This document shows positions 1-50,917 of a stretch of DNA of 50,917 nucleotides, piece by piece. The stretch is taken from contig JAHEYU010000043.1 of the NCBI GenBank assembly GCA_023251435.1, forward strand, positions 1 to 50,917. Reading direction: 5' to 3'. The stretch comes from Bacteroidota bacterium (GTDB lineage Bacteria; Bacteroidota; Bacteroidia; Bacteroidales; Prolixibacteraceae). Position 1 is the stretch's first letter, and every line of letters starts with the position of its first letter. A program made the position numbers and the translations under genes. The notes under the pieces were generated by a model. The model was not told where the DNA came from, did no database searches, and saw only the letters and a list, made by a program, of their open reading frames with translations.

Positions 1-341
1 AATTTAACTTCTTTCGTACAAACATGCCCGAAATTACAAATGGGACACCCATTTCCAAAATTCATCCCAATAAAATCAGGCCTTCCAGAGGCTCTTTTTG
101 AAATGTGCGGAAAACAGGAGGTCAAATCCTGCTGAAAAAATGTTTACGAAATAATATCAGAATGTACTCTGTAACAATACCCTTTTTACCTCTATTTCGT
201 AACAATAATCGATAGAGAAAAAGCGACAACTTACAAAATAAAAAGAAAGTAAATCAGCACTTATACCAAAGAATTGCCTAAAAACCTCTTCCCGAAAGTT
301 TACCTGAAAAGAATTAAAACCGTCCTATTACCACATATACC
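1..341. other. Non-coding left edge upstream of the first kinase gene
   Basis: I see no credible coding sequence here. A perfect 7-bp inverted repeat with a 3-nt spacer (AAATGGG ACA CCCATTT) lies at 38-54, and a 5-bp repeat (CAGGA / TCCTG) near 116-132. Either could be an operator or a short hairpin. I found no good sigma-54 -24/-12 pair and no clear TAnnTTTG element before the kinase gene at 342. Confidence 0.5.
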
Positions 342-2309
342 ATGAAAAAACTAACACACAAAACCACAGTTTCGGAACCTGACAAAAAGGAAAAAGAACT
401 GCACGAACCTTTTGAAATTATCTATGCTGAACCGCGTGATGAAGAAATTCATTTGAAATTCTTAAACAGAGCTCAAATCAGCGCCCACATGGCCCGTTGG
501 TTTCTCGATTATGAGTACAACCAGTTGTTGTGGTCTGATGGTATTTATGAAATCCTTGAAATTGATTCCAGAAGATCGGGAGCCAGTTATGGTACCTATC
601 TGGATATTGTGCATCCGGAAGATCGTGCAATAAAGGATTCAGCTCAAAAAGAGTTGCTTGACACAAAAAAACCCATAGAGATAACCTACCGGTTATTAAT
701 GAAAGATGGGCGAATTAAATGGATTAACGAAATCTGCAATACCGACTTTGATAAATCAGGAAATCCAATTAGGTTTTATGGGATTATTCAGGACATAACC
801 AGGTATAAGCTTTCTGAAGAAAAATTTAAACAAAAGGAAGAGCGGTATAAAACACTCATTGATTCGCTTCCCATCGGAATTGGCATATACCAAAATAAAA
901 AAATGGTATTCATCAATCCTGCTGCTGTTCGTCTTTTTGGCGCAGTGGAAGCCAGCGATTTGGTTGAAAAACCCATTATAAAAATGACATCTCCCGAATT
1001 TATTAATGTCTTCAGGCAAAAGATGGAAAGAGTGGCTATTGGCGAAACAATTCCATCATTCGAAGAGAAGTTAATCCGTATCGATGGTTCTGTTTTTGAT
1101 GCAGAAATTATCGCAACCCACACAAATTACGAGGGAAGTACTGCAGTTCAAATAATTATAAACGATATAACTGAACGTAAAACAACAGAACTGGCATTAA
1201 AGAAAAGTGAAGAAAAGTTTCGCTTGCTAACAACCAATTTATCAGATGTTGTTTGGACGGTTAATTCTGAAGGATTGATCACCTATATTAGTCCTTCGGT
1301 TGAACAACTGATAGGCTACAAAGCCAACGAAGTTACAAATGCCAAAATAACAAAATTCTTTGCTACGAAATCTGCTTTGACTTGCCTGATAAAACTTGAA
1401 GAAGCTAAGTCAACAATTATTCAGGGACGAAAAATGGAGCCCTGCAAAATCTCTCTGGAAGCAATATGCAAGGATACAACAACCAAATGGATCGAAATAT
1501 CAGCTAACGCGATATATGATTCAGCTGATAGTTTTGTAGGTTTCTCCGGCATCTGCCAGGATATAACAGAAAGAAGAAAAGCCGAGCAGATACTTCAGGA
1601 AAACGAAAATAAGCTTAAAGAACTGATTGCCACAAAAGATAAATTTTTCTCGATAATTGCCCACGATTTACGTAGTCCTTTCGTTAGTATTCTTGGATTC
1701 CTGGAATTATTACAAACACAATACGACGAGTTTAACGATTCAGAAAGAAAAAAATATATCAGTTTAATTTCGGAGAATGCAGATACCACATTGAATCTAC
1801 TTGAGAATTTACTGGTATGGGCAAAAACACAAACCGGAAGAATTGCCTATATGCCAGTCAAACAAAAACTGCTACCAATTGTAAACTCTGTAAATAAAAC
1901 ACTGAAGTCGTCGTTACAACTGAAAAAAATTACGCTTAATATTCTTGTACCTGATGATATTGAGATAATTGCAGATACGAACATGCTTTTCACCATTTTT
2001 CAGAACCTAATCAGTAATGCAATAAAATATTCAAATCCGGGTAGCGAAGTATTATTTAAAGCACAAATTATAAACGAAAGCATTGAAATTATAGTAGCCG
2101 ATAGTGGTATTGGAATTAATGAAGAAACTAAAAACAAGTTATTAATAGTGGCAGAACAGATTTCGGAACCCGGCACTGCCAATGAAAAAGGCAGTGGACT
2201 CGGCTTAATACTGTGCAGAGATTTTATAGTCAGACATGGCGGAAGTATTCATATTGAAAGTGAATTAGGAAAAGGTAGTCAATTCATAATCAAGCTACCT
2301 CAAGCCTAA
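342..2309 (+). CDS. Multi-PAS sensor histidine kinase, no membrane segment
   Basis: This is a 655-residue cytoplasmic sensor kinase that would autophosphorylate on histidine in response to a signal sensed by PAS domains. Three PAS-like units are visible at about 50-155, 165-280 and 290-415, each ending in a PAC-like segment (DITRY, DITERK, DITERR). The dimerisation/phosphoacceptor segment follows, with His441 in AHDLRSP, and then an ATPase domain with N box (NLISNAIKY) and G boxes (DSGIGI, GSGLGL). No transmembrane helix or signal peptide is evident, so the signal is probably internal. The gene lies 52 nt before a receiver-kinase hybrid and is probably co-transcribed with it and with the sigma-54 regulator at 4349. 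Its partner is inferred from this context only, and the ligand is unknown. Confidence 0.9.
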   Translation: MKKLTHKTTVSEPDKKEKELHEPFEIIYAEPRDEEIHLKFLNRAQISAHMARWFLDYEYNQLLWSDGIYEILEIDSRRSGASYGTYLDIVHPEDRAIKDSAQKELLDTKKPIEITYRLLMKDGRIKWINEICNTDFDKSGNPIRFYGIIQDITRYKLSEEKFKQKEERYKTLIDSLPIGIGIYQNKKMVFINPAAVRLFGAVEASDLVEKPIIKMTSPEFINVFRQKMERVAIGETIPSFEEKLIRIDGSVFDAEIIATHTNYEGSTAVQIIINDITERKTTELALKKSEEKFRLLTTNLSDVVWTVNSEGLITYISPSVEQLIGYKANEVTNAKITKFFATKSALTCLIKLEEAKSTIIQGRKMEPCKISLEAICKDTTTKWIEISANAIYDSADSFVGFSGICQDITERRKAEQILQENENKLKELIATKDKFFSIIAHDLRSPFVSILGFLELLQTQYDEFNDSERKKYISLISENADTTLNLLENLLVWAKTQTGRIAYMPVKQKLLPIVNSVNKTLKSSLQLKKITLNILVPDDIEIIADTNMLFTIFQNLISNAIKYSNPGSEVLFKAQIINESIEIIVADSGIGINEETKNKLLIVAEQISEPGTANEKGSGLGLILCRDFIVRHGGSIHIESELGKGSQFIIKLPQA

Positions 2310-2361
2310 AATGTGTATTGCAGATCCTTCTCTAAACTACCAAAACGTACAAACAAACTGA

Positions 2362-4344
2362 ATGAACAACTCAACATCCAAGATTCTGATTGTTGATGAC
2401 AATACCTTTTATCTTTCTTTACTGAATACAGTATTAAAGGATATTGGCGCCGATATTTACATGGCTGACACCGGAGCAAAAGCACTTTCACTAATTAAAG
2501 AGAATGATTTTGCCTTGGCTGTCCTTGACATTCAAATGCCCGAAATGGATGGTTTCGAACTCGCTACCCACATTCGTGAATTAGAAAACACCGATCTGGT
2601 TCCAATTATTTTCCTGACAGCATATTTCTCCGACGAAATTCAAATGTTCAAAGGATACGATTACGGGGCAATTGATTATCTGACGAAACCTGTAAATAAA
2701 TCTGTTTTTATTAGCAAGGTCAGAATATTTCTGGAACTTGACAGGCAAAAAAGACATTTAATCGCCAGCAAACAATCACTCGAAAATTCGAAATATGAGT
2801 TAGAAATTCAGCAAAAAGAACTACAAATACGGAACAAGGAATTACGAAAAGCACACGAAGAGGCCGAAAAATCGCGAAGAAAGTACATTCAGTTGTACGA
2901 CTTTGCTCCTGCCGGTTATTTTACCATTAACCGCAAATCTAAAATTCTGGAAATCAACATCAAAGCTTCCGGGTTATTATTGAATGAGCCGTTAAATTTG
3001 ATTGGCCACTCCTTTAAACAATTTGTTTCGGATGAAGATATCTCCGTTTTCGAAGATTTCTTATCAAAAGTATTCGATAACCATTTATTTCCCTGGTGCG
3101 AAATAAGGTTAATGAATGCTGATAATCAACCAGTTTACGTTTATCTGGAAGGAGCGATTCTGGGAGAAAAGCAGAAGTGTCTGATATCGATGATCGATAT
3201 TACCGATCGCAAAAAAACTCAAATTGCCTTAAAAGAATCCGAAGAGCTTTATCACTCACTCTTAAGAACCTCGCCCGATGGTATTATTATTACGAATAAA
3301 CAGGGAATTATTATTGAAGCCTCGAACATCGCCCTGGAATTACTCGGATCAAATAGCAGACTAGAAATAGAGGGATCTCATTACATTAATTATTTACCCA
3401 AAAGTTCAAGAAAAACACTTATAAAAATTCATCAGGAAATAAGAGAAAAAGGATTGGTTCAAAACGTTGAGATAGTACTTTCAAGAGTTGACAAATCCAT
3501 ATTCATAGGTGAAATCAGTTCAACCGAAATAAAAGGGTTAAATGGTGAATTAAAAGCCTACATGGCAGTAATCAGGAATATTTCGGAACGAAAACTACTT
3601 GAAAAGCAAATCAGACATTCTGAAAGAATGGCCGGAATCGGCGAATTAGCTACCGGAATGGCACACGAGATAAACCAACCTCTGAATACTATATCGCTTT
3701 CAATCGACAATATTATTTATGCTATTGATAACAAGACACATACCGATACCTACCTAAAAACTAAAATAAACAAGGTTTTCGACAATATTTCAAGAATAAA
3801 AAAGATTATCGACCATGTAAGAACCTTTTCCAGAGATCAGGATGATTTTATCCAGTCTGAATTTGATATTAATCAAAGTATTAAAAGCAGCATTTCAATG
3901 GTTTCTGAACAAATGTATCACAAAGACATTAACCTGGTTTTTCTCGACGAAGCTGAACTCCCAAGATTAAAAGGCAACACACATCGATTTGAGCAGGTAA
4001 TACTTAATTTACTGATCAATGCAAAAGATGCATTAGACGAAAAAAAGAAAAAGAATTGTAAAAATTTCAAAAAGCGAATTGAGATTTCTACAAAACTTAT
4101 CGACGATCAAATTGTAGTGGAGGTAAAAGACAATGGTAATGGAATTAAACCAGAGGATGTTGACAAAATCCTCCTTCCCTTTTATACCACCAAAGCTCCG
4201 GGATTTGGAACCGGTTTGGGGCTGTCTATTTCTTATGGTATCATAAAAGAATTAAACGGCGAAATCGAAATTCAAAGTGAGGTATCAAAAGGAACTACAA
4301 TAAGAATCAGAATACCTGTAAATCCATTAAACTTAAAACATTAA
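2362..4344 (+). CDS. Receiver-PAS-PAS hybrid histidine kinase
   Basis: This 660-residue protein begins with a response-regulator receiver domain (acidic pocket VDD at 11-13, phospho-acceptor Asp56 in VLDIQMPEMDG, Lys in the LTKP motif). A coiled-coil linker around 130-180 leads to two PAS domains (about 180-290 and 300-410). An NtrB/DctB-like kinase core follows, with His435 in GMAHEINQPLN, N box NLLINAKDAL, and G boxes VKDNGNGI and GTGLGLSIS. The N-terminal receiver suggests that the kinase at 342 or another kinase phosphorylates it and modulates its activity. The HEINQP type of phosphoacceptor is usual for kinases paired with sigma-54 activators, and one starts 4 nt after this stop. The signal is unknown. 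Confidence 0.92.
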   Translation: MNNSTSKILIVDDNTFYLSLLNTVLKDIGADIYMADTGAKALSLIKENDFALAVLDIQMPEMDGFELATHIRELENTDLVPIIFLTAYFSDEIQMFKGYDYGAIDYLTKPVNKSVFISKVRIFLELDRQKRHLIASKQSLENSKYELEIQQKELQIRNKELRKAHEEAEKSRRKYIQLYDFAPAGYFTINRKSKILEINIKASGLLLNEPLNLIGHSFKQFVSDEDISVFEDFLSKVFDNHLFPWCEIRLMNADNQPVYVYLEGAILGEKQKCLISMIDITDRKKTQIALKESEELYHSLLRTSPDGIIITNKQGIIIEASNIALELLGSNSRLEIEGSHYINYLPKSSRKTLIKIHQEIREKGLVQNVEIVLSRVDKSIFIGEISSTEIKGLNGELKAYMAVIRNISERKLLEKQIRHSERMAGIGELATGMAHEINQPLNTISLSIDNIIYAIDNKTHTDTYLKTKINKVFDNISRIKKIIDHVRTFSRDQDDFIQSEFDINQSIKSSISMVSEQMYHKDINLVFLDEAELPRLKGNTHRFEQVILNLLINAKDALDEKKKKNCKNFKKRIEISTKLIDDQIVVEVKDNGNGIKPEDVDKILLPFYTTKAPGFGTGLGLSISYGIIKELNGEIEIQSEVSKGTTIRIRIPVNPLNLKH

Positions 4345-4348
4345 AGCT

Positions 4349-5797
4349 ATGTCAGTTACATCAAATAGCCCGGCATTAAGCGATAATTTGAATCTAAACG
4401 CACAAATGAAAGTTCTGGTTATTGACGATGAAGTAAATTTCACGGAAGAAATCGAAGAATTTCTTGATAACCATGGCTATATCTCGTTTACTGCCAACAA
4501 TGTACACAAAGGAAAAACAATATTAAAAAGTAATAATATTGATCTTCTGATTCTCGATGTACGCTTGAAAGGAGTTAGCGGATTGGATATTCTGAAAGAA
4601 GTCAAGCTTGAATATCCAAAATTGGAAGTAATAATTGTATCGGCTCACGGAGATATGGAAACCGTGATAACTGCATTAAGAAACGGAGCTATCGACTATC
4701 TTAAAAAACCGTTCAGGCATGCCGATATTCAGATTGCCATTCAGAGAACACATAGATTTATTGAACTTCAGCGCACCATAAGGAAGTTTGAAGAAAAGAC
4801 TTCGCTCATTTCAAAGCAACTTCAGGAAAAAATAAAACGTGATTTTATTGGCGAGAGCTTCCAGATAAAAGAAATTCTGGAAATGGCTCTCACCGCAGCA
4901 AAATACAAAGATACCAGTGTTCTGATTACGGGTGAAAGTGGCACCGGAAAAGAAAATGTCGCCAGGATAATCCATTATGAAAGCGCCAGAAAAGATAATG
5001 TATTTTGTGCCGTGAATAGCAGCGCCATCAGCGACACTCTTCTGGAAAGTGAATTCTTTGGACATAAAAAGGGATCGTTTACCGGTGCAATTAATGATAA
5101 AAAAGGCTTTTTTGAAGTAAGTAACCAGGGTACCTTATTTTTAGACGAAATTGCTGATATGCCGATAAACCTTCAGGCAAAAATATTGCGGGCAATTGAA
5201 GAAAAAACGATTACCCGTGTTGGAGAAACTGATCCGGTAGCTACCGATTTCAGGATTATTGCAGCAACCAACCATGATGTTGAAAAACTAATAAAACAAA
5301 AGAAATTCCGCTTAGATTTGCTGCATCGCCTCAATACCATACATATTCATATTCCTCCTTTAAGAGAAAGGGTCGAAGATATTGAACCATTACTAAAACA
5401 TTTTGTCACTGAATTTTCGCACAAACTCAACAAACCCATTCTGAAAATTGATAAGGATACGGTTCAGATGCTGAAAAGCTATTCTTTCCCCGGAAATGTG
5501 AGAGAATTAAGAAACATGACTGAAAGGGCTATCATTCTATGTAAAGACGAAATATTGACCGTAAATGAATTTCAGGCAAAAATAAGTGCAGAACCTGAAA
5601 CACATAAAGAAAAAGTTTACTTCAATCTGGAAGAAAATGAATCTAATTTAATTCGTCTGGCGCTCAAATTGAAAAATTACAATCAGAAAAAAACTGCTGA
5701 AATCCTTGGAATCACGCGTGATTCGCTGATTAGAAGGATGAAGAAATATAACATTTTTGTTAATAAGATAGATAATTTCCCCGCAGAACAAGAGTAA
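4349..5797 (+). CDS. Sigma-54-dependent response regulator, NtrC family
   Basis: This 482-residue activator has three parts. The receiver domain carries VIDDE at 24-28, Asp70 in LILDVRLKG and Lys in LKKPF. The AAA+ sigma-54 interaction domain carries Walker A GESGTGKE at 195-202. A Fis-type helix-turn-helix lies at about 450-475 (QKKTAEILGITRDSLIRRM). It should activate sigma-54 promoters when phosphorylated, most probably by the kinase encoded just upstream (4-nt gap). The sigma-54 contact loop reads GSFTGA at 242-247 rather than the usual GAFTGA. About 20 residues precede the conserved start of the receiver (MKVLVIDDE), so an internal start at Met20 is possible. Its target promoters are not evident in the window. 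Confidence 0.93.
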   Translation: MSVTSNSPALSDNLNLNAQMKVLVIDDEVNFTEEIEEFLDNHGYISFTANNVHKGKTILKSNNIDLLILDVRLKGVSGLDILKEVKLEYPKLEVIIVSAHGDMETVITALRNGAIDYLKKPFRHADIQIAIQRTHRFIELQRTIRKFEEKTSLISKQLQEKIKRDFIGESFQIKEILEMALTAAKYKDTSVLITGESGTGKENVARIIHYESARKDNVFCAVNSSAISDTLLESEFFGHKKGSFTGAINDKKGFFEVSNQGTLFLDEIADMPINLQAKILRAIEEKTITRVGETDPVATDFRIIAATNHDVEKLIKQKKFRLDLLHRLNTIHIHIPPLRERVEDIEPLLKHFVTEFSHKLNKPILKIDKDTVQMLKSYSFPGNVRELRNMTERAIILCKDEILTVNEFQAKISAEPETHKEKVYFNLEENESNLIRLALKLKNYNQKKTAEILGITRDSLIRRMKKYNIFVNKIDNFPAEQE

Positions 5798-5818
5798 TTT
5801 AATAAGGTGATTTTCTCA

Positions 5819-5856
5819 AAAAGGCCGTCTCAATCAAGTATTGGGGCGGTCTTTTC
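5819..5856 (+). terminator. Rho-independent terminator after the three-gene signalling locus
   Basis: An 11-bp stem (GGCCGTCTCAA at 5823-5833 with TTGGGGCGGTC at 5841-5851, several G-U pairs) is followed by TTTT. It ends the plus-strand unit and may also serve the minus-strand gene at 5866. Confidence 0.75.
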
Positions 5857-5865
5857 ATTTTCAAA

Positions 5866-6264
5866 TCAGATCATGTACTTTACAGCCAACCCTTTGCCAA
5901 TCAGAATATCATTCAGACAATAACAGTCTCCATGAACCCGAATACCAGTTAAACCCACCAGTTCTTCAGGCTTAATTCTGATATAAACATTGGCAAGGTA
6001 TCTGCCAAATTTCTCTTTTTTGTCTTTGAAAGTTTCAACAGTCGCTTCCTGGTTCCCGTTAACAAGTTTTTTAACAAACTCAGAAGCCTGGTTGCCAATT
6101 TCCCATTCAGGCGAACTTTTCTTCACGCCAAATACTTCCGGCGTATTTATACCGTACAAACGGATTTTCTCGTTTTTAATCCAAATCGATAGCCCCAAAT
6201 CAATATCAATTTCTAATGTGTCGCCATCGATTACTTTTTGAATAATTGCTTTGTATTGATACAT
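5866..6264 (-). CDS. Thermonuclease-like (SNase superfamily) protein
   Basis: This 132-residue protein has the staphylococcal nuclease OB-fold signature. DGDT near the start is followed by IRLYGINTPE, which supplies the metal-binding Asp and catalytic Arg region, and then by an acidic residue and FGRYLANVYI, which supplies the second Arg region. The family cleaves nucleic acids with calcium. I see no signal peptide, unlike many secreted SNases, so it may act in the cytoplasm or use an unrecognised export route. The length is near that of the isolated domain. It is a single gene between two terminators, with an AT-rich leader upstream of its ATG. The substrate is unknown. Confidence 0.85.
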   Translation of the reverse strand: MYQYKAIIQKVIDGDTLEIDIDLGLSIWIKNEKIRLYGINTPEVFGVKKSSPEWEIGNQASEFVKKLVNGNQEATVETFKDKKEKFGRYLANVYIRIKPEELVGLTGIRVHGDCYCLNDILIGKGLAVKYMI

Positions 6265-6300
6265 GATTGATGTTGTTAGTTTACAAACAACAAGTTACAA

Positions 6301-6328
6301 AAAATGCTGCCCATGAGCAGCATTTTTG
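6301..6328 (-). terminator. Bidirectional terminator downstream of yidC
   Basis: A perfect 10-bp stem (AAAATGCTGC at 6301-6310, GCAGCATTTT at 6317-6326) with a 6-nt loop is flanked by A and T runs. It lies just past the yidC stop at 6334 and upstream of the thermonuclease start. Confidence 0.85.
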
Positions 6329-6333
6329 TCTGA

Positions 6334-8259
6334 TTATTTTCGTGGTTGTACACCTTTTTGTTTGGCCATTTCCTCCAGCTTCTTCTGAAAGCCGGATTTC
6401 ACAACCGGTTTTTTCTTATTGATGAGTATCTGAGCCCTGATTTTATCTTCATCGACCATAAACCGAAATACATACATCTGACCAATTGTGATTACGTTGG
6501 CAAGGAAATAATAATAACTAAGTCCCGAAGCGTATCCGTTAAGAATAAACAGGAACATGACGGGCATAATGTACATCATGGTCTTCATGCCAGGCATTGC
6601 AGCAGTATTCTGTGCCTCTGAATTCAGGTAAGTAGAAAGTATGGTGGTAACAGTCATAAGTAAACAAAACAAGCTAACGTGATTTCCATAGAAAGGTATT
6701 GTAAACGGAAGATTCAGTATCGAATCGTAAGTTGACAAATCGTTAGCCCATAGGAAACTTTCCTGACGCAATTCAATTGATGTCGGGAAGAAGAAGAACA
6801 TGGCAATCAGAACCGGAAACTGGAACAACATAGGCAAACAACCGCCCATAGGATTTACACCAGCTTTTTTATACAGGGCCATAGTTGCCTGCTGCTTTTC
6901 CATTGGTTTATCCTTGCTGAATTTTTCGTTTATCTCATCAATCTCCGGTTTCAAAGCTTTCATTTTTGCCTGAGAATGATACGATTTATATGTAAACGGG
7001 AAAATCAACATTTTAATAAAGATGGTCAGCAACAGAATGATAATTCCAAAGTTATCAATGTAATTTCGTAAAAAATTAAAAGTTGGAATGATGATCCACT
7101 GATTGACCTGACGGATAACTACATAACCCAGATTTATAAGGCTTTCCATCGAAAGATCGTACTGCTTAAGGGTTGTGTAATGATTGGGCCCAAAAAAGAA
7201 CTTCATTTTAACACTTTCGGAATCCGTTCCTTCATAAGGAAATGCAATATCAGCATTAAAATTTCCCAGATAGCGGGGGTCGTCTTGTGTCAGTTCTGTC
7301 TTGATATCAGCAGTTGGGAACGATTCTTCAGCAATTATAGTTGAAGAAAAGAACAACTGTTTAAAACTAATCCATTTTGTCTTTGTACGAAGACTTTCTT
7401 CTCCCGATTTTCCGGTAGAAAGATTATCAACATCATCATCAAGGTATTTATAATGAATAGTCGTATAGCTATCTTCACCGTATTGCGATTTCTTTTCCTG
7501 GCGCGGAACATCGATTTTCCAATTAAAATTAAGGTAATTGGCATTGGTGGTGATCACATTACTCAATCCCTTGGTATTGACCTCGAAACCAACGAGAAAC
7601 GAGTTATGGCGAAGTGTGTATTTATACTCAAGATATTTCCCGTCACCGGCAAATAGTCTCATCGATAAAGTCGTGGAATCGCCTTTATTTTCCAGGTTAA
7701 ACTTCTCATTTCCTTCCTTTCCCTTCTTAACCGGAGGGCCATTTATTACCTTATTTTCAGCCGAGTCTGAAGGCATGAAATAGAATGATTCGGTTTCGAT
7801 GCTGCGGTTCTGTGCAAAGAAATTCATACCGAACTTACTGGTATTTCCTTCAAAAAGAATCAGCGGTTTCTGATCGTAAGTTTTGTAATTTTTCAGTTCA
7901 ACCGAATATATGCGACCTCCTTTGTTCGAAAACGTCACTTTCATCAGGTTATTTTCAATCACATAAAATTTGTCCTGCCCAACAGCAGCATCGGCAAAAA
8001 CACCAAATTTTTCCCTGCGGGCATTGTCTTCATCCGAAGTAACACTGTCGTTTTGCACAGTTGGTACCAGCGAAGCCTGAATGGAATCGAGTGCTGCGGC
8101 AGTTGCCAATTGTTTCTGATTCTCAATCCGAACCTGTTCGAGCGAATCGATGCTGCGTTTCGAAGCGGCCAGTTGCTCTTCCGAAGGTTTGTTAAAATAG
8201 CTGAACCCAATCAGAATTGTAAAAATGAGGGCTACACCTATAACCGTATTTCTATCCAT
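6334..8259 (-). CDS. yidC: Membrane protein insertase YidC
   Basis: This 641-residue inner-membrane insertase helps insert and fold membrane proteins, alone or with SecYEG. It has the Gram-negative layout. An N-terminal membrane anchor (about 5-22) is followed by a large periplasmic beta domain (about 50-360). The conserved five-helix core then starts at about 370 and contains VNQWIIIPTFNFLRNYI, the cytoplasmic helical hairpin region (KPEIDEINEKFSKDK) and NPMGGCLPMLFQFPVLIAMF. A basic C-terminus follows. The gene starts 12 nt after the pyrG stop, so the two are probably co-transcribed. Length and order of segments are normal for Bacteroidota. Confidence 0.97.
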   Translation of the reverse strand: MDRNTVIGVALIFTILIGFSYFNKPSEEQLAASKRSIDSLEQVRIENQKQLATAAALDSIQASLVPTVQNDSVTSDEDNARREKFGVFADAAVGQDKFYVIENNLMKVTFSNKGGRIYSVELKNYKTYDQKPLILFEGNTSKFGMNFFAQNRSIETESFYFMPSDSAENKVINGPPVKKGKEGNEKFNLENKGDSTTLSMRLFAGDGKYLEYKYTLRHNSFLVGFEVNTKGLSNVITTNANYLNFNWKIDVPRQEKKSQYGEDSYTTIHYKYLDDDVDNLSTGKSGEESLRTKTKWISFKQLFFSSTIIAEESFPTADIKTELTQDDPRYLGNFNADIAFPYEGTDSESVKMKFFFGPNHYTTLKQYDLSMESLINLGYVVIRQVNQWIIIPTFNFLRNYIDNFGIIILLLTIFIKMLIFPFTYKSYHSQAKMKALKPEIDEINEKFSKDKPMEKQQATMALYKKAGVNPMGGCLPMLFQFPVLIAMFFFFPTSIELRQESFLWANDLSTYDSILNLPFTIPFYGNHVSLFCLLMTVTTILSTYLNSEAQNTAAMPGMKTMMYIMPVMFLFILNGYASGLSYYYFLANVITIGQMYVFRFMVDEDKIRAQILINKKKPVVKSGFQKKLEEMAKQKGVQPRK

Positions 8260-8271
8260 AAAAAAAGTAAA

Positions 8272-9903
<1,632 letters not shown>

Positions 9904-9914
9904 TTAAAAGCGAG

Positions 9915-9922
9915 CAAAGTTA
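9915..9922 (-). promoter_or_regulatory. Bacteroidota -7 element for pyrG-yidC
   Basis: On the minus strand this reads TAACTTTG, a full match to TAnnTTTG, 27 nt before the pyrG ATG. The -33 region is T-rich without a clean TTTG, so only the -7 box is well supported. Confidence 0.55.
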
Positions 9923-10004
9923 ATCAATAAAACTTACCGCTAAAAAATGTTATAAAATTTAATAATTAACTAATACTACATGCAATTTCAATTGGTATAA
10001 CAAC

Positions 10005-10034
10005 AAAAAACCCGCTTGAAGTAGCGGGTTTTTT
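10005..10034 (-). terminator. Bidirectional terminator after the DUF349 gene
   Basis: A stem of AAAAAACCCGCT (10005-10016) and AGCGGGTTTTTT (10023-10034) with a 6-nt loop is a classic A/T-flanked bidirectional terminator. It lies 7 nt past the stop of the DUF349 frame and separates it from the pyrG promoter region. Confidence 0.88.
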
Positions 10035-10040
10035 ATGATG

Positions 10041-11786
10041 CTATTCGTCGTCTTCCATCGCATCCATGATGCGGATTTTCTCTTTCAGGAATTCGATTTT
10101 TTCTTTCGTATTGGCAATCTTCAGATTTACATCACCAATCAGCGCTTCGGCATTTTTGGTATTTGCAAAGAAACCGATATTGTTATCGAGCAATGCCAGA
10201 TCAGTTTCCATCTGCTTCAGCTTGGTCATGTATTTTTCGCGCTCGAAACGGTTTTTGTTCTGTCCTTTTCCTGAAGAAGTATTGCCGGCAACTTTATTCT
10301 TAAATTTCATTAAGTTACGGCGCTTTTCGTCGATGCGCAACGAGTCAAAATGATGATTAATCACATCACGGAACTCATTCTGAATGGCATCTTTGTCTTT
10401 AAACGGAACGTGACCAATTTCTGTAAAATTGCGTTGAAATTCTTTCAGTTTATCCAAATCAGCACTATCGTCGCCACTCAAAGCAAACTGCTTCACTTCT
10501 TCAAGTAGCGCACGTTTACCTTTAAGATTATCAGCTTGTTCTCCGTCGATCGATGAAAAATGTTTCGATTTGTTTTCAAAGAAATGATCGCAGGCTGCCC
10601 TGAAACGTTTCCAGATTACATCAGAATATTTGCGTGGAACAGGTCCAATTTCTTTCCATGCTTTCTGAATGTTGATAAATTCATCTGCTGTTTTTTTCCA
10701 GTCGGTGCTGTCTTTCAAAGCTTCAGCCTGAACACACAAATCAGTCTTCATCTGAAGATTATTGGTTTGTTCTTCCTTATTCTGGTTGTAAAATTCGCGT
10801 TTATGATCAAAAAATGTATCAGAAGCAATTCTGAAACGTTCATAAATTTTATTGTTATCTTTTTTAGGCGCGAACCCGATTGTTCTCCAAATCTTCTGTA
10901 ATTCAATCAGTTCTCTCGATCTTTCATCCCAGTCGCGGTGTGTTTCGATGGCTGCATTGGCAATTTCTTCTACTTTCTCACAAAGAGCAACCTTGGCATC
11001 CAGATTCTTTTTCTGATCAGATTTCCGGCCTTCAAAATAATCCTGATGTTTTTTATTGATAATGGAAGTAGCAGCTTTAAAACGTTCCCACAACTCATCT
11101 TTTTTATCGCGTGGAACCGGACCAACTTCGCGCCACTGTTCGTGGTATTTTTGCAGAACATTGAAGGCCTTGATAATTGAGGGTTCTACCAAAAGCTCTT
11201 CAGTCTTTTCGCAAATCTCCATTTTTATTTCAAGGTTTTTCTTCAGGTCAAGGTCACGTAATTCTTTATTGATTTTAATAAAATCATAAAAATTCTCGAC
11301 GTGGTGATGATAGGTTTCCCAAAGATCTTTCAGCTTTGCCTGTGGAACCAGGCCGATTTCCCTCCAGCGATTCTGCAATTCACGGAATTCGTGGAAGGTT
11401 TTGTTAATTGATTCTTTATTATTGATCAGAGATTTAATCTCTTCAATTATTTCGTATTTTTTCTGAAGGTTAGTTTCTTTCGCTTCATCAGCTTTCCGGT
11501 TGTGTTCACTCCTCACATCCTGATACTGTTTTAACAGATTCCGAAGCTCCAATTCATTGGGATCGGGTTCTGCCTTAAATTCGGCCAGATCGCCACCGGC
11601 TTCAGCGAATGCAGCTTTCTGCGCTTCAATATTTGCACGGTAAAGGCGGAAAAAGTGAATCTTGATGGCATCAACATCATCTCTGATACTATCATAATTA
11701 TCACTTTCTAGTAGCTGGCGAAGTGATTCAATAAGCTCGACTTCGGTTAAACTCGAATAGTCAGCCGATACGACTTTGGGATTATT
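10041..11786 (-). CDS. DUF349 repeat protein, main body (separated from its N-terminus by an in-frame stop)
   Basis: This is a long helical, highly charged protein with at least five DUF349 repeats, recognisable by recurring units such as LQNRWREIG, YHEQWREVGPVPR, LQKIWRTIGFAPK and IQKAWKEIGPVPR. The family is widespread in Bacteroidota and its function is unknown. Coding similarity clearly continues upstream of the first possible TTG start (11552): the segment from ADYSSLTEVELIESLR through AEPDPNELELRN is typical family sequence. No ATG, GTG or TTG exists between 11553 and the TAA at 11787-11789. The acidic 145-residue frame beyond that stop is in the same reading frame, so the two were very probably one gene of about 727 codons. 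Either a nonsense mutation, a sequencing error or readthrough explains the gap. Confidence 0.8.
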   Translation of the reverse strand, partial: NNPKVVSADYSSLTEVELIESLRQLLESDNYDSIRDDVDAIKIHFFRLYRANIEAQKAAFAEAGGDLAEFKAEPDPNELELRNLLKQYQDVRSEHNRKADEAKETNLQKKYEIIEEIKSLINNKESINKTFHEFRELQNRWREIGLVPQAKLKDLWETYHHHVENFYDFIKINKELRDLDLKKNLEIKMEICEKTEELLVEPSIIKAFNVLQKYHEQWREVGPVPRDKKDELWERFKAATSIINKKHQDYFEGRKSDQKKNLDAKVALCEKVEEIANAAIETHRDWDERSRELIELQKIWRTIGFAPKKDNNKIYERFRIASDTFFDHKREFYNQNKEEQTNNLQMKTDLCVQAEALKDSTDWKKTADEFINIQKAWKEIGPVPRKYSDVIWKRFRAACDHFFENKSKHFSSIDGEQADNLKGKRALLEEVKQFALSGDDSADLDKLKEFQRNFTEIGHVPFKDKDAIQNEFRDVINHHFDSLRIDEKRRNLMKFKNKVAGNTSSGKGQNKNRFEREKYMTKLKQMETDLALLDNNIGFFANTKNAEALIGDVNLKIANTKEKIEFLKEKIRIMDAMEDDE

Positions 11787-12224
11787 TTAATCCAGAATAT
11801 CATCCTCGTGCAACTCAAGATCAACATCCTCAATTGTTTCCTGCAATTCTTCAACCAATGGAATAACAGGTTCTTCAACTAATTCAGCAGCAGGTTCTGC
11901 AACTTCAACTTCAGCAACTTCGGCTGCTTTTTCATCCAATTCGGCAACTTCTTCAACTACAGTTTCTTCATCTTCGGCTGCTTTTTCAACTACAGTTTCT
12001 TCAACTTCAGCTTCTACTGCTTGTTCATCCATTTCGGCAACTTCCTCAACAACTACTGAATCTTCTACCCCGGAAACAACCATTTCAACGGGTTCAGCAA
12101 CTGTTTCTTCAACAGTTACTTCAGCTTCTGCCACTTCAGCAACGTCCTGATCATTAGCAATTTCTGGCTCAACAAGTGCACCACTTAACTCAACTTTTGA
12201 GTTTTTTAGATCTTTAGGTTCCAT
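11787..12224 (-). CDS. Acidic low-complexity N-terminal part of the DUF349 protein
   Basis: These 145 codons begin MEPKDLKNSK and consist mostly of Glu, Val and Ala in degenerate repeats (VAEVAE, TVVEEVAE, AVEAEVEET). They end EDDILD at a TAA. Such an acidic, probably disordered N-terminus commonly precedes the helical DUF349 repeats in Bacteroidota. This frame is exactly in phase with the DUF349 body downstream (672 nt, 224 codons, from this ATG to the TTG at 11552). A well-formed promoter lies about 57 nt upstream of the ATG, and none is seen for the downstream part. I therefore take it as the true start of the DUF349 gene, not an independent gene. Confidence 0.75.
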   Translation of the reverse strand: MEPKDLKNSKVELSGALVEPEIANDQDVAEVAEAEVTVEETVAEPVEMVVSGVEDSVVVEEVAEMDEQAVEAEVEETVVEKAAEDEETVVEEVAELDEKAAEVAEVEVAEPAAELVEEPVIPLVEELQETIEDVDLELHEDDILD

Positions 12225-12280
12225 AACAAATTTTTAAATTACATTGTAATTAACAGAGAATAAGGTCTTACTTCAGCCTA

Positions 12281-12311
12281 CGAAAATATATATTACAAGC
12301 TAATACTCAAA
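12281..12311 (-). promoter_or_regulatory. Bacteroidota sigma-A-type promoter for the DUF349 gene
   Basis: On the minus strand, TTTG (12308-12311) is followed by a 19-nt spacer and TATTTTCG (12281-12288). This is a near-perfect -33/-7 pair of the Bacteroidota primary sigma factor. Transcription would start near 12274, about 50 nt before the ATG at 12224. Confidence 0.7.
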
Positions 12312-12423
12312 GATTTTCATTAATAAAAGTTCAAATCAGGTGGATTAATGCAAAAAGGTTTGCATTTGCACTCTTTTTTGACTTTAAAATTCAATGAACT
12401 GGCAAAGATTGATCGCAGGTTGT

Positions 12424-12431
12424 TACTTTTG
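12424..12431 (+). promoter_or_regulatory. -7 element for trmD
   Basis: TACTTTTG matches TAnnTTTG, 15 nt before the trmD ATG at 12447. It supports the short start, because an ATG at 12348 would lie upstream of this promoter. No clean -33 TTTG is visible. Confidence 0.5.
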
Positions 12432-12446
12432 CCGAAAATTTGTGTT

Positions 12447-13124
12447 ATGCGTATCGATATTCTTACCGTTGTTCCAGAATTGCTCGAAAGCCCTTTCAGG
12501 CATTCGATTATAAAAAGAGGTCAGGACAAAGGGTTGGTTGAAATTTTTGTCCACAACATTCGTGACTTTTCGGAAGACAAGCACCGGAAAACCGATGATT
12601 ATGCTTTCAGCGGAGGTGCCGGAATGGTAATGACCATTCAACCTATCGAAAGTGCGATCAGTTTTTTGAAGTCGCAAAGGGAGTATGATGAAGTGATTTA
12701 CACCAGTCCGGATGGAATACAACTGACCCAAAAAGTGGCCAATAAACTTTCGCTACTGAATAATGTCATCATTCTTTGCGGTCACTACAAAGGTATCGAC
12801 CAGCGCATCCGCGAACATTTGGTTACCATGGAAATATCGATTGGCGATTACGTGCTTACCGGTGGCGAACTGGCTGCCGCCGTTATTGTCGACAGCGTAG
12901 TTCGTCTGATTCCGGGCGTTTTATCCGACGAAACATCGGCACTCACAGACTCATTTCAGGATAATCTACTGAGCCCACCGGTTTACACCCGACCTGCCGA
13001 CTACAAAGGTTGGAAAGTGCCCGAAATACTGCTCTCCGGAAATGACCGTAAGATTAACGAATGGCAGGAACAGCAAGCCTACGAACGTACCAAACGACTA
13101 CGGCCCGACTTGCTGAAAGAGTAA
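12447..13124 (+). CDS. trmD: tRNA (guanine-N1)-methyltransferase TrmD
   Basis: TrmD methylates G37 of tRNAs carrying G36 with S-adenosylmethionine, which prevents +1 frameshifting. The 225-residue protein has the SPOUT trefoil-knot motifs: [42 protein letters not shown] and the C-terminal [22 protein letters not shown] region. The start is placed at [13 protein letters not shown], which matches the family. An in-frame ATG 99 nt earlier would add a non-conserved N-terminus and lies before the probable promoter. The gene is alone, divergent from the DUF349 gene, and is followed by an imperfect palindrome. Confidence 0.97.
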
Positions 13125-13132
13125 ATTCTTAA

Positions 13133-13199
13133 ATGTTACGGGATACTCGATACGGGTTGTTGGCTTAACTCGTAACCCGAATCTCGCAACCCGCAACAT
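13133..13199. repeat. Long imperfect palindrome, ACCCG/CTCG-type extragenic element
   Basis: Two 26-nt arms (13133-13158 and 13174-13199) match at 20 positions in inverted orientation around a 15-nt loop. The right arm is built from degenerate ACCCGnAActCGnAA units. A related fragment (ACCCGCAACTCGTAA) occurs at 26705-26719. There is no T tract, so it is not a standard terminator. It resembles short dispersed extragenic elements, but copy number cannot be judged from one window. Confidence 0.6.
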
Positions 13200-13214
13200 C
13201 TTCATGAACACTTT

Positions 13215-16058
13215 CTACCTTCTGCACAGCTTATTATAAGGGCAATAACTGCATTTTTCAAAATCTTTGGTTTGGTCGTAAATATTGGTCTCGCTAAAAA
13301 TTTCGGTTAATACTTCAGAAAAGATACCACCAAATTCTCCTGCCACGTTTTGAAATGAAAGCTTTTCGCCCTGAAAAAGTACGTTGGGGATAAACTCTTC
13401 ATCAAACAAATTGTCGAGTTTATAAATGACAGGAAATATTCCTGAATGGTTTTCTGACCGGTTGACAATATCTGAATAGATCAGGGTTTGAAATATTTCT
13501 TTCCGCCGATCGGCATAATTGCGGTCAACCAATTGAGACCATTCTTTGAAGTCAAGCTTCATATTTCGCCCAGTTTTATAGTCGATAATCCTTAATCCGT
13601 CAGCTGTTTGGTCTAACCTATCAATAATGCCGCCAATCCTGATAAGGAAAGAACTTTCGCCGGAAACTACCTTATAATCTGCTGAATATTCCTTTTCCAG
13701 TCCAACAATTTGAAATGGTGCAAACCTAATATCATTTTCGAGCAACTGATAAATATAGTCGCGAATATGCGATGCAATCAGAATGCTCTGTCCGCCAAGT
13801 TTAAACCTTGAAACCTCTTCAGGTTTCATTTGGTAATATTTCACCGCTATCGACTCACGAACAATCGCATCTATCTTTTCCTTGTTATTCCTGATCAGTT
13901 TTAGCGACGATGCTTCAACTGTTTTATTTTCAAATGGTTTATACAGAAGTTCGATTGCATAATGAAACAGATTCCCGAACAGAACCGCATCAATTTCCTC
14001 TTTCAGCTCTTCTTTTTCCTTTATTCCAGCGATGTATTTGAAGTAAAACTTCAGTTTGCAGTCGAGGTAGGTATTGATGGCACTCGGGCTTAGTTTTCGC
14101 TCCGAATAAGTCGAAATTAATTTCTGAATGTGCTGTTCACCAGCTTCAATTCTGATGGGTTCGTTGGTGGTACCTTTAAAATTAAAACTCAAATTCAGTT
14201 CTTCTATATCAAACTCCGAATCGTACAAAAGCTGGTACAAAAACCGGCTCTTTTCAGACGAGGCAACTCCTTCGGTTATTGAATTATAGACGATTACTGT
14301 TTTTTCGGTTCGCTGAATCAAACGATAAAAATAGTAGGCATACATTGCATCGCGATCTTCGTAAGTTGGCATTCCAAATCCTTTCCGAAGATGATACGGA
14401 ACAAACGAATGTCCGGCAGCGATTCGCGGCAAAAAACCTTCGTTGGCCGAAAATAAAACCAAATTCTGGAAATCGAGACAACGAGTTTCCAGCAATCCCA
14501 TGATTTGCAGACCGGTAAGTGGCTCACCTTCAAACGGAATTGAAATGCGTCGCAAACTCTGGTCAAGCAGGCGATACAATATTTTTACCGGAAAATCAGG
14601 AACATTCAATCCTTCCAGCGTGTCTTTCAATCGTTGAACCGCCAGAAATGCCTGAAAAAGGTATTCAGATTCCAGTTTTACCTGATCATTTCCGGCGCTG
14701 TCAAACTTCAGTGCAAGCTCGGTCAGAACATCCAGAAAATAATCAAGGATATCCTGCCAGCCTTCCGGTCGCCTGAATATTTTCAGCACAAACGGGTTGA
14801 AATTAAGTTCTTCGGCTTCGAGATAAACTTTGTTTCGCCGGTGAATTCCTGAAACGAAGATTTTTATTTCAGCATTCACTACAAACTGGTGATTCAGAAT
14901 GGCAACCACCGGTTTATAATAGAAAATCGTCGAATTAGCCGATTTACGTATATTTTTCTGAAGGCTGATCAACTGCGAAATAAATCCATAAACAGGCGTA
15001 TTCACAAACGGATAGCCCATCGTAATATTGATGTCGGTGAAGCTTTTTCCGACCGCCGAAATAACCGGAATCAGCAAATTTTCGTCGGCCAGCACAAACG
15101 CAGTATTATCGAAACGCTTGTCGGTTCTAAAACTTTTCAACACTTGCGGCATGTTAATAGCCTGTGCCTGGGTGATATTTCCGGGAACCGAAACCATCGT
15201 AATTTTTCGGTTTTTGGGGATCGGAGATTTTTCAGGAACAAAATTTTTGGGCGCCGGAAAATTTACCATGTTTGTCCGAAGAAACCGCCCCGCTTCATTT
15301 TCTGCATCATTCAGGTAAAACTCGTCGTAATCCCAAAAGAACAAGGCTTTTTTTAGATTGTCCAGTTTTTTAAAGATGGCTTTCTCGCAATCATTCAATG
15401 CATTAAACCCAACAAATACATATTTCGTGGCTTTCAATTCAACAGGCAATTGTTCCGCCAGTTTATCTGCCACATCCCGGTAAATCATTCCAGAATAGGC
15501 AATTCCGTTTTGCCTGAGAACTTCCCTGAAACGGTGATAAATGGCTGCCAGCTTTATCCAGATACCGATAAATTTTTCTTTGTTGAACGAATGGGGAACC
15601 TTATCGAGATTACCCCAAAACTCTTCAATCGCCTTTTTTTGTTCGGCTGTCAGGTATTCGAATTGGTTTTCAAGGTCTTTTAAATCAGATATATTTCTGA
15701 ACAAATCATCGGCATTCAGCAAATATTTATCGAGATCGTCAAAATCGGCCAGAAGAATTTCACCCCAGAAGAAAAACTCGTCCAATGGTTCCTGATGGCC
15801 GGTCACCTGGCTGTAAACTTCCTGAAGTTTCAGCACCAATTCCACCTGATCTGCATGCTGCAAGCCCGACACCGACGAAATCAGCTCGTTGATGGTTATA
15901 ATTTCAGGAGAAAGCATCGAAGTCTCCACCAACTTATTCAGGTAGGCTGTAAAAAATACGCCCGCTCTCCTACCCGGAAAAACCAGGCAAAAATCACTCA
16001 ACTCAGAACGATGATTCTGATATAAATAGCTGGCAACCTGTTTTAAAAATGGAGACAT
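13215..16058 (-). CDS. AddB-like PD-(D/E)XK nuclease with iron-sulfur cysteines
   Basis: This 947-residue protein resembles the nuclease/inactive-helicase subunit of AddAB-type recombination complexes, which process double-strand DNA ends. The N-terminal helicase-like region contains FPGRRAGVFF, where a Walker A would normally lie, so ATP binding is doubtful. The C-terminal RecB-like nuclease is shown by GGIIDRLD followed by IIDYKTG. Four cysteines suit a 4Fe-4S staple: one in INTYLDCKLKFYFKY before the nuclease and three in CSYCPYNKLC at the extreme C-terminus. The UvrD-like AddA partner is not in the window. The start is set at MSPFLKQVASYL. The Bro-N gene lies 16 nt upstream on the same strand. 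Confidence 0.88.
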   Translation of the reverse strand: MSPFLKQVASYLYQNHRSELSDFCLVFPGRRAGVFFTAYLNKLVETSMLSPEIITINELISSVSGLQHADQVELVLKLQEVYSQVTGHQEPLDEFFFWGEILLADFDDLDKYLLNADDLFRNISDLKDLENQFEYLTAEQKKAIEEFWGNLDKVPHSFNKEKFIGIWIKLAAIYHRFREVLRQNGIAYSGMIYRDVADKLAEQLPVELKATKYVFVGFNALNDCEKAIFKKLDNLKKALFFWDYDEFYLNDAENEAGRFLRTNMVNFPAPKNFVPEKSPIPKNRKITMVSVPGNITQAQAINMPQVLKSFRTDKRFDNTAFVLADENLLIPVISAVGKSFTDINITMGYPFVNTPVYGFISQLISLQKNIRKSANSTIFYYKPVVAILNHQFVVNAEIKIFVSGIHRRNKVYLEAEELNFNPFVLKIFRRPEGWQDILDYFLDVLTELALKFDSAGNDQVKLESEYLFQAFLAVQRLKDTLEGLNVPDFPVKILYRLLDQSLRRISIPFEGEPLTGLQIMGLLETRCLDFQNLVLFSANEGFLPRIAAGHSFVPYHLRKGFGMPTYEDRDAMYAYYFYRLIQRTEKTVIVYNSITEGVASSEKSRFLYQLLYDSEFDIEELNLSFNFKGTTNEPIRIEAGEQHIQKLISTYSERKLSPSAINTYLDCKLKFYFKYIAGIKEKEELKEEIDAVLFGNLFHYAIELLYKPFENKTVEASSLKLIRNNKEKIDAIVRESIAVKYYQMKPEEVSRFKLGGQSILIASHIRDYIYQLLENDIRFAPFQIVGLEKEYSADYKVVSGESSFLIRIGGIIDRLDQTADGLRIIDYKTGRNMKLDFKEWSQLVDRNYADRRKEIFQTLIYSDIVNRSENHSGIFPVIYKLDNLFDEEFIPNVLFQGEKLSFQNVAGEFGGIFSEVLTEIFSETNIYDQTKDFEKCSYCPYNKLCRR

Positions 16059-16074
16059 GCAGAAGTTTTGTAAT

Positions 16075-16908
16075 TTAATTTAGCTTTTTATTTTCTTTTA
16101 TAGGCGGTAAAAAGCTTTCACCTGTTACCACCTTTTTACCTGTTTTCAATTCCAATGCAACACGTGCATCTTTTGCGATTTTGCCTCCTTTTTTGCCTGC
16201 TTTTGCATTTTCATTCAGACCTTCTGCTTCATCGGTTTCAGCAATTTGCCGTGTTGAAAGTTCCGCAAGAGCGGTAAAGATCAATTCAGCCTCGGTCATG
16301 TGATCGCGAAGATTCTGTGATTTTAATCCTTTTAGATTTTTATGGTCTTTTACCTTTAATCCTGTCCATTCCTGATGAATAATATTGGTGAGTAATGCGA
16401 ACTCATCCGATTTTTCAACACCGTGTCCTTTCCAGTAATCAGTGAGTTTGTTTCGGGTTTCCTGCCCTGTCATGCGTTGTTGAATCCATTTTTCGCTGCG
16501 ACCCAACTTCTGCCAATTTTCCCGGGCCCTTTCAATACTTTGCTCAGGATCGGCAATTTCTTTCATGCGCTCATACCCAACTTTCGCCAGCCATTGCTTA
16601 AAAGGTTCTGCTTTTGGCGATGGAATTGACTGGATAATTCGCAAAAGCGTTTCAGTATCTGCCACATCGGTTTCTCTCATTTTGCCATCTTCTGCAGCCA
16701 TTTTCAACTGTCCCAACTTTTGGGACAGTTCACTACCTTCAGCTTGAAGCTTGGTTTTTAAAGCACTCCAATATTTCCTTGGCCTTGGACTTTCTGTGAG
16801 TATCTCTATCACATCAATTACTGAAAAAACCCATTTCTCCTGTAACTCATCCCAATGGGTGCGAACTTTTTTGCTTTCGAAAAGCTTTATTGAATTATTG
16901 TCTTCCAT
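16075..16908 (-). CDS. Bro-N domain protein (phage antirepressor-like)
   Basis: This 277-residue protein starts with a BRO-N-like domain (about 8-110; KLFESKKVRTHWDELQEKWVFSVIDVIEILTES), a fold found in phage antirepressors and baculovirus BRO proteins that bind DNA. The remainder is related to the DinD-like chromosomal proteins of Bacteroidota, with a helical middle (ERARENWQKLGRSEKWIQQRM) and a basic glycine-rich segment near 235-245 (AKAGKKGGKIAKDA). No other phage gene is nearby, so it is probably a stable chromosomal copy. It ends 16 nt before the AddB-like nuclease gene, and a DNA-damage role is possible but unproven. Confidence 0.82.
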   Translation of the reverse strand: MEDNNSIKLFESKKVRTHWDELQEKWVFSVIDVIEILTESPRPRKYWSALKTKLQAEGSELSQKLGQLKMAAEDGKMRETDVADTETLLRIIQSIPSPKAEPFKQWLAKVGYERMKEIADPEQSIERARENWQKLGRSEKWIQQRMTGQETRNKLTDYWKGHGVEKSDEFALLTNIIHQEWTGLKVKDHKNLKGLKSQNLRDHMTEAELIFTALAELSTRQIAETDEAEGLNENAKAGKKGGKIAKDARVALELKTGKKVVTGESFLPPIKENKKLN

Positions 16909-17229
16909 AAGTTCCGCTTTAATTCCTGAATTCTATTTCCAAAACTTTGAGTAGGTAAATATGTCACTCAAAATTAATCGAAGAAACGTGATTACCCATA
17001 ATTAAAAGTTCTGAAATACAATTTACTTATCAACATCCCAGGTTCATCAAATCTCCCAAGAATTTAAAGCCTGAACAATTTCCTGTTAGTTTCAGAAAAT
17101 GAATTTTATAACTTTATGCCTCTCTAAAAAATGAAACACATGAAACGAGCCATGAGCGATAATCTCACACAGACAAATGATTATTGTTGGCGAGTTCCAT
17201 GTGACAATTAAAAATCAAATTATAAACAC
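16909..17229. other. 321-nt intergenic region between the Bro-N and ggt genes
   Basis: This divergent region probably holds promoters for both flanking genes. TAACTTTA at 17109-17116 is one base from TAnnTTTG on the plus strand. A 26-codon open frame with an A-rich leader (ATG 17131, TAA 17209-17211, MKHMKRAMSDNL...) follows it. I cannot show that it is translated. No RNA gene was recognised. Confidence 0.4.
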
Positions 17230-18918
17230 ATGAAAATTTATTTGCTATCATTCATTCTATTTTTCGCACTTCATCAATTATCTGCACAGGATCGCGTTAC
17301 CGGCTTACCATTTGCAACCCGTTCCGAAGTAATAGCACAACATGGAATGGCTTGCACCAGCCAGCCTTTGGCCACACAGGTTGCCCTCGATATAATGAAA
17401 GCCGGCGGAAATGCCATTGATGCGGCCATTGCGGCCAACGCGGTTCTCGGACTGGTTGAACCCACCGGAAACGGAATTGGCGGCGATTTATTTGCCATCG
17501 TCTGGGATGCTAAAACGCAAAAATTGTATGGATTGAATGCCAGCGGAAGATCGCCATACAGCCTGACCTACGATTATTTCGAAAAGAATGGGATTAAGCG
17601 AATTCCGGCTTTGGGGCCACTTCCGGTTTCTGTTCCCGGATGTGTTGACGGATGGTTCGAATTACATAAAAAATTCGGAAAACTTCCTGTCATTGATATC
17701 CTGAAACCAGCTATTAGTTATGCCCGCGATGGATTTCCGGTTTCAGAAGTTATTGCCTATTACTGGAATTCGAACTCTTTAAAGCTGCAAAAATATCCGG
17801 GCTTCAAAGAAATTTTTATGCCCAATGGTAAAGCTCCGGCAAAAGGAGAAGTTTTCCGAAATCCTTATCTGGCAGCTACGCTCGAAAAAATTGCAAGCGG
17901 AGGCCGCGATGCTTTTTATAAAGGTGAAATCGCACAGAAAATTGCAGATTACATGAAAGAACAGGGTGGCTTTTTAAGTATGCGCGATTTGGCCGACCAT
18001 CATTCGGAATGGGTTGAACCTATCTCGACCAATTACCGCGGTTACGACGTTTGGGAATTACCGCCAAACGGACAGGGAACTGCTGTACTGCAAATGCTCA
18101 ACATGCTCGAAAAATATGATATTGCCTCGATGGGTTTCGGTAGTTCTGAATACATTCACACTTTTATTGAAACGAAGAAACTGGCTTTCGAAGATCGGGC
18201 AAAATTTTATTCCGATCCCGATTTCAACAAAATTCCAACTCAAAAGCTGATCTCAAAAGAATATGCGAATGAGCGCTTAAAGCTTTTTGATCCTAAAAAG
18301 GCGGCTAAAAGTGTTCCGGCAGGCAACCTCGAAACCGGAAATACCATCTACCTGACAACAGCAGACAAAGAAGGCAACATGGTTTCGCTAATACAGAGCA
18401 ATTATCGCGGAATGGGTTCGGGAATGACACCCGGCAAACTTGGATTTGTTTTACAGGACCGGGGCGAAATGTTTATTATCGACCCCACCCATAATAACAA
18501 ATACGAGCCGCATAAACGACCATTTCATACTATCATTCCGGCTTTCATTACCAAAGACGGAAAGCCTTTTATCAGTTTCGGACTGATGGGAGGTTCGATG
18601 CAACCGCAGGGACATGTTCAGATGGTGGTTAACCTGATTGATTTTGGAATGAACCTTCAGGAAGCGGGCGACGCACCCCGGATTTGCCACGAAGGATCGA
18701 GCGAGCCCACTGGTGAGACTATGACCGACGGCGGAATCGTTTATCTAGAAAGCGGATTGCCTTACGAAACGGTACGCAATTTGCTAGGCAAAGGCCACCT
18801 GATTCAATATATTAACGGAATCTACGGCGGATATCAGGCGATTAAGTGGGACGAAAAAAATAAAGTTTATTACGGAGCTTCCGAATCGCGAAAAGACGGG
18901 CAGGCAGCCGGTTATTGA
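17230..18918 (+). CDS. Gamma-glutamyltransferase family protein, exported
   Basis: This 562-residue N-terminal-nucleophile hydrolase is related to gamma-glutamyltransferases, which cleave gamma-glutamyl bonds such as in glutathione. A signal peptide (about 1-19, ending LSAQ) indicates export to the periplasm. The large-subunit region has NAIDAAIAANAVLGLVEPTGNGIGGD and PVSVPGCVDGW. The autoprocessing and catalytic Thr is probably Thr376 in NTIYLTTADKEGN; the usual TTH is replaced by TTA, as in YwrD-like subfamilies. GSGMTPGKLGF and GGSMQPQGHVQ follow. Because of the variant active-site context, the substrate may not be glutathione. The gene stands 35 nt before a SIMPL-domain gene and may be transcribed with it. 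Confidence 0.92.
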   Translation: MKIYLLSFILFFALHQLSAQDRVTGLPFATRSEVIAQHGMACTSQPLATQVALDIMKAGGNAIDAAIAANAVLGLVEPTGNGIGGDLFAIVWDAKTQKLYGLNASGRSPYSLTYDYFEKNGIKRIPALGPLPVSVPGCVDGWFELHKKFGKLPVIDILKPAISYARDGFPVSEVIAYYWNSNSLKLQKYPGFKEIFMPNGKAPAKGEVFRNPYLAATLEKIASGGRDAFYKGEIAQKIADYMKEQGGFLSMRDLADHHSEWVEPISTNYRGYDVWELPPNGQGTAVLQMLNMLEKYDIASMGFGSSEYIHTFIETKKLAFEDRAKFYSDPDFNKIPTQKLISKEYANERLKLFDPKKAAKSVPAGNLETGNTIYLTTADKEGNMVSLIQSNYRGMGSGMTPGKLGFVLQDRGEMFIIDPTHNNKYEPHKRPFHTIIPAFITKDGKPFISFGLMGGSMQPQGHVQMVVNLIDFGMNLQEAGDAPRICHEGSSEPTGETMTDGGIVYLESGLPYETVRNLLGKGHLIQYINGIYGGYQAIKWDEKNKVYYGASESRKDGQAAGY

Positions 18919-18953
18919 AACAAATGATTTAAAACAAACAAATATTCAGAAAC

Positions 18954-19661
18954 ATGAAAACAGGAATCTTATTATCATTACTTGTGTTTTTTTCAGTTAT
19001 CACCTGGGGACAGGAATACGGAGCTGGCAAGGAAATATCAGCTATTGAAGTGGTTGGAACCGGAGAAATGGAGGTAGTTCCCGATGAAATTTTCATCTCG
19101 TTTACATTGAAAGAACGGTTCGAGGGAAAAACAAAAATCGAGATTGAGAGTCAGGAAAAGGAGTTAAAGAAAAGGTTGATGAAACTGGAAATCGACTTAA
19201 ACGATTTACAGTTGTCCGACGCAGCTTCTGATTACATCAAAATTAAAAGGAAAAAGTCAGACGTGATCGCTTCCAAAGATTACATCCTAAAAGTTAAAAC
19301 TACCAACGAAATCGCCAAAGTTTTTGAACTTCTCGATGAAATTGATGCTTTCAACGCCAACATTCAGCGGGTCGATCATTCGGAGATTGAGAAATTCAAG
19401 AATGAAGTAAAAATGATTGCAATTAAAGCTGCTAAAATAAAAGCGACGAATTTACTGACTGCAATTGGCGAAACGATCGGAAAGCCATTGCTGATACAGG
19501 AGCGCGAAACATACGAAGATCAGCCATTGTTCCGCAAAACTGCTTTAATGGTAAATATGGCTATGGATGCTGCCGGAAATCAGGAAGAAGCGCTTCCTGA
19601 AATTGGATTTCAGAAAATTAAATTGCGATACACCGTCTTTGCAAGGTTTGCAATTAAATAA
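18954..19661 (+). CDS. SIMPL (DUF541) domain protein, exported
   Basis: This 235-residue protein has an N-terminal signal peptide (about 1-19, ending TWGQ) and a SIMPL/DUF541 domain starting at ISAIEVVGTGEMEVVPDEIFISFTLKE. It shows the characteristic repeat of long helices and strands and the C-terminal KIKLRYTVFARFAI strand. Family members are periplasmic or surface proteins of poorly defined function, named after a mouse signalling protein and including E. coli YggE, which is linked to oxidative stress. It lies 35 nt after the gamma-glutamyltransferase gene and before a strong terminator, so the two probably form one unit. Confidence 0.88.
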   Translation: MKTGILLSLLVFFSVITWGQEYGAGKEISAIEVVGTGEMEVVPDEIFISFTLKERFEGKTKIEIESQEKELKKRLMKLEIDLNDLQLSDAASDYIKIKRKKSDVIASKDYILKVKTTNEIAKVFELLDEIDAFNANIQRVDHSEIEKFKNEVKMIAIKAAKIKATNLLTAIGETIGKPLLIQERETYEDQPLFRKTALMVNMAMDAAGNQEEALPEIGFQKIKLRYTVFARFAIK

Positions 19662-19665
19662 TCAC

Positions 19666-19705
19666 GAAAAAGGTCGTCATGATAAATGTTCATGGCGACC
19701 TTTAT
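19666..19705 (+). terminator. Strong bidirectional terminator between the SIMPL and cytochrome c genes
   Basis: A 13-bp stem (AAAGGTCGTCATG with CATGGCGACCTTT, one G-U pair) spans 19669-19703 with a 9-nt loop. It lies between two convergent genes. Confidence 0.85.
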
Positions 19706-19725
19706 CTCGAAATTCCAACTATGTC

Positions 19726-20208
19726 TTATTTTCCGCTTCTTACTTTGCGAACCAACTCCGCATCAACCGGTTCAAAGTTATTACCGAAACTTGAACGAAT
19801 ATAGGTAAGCACATCAGCCATTTCCTCATCGGTTAAGTGCGCCTGCGAAGGCATAAAACCGTTATAAACTTCACCATTTACTTCAATTTTACCGCTCAGA
19901 CCTTTCATCATAATTGCTATCAATTCTTTTGAATCTCTGCCAACCCAACTTCCGGGTCCAACCGGAGGATGAACGCCTGCAACCCCCGAACCATCAGCCT
20001 GGTGACAAACCAAACAATATTTTTCATAAACGGCTTTACCTGGATGCTCTTTTTTCGCATTTTGAGTACCCGGAATGTTCTCAATTTCTTTCGCCAGTTG
20101 TTCAGAACTTACGGATTCTACTTTCTTATTTCCTGAATTATTTTGACAGGAAATAGTCAGCCCGACTAGTAACACACATATAATAAACTGATTAGCTATG
20201 CGTTTCAT
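19726..20208 (-). CDS. Mono-haem cytochrome c lipoprotein
   Basis: This 160-residue protein has a lipoprotein signal with lipid-accepting Cys21 (VGLTISC) and one c-type haem motif, CLVCH at 65-69. The probable distal Met ligand lies in YNGFMPSQAHLTDEEMADVLTYIRSSFGN, the standard class I cytochrome c ending. It would sit in the periplasm on a membrane and carry electrons. A lysine- and glutamate-rich linker separates the lipid anchor from the haem domain. No oxidase or dehydrogenase gene adjoins it, so its partner is unknown. The divergent neighbour is a small membrane protein gene at 20374. Confidence 0.93.
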   Translation of the reverse strand: MKRIANQFIICVLLVGLTISCQNNSGNKKVESVSSEQLAKEIENIPGTQNAKKEHPGKAVYEKYCLVCHQADGSGVAGVHPPVGPGSWVGRDSKELIAIMMKGLSGKIEVNGEVYNGFMPSQAHLTDEEMADVLTYIRSSFGNNFEPVDAELVRKVRSGK

Positions 20209-20373
20209 TGAATTACTTTAAAGTTTGAATGCTCAAGATAATACTATTTTCTCAAATACGATTTCAGGGTAACCAAAATCGTTAAAACCTTTCATCTCAA
20301 ATTATCAGTAATACCCAACAATGCAATTAGGGCAATATTCCTTATTTTCGCCGCAGTTTTTAAACCATTTATT

Positions 20374-20748
20374 ATGAACCTTAAAGGAATTACTACCATC
20401 GTTTTACTGATACTGTCCAACTCATTCATGACTCTGGCATGGTACGGGCATCTCAAATTTGGAGAATTGAAATGGTTCAGCAAACTGGGCATCATTTCAA
20501 TCGTACTGGTTAGTTGGGGAATCGCACTTTTTGAATACGCCTTTCAGGTACCAGCCAACAGAATCGGCTACAAAGAAAACGGCGGCCCCTTCTCACTCAT
20601 CGAATTAAAAGTGATTCAGGAAGTTACAACATTGCTAATCTTCACCGTTTTTTCACTACTGTTTTTCAAGAATGAAAACTTCAGGTTCAATCATCTCATC
20701 GGATTCGTCTTTTTAGTTCTTGCCGTATATTTCATTTTCAAGAAATAG
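20374..20748 (+). CDS. DMT-superfamily small membrane protein (DUF486)
   Basis: This 124-residue protein has four predicted membrane helices (about 5-24, 36-55, 84-101 and 104-121). It carries the DUF486 family pattern WYGHLKF, SWGIALFEYAFQVPANRIGY and FSLIELKVIQEVTTLLIFTVFS. The family is related to half-size drug/metabolite transporters and probably works as a dimer; no substrate is known. TATTTTCG at 20343-20350 could be its -7 element. It is convergent with the acyltransferase gene at 20760, with only 11 nt between the two stops. Confidence 0.9.
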   Translation: MNLKGITTIVLLILSNSFMTLAWYGHLKFGELKWFSKLGIISIVLVSWGIALFEYAFQVPANRIGYKENGGPFSLIELKVIQEVTTLLIFTVFSLLFFKNENFRFNHLIGFVFLVLAVYFIFKK

Positions 20749-20759
20749 AAAGCCGGTCA

Positions 20760-22577
20760 TTATCCCGCTGATCCTTCCCTCTTATCCCGGTTAAAATCGA
20801 ATTGCTGAAGAATTGAGCCATCGTTTGATTCCTTTGACAATGATTCAATTGTATTCTGCGGAATATCACACAAATCGAGCGCCATCAGCCCATCGAGGCA
20901 GTTATTGAATTTTGGATCGACATTAAAACCAATGATTTTCGCGTTCAGTTTGATGTACTTTTTCAGGAGCACCGGCAATCCTGAATTCATTTCATCCACA
21001 TTGCCAATAAATTTATCAAGCGAATTTATGTCGGCATCCATTGTCTCCATTAATACATTCAGGTTCTGATCGACAGTTTTGAACTTGTAAGCGTTGCGCG
21101 GGGTAATACTTCTGGCAAGTTTCCAATCGAAATGATGCGTCATGATAAACTTAATAATCATAGCTTTCGAGGTTGTTGAGTAATCGTCGCTGATGCTCAC
21201 CGGCCCCATCAGGTAGCGGTATTCCGGATTTTTCAGGATAAAATAAAGAATGCCTTTCCACAACAAAAACAGTGGCATAGGTTTTTTCTGATATTCCCTG
21301 ACGATAAACGACCGCCCCAACTCCATCGTCTGCTTTAACATATCCTGAAGTTCGTCTTTCAGCTTAAACAAACTTTGCACATAAAAACCACGGATGCCAT
21401 ATTTGTGAATTATTTCTGCGCCTTTTCCAATGCGGTAGGCGCCCACGATCATTTCGGTTTCGGTATCCCAGATAAACATCTGATGGTAATACAAATCGAA
21501 TTCGTCCAAATCGATGCTCCGGTTGGTTCCCTCTCCCACCTGCCTGAAAGTAATCTCACGAAGCCGCCCGATTTCAAGCAAAATATTTGGAATTTGCTTC
21601 GATGGCGCACAATAAATGGTATAATTTTTCAGCTTGAAAAGTAATGATTCCGAAGTCAGGCCGTTTAGCTCTTTCCTGATTATTTCAATTGGCAAGGGTT
21701 CAGCAACCGGTTCAACTTTCTGCTGACGCTTGAGGGTATAATTAAAGAATTTCCTGACCTCAATTTTGGAACGCAGACAATAAGTTCTGGCTCGTAAAAA
21801 CCTGCCATACTGGTAAATATCTGCAAATTTATCTTGTTCCAAAACCGAAATACTATGTCCAATCCTGATTTTGACTGCTTTTTTTCGCTGGTGCAATATT
21901 TCGGTCGGAAGTTTCATTTGGCTTAGCGACGAATTGATGCTTCCCAATAAGTAGAACAACTTGCTGTTGTTGCCTTGAAAATGAACCGGAACAACCGGAA
22001 CTTTCTGTTGCTTGATGAATTTCAGGGCAGAGTATTGCCATTGTTTGTCGGATAAAACCATGTAATCATCAAACTGCGAAACATCTCCAGCCGGAAATAC
22101 ACACAGAATCCCCCCATTTTCGAGGTGTTCCGAAGCTTGTTCCTGACCAATTGCAATTGCCCGTTTATCCGCCGTTTTTTGAAAAGGATCTTCCTCAAGA
22201 AAAAATTCGCTGATAGGATCTATTTTTTGCAGCAATTGCGTGGAAACAATTTTAATATCGGAGCGGAGCGGACTAAGAATTTTTATCAGTAAAATCGACT
22301 CCAAACCGCCAAACGGATGATTTGAGACAAGGATACACGACCCTGATTTTGGAATTCGTTTCAGCAAAACCTCGCTGTCAAAAACATAATTAATCGACAA
22401 AATTGCAAGTAACTCTTCAACAAAATCAAGACCTCTTTTATCTCCGATCTTGTTATAAACCCTGTTCAGCTTATCAAAACGTAACATCAGCATCAAAAAT
22501 CGGGCGAAATGTTCTCCACCAAGGAAACTAAGTTTGGGGTTGGCTTTCAGGAAATCCTTCGGTTTGAAAAGCTCCAT
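20760..22577 (-). CDS. Fused PlsC-type and OlsB-like acyltransferase (OlsF-like, aminolipid synthesis)
   Basis: This 605-residue protein joins two acyltransferase modules. The N-terminal half (about 50-290) is PlsC-like, with SNHPFGGLES (His87 of the NHx4D-type motif, with Glu in place of the usual Asp) and VFPAGDVSQF. The C-terminal part (about 315-500) resembles OlsB/hemolysin-type N-acyltransferases of the GNAT fold (IGRLREITFRQVGEGTNRSIDLDEFD, then GAYRIGKG). OlsF enzymes of this layout make ornithine lipids in both acylation steps, and Bacteroides use the separate proteins GlsB and GlsA for glycine lipids. The amino acid used here cannot be read from the sequence. The gene is monocistronic in appearance. 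Confidence 0.87.
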   Translation of the reverse strand: MELFKPKDFLKANPKLSFLGGEHFARFLMLMLRFDKLNRVYNKIGDKRGLDFVEELLAILSINYVFDSEVLLKRIPKSGSCILVSNHPFGGLESILLIKILSPLRSDIKIVSTQLLQKIDPISEFFLEEDPFQKTADKRAIAIGQEQASEHLENGGILCVFPAGDVSQFDDYMVLSDKQWQYSALKFIKQQKVPVVPVHFQGNNSKLFYLLGSINSSLSQMKLPTEILHQRKKAVKIRIGHSISVLEQDKFADIYQYGRFLRARTYCLRSKIEVRKFFNYTLKRQQKVEPVAEPLPIEIIRKELNGLTSESLLFKLKNYTIYCAPSKQIPNILLEIGRLREITFRQVGEGTNRSIDLDEFDLYYHQMFIWDTETEMIVGAYRIGKGAEIIHKYGIRGFYVQSLFKLKDELQDMLKQTMELGRSFIVREYQKKPMPLFLLWKGILYFILKNPEYRYLMGPVSISDDYSTTSKAMIIKFIMTHHFDWKLARSITPRNAYKFKTVDQNLNVLMETMDADINSLDKFIGNVDEMNSGLPVLLKKYIKLNAKIIGFNVDPKFNNCLDGLMALDLCDIPQNTIESLSKESNDGSILQQFDFNRDKREGSAG

Positions 22578-22702
22578 AGTTAGGTTTTATAAAAACGCGA
22601 TATAAAATTAGAAAAATCGACATTCTATAAAACTATGCCAGTGTTTTTTATCTGAAATTTAATCGAATGCAAAAAAAGAAATCTGAAATAATGAACATTT
22701 CT

Positions 22703-22735
22703 TTTGGTCAGTTGTCAAAGGTTTAGCTTATTTCG
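22703..22735 (+). promoter_or_regulatory. Possible promoter of the YgiQ-type gene
   Basis: TTTG at 22703-22706 is followed after 21 nt by TTATTTCG (22728-22735), an imperfect -7 box. The predicted start near 22742 leaves a very short leader before the TTG codon at 22754. Confidence 0.35.
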
Positions 22736-22753
22736 CATCTAAAAATTGAAAAA

Positions 22754-24634
22754 TTGAATATTCTATATCAAAAATACGATATCAACAATTGGTTGCCTAC
22801 AACCAAAAAAGAAATTGAATCGCGGGGTTGGGACAGTGTCGATATTATTTTCTTTACCGGCGACGCTTATGTCGATCATCCCTCTTTTGGAGCTGCTGTT
22901 ATAGGCAGAATACTGGAAGCCGAAGGTTTAAAAGTGGCCATTGTGCCTCAACCCAACTGGCAGGACGATTTGCGTGATTTCAAAAAACTTGGAAAGCCCA
23001 ACCTTTATTTTGCAGTCACCGCCGGAAATATGGATTCGATGGTGAACCATTACACCGCCAACAAACGGAAACGCTCGAACGATGCCTACACACCCGGAGG
23101 AAAAGCTGGACAGCGCCCTGATTATGCTGCCACTGTTTACTGCAATATCCTGAAAGATTTGTATCCCGATGTTCCGCTGGTGGTTGGAGGAATTGAAGCT
23201 TCGCTGCGTCGCGTTACCCATTACGATTACTGGAGCGATAAGCTGAAACCTTCGATTTTGGTCGATTCACGTGCCGACATGCTTTTCTACGGAATGGGCG
23301 AAAAATCGATCCTGGAATATACCGAACTGATCCGCAAAGGAGTTGATTACAAGAAAATTACCAACATTCCGCAAACTGCGTTTTTGGTCTCGAAGGAAGA
23401 GCAATATGCCACCAATAAGAAGTGGAACAGCATGAAGCTATATTCCTACGAAGAATGTTTGGAAGACAAAAAGAAATATGCCCAAAACTTCATGCACATC
23501 GAGGAAGAGTCGAACAAAGTGGAGGCAAATGTTCTTACTCAGGAAGTTGGCAACCAGCAGGTAATCATCAATCCACCCTGGCCGCCGTTGGAAGAAAAGG
23601 AAATCGACCGTTTTTACGATTTGCCGTTTACCCGTCTGCCCCACCCGCGCTATAAAAATAAGGAAGAAATTCCCGCCTACAATATGATCCGGCATTCGGT
23701 GAACATCCACCGCGGATGTTTTGGCGGATGTACTTTTTGCACCATTTCGGCCCATCAGGGAAAATTTATTGCCAGCCGTTCCGAAGAATCCATCCTGAAA
23801 GAGGTTGACAAACTGGTGCTGATGCCCGATTTTAAAGGATACATCTCCGATTTGGGCGGTCCGTCGGCCAATATGTACAAAATGAAAGGCATTCACGAAG
23901 AAATTTGCCGCAAATGCAAACGTCCGTCGTGTGTTTTTCCTGATGTTTGTAAAAATCTGAATGTCGATCACAAGCCGATGCTGGATTTGTACAAAAAAGT
24001 ACGTCAGCATCCGGATGTAAAAAAGGCATTTATCGGAAGCGGCATCCGTTATGACATGATTCTGAAGGAAACCAGCGATCCGCAGGTGAACAAAAATAAC
24101 ATGGAATATTTGCGCGAAGTCATCAAACACCACGTCTCCGGAAGGTTAAAAGTAGCTCCTGAACATACATCCGATCAAGTACTTGACCTGATGCGTAAAC
24201 CTTCGTTCAAACTTTTTCACAAACTGAAAAGGGTATTTGATGAGATCAACAAAGAGGAAGGTCTCAACCAGCAGTTGATTCCGTATTTTATTTCTAGTCA
24301 TCCCGGTTGTGAAAATGTGGATATGGCCAACCTCGCTGTCGAAACCAAAAGTCTCGACTTTAAATTGGAGCAAATTCAGGATTTTACCCCAACGCCTATG
24401 ACTTTGGCCACAGTAATTTATTACACTGGCTATCATCCATATACCATGCAAAAAGTATTCACGCCTAAAAGTCAGAAAGAAAAGCTGGCTCAACGCAAAT
24501 ATTTCTTCTGGTATCAGCGTGAATATCATCAGGAAATAAAAAGTGAACTGCTCCGATTGAACCGCAAAGACCTGATTGACGGACTATTTGGGTCAGCAAA
24601 AAAAGAAGAACACAAACCAGCACGTCGAAAATAA
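22754..24634 (+). CDS. YgiQ family radical SAM protein
   Basis: This 626-residue protein starts at a TTG codon; an in-frame TAG lies at 22724-22726 and no ATG comes before the conserved WLPTTKKEIESRGWDSVDIIFFTGDAYVDHPSFGAAV block. The radical SAM cluster motif is CX3CX2C in RGCFGGCTFCTISAHQGK, around residue 320. The N-terminus resembles a B12-binding-type fold (GDAYVDHPSFG, VVGGIEASLRR). The C-terminal region contains KVAPEHTSDQVLDLMRKP and the DFTPTPMTLATVIYYTG block. The family is conserved but its reaction is not established. The gene stands alone, followed by an extragenic repeat. Confidence 0.95.
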   Translation: MNILYQKYDINNWLPTTKKEIESRGWDSVDIIFFTGDAYVDHPSFGAAVIGRILEAEGLKVAIVPQPNWQDDLRDFKKLGKPNLYFAVTAGNMDSMVNHYTANKRKRSNDAYTPGGKAGQRPDYAATVYCNILKDLYPDVPLVVGGIEASLRRVTHYDYWSDKLKPSILVDSRADMLFYGMGEKSILEYTELIRKGVDYKKITNIPQTAFLVSKEEQYATNKKWNSMKLYSYEECLEDKKKYAQNFMHIEEESNKVEANVLTQEVGNQQVIINPPWPPLEEKEIDRFYDLPFTRLPHPRYKNKEEIPAYNMIRHSVNIHRGCFGGCTFCTISAHQGKFIASRSEESILKEVDKLVLMPDFKGYISDLGGPSANMYKMKGIHEEICRKCKRPSCVFPDVCKNLNVDHKPMLDLYKKVRQHPDVKKAFIGSGIRYDMILKETSDPQVNKNNMEYLREVIKHHVSGRLKVAPEHTSDQVLDLMRKPSFKLFHKLKRVFDEINKEEGLNQQLIPYFISSHPGCENVDMANLAVETKSLDFKLEQIQDFTPTPMTLATVIYYTGYHPYTMQKVFTPKSQKEKLAQRKYFFWYQREYHQEIKSELLRLNRKDLIDGLFGSAKKEEHKPARRK

Positions 24635-24639
24635 TATTA

Positions 24640-24714
24640 CCACGGATTACTCAGATTTTCACAGATTTAATACGACACAAGTTTTTTATCTGTGGCAATC
24701 CTTTTTATCTGTGG
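24640..24714. repeat. ATCTGTGG/CCACGGAT extragenic repeat
   Basis: TTTTTATCTGTGG occurs twice in tandem (24683-24695 and 24702-24714, 19-bp period). Inverted partners lie upstream: CCACGGAT at 24640-24647 and CACAGAT at 24660-24666. Transcripts could fold into alternative stems. It resembles short dispersed non-coding elements of Bacteroidota genomes, though only one copy is visible here. Confidence 0.6.
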
Positions 24715-24760
24715 TGAAAAATCCAATCTTTGTTCGTCAATCCGTTAAATCTTTTCAGTC

Positions 24761-25525
24761 ATGCAAAAAATAAAAATCATTGCCCTCATCTTTTCCCTGT
24801 TCACAATAACTTCATGTGCAGAACTCACCCAAATCGCGCAATCGGCAGTCAATCAGAATTTACCGTTATCGAATACCGAAATTATTGCCGGATTAAAGGA
24901 GGCGCTTTTGGTGGGTGCCGACAGTTCTGTAAAGCGATTATCGGCTGTTGATGGATATCTGAAAGATCAGGCAGTTAAAATATTACTTCCACCTGAAGCA
25001 AAATCAATTATCGACAACCTTTCGAAATTGCCTGGCGGGCAAAAGCTGGTTGACGATGTAATTGTTCGCATCAACCGGGCTGCCGAAGATGCCGCGAAAG
25101 GGGCAAAACCTATTTTTGTGAATAGCGTTCGCGAAATGACTTTTGCCGACGGACTTCAGATTTTACGTGGTCCCGAAAATGCCGCAACCAGTTATTTCAA
25201 ACAAAAAACATCGCAACAACTCGGAGAATTATACCGGCCAAAAATTCGTGAATCGTTGAATAAAAACCTTGTAGCCGGAATTTCAACCCAACAATCGTGG
25301 AACGAACTGACCACCAACTGGAACAAATTGGCGGGCTCAACGGTAGGAAAAATTGCAGGTTTTAAAACGGTGGATGTAAAACTCGAAGATTACCTGTTAC
25401 AACAAGCTTTAAACGGCTTGTTTCTGAAAATCGAAGAACGCGAAAAAGACATCCGCACCAACGCAAATGCACGGGTGACTGAGATATTAAAACGGGTGTT
25501 TGGGAGAACAACTACGGGGAATTAA
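24761..25525 (+). CDS. DUF4197 lipoprotein
   Basis: This 254-residue protein has a lipoprotein signal peptide (lipid-accepting Cys19 in FTITSCAE). It then matches the DUF4197 family: LSNTEIIAGLKEALLVGADSSVKRLS, INRAAEDAAKGAKPIFVNSVREMTFADGLQIL, and the C-terminal KLEDYLLQQALNGLFLKIEEREKDIRTNANARVTEILKRVFG. The family is all-helical, periplasmic and of unknown function. The gene is flanked on both sides by extragenic repeats and looks monocistronic. Confidence 0.9.
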   Translation: MQKIKIIALIFSLFTITSCAELTQIAQSAVNQNLPLSNTEIIAGLKEALLVGADSSVKRLSAVDGYLKDQAVKILLPPEAKSIIDNLSKLPGGQKLVDDVIVRINRAAEDAAKGAKPIFVNSVREMTFADGLQILRGPENAATSYFKQKTSQQLGELYRPKIRESLNKNLVAGISTQQSWNELTTNWNKLAGSTVGKIAGFKTVDVKLEDYLLQQALNGLFLKIEEREKDIRTNANARVTEILKRVFGRTTTGN

Positions 25526-25537
25526 GGTCAGTAAGTT

Positions 25538-25640
25538 GTCATTCATTGTCATTATATAGTCATTCATTGTCACTAAATCACAAGTTATAAGGCCGTTACA
25601 GAGTATTTTTTTTACCATAAATGACGTGAAACAAATGACC
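25538..25640. repeat. GTCATTCATTGTCA direct repeats with inverted remnants
   Basis: The 14-mer GTCATTCATTGTCA occurs at 25538-25551 and 25559-25572 with a 21-bp period. Complementary units (AATGAC, ATTGAC) recur downstream near 25618-25650. The whole could fold as a long degenerate hairpin between a plus- and a minus-strand gene and might help terminate both. It is unrelated in sequence to the repeats at 13133 and 24640. Confidence 0.6.
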
Positions 25641-25681
25641 AACATTGACTAATTATTCTGACAACTGCGACTGACCACTGA

Positions 25682-26626
25682 TCACTTATTCTGATACAAC
25701 CTTCCCTGCCAGGTGTCCCGTTCAACCAGCAACTTTTCAATTTTGGCGGTGAATTCAAAGTTTTTCAGTCCCCAGCGCGGAGCAATTAGTAACTCGTCGG
25801 GAGCTTCGCTTACAAACCGTTCTACCACAATTTCAGGATTCAGCAATTCGAGGTATTTAACTACCAATTCCAGATAGCCTTCAACAGTAAACATCGGAAA
25901 CTGATCCGGATTTTGAAGGTATTCGCGGTACATTCGGGTTCCTTTGTGAATCTGCAACTGATGTAATTTCAGGTTTTCGACAGGCAAACGGGAAATCACC
26001 CTTGCCTGATCGAGCCAATCAGCTTCCGTTTCGCCGGGCAATCCCAGAATCAGATGCGCGCAATTGTGAATATTTCTCCGCGCAGTTTCTTTGATCGCCC
26101 ATACCGATTCCTCAAACGAATGTCCCCGGTTCATCTTGTAAAGACTTGAATTCACATGCGATTCAATCCCGAATTCAACCATGATGTAATATTCTTCAGC
26201 CAACAACTGAAGGTAATCCAGAATTTCAGGAGTCAAACAATCAGGGCGGGTCGCAATTACCAAACCAATCACTTCAGGATGTGCCAATGCTTCTTCGTAC
26301 AGCAACTTCAGGTTTTCGAGTGGCGCATAAGTATTGCTGTACGACTGAAAATAAGCGAGGTATTTCATCGAATTGTATTTCCGCGAGAAGAATTGAATCC
26401 CTTCTGACAATTGACTGGAAACACTTTTTTCGAGATTGCAATAAGCAGGACTAAAAGTTTGGTTGTTGCAATACGAGCAACCACCAGTGCCACGCAATCC
26501 ATCGCGATTTGGACAGGTAAATCCTGCATCGACCGAAATCTTTTGCACCCGGCCATTAAACTTTCTTCTGAAATAGCCCGAAAAATCATTGTACCGTTTA
26601 TCACTTCCCCACAAAAACCGGTTCAT
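25682..26626 (-). CDS. TIGR01212 (YhcC-type) radical SAM protein
   Basis: This 314-residue radical SAM enzyme matches the YhcC/TIGR01212 family: RYNDFSGYFRRKFNGRVQKISVDAGFTCPNRDG, then GGCSYCNN, giving the unusually spaced cluster-binding cysteines of this family. Downstream are YFQSYSNTYAPLE, VIATRPDCLTPEILDYL, EFGIESHVNSSLYKMNRGHSF and HLILGLPGE. The precise reaction is not known; homologues are annotated near tRNA or cofactor modification. The length is typical. It is convergent with the DUF4197 gene across a repeat region. Confidence 0.94.
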   Translation of the reverse strand: MNRFLWGSDKRYNDFSGYFRRKFNGRVQKISVDAGFTCPNRDGLRGTGGCSYCNNQTFSPAYCNLEKSVSSQLSEGIQFFSRKYNSMKYLAYFQSYSNTYAPLENLKLLYEEALAHPEVIGLVIATRPDCLTPEILDYLQLLAEEYYIMVEFGIESHVNSSLYKMNRGHSFEESVWAIKETARRNIHNCAHLILGLPGETEADWLDQARVISRLPVENLKLHQLQIHKGTRMYREYLQNPDQFPMFTVEGYLELVVKYLELLNPEIVVERFVSEAPDELLIAPRWGLKNFEFTAKIEKLLVERDTWQGRLYQNK

Positions 26627-26948
26627 CCTGTTGCTTTTTATTTGTTATACAAAAGTAGTCCAATTTAGCAGTCAGCGAAGCCAATCATTCTAAAATCAAG
26701 CTTTGACCCGCAACTCGTAAACGGGGTAAAAAAAGGTATCACTTTTTCCAGGAAAAATGTTCTGAAACTAGAAACCAGTTAGAAACTCAAAAATAAATAT
26801 CACAATAACTTATAATACAACAACTTAAATAAATACAACAATAAACAAAATTGTTAAAAACTCGTTTAAAACTTTTTGGCAATACAACCTGTGAAGAGTC
26901 ATTTAGATCGGTCGATTTCATAAATTTATACATCTCTAAAACATAGCT
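26627..26948. other. 322-nt divergent intergenic region
   Basis: It separates the TIGR01212 gene from the DUF4301 gene. An ACCCGCAACTCGTAAACGGGGT segment (about 26705-26726, given here only as a weak hairpin) resembles the palindrome at 13133-13199. The stretch 26780-26870 is very AT-rich. TAAATTTA near 26923 could be a degenerate -7 element for the DUF4301 gene. No RNA gene was recognised. Confidence 0.4.
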
Positions 26949-28490
26949 ATGTTTACACCTGAAGATATTAAACAGATTGTTGCACGTGGAAGCCAAATTG
27001 AAACTGTTGAGCAACAAATCGAAAATTTCAAAACCGGCTTCCCGTTCCTAAAAATAACCGAAGCTGCCAGTCAATATCATGGACTCATTAAATTATCATC
27101 CGTAGAAATAGAACAATACATTTCCGTTTTTGATGAAAAAGTCTCAGAAGGAATTGAAGTTCTGAAATTTGTTCCTGCTTCGGGTGCAGCCAGCCGAATG
27201 TTCCAATCGCTGTTTACTGCTTTGGAAGACTTCCATAAAGGCAAAGAACAATCCGAAGCCATGAAGCACAGAGGCGTTTCCAAATTTCTTGAACAACTTG
27301 ACGAATTTGCTTTTTACGACGACCTAAAACAAATCGCTTCAAAAGAAAACATCGCCATCGAAGAAGTTCCGGCTCAAAAACTACTTTCGTGGGTGCTTCT
27401 GGAACAAGGTCTAAATTACGGAAACCTGCCTAAAGGATTGCTGAAATTTCATTCCTATCCTGACGGAAACCGCACACCGCTAGAAGAACACCTCGTTGAA
27501 GGAGCTGCTTATTCCAGAAATAAGTCATCGGTGGTTCACCTGCATTTTACTGTCTCGCCCGAGCATCACGCAATTTTCGATAAACATGTCGCTGAAGTTT
27601 TACCCAAATACGAAAAATTATTCGGAGTAAAGTATCAAATCAGCTTTTCGCAACAAAAGCCATCGACCGACACCATTGCAGTTACTCATGAAAATGAACC
27701 TTTTAGAAACCACGACGGAAATTTACTTTTCAGGCCAGCCGGACACGGCGCACTGCTCGAAAACCTGAATGATCTGGAAGCTGACATCATTTTCATAAAA
27801 AATATCGATAATGTAGTTCCCGATCAGCTCAAAAAGACGACCATTGATTATAAAAAAGCTCTCGCTGGGGTATTACTGAACCTTCAGGAACAGATTTTTT
27901 ATTATCAAAAAATGCTGAAAGAACATTTCAATAGTTCACTTGAAAGCGCATTTTATGCTGAAGCTGCCAATTTTCTGGAAAATATATTAAATATTACACC
28001 GCCCAGCAATCAGTATTACAGCGAAAAAGAAGAGTTGTACCACTATTTTAGCAATAAATTCAACAGACCAATCAGGGTTTGCGGAATGGTAAAAAATCTT
28101 GGAGAACCCGGAGGTGGACCATTCTTCGCACAAAACCACGATGGATCGGTATCATTGCAAATTGCTGAAAGCTCGCAAATCGATTTCAACAATCCGGAAC
28201 AGGCAGCCATTGCCCAAAACGCGACTCATTTCAATCCGGTTGACCTGGTTTGTGCTGTTAAGAATTATGAAGGCAAAAAATATAACTTATTGGATTTCAG
28301 CGATCCGGAAACAGGATTTATTTCGAGTAAATCGAAAGATGGAAAAGAGCTGAAAGCACAGGAACTGCCCGGATTATGGAATGGTGCCATGTCGGACTGG
28401 AATACCATTTTTGTGGAGGTTCCGGTCGAAACTTTTAATCCGGTAAAGACAGTAAATGACCTTTTAAGAAAAGAGCATCAGCCAAAATGA
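26949..28490 (+). CDS. DUF4301 family protein
   Basis: This 513-residue protein belongs to the Bacteroidota DUF4301 family: an N-terminus MFTPEDIKQIVARG, then FVPASGAASRMFQSLF, LEEHLVEGAAY, HFTVSPEHHAIFDKH, FRPAGHGALLENLNDLEADIIFIKNIDN and GMVKNLGEPGGGPFF. The G-A-A-S-R-M segment and the later GHGALLENL and NIDN motifs recall sugar nucleotidyltransferases. A nucleotidyl or sugar-phosphate role is therefore a fair guess, not a demonstrated one. No signal peptide is present. It is followed after 49 nt by a TPR gene with its own -7 element. Confidence 0.88.
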   Translation: MFTPEDIKQIVARGSQIETVEQQIENFKTGFPFLKITEAASQYHGLIKLSSVEIEQYISVFDEKVSEGIEVLKFVPASGAASRMFQSLFTALEDFHKGKEQSEAMKHRGVSKFLEQLDEFAFYDDLKQIASKENIAIEEVPAQKLLSWVLLEQGLNYGNLPKGLLKFHSYPDGNRTPLEEHLVEGAAYSRNKSSVVHLHFTVSPEHHAIFDKHVAEVLPKYEKLFGVKYQISFSQQKPSTDTIAVTHENEPFRNHDGNLLFRPAGHGALLENLNDLEADIIFIKNIDNVVPDQLKKTTIDYKKALAGVLLNLQEQIFYYQKMLKEHFNSSLESAFYAEAANFLENILNITPPSNQYYSEKEELYHYFSNKFNRPIRVCGMVKNLGEPGGGPFFAQNHDGSVSLQIAESSQIDFNNPEQAAIAQNATHFNPVDLVCAVKNYEGKKYNLLDFSDPETGFISSKSKDGKELKAQELPGLWNGAMSDWNTIFVEVPVETFNPVKTVNDLLRKEHQPK

Positions 28491-28510
28491 ATCTAATCGA
28501 AAAGTATTCT

Positions 28511-28518
28511 TAAATTTG
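28511..28518 (+). promoter_or_regulatory. -7 element before the TPR gene
   Basis: TAAATTTG matches TAnnTTTG, 21 nt upstream of the ATG at 28540. No -33 TTTG is clear. It suggests the TPR-comA pair has its own promoter inside the short gap after the DUF4301 gene. Confidence 0.45.
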
Positions 28519-28539
28519 CAACCTTTAAAATGAGAGCTT

Positions 28540-29955
28540 ATGAACGAGAACGCCAGGGATTTTGAAGAAGATGATTTTCAGGAGGCGATAGCACGTTTCA
28601 ACAAGATGGTAGAAGAGGAAACTTTTAGCTATTTTGATGTATTTGAAGTCGAAGGAATTATAGACCATTTCCTTGAAGATGGCAGAATAGAACTCGCACG
28701 GTTAGCCGTTGAAACCGGACAGAAATTACATCCGGCAGCCGTTTCCATTCAAATATACGAAGCCCAGGTACTCATGCACGAAGGGAAACTGGAAGAATGT
28801 CTTGAGTTATTGAATTTCGCCGAAAAAATTGAAACCGGGAATCCTGATCTTTTTCTGACCAAAGGCGCAGCTCTTAACCTAATGGGAGATGTTGGTGCAG
28901 CTATTAAAGCTTATGAACATGCACTTAAAATGCCCATCGACGAACTTGATGAAACTTTATACAATATAGGCATTTCATTTGGTCAGGCAGGAGAAACTCA
29001 TTTGGCCATCAAATACCTCGAAAAAGCGCATCACAACAATCCGGAAAACGAAATCGTACTATACGAATTGGGTTACTATTACGACCGCGACCTGCAATTC
29101 GAAAACAGTATTACATTTTATAACAAATACCTCGATATCGACCCTTTCAATCATTCGGTTTGGTATAACATAGGAATTACATACAACAGAATAGGTTTAT
29201 TCGGGAAAGCAATAGAAGCATACGATTTTGCACTGGCACTGAATGAGGAATTTTTACATGCACATTTCAACAAAGCCAACGCGCTTGCCAACAACAATCA
29301 ATTTCAGGAAGCGATTGACTGCTACAATGAATACCTTTTACTCGACAAGAAAAATGATGATGCTTATTGTTACCTGGCCGAATGCTATCTGAATTCCGAC
29401 CGATTCAACGAAGCCCTGGTCAATTACCAAAAAGCGATCAGATTGAATGACAATAATTCGAGCGCATGGTATGGTTCCGGATTAATTATGTGGTCGGAAG
29501 GGAAACTGGCCGAAGCACAAACCTTCTTTAAAAAAGCAATCAATATTGAAGATGACAATGCTGATTTCTGGTCGATGAATGCCCGTGTGCACGCCGAATT
29601 TAACGAAATCAAAGAAGCCGTCGCATCATTCGAAATGGCTAGTACACTAGATCCTGAAAACATTGACAACTGGCTTTCATATTCAGAAATGTATTACGAT
29701 CTGAACGATACCGATAAGGCCATAAAAATCCTTAAAACGGCCACCAAAACCAACAAATCAAACGCATATCTCGATTATAGGCTAACAGCTTATTTACTCG
29801 ATAAAAATGAAGAACTGGAAGCTGCCTGTCATTTTGAAAGAGCTTTGAAAATTGACTACAGCAAGAACAGCGAACTTTTTGAGTTTTATCCTGAAGCATT
29901 AAAGATTGAATCAATTAAGAAATTGATTTCCCAATATCAATCAACGAAACTGTAA
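28540..29955 (+). CDS. Tetratricopeptide repeat protein
   Basis: This 471-residue soluble protein is made almost wholly of tetratricopeptide repeats, with about eleven 34-residue units from residue 40 to 440. Units such as AIKAYEHALKMP, AIKYLEKAHHNNPENEIVLYELGYYYD, SVWYNIGITYNRIGLFGKAIEAYDFAL and AWYGSGLIMWSEGKLAEAQTFFKKAI show the pattern. It has no signal peptide or membrane segment. The N-terminal 35 residues are acidic (NARDFEEDDFQEAIARFNKMVEEE). TPR arrays serve as protein-binding scaffolds and the partner is unknown. The ComA homologue starts 7 nt after its stop, so the two are surely co-transcribed. Confidence 0.92.
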   Translation: MNENARDFEEDDFQEAIARFNKMVEEETFSYFDVFEVEGIIDHFLEDGRIELARLAVETGQKLHPAAVSIQIYEAQVLMHEGKLEECLELLNFAEKIETGNPDLFLTKGAALNLMGDVGAAIKAYEHALKMPIDELDETLYNIGISFGQAGETHLAIKYLEKAHHNNPENEIVLYELGYYYDRDLQFENSITFYNKYLDIDPFNHSVWYNIGITYNRIGLFGKAIEAYDFALALNEEFLHAHFNKANALANNNQFQEAIDCYNEYLLLDKKNDDAYCYLAECYLNSDRFNEALVNYQKAIRLNDNNSSAWYGSGLIMWSEGKLAEAQTFFKKAINIEDDNADFWSMNARVHAEFNEIKEAVASFEMASTLDPENIDNWLSYSEMYYDLNDTDKAIKILKTATKTNKSNAYLDYRLTAYLLDKNEELEAACHFERALKIDYSKNSELFEFYPEALKIESIKKLISQYQSTKL

Positions 29956-29962
29956 AAAAACA

Positions 29963-30742
29963 ATGAATTTTCGATTGCCCCATATCCCTGAACGCCCGGC
30001 AAAACCCCGCGAAAATGGATTAACAATGGTCATGGACAAAGGCCTAAGCTTGCGCGAAGCAGAAGATTTGTGCGACATATCGGCACCCTATTGCGACCTC
30101 ATGAAACTTGGTTTTGGAACTTCGATCATCACCAACCGCTTACACGAAAAAATCAGGCTTTACAAGTCAGCCGGCATGAAACCCTATTTCGGAGGAACTC
30201 TTTTTGAGGCATTTGCCGTTCGAAATATGATGGACGATTATCGCCGGTTTCTTGATGAATATGAAATGGAAACGGTAGAAGTATCAGATGGAGTGATGGA
30301 ATTAGACCATGATTTGAAATGCGAATACATTGCAGAACTTAGCAAAAACTATACAGTTTTGTCTGAAGTTGGGTCGAAGCTGAAAGGAAAAGAAATCTCG
30401 AACGAAAAATGGATAGAATACATGCAAACCGAACTTAATGCCGGAGCATGGAAAGTAATTGCCGAAGCCCGCGAAAGTGGCAATATGGGAATTTATAACG
30501 ACGATGGATCGGCTAATTTCAAACTGATTCTGGATATTAAAAAAGCACTTAATCCCGATACAATTCTTTGGGAGGCACCATTAAAAAATCAGCAGGTTTG
30601 GTTCATTAAACTTTTGGGACCAAATGTTAATCTTGGAAACATAGCAACCAATGAAATTATTTCGCTCGAAACCCTCCGGCTTGGGCTTCGCGGAGATACG
30701 CTACTTACCTTTTTACCCTGCATTCACAATTGGGATATATAA
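29963..30742 (+). CDS. comA: Phosphosulfolactate synthase (ComA) homologue
   Basis: This 259-residue TIM-barrel protein resembles ComA, which adds sulfite to phosphoenolpyruvate to make phosphosulfolactate, the first step of one coenzyme M pathway and a route to sulfolactate. Family blocks are visible: RENGLTMVMDKGLSLREAEDL, LMKLGFGTSIIT, GGTLFEAF, VEVSDGVMEL, LSEVGSK, VIAEARESGNMGIYNDDG, and WEAPLKNQQVWFIKLLGPNVNLGNIATNEIISLETLRLGLRGDT. No ComB, ComC or ComDE homologue is nearby, so the end product is unknown; sulfolactate or sulfonate metabolism is the natural guess. It follows the TPR gene by 7 nt and ends at a terminator. Confidence 0.9.
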   Translation: MNFRLPHIPERPAKPRENGLTMVMDKGLSLREAEDLCDISAPYCDLMKLGFGTSIITNRLHEKIRLYKSAGMKPYFGGTLFEAFAVRNMMDDYRRFLDEYEMETVEVSDGVMELDHDLKCEYIAELSKNYTVLSEVGSKLKGKEISNEKWIEYMQTELNAGAWKVIAEARESGNMGIYNDDGSANFKLILDIKKALNPDTILWEAPLKNQQVWFIKLLGPNVNLGNIATNEIISLETLRLGLRGDTLLTFLPCIHNWDI

Positions 30743-30743
30743 G

Positions 30744-30778
30744 AAAAGGTGGTCAGAAATGGCCACCTTCTCTTCTTT
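30744..30778 (+). terminator. Terminator after comA
   Basis: AAGGTGGTC and GGCCACCTT form a stem with a 6-nt loop (30746-30769, one G-U pair) followed by a pyrimidine-rich tract. It separates convergent genes and may act in both directions. Confidence 0.75.
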
Positions 30779-30826
30779 AAAAGTCAACAAAGCGTAAAGA
30801 AAATTAAATCAAAAAAAAAAAAAAAA

Positions 30827-31363
30827 TCAACCAGCTATTTCCAAATCCTTTTTGCATTTATGGCATAGTTGATGATTTTTTTGATCGATATCCTCAACGT
30901 AGGTGCTCGATCTCATTACACAAGTCGGATTTTGGCAATGAATCAATCCAAAAGTATGTCCGAGTTCATGAATAATTTCTTTGCGGATACGATCGATAAA
31001 TAGTCGTTCATCTTTTTTGATACCATATCGCTCGTTACTAAGCCGGTAAATTGATGCAATACCGCAACGTCCGTTTAAAAATGCCTGTCCGAAAATATAG
31101 GTTAAAATAGGAATAAAGAGGTCAATATTAAATATTCCAAGCGTTTTGCAGTCGTCGGAAGCATCTTCAGAATCAATTTTTTGCAATATCCTGTTACCGT
31201 CATATTGCCTTCTGGCAGGATCGTAAAATACACTTAAATCCAGATGTCCTTCCTGTGTTTTTACCGGGAGTGAAAATTCACGTTCAATATCATTAACAAC
31301 CATTTCAAGAAGTTCTTTCTCGAAATAGCCATAATAAATCAACGTGATATTGTCAAGGTTCAT
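30827..31363 (-). CDS. Archaemetzincin family zinc metalloprotease
   Basis: This 178-residue protein has the archaemetzincin signature. HELGHTFGLIHC supplies the zinc ligands His132, His136 and His142 with catalytic Glu133. Cys143, Cys148, Met150 (Met-turn region) and the pair Cys167/Cys170 follow, the four cysteines that bind a second zinc in the family. There is no signal peptide, so it should be cytoplasmic. Substrates of bacterial members are unknown. It lies 37 nt downstream of a sigma-54 regulator gene on the same strand with no visible terminator, so it is probably the last gene of the haem-kinase/regulator unit. Its stop codon is immediately followed by a run of 16 T on the coding strand. 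Confidence 0.9.
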   Translation of the reverse strand: MNLDNITLIYYGYFEKELLEMVVNDIEREFSLPVKTQEGHLDLSVFYDPARRQYDGNRILQKIDSEDASDDCKTLGIFNIDLFIPILTYIFGQAFLNGRCGIASIYRLSNERYGIKKDERLFIDRIRKEIIHELGHTFGLIHCQNPTCVMRSSTYVEDIDQKNHQLCHKCKKDLEIAG

Positions 31364-31400
31364 TCACATGCGGTTTTATTGGATTCAGAATGAATCAGGA

Positions 31401-32741
31401 TTATTTTGACGGCTTCAGGTCGTATTTCTTTATCTTGTTGTAGAGCGTTACCCGGTCAACTTTCAGTGCTTTGGCCGAAACAGAAATGTTCCAGTTGTAT
31501 TTGGTGAGAATCTGAAAAATGTGGTTTTTCTCTAAATCATCAAGACTTTCGAAAGTAGTGTTTACAATGGCTTTCCCCAACGGAAGGTCTTTCAGGCTGA
31601 TTCTTTTCCCATTTCCAACAACAATTGCCCGTTCAATCATATTTTCAAGTTCACGGATATTTCCGGGAAAAGGGAATTCTTCAAGACGTTTCAACGCACT
31701 TGAATCGATTGTTATGAGCGGTCTGTTCATCGAAGTGCAGTACTTTTTTATGAAATAATCAACCAGCAGAGGAATGTCTTCAATGCGCTCGCGCAATGGC
31801 GGAACGCTGATGTTCACAACATTTAGCCTGTAAAAAAGATCCTCGCGGAAAAGTCCCTTTTCAACCATGCTTTTCAAATCTCTGTTCGTAGCACAAATAA
31901 CCCTGAAATCGGATGTGATTTCCTTGTTGCCACCTACGCGGACAAAACTCTTGCTTTCGAGTACACGTAGCAATTCAACTTGCATTTTCTGGGAAATGGT
32001 TGCAATTTCATCCAGGAAAATTGTTCCGCTGTCGGCCATTTCAAACCGGCCTTTCCGATTGTAAACTGCACCGGTAAAAGCACCTTTTTCGTGTCCGAAC
32101 AACTCACTCTCCAATAAACTTTCGCTCAATGCACCGCAGTGAACGCTTATCATCGGAAAGAATTTTCGGGGTGAGTTAGCGTGTATTGCTCTGGCAACAA
32201 GTTCTTTACCTGTGCCGCTTTCTCCGGTAATTATTACTGAAGCATTCGATTGGGCAACGCTTTCAATTTCGCGGAGTACTTTCTGTATTGTTTCGCTGTT
32301 GCCAATCAGGTCTTCAACATTTTCAAGCGAAACCACCTTTTCTTTTAGTATTTCATTTTCTTCGAGCAGCGAAATTTGTTTCGAGGCATTTCTTATCAGG
32401 TGCGAAAGGTCGTCTGGATCAAAGGGTTTTGTAACATAGTCGAAAGCGCCGTCTTTCAATGCCTGAACAGCCGTATCGACAGTTGCAAAGGCTGTCATGA
32501 TAATCACAATCGAATCTTTTCTTAACGATTTAATCCGCTTGAGCATTTCCAATCCATCCATTCCGGGCATTTTAATATCGGCCAGAATAATATCAAAAAC
32601 ATCAGATTCGAGCATCGACAGGGCTTTCTTTGCATCCTGGGCACATTCAACACGGTAACCATCTTCAATAAACCAGTTGTACAACGAATCTCTTACCGAT
32701 TCTTCATCATCAACAATTAATATGGAAATTTTTTTTGCCAT
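31401..32741 (-). CDS. Sigma-54-dependent response regulator of the haem-kinase pair
   Basis: This 446-residue NtrC-type activator has a receiver domain (VDDEE at 10-14, Asp55 in ILADIKMPGMDG, Lys in VTKPF). The AAA+ domain carries Walker A GESGTGKE and a canonical GAFTGA loop in FGHEKGAFTGAVYN. A C-terminal Fis-type helix-turn-helix follows (WNISVSAKALKVDRVTLYNKIKKYDL). It starts 12 nt after the stop of the kinase with c-type haem motifs, which is its evident partner. Its likely target is the sigma-54-like promoter at 39329-39344 that precedes the H-like/ferredoxin/NrfD genes. This link is inferred from proximity and promoter type. Confidence 0.94.
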   Translation of the reverse strand: MAKKISILIVDDEESVRDSLYNWFIEDGYRVECAQDAKKALSMLESDVFDIILADIKMPGMDGLEMLKRIKSLRKDSIVIIMTAFATVDTAVQALKDGAFDYVTKPFDPDDLSHLIRNASKQISLLEENEILKEKVVSLENVEDLIGNSETIQKVLREIESVAQSNASVIITGESGTGKELVARAIHANSPRKFFPMISVHCGALSESLLESELFGHEKGAFTGAVYNRKGRFEMADSGTIFLDEIATISQKMQVELLRVLESKSFVRVGGNKEITSDFRVICATNRDLKSMVEKGLFREDLFYRLNVVNISVPPLRERIEDIPLLVDYFIKKYCTSMNRPLITIDSSALKRLEEFPFPGNIRELENMIERAIVVGNGKRISLKDLPLGKAIVNTTFESLDDLEKNHIFQILTKYNWNISVSAKALKVDRVTLYNKIKKYDLKPSK

Positions 32742-32753
32742 GATCTGTTTTCC

Positions 32754-34427
32754 TTATGTCAGTAATAAAGGTAAAGTTATTGATATTGTTGTTTCTTTTC
32801 CGCGTATCGATTTTACCTCAGTCTTTCCTTTGTGACTTTGAACGATACCGTGAACAATTGCCAGCCCCAAGCCAATACCGCTTGCATTTTGTTTGGTAGA
32901 AAAGAACGGTTCAAAAACGTGGGGAAGGTCTTCTTCCGAAATGCCAACACCATTGTCTGTTATTTCAATCCGAATATGTTGATCGTCCGGATTCAGTGTT
33001 CTGAATAGTATTTCCCCGTTTTCAGAAACAGCTTCGGAAGCATTAACAAGTATGGCAACACAAACTTGCTTGATCTGATTTGGACTACAGGAAATCAGGT
33101 CTGTTTTTGCATTAAAATCGGATAAGAAGTTAATGTTTGCCACTTTCATCGGATGCGACATCAAATCAAAGGTTTCCAACAGAATCTCGTGAAGATGTTT
33201 CGGCTCAAAATTATTCTGATCTTTTTTCGAGAAGTCAAGTAAGCCTTTCACAATGTCGCCACAGCGTTTGGTTTCATTTTCAATCAGTTTCAGATGTTTT
33301 AGCATCGATTCCTTTTTTACCGGATCAAATTCCTGATTGTTTAACTGCTTGTAAATAAGTTTTGTATAAATCAGAATTCCTGAAAGCGGATTGTTGATCT
33401 CGTGAGCAACCGACAACGATAATTTTCCCAGCGAGGCGATTCTTTCAATGTTGATCAGTTCGTTTTGAGCCTGCCCCAGTTCTTCCGACTTCTTCTGGAC
33501 TTTATATTCGAGCTGTTGCGACCAGTTCTGAAGTTCATTGGTTGCAGTATGCAGGTTGTCGAGCATTTCGTTAAAAGCGATCGAAACCATTCGCATATCC
33601 GAAAGTTGGTGAGGCTTAATTGTCAATCGGGTAGTTTTGTCACCTTTTGCAACTGCTTCGCTGGCTATAATTATTTCATTCAGAGGTTTTTTAATTTTTT
33701 TATTTGTGAAGATGATTAAGAATATCAGCAATAAAAGAGTCATTAAGGCAGCCAGCAAGGTATAATCAGTCGTCGATTTTTGCAACGCATCATCCAGACC
33801 TTTCAAGGGCATTTTAATAATAAGCGAGCCGAGAACTTCGTCGTTTGGACTGTGAGCGTGGCACGAACTTGTATAACAGGTTTTTTCGTTTAAAATGGGT
33901 GATTTAATTAGCAGGTGCCTGTTTTGGCTGTTGTTATAGGGATTCATAATGCATTCACTGTCAGCATCAATAATTCTGTACGATTTCTCTTTTCGCGAAA
34001 ACATGGTATCAAAATTCTGGTGGCAGCTTTTACAGTCTGGATCGGCGTGTTTGATTGTGTCGTTTGAAATGGAAGTGTAAGCAAGGTTGTTATTACTATC
34101 GTACATGTTTACATCGTCGATTCCCGACATGGTATTAATTATGTCGAGCGTGCCTTGAAGTGAAGTCCGGTCGTTTTCGAGCATCGACCGGTAAAGCGCT
34201 CCTTCAACCAGATATCCGATATTATTTCCATTTTCGCTGATCACCGATTTCATGTATTCTTCGTTTACCGACCGGAAAATGACACCGAATGAAACAAATA
34301 AAAAGAACGATGAAATGGTAATGATAAATACAACTCTTCCATAAATTGAAGACCGGAATTTAACATACCCATTAAGTATTGGGGTTCCAACACCGTTTTT
34401 TGTAGCTATTTTTTTGAACCAACTCAT
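32754..34427 (-). CDS. Membrane histidine kinase with c-type haem motifs in its sensor domain
   Basis: This 557-residue kinase has two membrane helices (about 33-51 and 222-241) bracketing a periplasmic sensor of about 170 residues. The sensor contains a canonical haem c motif, CKSCH at 132-136, and a second, wider motif C-x4-C-H (CYTSSCHAH, Cys184, Cys189, His190). A HAMP-like segment ([10 protein letters not shown]), a coiled coil, the phosphoacceptor His342 in [12 protein letters not shown] and a complete ATPase domain ([18 protein letters not shown]) follow. It probably senses redox state or a gas ligand through periplasmic haem. A strong terminator lies upstream, so the kinase, regulator and archaemetzincin form their own unit next to the ferredoxin/NrfD genes. 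Confidence 0.93.
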
Positions 34428-34551
34428 GGCTTAATAATTATAACATAAACTGTTTGCTAATTTAGTTTCAATTTTTCAAAACAGCTTTATGTATTCAATT
34501 TTGTTTTCATTTAGAAGCCGAAAAACATAATTTGACAGCTAAAAGTTTCAA

Positions 34552-34590
34552 GAAAAAACTAAAGCGACGTGATTGGGCACATCGCTTTAG
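34552..34590 (-). terminator. Strong terminator ending the H-like/ferredoxin/NrfD unit
   Basis: A 9-bp stem (CTAAAGCGA at 34559-34567, TCGCTTTAG at 34582-34590), extended inside by GTG/CAC, is followed on the minus strand by TTTTTT. It lies 32 nt past the stop of the small H-like gene and before the haem-kinase gene. Confidence 0.88.
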
Positions 34591-34622
34591 ATATTGGTGA
34601 AAATTCTTCAATTCGGATGAAA

Positions 34623-35378
34623 TTATTTCTGATCGCGAAAACAGTTTTTATTTCTGCAAAGAACTTTTTTACTCAGAAAATCCTTCTGAAAATCCTGCCA
34701 TACTTCGTTTGGTAGTCCCGAAAGTGGTTGATCGACCAATTCACCACCATCCTGCAAAACAACATTCGAAGGCATTGGAGAGTATTTTCCAACAGACTGT
34801 GCCAGAAAATCCTTAAATCTTTCCAATTCCTGTGTTGCCCAGATTGTGGCATCGTCGGCCAGATAATACGAGTTCGTATCAGGAACCCAACTTATTGGCT
34901 TTACCTTGTACATCCAACCTTTTGCGTACGGATCTTCGTTCAGTAATTCAGGACTGCTTGTAAGCATTGCGTTTGCCTCCATAATTTCTCCTGAAATAGG
35001 CGAGAAGATTTTCAGCAGTTTGCCATTCTGTTTAATTTCGGCCAGCAGTTCTCCTTTTTTTACCTTTTCGCCTGATTTTTTCAGATTGTTAAATTGAACC
35101 TCTCCTGTAAGATGTACCAATAAGTCGTCGAGGCCCACTTTTGCAATTCCCGATTTTTCGAGATGTGTCCAGGTGTGATACCTGCTGAAGAACAATCCTT
35201 GAGGAACGTTCAATGTGTTGGCAGTTAGAATTCCAAACGACTTTTGAGCATTTTTTTTGCTTTTTACTTGTCGGTTCAAGAATATCCAGAAAGGAATAAG
35301 GAATAAGAAGAAAATAATTGTTACCAAATATTCTATTCCTTTCGTTTCAAAAATGTTGTTGTATTTAAATCCGTCCAT
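34623..35378 (-). CDS. Membrane-anchored glycine-cleavage H-protein-like protein
   Basis: This 251-residue protein has one N-terminal membrane helix (about 17-34) and an H-protein-like (lipoyl/biotinyl hammerhead) domain at about 60-163. FSRYHTWTHLEKSGIAKVGLDD and SPISGEIMEANAMLTSSPELLNEDPYAKGWMYKVK align closely with GcvH. In an ungapped alignment the lipoyl-lysine position is Gly119, with a lysine one residue later (Lys120); the GcvH-type E-S-V-K context is lost. A C-terminal tail (about 182-235, VVLQDGGEL and EVWQDFQ) is shared with the larger protein at 37556 and not with GcvH. The last residues add two cysteines (CRNKNC). A role in glycine cleavage is unlikely. It is the last gene of the ferredoxin/NrfD unit. 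Confidence 0.88.
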   Translation of the reverse strand: MDGFKYNNIFETKGIEYLVTIIFFLFLIPFWIFLNRQVKSKKNAQKSFGILTANTLNVPQGLFFSRYHTWTHLEKSGIAKVGLDDLLVHLTGEVQFNNLKKSGEKVKKGELLAEIKQNGKLLKIFSPISGEIMEANAMLTSSPELLNEDPYAKGWMYKVKPISWVPDTNSYYLADDATIWATQELERFKDFLAQSVGKYSPMPSNVVLQDGGELVDQPLSGLPNEVWQDFQKDFLSKKVLCRNKNCFRDQK

Positions 35379-35421
35379 AATTATATTTTTATGCCATCAC
35401 TTTTTTATAAGTGACAGTTGG

Positions 35422-36654
35422 TTAATGATTATCGTCTTTTGCCCAGGATGGTGATTCCCTCAATACAGGCATTCTATTGATTACCCACCTGAAAATCCAG
35501 ATTTCAGTAAAAATAACTGCCAATGTAACTACTATTTCCATCCATGAAGGAATATAGGGAATAGCGGCATCCCATCTGAATCCAATGATTGAAACATTCA
35601 GCCTGTTCAGTACAACACCTATCATTGTTAAGATAGCTGCCAGTTTTATTGTAAAAATGTTGGCCGTGCGATAGCTGTAGAAGAACAACGCCATAGGTAT
35701 TAGCACAAACCCAATCATTTCAACTAAAAACCAGTATCCCATGGGAGTGTTTATCAAGGTCCAGTTTTGTTCGTGAAGAAATACCAGCAATTGCAGGAAA
35801 AAATAAGCAAACATTGTAACGGCGCAAATTTTTGATAATCCGTGGATGATCCCGTTATGGGCTTTTTTGTTTTTTTCGCTGATTTGATCGAAAAATACCT
35901 TGTGACTGATTGAGCCCTCAAAAATTACCATTGAAAGTCCGGCAAAGATGCTGGATACTAAAAACAGTATCGGAATAAATTCGGAGTACCATAAAGGATG
36001 TATTTTTTCTTTTGCCATCAGGAAAAGCGCGCCCAGGCCTGATTGGTGCAATGTTGACAAGGTGATACCGAATATTACAGCGCCAATGGTCATCCCTGCA
36101 AGTATTTTACGGGCTCTTTTCAATCCGAGCCATTCTGCAATAGCAGGTGAGAATTCGAATAATTCGGCAAGCATATAAAGCAAAAAGTGCCATGCGACCA
36201 GAAACATCACCGAACTCGTGCCATAGTTGTTTCCAATAATTGGGTTTACTACATTCCAGGGACGCCCCAGGTCAATCAGTAATGCACCAGTGTAAAAGGC
36301 ATAAGCCAGAAAACCATTCAGTACAGTAACCCTGACGATGGAATGATATTGTTTCATATTCAGGATATAAACCATAAATGTTACCACATAAGCACCTCCG
36401 GCAAAGGCCACGCCGGTAACCACATCGAACCCTATCCACAATCCCCAGGGAACTTCCTGTGTGAGATTGGTAACAGCACCAATACCTTTCCAGAACCTTA
36501 ACACGATTAGCCCAAATCCCAAAAGTATGATGGGGATGGATATAATATTGAATGGTGTGAGCCATTTTCCTCTGGGTTTTAATTCATTGAATAAAAATTG
36601 CCAGCTGAATGTAGGGATGTGTTCCTTAGCAGTTATAATTCTCGTTTTATTCAT
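35422..36654 (-). CDS. NrfD/HybB-like quinone-interacting membrane subunit
   Basis: This 410-residue integral membrane protein has about ten helices of the NrfD/PsrC/HybB family: WGLWIGFDVVTGVAFAGGAYVVTF, LIDLGRPWNVVNPI, SVMFLVAWHFLLYMLAELFEF, LSTLHQSGLGALFLM and the C-terminal NRLNVSIIGF. The family exchanges electrons between menaquinone and a peripheral ferredoxin subunit, sometimes moving protons. The start is placed at MNKTRIITAKEH, which overlaps the ferredoxin gene by 8 nt (ATGAATAA). An upstream in-frame ATG would add 29 residues and a longer overlap. The tight coupling to the ferredoxin gene supports a two-subunit module. Confidence 0.93.
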   Translation of the reverse strand: MNKTRIITAKEHIPTFSWQFLFNELKPRGKWLTPFNIISIPIILLGFGLIVLRFWKGIGAVTNLTQEVPWGLWIGFDVVTGVAFAGGAYVVTFMVYILNMKQYHSIVRVTVLNGFLAYAFYTGALLIDLGRPWNVVNPIIGNNYGTSSVMFLVAWHFLLYMLAELFEFSPAIAEWLGLKRARKILAGMTIGAVIFGITLSTLHQSGLGALFLMAKEKIHPLWYSEFIPILFLVSSIFAGLSMVIFEGSISHKVFFDQISEKNKKAHNGIIHGLSKICAVTMFAYFFLQLLVFLHEQNWTLINTPMGYWFLVEMIGFVLIPMALFFYSYRTANIFTIKLAAILTMIGVVLNRLNVSIIGFRWDAAIPYIPSWMEIVVTLAVIFTEIWIFRWVINRMPVLRESPSWAKDDNH

Positions 36655-37510
36655 TTTCTTCTTCTTTTGATTGGTTTTTTTTGGTGGCTGAATAGATTCC
36701 GAGTAAAAGTGCAGGTAAAAGTACATCGACGGAAGCAACACTGTAAAGAAATCCCTTTGTCAGTGCCGGATAGGATGAATTTTGAAGTTTCGTGTTGAAG
36801 CCTATTTCATTAAAAGGGGCAGGCGAGAGATACAAAAAAGCGGTTCCTCCAGCAACTGTTTCGCCGAAGACCTGATCTACATATCCCTCCGGATTTTCAG
36901 CAATTCTTTTCCTTGCTTCGGTCAGTAATTCGCGCCGCGTTCCAAAAATTAATGCTTCGGCCGGGCAGGCTTCTGCACAAGTGGGAATCTGTCCTTTCAT
37001 AATGCGGTCATAACACATGTCGCATTTTTCAATCTTCGGATTAGCGCTGAAATATTCAAATTTTGGTACATCAAACGGGCACGAAACCATGCAATATCTG
37101 CAACCCATGCATTTATTGCCTCTCCAGATAACCGGCCCTTCTTTTGTTTTGTACATGGCTTGCGTAAGGCAGGCTGCTGCGCAGGCAGGTTCGTTGCAAT
37201 GCATGCACTGGTTTCTTACCAAAACTTCGCCCTTCGAGGTGGTGTGATAATTGATTGCACATCGTTTCACTTCGCTCGTTTTGCGCAATACATCAACTTT
37301 TAATTCATCGGTTGGCTCTGGTTGATTATGTGCTTTTGCGCAAGCTATTTCACATTCCAGGCAACCTGCGCAGCGAGTCGCATCGAAAAGCATTCCCCTA
37401 AATTCTGTTTTGCTGCTTTCAGTCGAAGTAGCTCCAGCGCTTTTACCTACGGCGAGGGTAACCCCTGCAATTCCGATAGTTTTAAAAAAGTTTCGTCGAT
37501 CGATACTCAT
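36647..37510 (-). CDS. Tat-exported four-cluster ferredoxin, HybA-like
   Basis: This 287-residue protein begins with a twin-arginine signal (DRRNFFKTIGIAGVTLAVG). It contains sixteen cysteines in four groups suited to four 4Fe-4S clusters: CAGCLECEIAC, CMHCNEPACAAAC, CMGCRYCMVSC, and CDMC with CAEAC. A C-terminal membrane helix (about 255-275, VASVDVLLPALLLGIYSA) is typical of HybA. It should pass electrons on the periplasmic side between the NrfD-like protein and an unknown partner. It lies 45 nt after the H-like/PstS-like fusion gene and overlaps the nrfD-like gene by 8 nt. No molybdoenzyme, hydrogenase or multihaem cytochrome gene is linked. Confidence 0.94.
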   Translation of the reverse strand: MSIDRRNFFKTIGIAGVTLAVGKSAGATSTESSKTEFRGMLFDATRCAGCLECEIACAKAHNQPEPTDELKVDVLRKTSEVKRCAINYHTTSKGEVLVRNQCMHCNEPACAAACLTQAMYKTKEGPVIWRGNKCMGCRYCMVSCPFDVPKFEYFSANPKIEKCDMCYDRIMKGQIPTCAEACPAEALIFGTRRELLTEARKRIAENPEGYVDQVFGETVAGGTAFLYLSPAPFNEIGFNTKLQNSSYPALTKGFLYSVASVDVLLPALLLGIYSATKKNQSKEEENE

Positions 37511-37555
37511 AATAAAAGGTATTTTTAGGTTAGATATTTAGATTCACAGAATCAG

Positions 37556-39271
37556 TTATTTTGAAGTGTCAATGAATTTTGTCTGAAAATCTTCCCAAAC
37601 TTCAGGACCAAAATCTGCCAGAATATTGTCGGTAAGTTCGCCGCCATCCTGAAGTACGATATGAGCGTAAACCGCTTGACTTGATCTCATTGAAGTTGCG
37701 AAAAAATCTTTAAGCCGGGTAAATTCATCTTGCAGCCACTCCTTATAGTTTTCGCCCATAAAGAGGAACTGAATTTCTCGTAACCAATTTTTAGGCTCAA
37801 CCGTGTACACCCAACCATCTGCAAACGGAGAAGAATTTATAATTGATGAATCTGAATTTAGCTGATGGTTTTGTTCCCTGATGGTACCCGAAATCGGAGA
37901 ATAAATATTCAATTGTTTCCCGTCTTTAATAATTGTCAGTATTTTTTCTCCTTTTCTTACCATTTCACCGGGATCTTTCATTTTAATACGTGAAATCGTT
38001 CCTGTAATGTGTTGAAGAAAATCATCAATGCCGATCTTAACCATTCCGTCTTTTTCCATAAAAGCCCAGGTATGTGTTTTATCGAAATAAAGTCCTTTTG
38101 GCGCAATGATAGAATTTTCGTCAAATGCCGGGGTAAAACTGATATCCTCGCCAAGTAACGACGACCTGTTTTTCCTGATATAACCAATTGCTGCTGCAAA
38201 TACCAGGGCGATAACACCCAAAACGATCAGAATATATGCCCATGTCCTCGATTCAGTTGGCTTTTCAATAACTTTTGTTAATTCGGTGCTTGCAAATGTT
38301 TCAAGGTTCGAACTTATTTCACTGCTTGCAAGAATACTGTACCCATTTTTGTTTAGAAATTTTTGCCCGTCGGCCATTACCCATGTTAAAAAGGCAATTG
38401 TGTTGTTATCTGTTGGTTTTGAAGGTGCAACAGCATAAATTCCTCCGCATAGCTCACGCGGATATTTTCCTATCCAGACTGCACGGGTAAAAGTATTCAG
38501 ATTGGTATAGATATTTTCGAAGTTGTCAATCCTTCCATTCCTGTTTTTATCAATTGGCAACAGCTTAATATTTGCAATTATTTCGTTGGTTGCAGCATCG
38601 CGAACATCGGTAAGCTTGCAAAAACCAATGGCATAAATATCCTTTTGTATGGCCGAAATAAGGTCGGCAGGATTTGCCACAGAAGTTCCATTTATTGCAG
38701 TTATATCTGATTTACTGAAATTAACGAGGTTCGATTTTATTGACTCATTGTTAATGATATAGTAGTTTATTGATGTATTATTGCCGACATCAATCAAACT
38801 GCTCCAGCTTGTTTTGCCCGAATTGGCAAGAAGCTGAGCAAAATCTTCTATGGTCAATCCCTGCCGGTTGATTTCATTTAGCATCGGATTTTTTGCATTT
38901 ATGACAGGAACAATTGCATCGCGGCCAATTACCATTTTCCAGGCTGTTTCATCATTAACAGTTCCCGAATTTGATTCTGAAGTGAAAATGATATTATTGA
39001 CTTCAGTGAATTGATTATCAGCAATATTGCCAATACTTATTTTAACTGAAGGGTTTAATCTTTCATATTCAGTTGCCAAATTAGTTGCAAGGCTGTTTAA
39101 TTTTTGCGAACTCATAATTTTTAAGGTTGTTTCAGAGGAAGAATTCGGTTGATTTCCTGCTTGGTTGTCAATGTTTGTATTGCAAAATCCGGTGATGCAA
39201 TAAAACAATAGTAGCAACCCAATAATTAAGGCTGATAGATTTTTCATGATATTGAATTTAAAGTTGTTCAT
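37556..39271 (-). CDS. PstS-like domain fused through a membrane helix to an H-protein-like domain
   Basis: This is a 571-residue fusion. An export signal (hydrophobic 12-30; Met9 at 39247 is an equally good start) is followed by a periplasmic-binding-protein-like domain (about 48-330; LKIMSSQKLNSLATNLATEYERLNP, AFLTWVMADGQKFLNKNGYSIL). It contains a textbook EF-hand loop, DKNRNGRIDNFE at 241-252. A membrane helix (about 344-365) leads to an H-protein-like domain (about 392-495; FDKTHTWAFMEKDGM, SPISGTIREQN, SPFADGWVYTV). The lipoyl position is Gly451, with Lys452 next to it. The tail (535-566, HIVLQDGGEL, PEVWEDFQ) matches the small H-like protein. It is the first gene of the ferredoxin/NrfD unit, behind a sigma-54-like promoter. 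Function is unknown. Confidence 0.85.
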   Translation of the reverse strand: MNNFKFNIMKNLSALIIGLLLLFYCITGFCNTNIDNQAGNQPNSSSETTLKIMSSQKLNSLATNLATEYERLNPSVKISIGNIADNQFTEVNNIIFTSESNSGTVNDETAWKMVIGRDAIVPVINAKNPMLNEINRQGLTIEDFAQLLANSGKTSWSSLIDVGNNTSINYYIINNESIKSNLVNFSKSDITAINGTSVANPADLISAIQKDIYAIGFCKLTDVRDAATNEIIANIKLLPIDKNRNGRIDNFENIYTNLNTFTRAVWIGKYPRELCGGIYAVAPSKPTDNNTIAFLTWVMADGQKFLNKNGYSILASSEISSNLETFASTELTKVIEKPTESRTWAYILIVLGVIALVFAAAIGYIRKNRSSLLGEDISFTPAFDENSIIAPKGLYFDKTHTWAFMEKDGMVKIGIDDFLQHITGTISRIKMKDPGEMVRKGEKILTIIKDGKQLNIYSPISGTIREQNHQLNSDSSIINSSPFADGWVYTVEPKNWLREIQFLFMGENYKEWLQDEFTRLKDFFATSMRSSQAVYAHIVLQDGGELTDNILADFGPEVWEDFQTKFIDTSK

Positions 39272-39328
39272 GTATTAAATTTCTTAAAGGTTCTTTTTTG
39301 AGAAATATCTGCAATGCCAAAACCTATA

Positions 39329-39344
39329 TTCAATTACAATGCCA
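39329..39344 (-). promoter_or_regulatory. Candidate sigma-54 (-24/-12) promoter
   Basis: On the minus strand this reads TGGCATTGTAATTGAA. Against TGGCAC-N5-TTGCW it keeps TGGCA at -24 and TTG at -12 with exact spacing, and lacks only the C of the -12 GC. Transcription would start near 39318, about 47-70 nt before the possible start codons of the PstS/H-like fusion gene. Two sigma-54 activators are encoded in the window, one of them in the adjacent unit. Confidence 0.55.
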
Positions 39345-39475
39345 AACGATTTTTTTTGAATACAAGTAATTGATAATAAGTGTTATACGTGATTTTATGC
39401 TGAAATTATTATACAGGTAAGTGTTGAATAAATAAACAGTAATTTGTGTTATATTTTGGATATACCAATAAATCA

Positions 39476-39493
39476 ACAACTTAGAATAGTTGT
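39476..39493 (-). promoter_or_regulatory. Palindrome, possible upstream activator site
   Basis: ACAACT and AGTTGT form 6-bp inverted arms around a 6-bp spacer, about 130-165 nt upstream of the -24 element. Position and shape fit an NtrC-type activator dimer site, but only one copy is seen and chance occurrence in AT-rich DNA is possible. Confidence 0.35.
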
Positions 39494-39573
39494 ATATTTA
39501 TTAATCACTGTTGAATAATGCAATATTAGCTATGTTTATTGCCAGATATTCAGCGTGTTATGATTTGGGTAAT

Positions 39574-40218
39574 TTATTTCAGAATGCTGTTTATTAATAC
39601 AGAATGAGCCGATGGGCCCTCGTTGAAAAGAAGATCAAGAATGCTTAAATCTGGGGTAAATCCGAATTTTTCGGAGAAAACCTGAGTGTAAGGCTGAGCT
39701 ACAAACTGTGGATCATCAGCGTTACGATGCGCTTTAGGACTGATTGTTTCCCTGAAATTAATACAACCTTCCGGAGTTTTTTGAAACTCATCAGTAAGCT
39801 TTATTTCCACCGGAATCTCCAGGATTTCGAGCAGGGTTTCTGTTATTTTCAGATTATAGTCAAAAAGAAAAGTCGCTTTTTTGTAAAAAAAAGGTTTTAT
39901 GTCGTCGGCGTAATATTCGAAAAAAGGCGAGGAGTTATACCCAGAGAAGATGGTGCGCCATTGGTTTCGTTGCCATTCTTCGTCATACGAAATACGAAGA
40001 TCTTTAATTTTTATTTTCTGTTCCCTGCCTTTTTCAACCGGGACAATCAGTGAAACCGGACCATTTGCCCCCAAAATGACGGTTCTGTTCCTGTAAGTTT
40101 GTTTGATAAAATGCTCATGCTGCTCAATGTAAATATCCGAAAAAGCAGCAAGTTTGCTGAAATACTTTATTGGGGCGAAATAGGCGGTGCTAAGCAGAAT
40201 TGGGGTATCCGTAGTCAT
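39574..40218 (-). CDS. WbqC family protein
   Basis: This 214-residue protein matches the WbqC family: STAYFAPIKYFSKLAAFSDIYIEQHEHFIKQTYRNRT, GPVSLIVPVEKGREQKIKIKDLRIS, WQRNQWRTIFSGYNSSPFFEYYAD and a C-terminal LSILDLLFNEGP. Members occur in polysaccharide gene clusters and elsewhere, and are proposed to be linked to surface sugar synthesis; the reaction is not established. No signal peptide is present. It overlaps the lapA-like gene by 4 nt (ATGA), so translation is coupled. In many Bacteroidota wbqC follows lepB and dapB, as here. Confidence 0.9.
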   Translation of the reverse strand: MTTDTPILLSTAYFAPIKYFSKLAAFSDIYIEQHEHFIKQTYRNRTVILGANGPVSLIVPVEKGREQKIKIKDLRISYDEEWQRNQWRTIFSGYNSSPFFEYYADDIKPFFYKKATFLFDYNLKITETLLEILEIPVEIKLTDEFQKTPEGCINFRETISPKAHRNADDPQFVAQPYTQVFSEKFGFTPDLSILDLLFNEGPSAHSVLINSILK

Positions 40219-40550
40219 TCTTTTTCGTTGAAAAAACCTCCCTGATAGTCGCTTCCCATGCTAATTCCTTCCGAAGTTATTTCTTCGTCAAGGTCGGCAT
40301 CAATCCTTTTGGGGTTTTCGAGTTCGCGTATTACATTTTTCAATTCTCTTTTTAGCCTCATAATTTTAGGAAGCTGCATCATTAAAGCCAGCAAAAAGCC
40401 AAAAATTAATCCAGCAATTAAAACCAGTACCACCGGAACTTCAGTCATTTTCCAGTGGAAAAATTTGATATCGATCAAAAGTTGGTTCTGAACAGTGAAA
40501 ATGATCAGCAGTACCGAAAGAATAAAAAAAGCAACTACTTTTCCTGACAT
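40215..40550 (-). CDS. LapA domain (DUF1049) membrane protein
   Basis: This 111-residue protein has two membrane helices (about 4-21 and 38-58) separated by a short periplasmic loop (VQNQLLIDIKFFHWKMTEVP). The order FTVQNQ, then VPVVLVLIAGLIFGFLLALMMQLP, then a basic coiled coil (RLKRELKNVIRELENPKR) is the LapA/DUF1049 pattern. Family members in E. coli help coordinate lipopolysaccharide assembly; the role in Bacteroidota is not known. The acidic C-terminus is variable. It is first in a two-gene unit with wbqC and has a well-formed promoter. Confidence 0.88.
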   Translation of the reverse strand: MSGKVVAFFILSVLLIIFTVQNQLLIDIKFFHWKMTEVPVVLVLIAGLIFGFLLALMMQLPKIMRLKRELKNVIRELENPKRIDADLDEEITSEGISMGSDYQGGFFNEKE

Positions 40551-40569
40551 GACCGAGAGTTTAATGGGT

Positions 40570-40601
40570 CAAAAGTAACCAAAAGCCTGTAGAAGAGCAA
40601 A
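40570..40601 (-). promoter_or_regulatory. Bacteroidota sigma-A-type promoter for lapA-wbqC
   Basis: On the minus strand TTTG (40598-40601), a 20-nt spacer and TACTTTTG (40570-40577) form a full -33/-7 pair. Transcription would start near 40563, about 13 nt before the ATG at 40550. Confidence 0.72.
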
Positions 40602-40643
40602 TGGATATCTTGATGGATGAATCGGGGGTATTTCATAAAATAC

Positions 40644-40674
40644 GAAGAGGATAACTTTTGGGGTCATCCTCTTC
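40644..40674 (-). terminator. Terminator downstream of lepB
   Basis: GAAGAGGATAAC and GTCATCCTCTTC form a 12-nt stem with one mismatch and a 7-nt loop. It lies 21 nt past the lepB stop; the following T tract is weak (TATTTTAT). Confidence 0.65.
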
Positions 40675-40694
40675 TTATTATTGAGTTTTATTCA

Positions 40695-42035
40695 TTAATG
40701 AACAAACGAAAACAATCGGCTCCAGCGAATTTTGTTGTAGAACGGCTGATCTTTGTCCATCGATAACCAGATAAATACTGCTTTCCCAACGATGTGATCT
40801 TCAGGAACAAAACCCCAGTAGCGAGAGTCAGCCGAGTTGTGACGGTTATCTCCCATCAACCAGTAATAGTCCATTTTGAATGTATAGCTTTCGGCAACCG
40901 CACCATTGATGTAAATAGTGCTGTCTTTCACATTCAGGTCGTTGGCTTCGTATAAATCAATGATTCGCTCATATAAGGGAAGGTTGTCCATGTTCAGCTT
41001 CACTGTTTGTCCTTTTTTCGGAATTTCAAGCGGTCCAAAATTGTCAACATTCCACTGATATTTGCTGCTGAAGGGGAAAATGTTTCTATCCCAATTAGCA
41101 GCAGCAACCAAAGTTCGCTGAATAGATGTGACGTTTTTCATTGCCTTCATTTTATCCTCGTTTTCCTTGGTTAAAGGGAAGAAATACTGCGAATTAGAAA
41201 CCATGTGACGGTCGTCTTCAGCTATTTTCATTTGCTCAAGCGTACGTTTGTTGATGCCGGTTCCATCAGTAGTAACAATATTGTCGTACTGCATTCCGGC
41301 GAAATGTTGCTGCTCTTTTCCGTTTACGAAAAGCTGGCCGTTCTTGTATTCCAAAACATCTCCCGGAATACCCACACAGCGTTTAATGTAGTTTTCGCGT
41401 TTGTCAACCGGACGTGCAATTATATCGCCGAAGGTTTCTTTTTCCTGCCATACGCGTTCGCGTCCGTAACTGCGAATCAACTGGTAATAGCTTTGGTTCT
41501 GAACATTTACCGCAACAGTATCACCTTCAGGAAAGTTGAACACCACTACGTCGTTGTTCTTTACATCTCCAAAACCGGCAATACGTTTGTATGGATTTTT
41601 GATCCACTCGACATACGATTTTTTTGTTTTTGAAAGTGGCATTGTGTGATGCACGAATGGAAATGAAAGCGGTGTATTTGGAAGTTTTGGACCGTAGGAG
41701 GTTTTGCTAACAAACAGATAATCACCTATGAGCATCGATTTTTCCATCGAGGAGGTTGGGATCGTGTATGCTTCGATAAAAAACATGCGGATAAAGGTGG
41801 CAGCAATTACTGCAAAAATAATTGCATCAACCCATTCAACTACTCTGGTTTGTTTGCCATCGGGGGCATTTTTCTTTTTCCAGAACGACCAGTGCACCTT
41901 TTTTGTGATGTACATGTCGAAGATTACTGCAAGGCCAATTAACCACCAGAAATTTTGGATCCAGAGTACCCACAACAAATAAATAAGGCCGGTTACTGCA
42001 AATTTGAACCATTTATTTGATAATATTTCTTTCAT
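40695..42035 (-). CDS. lepB: Signal peptidase I
   Basis: Signal peptidase I removes signal peptides from exported proteins at the periplasmic face. This 446-residue version has N-terminal membrane helices (about 13-45 and 69-86). The catalytic Ser96 lies in IPTSSMEKSM, the general-base Lys218 in YIKRCVGIPGD, and the C-terminal box is YYWLMGDNRHNSADSRYWGFVPEDHIVGKA. A long insertion of about 130 residues between the Lys box and the C-terminal box is usual for Bacteroidota LepB. It follows dapB by 14 nt, a conserved arrangement. Confidence 0.96.
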   Translation of the reverse strand: MKEILSNKWFKFAVTGLIYLLWVLWIQNFWWLIGLAVIFDMYITKKVHWSFWKKKNAPDGKQTRVVEWVDAIIFAVIAATFIRMFFIEAYTIPTSSMEKSMLIGDYLFVSKTSYGPKLPNTPLSFPFVHHTMPLSKTKKSYVEWIKNPYKRIAGFGDVKNNDVVVFNFPEGDTVAVNVQNQSYYQLIRSYGRERVWQEKETFGDIIARPVDKRENYIKRCVGIPGDVLEYKNGQLFVNGKEQQHFAGMQYDNIVTTDGTGINKRTLEQMKIAEDDRHMVSNSQYFFPLTKENEDKMKAMKNVTSIQRTLVAAANWDRNIFPFSSKYQWNVDNFGPLEIPKKGQTVKLNMDNLPLYERIIDLYEANDLNVKDSTIYINGAVAESYTFKMDYYWLMGDNRHNSADSRYWGFVPEDHIVGKAVFIWLSMDKDQPFYNKIRWSRLFSFVH

Positions 42036-42049
42036 TTTTATCGTGAATT

Positions 42050-42766
42050 TTAAATGTTTAGTAAATCATTCATGGTTAAGATACCTTTTTTACCGTACGA
42101 AAATTCGGCAGCCAAAACAGCACCGAAGGCAAGCCCTTTGCGGCTTTTAACACAATGGGTAATTTCGATGTAGTCAACTTCCGAATCGTATTTTATGATG
42201 TGGGTTCCGGGAACATCGCCAACACGTTCAGAAAGAATCTCAACTTCATCGTTATTGTCAGTTTCCTGGTTTACCCATTTCGTTTTCGCCGGAATATTTT
42301 CAATGATTCCTTCGGCCAAAGTAATGGCAGTGCCGCTGGGAGCATCCAGTTTTTGTGTGTGATGAATTTCAGTCATGCTAATTTTATATTCATCGCGGTT
42401 GGCCATTAGCGCAGCCAGCTTTTTATTCACCAGGAAGAAAATATTCATTCCTAAACTGAAGTTTGAAGCATAGAAAAACGTTCCGTTCTGCTTTGTGCAA
42501 TTCTCAAAAACTTCCGATTTATGCTCGAGCCATCCTGTTGTTCCTGAAATTACCGGAATTCCGGCTTCGAAACAAAGCTTGTAATTGGATACTGCCAGAG
42601 TTGGAATGGTAAACTCGATGGCCACGTCTGCTTTTTGAAGGTTCCGGATGGTCAGATCTTCCGGATTGCTGATATCAATTTTCAATACTATTTCATGTCC
42701 GCGTTCAAGGGCGATTTTCTCAATCTCTTTGCCCATTTTGCCGTAACCGATTAATGCAATCTTCAT
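42050..42766 (-). CDS. dapB: 4-hydroxy-tetrahydrodipicolinate reductase
   Basis: DapB reduces 4-hydroxy-tetrahydrodipicolinate with NAD(P)H in the diaminopimelate/lysine pathway. The 238-residue protein has the nucleotide-binding start MKIALIGYGKMGKEIEKIA, ISGTTGW, and the family block EIHHTQKLDAPSGTA with the catalytic His pair and Lys. The C-terminal ITHCVKSRKGLAFGAVLAAEF follows. It is slightly shorter than E. coli DapB, as usual in Bacteroidota. It heads the dapB-lepB unit, with a TATCTTTG -7 box 27 nt upstream. Confidence 0.96.
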   Translation of the reverse strand: MKIALIGYGKMGKEIEKIALERGHEIVLKIDISNPEDLTIRNLQKADVAIEFTIPTLAVSNYKLCFEAGIPVISGTTGWLEHKSEVFENCTKQNGTFFYASNFSLGMNIFFLVNKKLAALMANRDEYKISMTEIHHTQKLDAPSGTAITLAEGIIENIPAKTKWVNQETDNNDEVEILSERVGDVPGTHIIKYDSEVDYIEITHCVKSRKGLAFGAVLAAEFSYGKKGILTMNDLLNI

Positions 42767-42792
42767 CCTTTAATGTTCTAAATTTGGGTCAG

Positions 42793-42800
42793 CAAAGATA
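42793..42800 (-). promoter_or_regulatory. -7 element for dapB-lepB
   Basis: On the minus strand this reads TATCTTTG, a full TAnnTTTG match, 27 nt before the dapB ATG. No clean -33 TTTG is seen at the expected distance. Confidence 0.5.
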
Positions 42801-42925
42801 TAAATTCAACCCTAATTAATAGGTACATCCTGAAGTAATCTCGTTAAACAGCCAACTACTCTGCGTTTACGTGTAAAAGTAATTCGGAAAGTTGTTTAGT
42901 TTATAACTTCAATCTAATAGAATCT

Positions 42926-42933
42926 TAACTTTG
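42926..42933 (+). promoter_or_regulatory. -7 element for the HAD phosphatase gene
   Basis: TAACTTTG is a full match to TAnnTTTG. It leaves a leader of about 65-70 nt before the ATG at 43007 and lies in the divergent region facing the dapB promoter. Confidence 0.45.
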
Positions 42934-43006
42934 ACGAACGTTTTTAACTTATAATTTGATAACCGAATTATCCTATTTGTACAATGTATTGTAATATTGC
43001 AACAGC

Positions 43007-43846
43007 ATGAAGAGCAAAAAAATGTTAAAACTTGTCGCAACCGATTTGGATGGTACTTTTTTGAAGAACGATAAGTCGATTTCGAAAGAGAATATGGAAG
43101 CGTTACAATCTTTAGGAGAAAGGGGGATTTTGCGGGTTGTTGCCACTGGTCGTAATCTGGTAAAAACGCAGGAAGTGATTGCGGCTCATGTTCCGTTCGA
43201 TTACATTGTGTTTTCTTCGGGCGCAGGTGTGTACGATTGCAAAAATGAAAAATTACTCTTTTTTCAGAATTTAGAAAAACACGTCGTTCAGCAAATATCA
43301 GAACTTTTAGTGGCTCGCGATCTTAATTTCCACCTTTTTAAATCGGTTCCCGAGAATTTTAAATGCTGGTACCACCGCGGAAGTGTTCCTTGTTCAGAGT
43401 TTGAAAGTTATTTCGATTATCATCAGTCTTATGCGGAGCCATTGCCGGCTAACCAAAATATTGATTCGGAAGCTTGTCAGTTTTTAGTAGTTTTTCGCAA
43501 TAATATGGATCGTTTTCTGGCTTTGAAAAATGAAATTCAGGAAAATTTTCCGGAGGTGAAGGTTGTAAGAACCAGCTCGCCTCTGGAGACTGGCTATATT
43601 TGGATGGAGATATTTCATCGTTCGGTTTCGAAGGGTAATGGGGTTAAATTCGTTTGCGATTTGTTGCAGATTGAACATGAATATACTTTGGGAATTGGAA
43701 ACGATTACAATGATCTTGATTTATTGGAGTTTACCAATTATTCATACCTTGTTGACAACGGTCCCCGCGATTTAAAAGAATTGTTTTTACCTGCCCGCTC
43801 GAATGAGGAAAATGCTTTTGCCAAAGCGGTTGGCGAGCACATTTAA
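43007..43846 (+). CDS. Cof-type HAD superfamily phosphatase
   Basis: This 279-residue cytoplasmic hydrolase has the HAD motifs: nucleophile Asp in LVATDLDGTFL, Thr in VVATGRN, Lys in VSKGNGVKFV and the acidic pair in GIGNDYNDLDLLEF. The C2B-type cap domain lies between about 85 and 190, placing it in the Cof/YidA group that removes phosphate from sugar phosphates and cofactors. The substrate cannot be read from the sequence. Two in-frame ATGs (43007 and 43022) are possible starts; the second is closer to the conserved motif. It converges with the nucleotidyltransferase gene and their stop codons overlap. Confidence 0.93.
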   Translation: MKSKKMLKLVATDLDGTFLKNDKSISKENMEALQSLGERGILRVVATGRNLVKTQEVIAAHVPFDYIVFSSGAGVYDCKNEKLLFFQNLEKHVVQQISELLVARDLNFHLFKSVPENFKCWYHRGSVPCSEFESYFDYHQSYAEPLPANQNIDSEACQFLVVFRNNMDRFLALKNEIQENFPEVKVVRTSSPLETGYIWMEIFHRSVSKGNGVKFVCDLLQIEHEYTLGIGNDYNDLDLLEFTNYSYLVDNGPRDLKELFLPARSNEENAFAKAVGEHI

Positions 43847-44574
43847 TAATTTTTGCTGAATAATTGTTCAGCCATTTTTAGTTGATCTGGCTTGCCCAGA
43901 TCCATCCAAACAGTTGACTTATCTACAAATGCACAAATCTTCTCGGTTTTGGCCAGCCGTAAGTATAAATCGATAATCGGGAATTTGCCTTTTTCAGTTA
44001 TCAGCTTAAATATTTGAGGTTGAACAATCTGTATACCGCTGAATGCGAATGGAATCGCATCGTCAAAAGAATCTGCACGGCTTATTTTTGTGTCGCCATT
44101 ACTTTGGTTTTTCCATCCGGCGAGTTGTAAATCTTTGCTGAACATTAAATATCTCGATGTTTCCCTTTGCCTGACAACCAAAGTGGCCAGCGAAACCGAC
44201 ACATGGTGATAATTTTCAAGAATTTTTAAATCAAGATTACTGATCACATCTACGTTGTAGATCAAAATAGGCTCATTGCCATCTAAAAAGTGCTCAGCTT
44301 TTTTTAACCCGCCACCGGTATCAAGCAATTCCTGCCGTTCATCCGAAATATGAATTTTGGCTCCATCGAATGGATGACTTTCAATAAAAGATATCACCTG
44401 ATCGGCAAAATGGTGAACATTGATGGTGATGTCGGTGATTTGATGCGACATCAGTTTTTCGATGGCATATTGGAGCAAGGGTTTTCCGGCCAGTTCAACC
44501 AAAGCTTTCGGCTTATCGCTGGTATGCTCTTTCAGTCGTGTTCCCAAACCTGCTGCAAAAATAAGTGCTTTCAC
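43843..44574 (-). CDS. Sugar-phosphate nucleotidyltransferase
   Basis: This 243-residue enzyme has the nucleotidyltransferase signature AAGLGTRLKEHTSDKPKALVELAGKPLL at its start, followed by DITINVHHFADQV, the metal-binding YNVDVIS and the C-terminal WMDLGKPDQL. It should transfer NMP from NTP to a sugar 1-phosphate, as in MurU (MurNAc-1-P) and HddC (heptose) families. The length fits the short MurU/HddC class. The partner kinase usually found next to it is absent here. The stop codon overlaps that of the HAD phosphatase gene on the other strand. Confidence 0.9.
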   Translation of the reverse strand: MKALIFAAGLGTRLKEHTSDKPKALVELAGKPLLQYAIEKLMSHQITDITINVHHFADQVISFIESHPFDGAKIHISDERQELLDTGGGLKKAEHFLDGNEPILIYNVDVISNLDLKILENYHHVSVSLATLVVRQRETSRYLMFSKDLQLAGWKNQSNGDTKISRADSFDDAIPFAFSGIQIVQPQIFKLITEKGKFPIIDLYLRLAKTEKICAFVDKSTVWMDLGKPDQLKMAEQLFSKNY

Positions 44575-44681
44575 CTTTTATTTGTTAGATTCTTTTCAAA
44601 AATAGACATATTGAACATTCAATTCGCATCTGCAACCCGATTTTTTAGAAGTTCCTTAAAGACTGGTTTATGCCTGCTGAA

Positions 44682-44689
44682 TAAATTTG
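44682..44689 (+). promoter_or_regulatory. Possible -7 element for the Spy/CpxP-like gene
   Basis: TAAATTTG matches TAnnTTTG, about 82 nt before the ATG at 44772. No -33 TTTG is clear. The upstream open frame from 44712 would lie after this promoter but has no conserved sequence. Confidence 0.35.
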
Positions 44690-44771
44690 TGGATATTCAA
44701 GTTAAACTTTCTTGCCTGTTAAGAGTCAATGCATCAGTAAACGATTAAATTCAATATTAAAAAACAAACAC

Positions 44772-45233
44772 ATGAAAAGAATAAGCTTATTGTTGGTAAT
44801 GTTTCTGTTTGTATCAGGAATAACAATTGCACAGGAGCGTGGCGGAGGTCAGCGTCCATCAAGAACACAGGAACAAGGCAGACCAGGCGGAATGGGAGAT
44901 CGGCAACAAATGACTCCGGAACAAAGACTGCAACGCGAGACACAAAGGTTGGTTGAGCAGCTGAAGTTAACGAAGGAACAGGAAGCAAAAGTGACTGCAA
45001 TCAATAAGAAGTTCCAGGAAAAACAATCTTTCGATTGGTCGAAAATGCGCGATGCCAGCGATGATGAACGTGCAAAGATGCGCGCTGAAAGAACAAAAAT
45101 TCAGGGAGAAAAGGACAAGGAAATAAAAACGATCCTGAAGGCTGATCAGGTTAAGTTGTATGATGATATGCTAAAAAAGCGTGAAGAAATGATGAGAAAT
45201 GGTCAAAGGAGAATGGGAGGACAGGGCCAATAG
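44772..45233 (+). CDS. Spy/CpxP-like periplasmic protein
   Basis: This 153-residue protein has a signal peptide (about 1-20, FLFVSGITIAQ), then a Gly/Arg/Gln-rich segment (ERGGGQRPSRTQEQGRPGGMGDRQQ). A long helical part follows with an LTKEQEAKVTAINKKFQ motif and a second repeat-like LKADQVKLYDDMLKKREE, close to the LTxxQ motifs of Spy/CpxP. It is very basic and ends in a second Gly/Arg/Gln cluster. The start is set at the ATG preceding the signal peptide; an earlier in-frame ATG at 44712 adds 20 non-hydrophobic residues. Periplasmic stress protection or metal binding is possible but unproven. Confidence 0.85.
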   Translation: MKRISLLLVMFLFVSGITIAQERGGGQRPSRTQEQGRPGGMGDRQQMTPEQRLQRETQRLVEQLKLTKEQEAKVTAINKKFQEKQSFDWSKMRDASDDERAKMRAERTKIQGEKDKEIKTILKADQVKLYDDMLKKREEMMRNGQRRMGGQGQ

Positions 45234-45252
45234 TAAAAGTGTTGATTTTAAG

Positions 45253-45280
45253 AAAAAAGAGGCTTTTGGCCTCTTTTTTT
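45253..45280 (+). terminator. Bidirectional terminator between the Spy-like and ribH genes
   Basis: A perfect 11-bp stem (AAAAAAGAGGC and GCCTCTTTTTT) with a 5-nt loop lies between convergent genes. Its T tract overlaps the ribH stop codon at 45279-45281. Confidence 0.88.
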
Positions 45281-45767
45281 ATGTAGTTAATTCATTTTTT
45301 AGTGCCAGCATCTTTATTGCCGTTACGGCAGCTTCGTCGCCTTTATTCCCCAATTTACCTCCGGCCCGGTCGAGTGCCTGTTGTTGGTTGTCGGTCGTAA
45401 GCAATCCAAAAATAAATGGTTTATTGTATTTGATATTCAGATTGGTAATTCCCTGTGTAACTCCTTCGCATATAAAATCGAAATGGCGGGTTTCGCCCTG
45501 TATTACGCAGCCTAAAATAATAATTGCATCAACTTTAGTGAATTCGGCCAGGTATTGAGCGCCAAGAGTAAGCTCGAAACTGCCCGGAACGTGTTTCAAT
45601 ACAATGTTTTCGTCTTTTGCGCCGTGTTTAAGCAGTGTGTCAACTGCACCTTGTGCCAATGCACCGGTTATTTCGTAATTCCATTCAGCAACTACAATCC
45701 CAAATTTCATACCCGAAGCTGACGGGACCGAAGCAAGATCGTATTCTGATAAATTTTTTGTAGCCAT
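45279..45767 (-). CDS. ribH: 6,7-dimethyl-8-ribityllumazine synthase
   Basis: RibH condenses the pyrimidine intermediate with 3,4-dihydroxybutanone phosphate in riboflavin synthesis, and usually forms a large icosahedral shell or pentamers. The 162-residue protein has [53 protein letters not shown] and [29 protein letters not shown]. The start is set at [10 protein letters not shown]; an upstream ATG adds 15 residues without family support. It follows the TPR gene on the same strand, but a terminator lies between them. Confidence 0.96.
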
Positions 45768-45790
45768 TTTTTGAATTTTAGTGATGTTGT

Positions 45791-45826
45791 AAAAATAAAA
45801 AATCCCCTTCAAACTAATGAGGGGAC
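45791..45826 (-). terminator. Terminator after the YfgM-like TPR gene
   Basis: TCCCCTT (45803-45809) pairs with GAGGGGA (45819-45825) around a 9-nt loop, with a run of T on the minus strand beyond. It separates the TPR gene from ribH. Confidence 0.75.
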
Positions 45827-45865
45827 TTTTGTATATCGGGAATAATTAAATTATAAACTTAATTA

Positions 45866-46558
45866 TTAATTGTTCAGGTTAGATTTTACACGTGCAATGT
45901 ACTTGTCAATGTTTCTTCCTTCATTGCTTTCCGGAAATTTTTGTTTGATAGTTTCATAAATTGCCAGTGCATCACTGTTTTTACTGGTGCTTTCGAGCAA
46001 CTCACCTGCTTTTAGCATATAGATAGGAGTAGTAAGCTCGTTATCATTCATTTTATATGCTTTGGTGTATAAATCAAGTGCAGCATCATTTTTTCCAAGT
46101 TCAAGCTGGGCATCGCCCTGAGCGCCTAACGAAATTGGACCTAAAAGCGCATCGTCGCTATCAAATTTTTTCAGATAATCAATCGCATCTTCATACTGAC
46201 CAAGATGTAAATAGGAAATTCCGGCATAGTAGTTCGACAGGTTGCCAGCATCAGTTGAGCCGAAGTCGTCAATGATATCAAGGAATCCGGGATTATTTCC
46301 ATCTCCGTTGAGAGCCAGATTGAACGAATCTTTTTCAAAATAGTTTTGAGCCATGAACATCTGATCCTGCGCATCTTTGTCGCGTGGTTCAAGGTAAAAC
46401 TTGTTTAACCCAAGATAACCTACAGTGATGATTACAATTGAACCAATTACTATCCCAATCAGTTTTTGATTGGATTCGAGAAATTGCTCTGTTCTGGTTA
46501 ACGCACTTTCTACTTCGGTTAAGTTATCTGCCTGATTGTTTTTTTTGTCTTTTGTCAT
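45866..46558 (-). CDS. Membrane-anchored TPR protein, YfgM-like
   Basis: This 230-residue protein has a short cytoplasmic N-terminus, one membrane helix (about 34-52, LIGIVIGSIVIITVGYLGL) and a periplasmic TPR region (about 75-225; NLSNYYAGISYLHLGQYEDAIDYLKKFD, GDAQLELGKNDAALDLYTKAYKM). This layout matches YfgM-type proteins, which sit near the translocon with periplasmic chaperones. Position next to ribH and recF is common in Bacteroidota. A TATTTTTG -7 element lies 31 nt upstream. Confidence 0.88.
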   Translation of the reverse strand: MTKDKKNNQADNLTEVESALTRTEQFLESNQKLIGIVIGSIVIITVGYLGLNKFYLEPRDKDAQDQMFMAQNYFEKDSFNLALNGDGNNPGFLDIIDDFGSTDAGNLSNYYAGISYLHLGQYEDAIDYLKKFDSDDALLGPISLGAQGDAQLELGKNDAALDLYTKAYKMNDNELTTPIYMLKAGELLESTSKNSDALAIYETIKQKFPESNEGRNIDKYIARVKSNLNN

Positions 46559-46588
46559 TTTGTAAAGTCTGTTTCAAAAATCGTGAGG

Positions 46589-46596
46589 CAAAAATA
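46589..46596 (-). promoter_or_regulatory. -7 element for the YfgM-like gene
   Basis: On the minus strand TATTTTTG matches TAnnTTTG, 31 nt before the ATG. The -33 region has no TTTG at the right distance. Confidence 0.45.
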
Positions 46597-46711
46597 TATT
46601 ATTTTCAAAAATAAATGACAGATTTTTGATTTAAAATTGAATATTAATCAACACATTGATGTTAATCTACTGATGAATGATTTTTTTCGTCGGTTCCGAA
46701 CCATAAATTTG

Positions 46712-46719
46712 TAGTTTTG
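46712..46719 (+). promoter_or_regulatory. -7 element for recF-DUF721
   Basis: TAGTTTTG matches TAnnTTTG, 22 nt before the recF ATG. TTTCG at 46685-46689 lies 22 nt upstream as a weak -33. An overlapping TAAATTTG at 46703-46710 is an alternative. Confidence 0.5.
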
Positions 46720-46741
46720 CTCCATAAAATGGCATTGAAAC

Positions 46742-47842
46742 ATGTATATCCGGGAATTATCGCTGCTTAACTTTAAGAACTTCGAACACGCTGAATTCAA
46801 GTTTACTGATGGATTAAATTGTTTTATTGGAAACAATGGGGCAGGAAAAACCAATCTGATGGATGCGATTTACTATTTGTCGTTCTGTAAAAGTTTTTTG
46901 AACCCGGTTGATGCGCAGAATATCCGGTTTGATCAGGATTTTTTTATGGTTCAGGGAAAATACCAGAGGCTCGACTCTGAAGAAACCATTTATTGTGGCC
47001 TGAAACGTAACCAGAAGAAAATTTTCAAACGCAATCAGAAAGAATATAAAAAATTATCGGAGCACATTGGCCTTATCCCTGTGATTATTGTGACACCTTC
47101 GGATACCAACCTGATTTCGGGCGGGAGCGAAGAACGGCGCAGATTTGTTGATTCTGTGATCTCGCAATATGATGCCGTTTATCTCGAAAATCTTATCAGG
47201 TATAACCGTGCCCTGCAACAACGTAACCTTTTGCTAAAACAATTTGCCGGACGAAATACTTTTCAGTTGGAATCAATTGAAATCTGGGATGATCAGTTGG
47301 TGAAGTACGGTCGTGCAATACACGAAGGCAGAATGATTTTTATTGAAAGGCTCCAACCGGTTTTTCAGCATTATTACGAGCTAATTTCAGGAGGGAAGGA
47401 AATGGTTGGATTAAAGCTGCATTCTGATTTGCTGACCAGCGATTTTTCGCAGTTACTGAAAGATTCTATCGGTCGCGACAGGATGTTGCAGTATACTTCG
47501 ACCGGTGTCCATAAAGACGATTTCGAATTCGAACTCACAGATTACCCCATCAAGAAATTTGGCTCGCAGGGACAGAAAAAAACCTATTTGGTAGCACTGA
47601 AACTTGCACAGTTCGATTTTATGAAAGAAATTTCAGGATTGACGCCGATTTTGCTGCTCGATGATATTTTTGATAAGCTTGATAAAAACAGGGTGGAACA
47701 AATTGTAAAACTGGTGGCCGACGATCATTTTGGCCAGATATTTATTACTGATACCAACCGCGAACATCTCGACCAGATGATTGGCAGTCTGGATGCCGAA
47801 TCACAGATATTTACAATTGTCGAAGGAAAAGTAAATAATTGA
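46742..47842 (+). CDS. recF: DNA replication and repair protein RecF
   Basis: RecF is an ABC-type ATPase that helps load RecA at gaps and stalled forks with RecO and RecR. The 366-residue protein has Walker A GNNGAGKTN near residue 30, the signature-motif region KKFGSQGQKKTYLVALKLAQ and Walker B LLLDDIFDKLD. It begins MYIRELSLLNFKNF, the normal family start. The DciA-like gene follows after 6 nt, a conserved Bacteroidota pair. dnaA and dnaN are not adjacent. Confidence 0.97.
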   Translation: MYIRELSLLNFKNFEHAEFKFTDGLNCFIGNNGAGKTNLMDAIYYLSFCKSFLNPVDAQNIRFDQDFFMVQGKYQRLDSEETIYCGLKRNQKKIFKRNQKEYKKLSEHIGLIPVIIVTPSDTNLISGGSEERRRFVDSVISQYDAVYLENLIRYNRALQQRNLLLKQFAGRNTFQLESIEIWDDQLVKYGRAIHEGRMIFIERLQPVFQHYYELISGGKEMVGLKLHSDLLTSDFSQLLKDSIGRDRMLQYTSTGVHKDDFEFELTDYPIKKFGSQGQKKTYLVALKLAQFDFMKEISGLTPILLLDDIFDKLDKNRVEQIVKLVADDHFGQIFITDTNREHLDQMIGSLDAESQIFTIVEGKVNN

Positions 47843-47848
47843 CAACCA

Positions 47849-48139
47849 ATGAGAAAAAACAATACACAAAGTATCAGCGATGTTTTGAGGAGCTATACCA
47901 GAGAAAATAATCTGGACCGGAAACTGATTGAACTTGATCTGATTAAGTCGTGGGAGGCTGTGATGGGCAAGACTGTGGCCCGCTATACCGGCAATTTATA
48001 CATCCAGAACAGTACATTATTTGTTGAAACAACTTCGCCCATCGTCAGAAACGAACTACTAATGATGAAAGAGGAAATTCGCGTTCGATTGAACGAAATA
48101 GCTGGCGTAGAACTGATAAAATCTATCGTGTTTAGGTAA
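47849..48139 (+). CDS. DUF721 / DciA-like protein
   Basis: This 96-residue protein matches the DUF721 family, related to DciA, the ancestral loader of the replicative helicase DnaB: SISDVLRSYTRENNLDRKLIELDLIKSWEAVMGKTVARYTGNLYIQNSTLFVETTSPIVRNELLMMKEEIRVRLNE. It has the KH-like core without the long C-terminal tail of actinobacterial or proteobacterial members. Its place 6 nt after recF supports a replication-linked role. It converges with ndk with 4 nt between the stops and no visible terminator. Confidence 0.88.
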   Translation: MRKNNTQSISDVLRSYTRENNLDRKLIELDLIKSWEAVMGKTVARYTGNLYIQNSTLFVETTSPIVRNELLMMKEEIRVRLNEIAGVELIKSIVFR

Positions 48140-48143
48140 CCAT

Positions 48144-48563
48144 TTAAAATCTTTCCACCTTCGAAAAGAAGAAATCACTTTCAATAGCTGCGTTTTCTTC
48201 GCTGTCGGAGCCATGAATGGCATTGTGCGAAAGCGATTCAGCAAAAATCTTCCGGATAGTTCCTTCAGCTGCGTTGGCCGGATTGGTTGCCCCAATTAAA
48301 GTTCTGAAATCGGCTACTGCATTTTCCTTTTCAAGGATAGCGGCAACGATTGGACCCGAACTCATAAAAGATGTTAATTCTTCATAAAAGTATTTATCGG
48401 CATGAACTGCATAAAAATCACCTGCTTGTTTCTTTGTTAAGTGCGTGAATTTCATGGCCTTTATCCTGAATCCAGCCTCGTTGATCATTTTCAAAACTGC
48501 ACCAATATTATTCTTACCCACTGTTTCGGGCTTTATCATTGTAAACGTTTGGTTACCTGACAT
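48144..48563 (-). CDS. ndk: Nucleoside diphosphate kinase
   Basis: Ndk balances NTP and dNTP pools by transferring gamma-phosphate through a phosphohistidine. The 139-residue protein has [19 protein letters not shown], the ATP-binding region and the active-site His in [16 protein letters not shown]. The KpnI-loop area ([25 protein letters not shown]) is also typical. It starts about 115 nt from the divergent NrnA-like gene and looks monocistronic. Confidence 0.97.
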
Positions 48564-48647
48564 ATAGACAATTATTTAAATGAATGTTTCGTGAACCCAA
48601 GTTAATGAAATTTAGTTTTTAGAAATCATCACCATCGGCATTATTTT

Positions 48648-48655
48648 TATCTTTG
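48648..48655 (+). promoter_or_regulatory. -7 element for the NrnA-like gene
   Basis: TATCTTTG matches TAnnTTTG, 23 nt before the TTG start at 48679. No -33 TTTG is clear. Its position supports the TTG codon, since no ATG occurs in frame before the first conserved motif. Confidence 0.5.
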
Positions 48656-48678
48656 TAACTTATTTAAAAATTGTATAA

Positions 48679-49713
48679 TTGGAAAGAGTTGATATAGAAT
48701 TGATTAATCGTTTTGAAGGGCTGATAAAATCAAGTAATAAATCCATTGTATTGGTTCCTCACATGCATCCCGATGGCGATGCAATGGGTTCTGTTCTCGG
48801 CTTATGGCGGGTTTTGCAAAATGCCGGATTAAAAGTTAAGATCGTGAGCCCCACCAAATATCCTGAATTTTATCACTGGATGGACGGTCACGAACAGGTG
48901 ATTATTTTCAGCCACCACCCCAAACAGGCAGCACATGCTTTTAATGAATCCGACCTGATGATTTGCATGGATTTCAACCAGCTATCGAGGGTTGGCAATA
49001 TGAAAGAGCTGGTCGAAAATTTTCAGGGGAAAAAGATATTGATCGATCATCATCCATATCCCGGCGATTTCACTGATTTGGTCATTTCAGATGTTTCATG
49101 CAGTTCAACAGCTGAACTGACATTTTCAATCTTGCAGTCAACCAAATTTGCCCAGTTTGTTGACACGAATGCGGCCACCTCATTTTTCACCGGAATTATG
49201 ACCGATACCGGATCGTTCGATTTCAACGTTTCCGACCCGCGCACTTTTGAAACGGTTGCGCAGCTAACCCGGATGGGAATCGATCAGCTCGATATTCACT
49301 CGAAAGTATATGATAATTATTCGGCAGACCGAATGAGATTGCTGGGCTTTTGCTTAAGTAACCGGATGACGGTTTATCCTGAATACCACACTGCTGCCAT
49401 GTATATTTCGCTTGAAGATCAGAAAACTTTTAATTTTGTGACCGGCGATAATGAAGGGTTTGTAAACATGCCATTGTCGATTAAAGGAGTTGTGTTTAGT
49501 GCACTTTTTACTGAAAAAGAGAAATACATTAAAGTGTCTTTCAGATCGAAAGGCGAATTCGCTGTAAATGAGATATGTGAAAAATATTTCAATGGTGGCG
49601 GCCATCGCAACGCATCCGGAGGGGAGTTATATGCATCTATGCAGGAAACACTTGCTAAATTTGAAAGTCTGTTGCCCGAATTTGAAGAAAAAATTAAACA
49701 ATCAGTAAAATAA
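48679..49713 (+). CDS. NrnA-like DHH/DHHA1 phosphoesterase
   Basis: This 344-residue enzyme matches bifunctional oligoribonuclease/PAP phosphatase NrnA, which degrades short RNAs and 3'-phosphoadenosine 5'-phosphate. The DHH domain has HMHPDGDAMGS, MDFNQLSR, LIDHHPYPGDF and the metal-binding MTDTGSFDFN; the DHHA1 domain ends in FNGGGHRNASGG. The start is a TTG codon placed directly after an in-frame TAA, giving about 20 residues before the first conserved strand. An FKBP lipoprotein gene follows after 6 nt. Confidence 0.93.
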   Translation: MERVDIELINRFEGLIKSSNKSIVLVPHMHPDGDAMGSVLGLWRVLQNAGLKVKIVSPTKYPEFYHWMDGHEQVIIFSHHPKQAAHAFNESDLMICMDFNQLSRVGNMKELVENFQGKKILIDHHPYPGDFTDLVISDVSCSSTAELTFSILQSTKFAQFVDTNAATSFFTGIMTDTGSFDFNVSDPRTFETVAQLTRMGIDQLDIHSKVYDNYSADRMRLLGFCLSNRMTVYPEYHTAAMYISLEDQKTFNFVTGDNEGFVNMPLSIKGVVFSALFTEKEKYIKVSFRSKGEFAVNEICEKYFNGGGHRNASGGELYASMQETLAKFESLLPEFEEKIKQSVK

Positions 49714-49719
49714 TTTACC

Positions 49720-50232
49720 ATGAAAAAATTGACTAATATTTTGAAAATCAGCGTACTTATTTTGTTTGTCGGAATTCTGGCATCGTGTAATACCGATGTT
49801 GATGATCCTTATGCAAATTATACACCTGAACGTGAAGCCACATTAATTAAGGATTGGCTGACTGCCATGACTGCCAAAGGAATGGATATTGACACCACTG
49901 CTACCGGAATTTTTTACATAAACGATACAACCAAAGTTGGTACCGGGGCAACTGTTGTTGCAGGAAATACAGTAACTGTTAAATATACCGGGATGTTTCT
50001 CGACGGTCAGGTTTTTGATGCTTCGTCGTTGCGTGGCGATGGAACTATGACCTTTATTCACAAGACCAACAGAATGATTCAGGGCTGGGAAGAAGGAATT
50101 GAAGTATTAAATAAGGGAGCTGGCGCTGCTTTTCTGGTTCCATCGGCCAAAGGTTACGGAACAACCGGACAGGGATCTATTCCGCCAAACACCCCATTGA
50201 TTTTTATTATTGAAGTAACAAACATTAAATAG
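49720..50232 (+). CDS. FKBP-type peptidyl-prolyl isomerase lipoprotein
   Basis: This 170-residue protein has a lipoprotein signal (lipid-accepting Cys23 in VGILASC) and a C-terminal FKBP domain from about residue 80: GNTVTVKYTGMFLDGQVFDAS, MIQGWEEGIEVLNKGAGAAFLVPSAKGYG and IPPNTPLIFIIEVTNI. It should catalyse proline isomerisation in exported proteins at the periplasmic face of a membrane, like GldI-type lipoproteins. Active-site aromatic and acidic residues appear intact. It is probably translated from the nrnA-like transcript (6-nt gap). Confidence 0.93.
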   Translation: MKKLTNILKISVLILFVGILASCNTDVDDPYANYTPEREATLIKDWLTAMTAKGMDIDTTATGIFYINDTTKVGTGATVVAGNTVTVKYTGMFLDGQVFDASSLRGDGTMTFIHKTNRMIQGWEEGIEVLNKGAGAAFLVPSAKGYGTTGQGSIPPNTPLIFIIEVTNIK

Positions 50233-50250
50233 AAGCTGATTCAAAATTCG

Positions 50251-50258
50251 TACTTTCG
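50251..50258 (+). promoter_or_regulatory. Possible -7 element for the second FKBP-like gene
   Basis: TACTTTCG differs from TAnnTTTG by one base and lies 19 nt before the ATG at 50278. A run of nine or ten A separates them. No -33 element is clear. Confidence 0.35.
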
Positions 50259-50277
50259 CAAAAAAAAAATAAAGTTT

Positions 50278-50844
50278 ATGAAACAAATATTGTTCTTCCT
50301 TGGCTTAGCCGTTTTGCTTTCCGGAATTTATACCTCATGTAAACCTGATGCTCTGGACGCATTACGCGAAGACGAGATTGTTGCCCTCGACAAGTATGTG
50401 AAAGATAATAACCTTGCTGATAAGAAAGACGCTACCGGGATTTATTTTAAAATGTTAGAACGTAGCAGTGATACCACTCTTGTTCGGCCCAAGTTTAAAT
50501 TATTGTTGGAATTTACCATTACGTTTATCGACGGAAAAGAGATTCCGCTTGGTTATTACTTTACAACTGATGATGGATTGGGTCACCATTACGAGCCAAG
50601 GGTGTTTTATGTTGATGTAAGTAACGAGGTTATTAATGAAGAGTATATCCAGCAAATTGCAGGTTTTCATCATGGATTAAAGAAAATGCATATTGGAGAC
50701 AAAGCTTTTATGGTTATTCCTTCGGAACTGGCATTTAAAGCGGTCGATAATTCAGGAACAACAGGTATTCCACGGTTTTCGACTTTGCTGGCTACTGTAA
50801 CTGTAAAAAAAGGATGGTCGGTTGCACAGCAGAATGAAGAATAA
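50278..50844 (+). CDS. Degenerate FKBP-like lipoprotein
   Basis: This 188-residue lipoprotein (lipid-accepting Cys21 in GIYTSC) aligns with FKBP-type isomerases: DATGIYFKML, LEFTITFIDGKEIPLG, IAGFHHGLKKMHIGDKAFMVIPSELAFK and RFSTLLATVTVKK. The usual VFDSS segment is replaced by IPLGYYFTTDDG and the G-Y-G segment by AFKAVD, so isomerase activity is doubtful. It may be a chaperone-like or structural relative. It lies 45 nt after the first FKBP gene and could be a diverged duplicate, with a possible promoter of its own. Confidence 0.82.
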   Translation: MKQILFFLGLAVLLSGIYTSCKPDALDALREDEIVALDKYVKDNNLADKKDATGIYFKMLERSSDTTLVRPKFKLLLEFTITFIDGKEIPLGYYFTTDDGLGHHYEPRVFYVDVSNEVINEEYIQQIAGFHHGLKKMHIGDKAFMVIPSELAFKAVDNSGTTGIPRFSTLLATVTVKKGWSVAQQNEE

Positions 50845-50865
50845 AATAATTTTTTCGATTAAAGA

Positions 50866-50909
50866 TATTCCCGCGTTAAGCTTCATGTTTTTCACGGGAT
50901 TTTTTTTTA
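50866..50909 (+). terminator. Terminator at the right end
   Basis: TCCCG (50869-50873) and CGGGA (50895-50899) form a short stem with a 21-nt loop followed by a run of nine T. The stem is weak but the T tract is strong. Confidence 0.5.
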
Positions 50910-50917
50910 GAATATGA

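Follow-up and report, generated by a model that had tools for sequence, protein, structure and literature searches.

The locus analysed here raises the question of what a ferredoxin and an NrfD-type membrane protein do when they are encoded together with two H-protein-like (GcvH-like) domains and without a catalytic enzyme. The window, by which we mean the whole analysed stretch of 50,917 nt (contig JAHEYU010000043.1 of assembly GCA_023251435.1, Prolixibacteraceae, Bacteroidota), held all four of the minus-strand genes that the original prediction had placed there (PstS~H, ferredoxin, NrfD and H2, Table 1), and no catalytic oxidoreductase was seen in the unit using the ORF list and the Pfam and NCBIfam models, as had also been predicted. 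These four genes open a larger unit, in which one or more kinase genes, a regulator gene and an archaemetzincin (AMZ) gene follow H2 on the same strand. The kinase, the regulator, the archaemetzincin and a sigma-54-type promoter had been absent from the original prediction.

Table 1. Positions of the features of the unit within the window
Feature	Position	Strand	Remarks
Distal activator-like site	39509..39525	-	consensus TGTTGAATAATTCAACA; 2 mismatches on +, 3 on -
Proximal activator-like site	39422..39438	-	87 bp from distal site; 2 mismatches on +, 3 on -
Sigma-54-type -24/-12 promoter	39329..39345	-	TTGGCA-N6-TTGAA, upstream of PstS~H
PstS~H	37556..39271	-	signal peptide, periplasmic PstS-like domain, TM, predicted cytoplasmic H-like domain and tail
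PstS-like domain of PstS~H	38297..39136	-	Pfam score, AlphaFold2 fold, motif counts
H-like domain of PstS~H	37727..38101	-	GCV_H match; Gly at lipoyl-lysine position
Ferredoxin	36647..37510	-	Tat-exported, multi-[4Fe-4S], HmcB/HybA-like, C-terminal TM; cluster loading predicted
NrfD/HmcC/HybB-like membrane subunit	35422..36654	-	ORF extends up to 36741; probable start codon ATG at 36654
H2	34623..35378	-	N-terminal TM and predicted cytoplasmic H-like domain with shared tail
Terminator inside unit	34559..34590	-	terminator-like, 13-pair stem
Sensor histidine kinase	32754..34427	-	CxxCH and CxxxxCH motifs in periplasmic sensor domain
Sigma-54-dependent response regulator	31401..32741	-	receiver, AAA+ with GAFTGA, Fis-type HTH (HTH_8)
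Archaemetzincin-family zinc protease (AMZ)	30827..31363	-	catalytic motif intact; NCBIfam archmetzin

Recurrence of the unit

A scan of genome contigs gave 292 relatives, 80 of which were listed, with titles naming Bacteroidota wherever a group was named. The order from PstS~H to AMZ was intact in 51 of 80 Bacteroidota loci and rearranged in 1 more, while 19 of the 29 loci without the intact order run out at the end of the locus. That this order recurs across genomes speaks against chance. Synteny extended across classes of Bacteroidota, which agrees with the expectation that the order would be conserved beyond close relatives, and the proposed association of the H-domain with NrfD and ferredoxin was borne out by other-class loci seeded on the H-domain, 39 of 40 of which held both. 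No relative was found on the viral contigs searched; the 20 rows listed in a plasmid search were GcvH, and none among the matches listed in a second plasmid search covered 80% of the query. An Rfam scan of positions 30000-41000 returned nothing at the gathering threshold. We found no description of the gene set in the literature searched, in line with the original prediction, and passages of PMC12727194, a neighbourhood-method paper that mentions NrfD and response regulators, had no bearing on this question.

The unit also occurs in reduced forms. Ferredoxin, NrfD and H2 were lacking from 5 of the 80 loci, which carried PstS~H, kinase, regulator and AMZ, and the same was true of three loci (L026, L027 and L030) in a set from 20 relatives that shares some genomes with the 80-locus set. 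Two of the three latter genomes had no such NrfD elsewhere, and the third did. PstS~H thus has some role without the redox module. The redox module was present with no kinase within 7 kb at L086, L090 and L106, and at L082 the kinase was followed by no regulator within 5 kb.

Redox pair, H-like domains and phosphorelay proteins

The best NCBIfam models for the ferredoxin and the NrfD-like protein were HmcB (300 bits, cut-off 420) and HmcC (403 bits, cut-off 550), followed by HybA and HybB, respectively. The ferredoxin relatives had an RRxF motif in 70 of 71 cases and at least 15 cysteines in 71 of 71. The likely start of NrfD (ATG, 36654) overlaps the ferredoxin stop, and the protein exceeded the PF03916 cut-off (58 vs 25.8 bits). 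Using the quinone-site residues given in PMC8076601, we found D109 (HybB numbering) in 80 of 81 NrfD rows and S129 in 81 of 81; together with the family score, these counts uphold the assignment to a quinone-type NrfD/ferredoxin module. In the NrfD tree, three deep groups have H-like genes and haem-motif kinases, and the attachments swap within the window's own group.

The Desulfovibrio Hmc complex (HmcABCDEF) resembles the module in its ferredoxin and NrfD-type membrane pair, in giving the highest model scores and in the 13-haem cytochrome that some sister lineages of the module have added. However, the module fell short of the curated cut-offs, the unit in the window showed neither a multihaem cytochrome nor any other Hmc subunit, and H-like proteins, a haem-motif kinase and AMZ are present instead. 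Hmc has its own regulators, Rrf1 and Rrf2. Although HybA and HybB of Escherichia coli hydrogenase 2 gave the second-best models and share the quinone-site residues, the unit encodes no hydrogenase subunits, and in the tree of NrfD proteins HybB sits on a very long branch.

The predicted PstS-like/H-like fusion was supported by the PstS fold seen in the AlphaFold2 model (TM-score to target about 0.5-0.7), though its Pfam score of 22 bits is below the cut-off of 27. Unlike in PstS phosphate-binding proteins, this domain is joined via a TM segment to an H-domain, and of two motifs of PstS proteins, the phosphate-binding SGT was found in only 5 of 72 domains and a GS(S/T)T-like one in 3 of them. 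An EF-hand-like loop was found in 59 of 72. The methionine at residue 9 of PstS~H is invariant in the alignment, which suggests that translation may start at 39247.

Both H-like domains matched Pfam GCV_H at 85 bits (cut-off 22), and the model had the H-protein fold, with a TM-score of 0.85 to 3a8i and about 0.83-0.86 to most listed H-proteins, normalised to target (pLDDT 63 to 89 in blocks of ten). In contrast to GcvH, however, these domains are membrane-anchored, carry an extra tail, are fused to PstS-like or receiver domains, and fall below the NCBIfam GcvH cut-offs, that of GcvH_rel_desulf included. They also lack the lipoyl lysine: the 144 H-domains of the Bacteroidota scan had glycine at this position in 139 cases, aspartate in 2, asparagine in 2, a gap in 1 and lysine in 0, while a lysine aligned there in 2 of 36 other-class H rows. 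The next residue was lysine in 133 of the 144. Since a TM segment with a positive downstream flank precedes each H-domain, both are predicted to be cytoplasmic from flank charge.

Loci in other classes shared the block of kinase, regulator and AMZ genes or had their H-domains joined to phosphorelay receivers. These fusions adjoin ferredoxin/NrfD, and their receivers mostly have an intact phospho-acceptor motif; neither AMZ nor a receiver~H fusion was near in 7 of 41 other-class NrfD rows. In sister lineages, the ferredoxin/NrfD pair is accompanied by cytochromes with 13 or 5 haems and by large cytochrome clusters. The window's own genome has an unlinked tetrahaem cytochrome that is 33-41% identical to cytochromes whose genes, in other classes, adjoin the module or lie near it.

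Both haem motifs were present in all 100 kinases counted (64 of 64, and 36 of 36 from other classes), so that the periplasmic sensor, judged by these motifs, probably binds two c-type haems. Foldseek matched the sensor weakly (TM-score to target 0.46-0.49) to the Geobacter sensor structures 3b42 (GSU0935, rank 5) and 3b47 (rank 32), with WalK sensors ranking above them. The GSU0935/GSU0582 domains bind haem c; here, by contrast, the sensor belongs to a histidine kinase and has two motifs, of which one is CxxxxCH. Of the NCBIfam models, those of AtoSC and ZraSR scored among the highest for the kinase and the regulator, but the module proteins fell below the cut-offs, carry haem motifs and have AMZ attached. 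GAFTGA was found in 58 of 58 regulators. AMZ scored 164 bits with NCBIfam archmetzin (cut-off 145), and its zinc motif, HExxHxxGx3Cx4CxM, was present in the window copy and in 55 of 57. Of 61 related genomes, 29 had the module and 32 did not; AMZ was found in 27 of the former and in none of the latter.

Promoter pattern and internal terminator

Of 75 related loci, 59 had the pattern TGGCA-N6-TTG-N-[AT], which was chosen post hoc from the window, upstream of PstS~H, vs 1 of 213 control ORFs; the other 16 lacked it. Bare TGGCA was found in 71 of 75 loci vs 71 of 213 control ORFs. The canonical pattern TGGYAYRN4TTGC[ATC] was also tried and was rejected (0 of 75 loci vs 2 of 610 control ORFs). Activator half-sites recurred in relatives near -171/-180 from the -24 box, as counted without a shuffled control. 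The combined half-site-plus-promoter pattern had matches in at least 56 of 61 relatives, above the reversed-pattern control in most genomes, and 9 matches vs 1 for the reversed control in the window's own genome, where the window's match alone is intergenic and the other 8 lie inside ORFs of at least 100 aa.

The activator site with 3 mismatches gave 82 matches in this genome vs 23 for the reversed control. The 26 loci built from such matches included five in which a relaxed sigma-54-like match followed downstream. The window's own sites account for two of them; in two others (L213 and L221) this match falls inside an ORF, and in one (L220) it lies in an intergenic region upstream of a lon-like gene. 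As a second target, L220 was judged a chance match, its activator site lying inside a small ORF. The strict -24/-12 pattern had 5 matches, namely the window's, that of the lon-like gene, two inside ORFs and one intergenic match with no ORF after it on its strand. Thus, with the patterns used, no second intergenic target promoter was found in this genome beyond the last-named match and that of the lon-like gene.

The original prediction that one strong terminator ends the unit held in part: a terminator-like hairpin is present, but it sits inside the conserved unit, after H2. Such hairpins were found in 29 of 55 H2-kinase gaps vs 8 of 240 random stretches; they were missing from the other 26 and from 5 of 5 PstS~H-kinase gaps.

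Candidate roles for the unit

The gene set looks like a self-regulating respiratory control system. We put at about one in two the probability that it is a sigma-54-induced, menaquinone-linked, HmcBC-like redox module that forms one regulated unit with H-domains serving as phosphorelay-linked adaptors. The membrane kinase, its sensor probably carrying two c-type haems, would answer a periplasmic redox or ligand cue and phosphorylate the neighbouring sigma-54 activator, thereby switching on the promoter before PstS~H, while the terminator after H2 would keep the expression of the kinase, regulator and AMZ genes lower. In the resulting complex, the Tat-exported ferredoxin would sit on NrfD and exchange electrons, with menaquinol on one side and, on the other, a periplasmic carrier that is encoded elsewhere and may be a small tetrahaem cytochrome. 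The two H-like proteins would be lipoate-free, membrane-anchored adaptors that sit on NrfD from the cytoplasmic side and connect the module with the phosphorelay, with PstS~H contributing a periplasmic phosphate-binding-fold domain whose usual phosphate motif is mostly lost. The archaemetzincin would be a partner dedicated to the system, which it probably resets by cleaving one of the components.

The ferredoxin/NrfD pair could instead be a quinone-pool or redox input of the kinase rather than a respiratory complex, with H-domains informing kinase or regulator of the state of NrfD and the whole operon encoding a signalling complex. The constant pairing with a haem-motif kinase, the receiver~H fusions, the missing catalytic subunit and the retention of PstS~H alongside kinase, regulator and AMZ in loci that lack NrfD all fit this alternative, as does the lack of a convincing second intergenic target promoter in the window's own genome, given which the system could mainly report on itself. 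However, the terminator, where present, makes ferredoxin/NrfD the better expressed part, the sister-lineage pair keeps company with multihaem cytochromes as an electron-transfer complex would, and some loci have the pair with no kinase nearby, so we consider a sensor unlikely, if a serious competitor.

A quinone:cytochrome oxidoreductase of the ordinary Hmc-like kind, which would have regulators of its own and use an unlinked cytochrome, with the H-like proteins as mere assembly scaffolds, appears less probable still. Although the HmcB and HmcC matches and the related tetrahaem cytochrome of the same genome speak for it, the scores lie under the curated Hmc cut-offs, and it leaves unexplained both the receiver~H fusions and PstS~H occurring with kinase and AMZ but without NrfD. 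The usual catalytic partner of such pairs docks on the exported ferredoxin. That the H-like domains take the place of this subunit in a complex linked to menaquinone, or carry an unknown cofactor, as originally predicted, is the least probable reading, since they are predicted to lie across the membrane from the ferredoxin, are receiver-fused elsewhere and have lost the lipoyl lysine, even though the operon offers no other partner and the lysine beside the lost position is widely kept.

Returning to H-domains as phosphorelay-linked adaptors, we only tentatively extend this role to a general one, in which lipoate-free H-like domains would couple NrfD/ferredoxin respiratory modules to haem-sensing phosphorelays, a phosphorylated receiver would directly control a quinone-linked complex, and a dedicated archaemetzincin would be the off-switch. 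The module provides a defined genetic context for bacterial H-proteins that are unable to take lipoate, for NrfD/ferredoxin pairs without a catalytic enzyme and for the purpose of a bacterial archaemetzincin. If the H-domains are adaptors, for which isolates such as Sunxiuqinia or Tangfeifania are possible test organisms, a direct connection between respiratory complexes and phosphorelays is possible; if this role is general, it would represent a so far undescribed category of respiratory control.

Gene content and order of the unit

The four minus-strand genes of the original prediction, encoding PstS~H (a PstS-like periplasmic domain, a transmembrane segment and a domain related to the glycine-cleavage H-protein, GcvH), a ferredoxin, an NrfD-like membrane protein and H2 (one transmembrane segment ahead of a second H-like part), are present where it placed them. 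A terminator-like site does follow H2, but the same-strand unit continues below it with a histidine kinase, a sigma-54 response regulator and an archaemetzincin (AMZ), which were overlooked when the four genes were taken as the whole set. In PstS~H, the GCV_H domain scored 85 bits against a Pfam cut-off of 22, and the PstS-like region preceding it scored 22 bits, under the cut-off of 27. In the AlphaFold2 model of this protein (mean pLDDT 74), TM-scores to the targets were about 0.5 to 0.7 for the PstS fold and mostly about 0.83 to 0.86 for the H-protein fold. The top models for the ferredoxin and NrfD were HmcB and HmcC, followed by HybA and HybB, respectively, all under curated cut-offs.

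Coordinates of the features discussed
Feature	Sequence	Positions	Strand
PstS~H, ferredoxin, NrfD and H2 genes	window	34552-39344	minus
Terminator stem	window	34559-34590	
Set adjoining the module	L035	41-6276	
Set adjoining the module	L036	12797-18614	
Set adjoining the module	L041	12108-18389	

The order PstS~H, ferredoxin, NrfD, H2, kinase, regulator, AMZ was found in most of 20 relatives' loci, a separate set that overlaps in genomes with a contig scan from which the best 80 of 292 were taken as loci. Among these best 80, the full order was intact in 48, intact with two kinases in 3 more and rearranged in 1, and 5 carried PstS~H, kinase, regulator and AMZ only. The later genes were absent in the remaining 23, 19 of which end <1 kb from the locus end; three loci (L086, L090 and L106) run about 7 kb past H2 without a kinase, and L082 runs 5 kb past the kinase without a regulator. 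Tandem kinase genes occur in L032, L074, L105 and L114, with two archaemetzincin-like genes besides in L032.

Across 61 genomes, counting that of the window, 27 had AMZ (PF07998), and 29 had, by our reading, the module (the ferredoxin/NrfD pair with its H-like proteins) or a fragment of it. By raw counts uncorrected for kinship, 27/29 module genomes had AMZ compared with 0/32 others; the two module genomes lacking it are G053 (70% complete) and G007 (10% contaminated, 1070 contigs). The AMZ zinc motif is kept in 55/57 sequences from the Bacteroidota scan and 18/18 from other classes of the phylum. In the open-access library searched, no paper paired archaemetzincin with NrfD or with a histidine kinase.

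Predicted regulation of the operon

The canonical sigma-54 pattern was rejected, being found upstream of PstS~H in 0/75 loci. A looser pattern picked after viewing the window, TGGCA-N6-TTG, lies upstream of this gene in 59/75 loci compared with 1/213 control ORFs, and a sigma-54-like match lies near a module gene in 5/20 other-class loci (without a control). Relative to the -24 box, half-sites TTCAAC/GTTGAA repeat near -83, -92, -171 and -180 in the relatives (no shuffled control), and the window's two activator-like sites are 87 bp apart. The half-site plus promoter pattern gave 9 matches in the window's own genome (1 for the reversed pattern), and the window's match is the sole intergenic one, which argues, as far as these patterns can show, that the operon itself would be the main target of the regulation. 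A looser activator-site pattern gave 82 matches in this genome, with the promoter check covering those in 26 loci.

Terminator-like hairpins occur in 29/55 H2-kinase gaps compared with 8/240 random stretches, and in 0/5 PstS~H-kinase gaps. In 12 of the 55 H2-kinase gaps the sequence of the stem, GCG(A/G)TGTG...CACATCGC, is itself conserved, and its pattern was not found elsewhere in the 80 loci on the strand searched. CxxCH and CxxxxCH are both present in 64/64 Bacteroidota kinases and 36/36 other-class kinases. WalK sensors were the best structural matches of the kinase sensor model (pLDDT 72); those to 3b42, a Geobacter sensor, ranked 5th and 7th.

The module in other classes and candidate electron partners

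We searched 395 sampled genomes of the phylum with a profile of the H-domain plus its tail; same-class genomes in this sample besides the window's gave GcvH-level matches only (6, 1e-20 to 1e-22). The other-class set comprised 40 loci from 39 genomes, picked mostly by score, and 13 further genomes with matches above about 88 bits were left out of annotation (G064, G065, G074, G079, G122, G130, G142, G153, G184, G236, G323, G382 and G393). Co-occurrence of the H-like tail with NrfD and ferredoxin, proposed as a check in the original prediction, was seen in 39 of these 40 H-domain-seeded loci (all except L166), where the pair as a rule adjoins the H-gene.

The layout in 18 of 41 NrfD rows is H, ferredoxin, NrfD, often a degenerate H, kinase, regulator and AMZ; in 16 it is ferredoxin, NrfD, a 13-haem or 5-haem cytochrome, kinase, receiver~H (a phosphorelay receiver fused to an H-like domain) and TM-receiver~H; and 7 have neither AMZ nor receiver~H within reach. 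Pfam detected a receiver plus GCV_H in a single chain in 4 of 10 proteins tested, and by a simple pattern the acidic pair and phospho-acceptor motif are kept in 26/33 other-class receiver~H chains. NrfD sequences fall into three deep groups in a tree with an arbitrary root and a very long HybB branch. Because the window's group unites the 12 Bacteroidales rows with four from other classes, of which two have AMZ and two receiver~H, the regulatory attachment changes and the redox pair stays. By eye, the gene after NrfD in L157-L175 encodes degenerate H-proteins with a CIW..AG..YKLC-like start and two Cys 13 residues apart. Receiver~H variants also lie beside large cytochrome clusters of up to 19 haems (L171, L254, L257, L259, L262, L264 and L266) that resemble extracellular electron transfer conduits.

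The window's own genome (G000) encodes a tetrahaem cytochrome 33 to 41% identical to module-associated ones of other classes, and the genes for these adjoin the module in L157, L163 and L170 and belong to cytochrome clusters close by in L171 and L174; a small tetrahaem cytochrome may thus be the periplasmic electron partner. On contig G000:C42 (L276), a tetrahaem cytochrome c554-like gene adjoins a six-haem protein gene, and another neighbour looks by eye like a cytochrome c biogenesis factor. This genome has two more NrfD-family genes, on G000:C46 and G000:C13; at E 1e-20, neither is matched by the module's own copy. In three relatives (L035, L036 and L041), the module adjoins a set that, judged by eye, comprises a long protein, possibly a molybdoenzyme (Tat-type start in L035), a small ferredoxin and proteins resembling NrfD and YeeE/YedE sulfur transporters, which hints at a link to sulfur respiration.

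Roles of the redox pair and the H-like domains

Quinone-site residues were compared across 81 NrfD rows (the window's own, 60 scan rows and 20 from other classes) using the HybB residues given in PMC8076601: D109 is kept in 80/81 (one Glu), S129 in 81/81 and D58 in 66/81 (Asn in 15). RRxF is present in 70/71 ferredoxins of the scan relatives, and the PstS-like domain has SGT in 5/72 and an EF-hand-like loop in 59/72. Of the 144 scan H-domains, 139 have Gly at the lipoyl position, 2 have Asp, 2 have Asn, 1 has a gap and none has Lys, and Lys comes immediately after it in 133; Lys aligns at this position in 2/36 other-class H rows. Flank charge after the transmembrane segment exceeds that before it in 60/74 PstS~H and 60/61 H2 proteins, a distribution that predicts both H-domains to be cytoplasmic, on the opposite side of the membrane from the ferredoxin.

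Some combinations of NrfD with glycine cleavage H, PstS and response regulator matched no paper; among the matches listed for the others, the portions of the open-access literature consulted held no description of the unit, and GcvH, glycine cleavage, histidine kinase and regulator are all absent as words from the main text of PMC8076601. The main rival reading is that the ferredoxin/NrfD pair is a quinone-pool or redox input to the kinase and the operon a signalling complex. Some genomes keep PstS~H with the kinase, regulator and AMZ without such an NrfD; this counts against the electron-transfer account below and speaks for PstS~H itself acting in signalling. The simplest account of the unit is a regulated electron-transfer module, in which the probable haem kinase would act through the sigma-54 activator on PstS~H, ferredoxin, NrfD and H2. 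Because the H-domains are without the lipoyl lysine and would lie on the cytoplasmic side, where the kinase and receivers are, we infer that they serve as adaptors.
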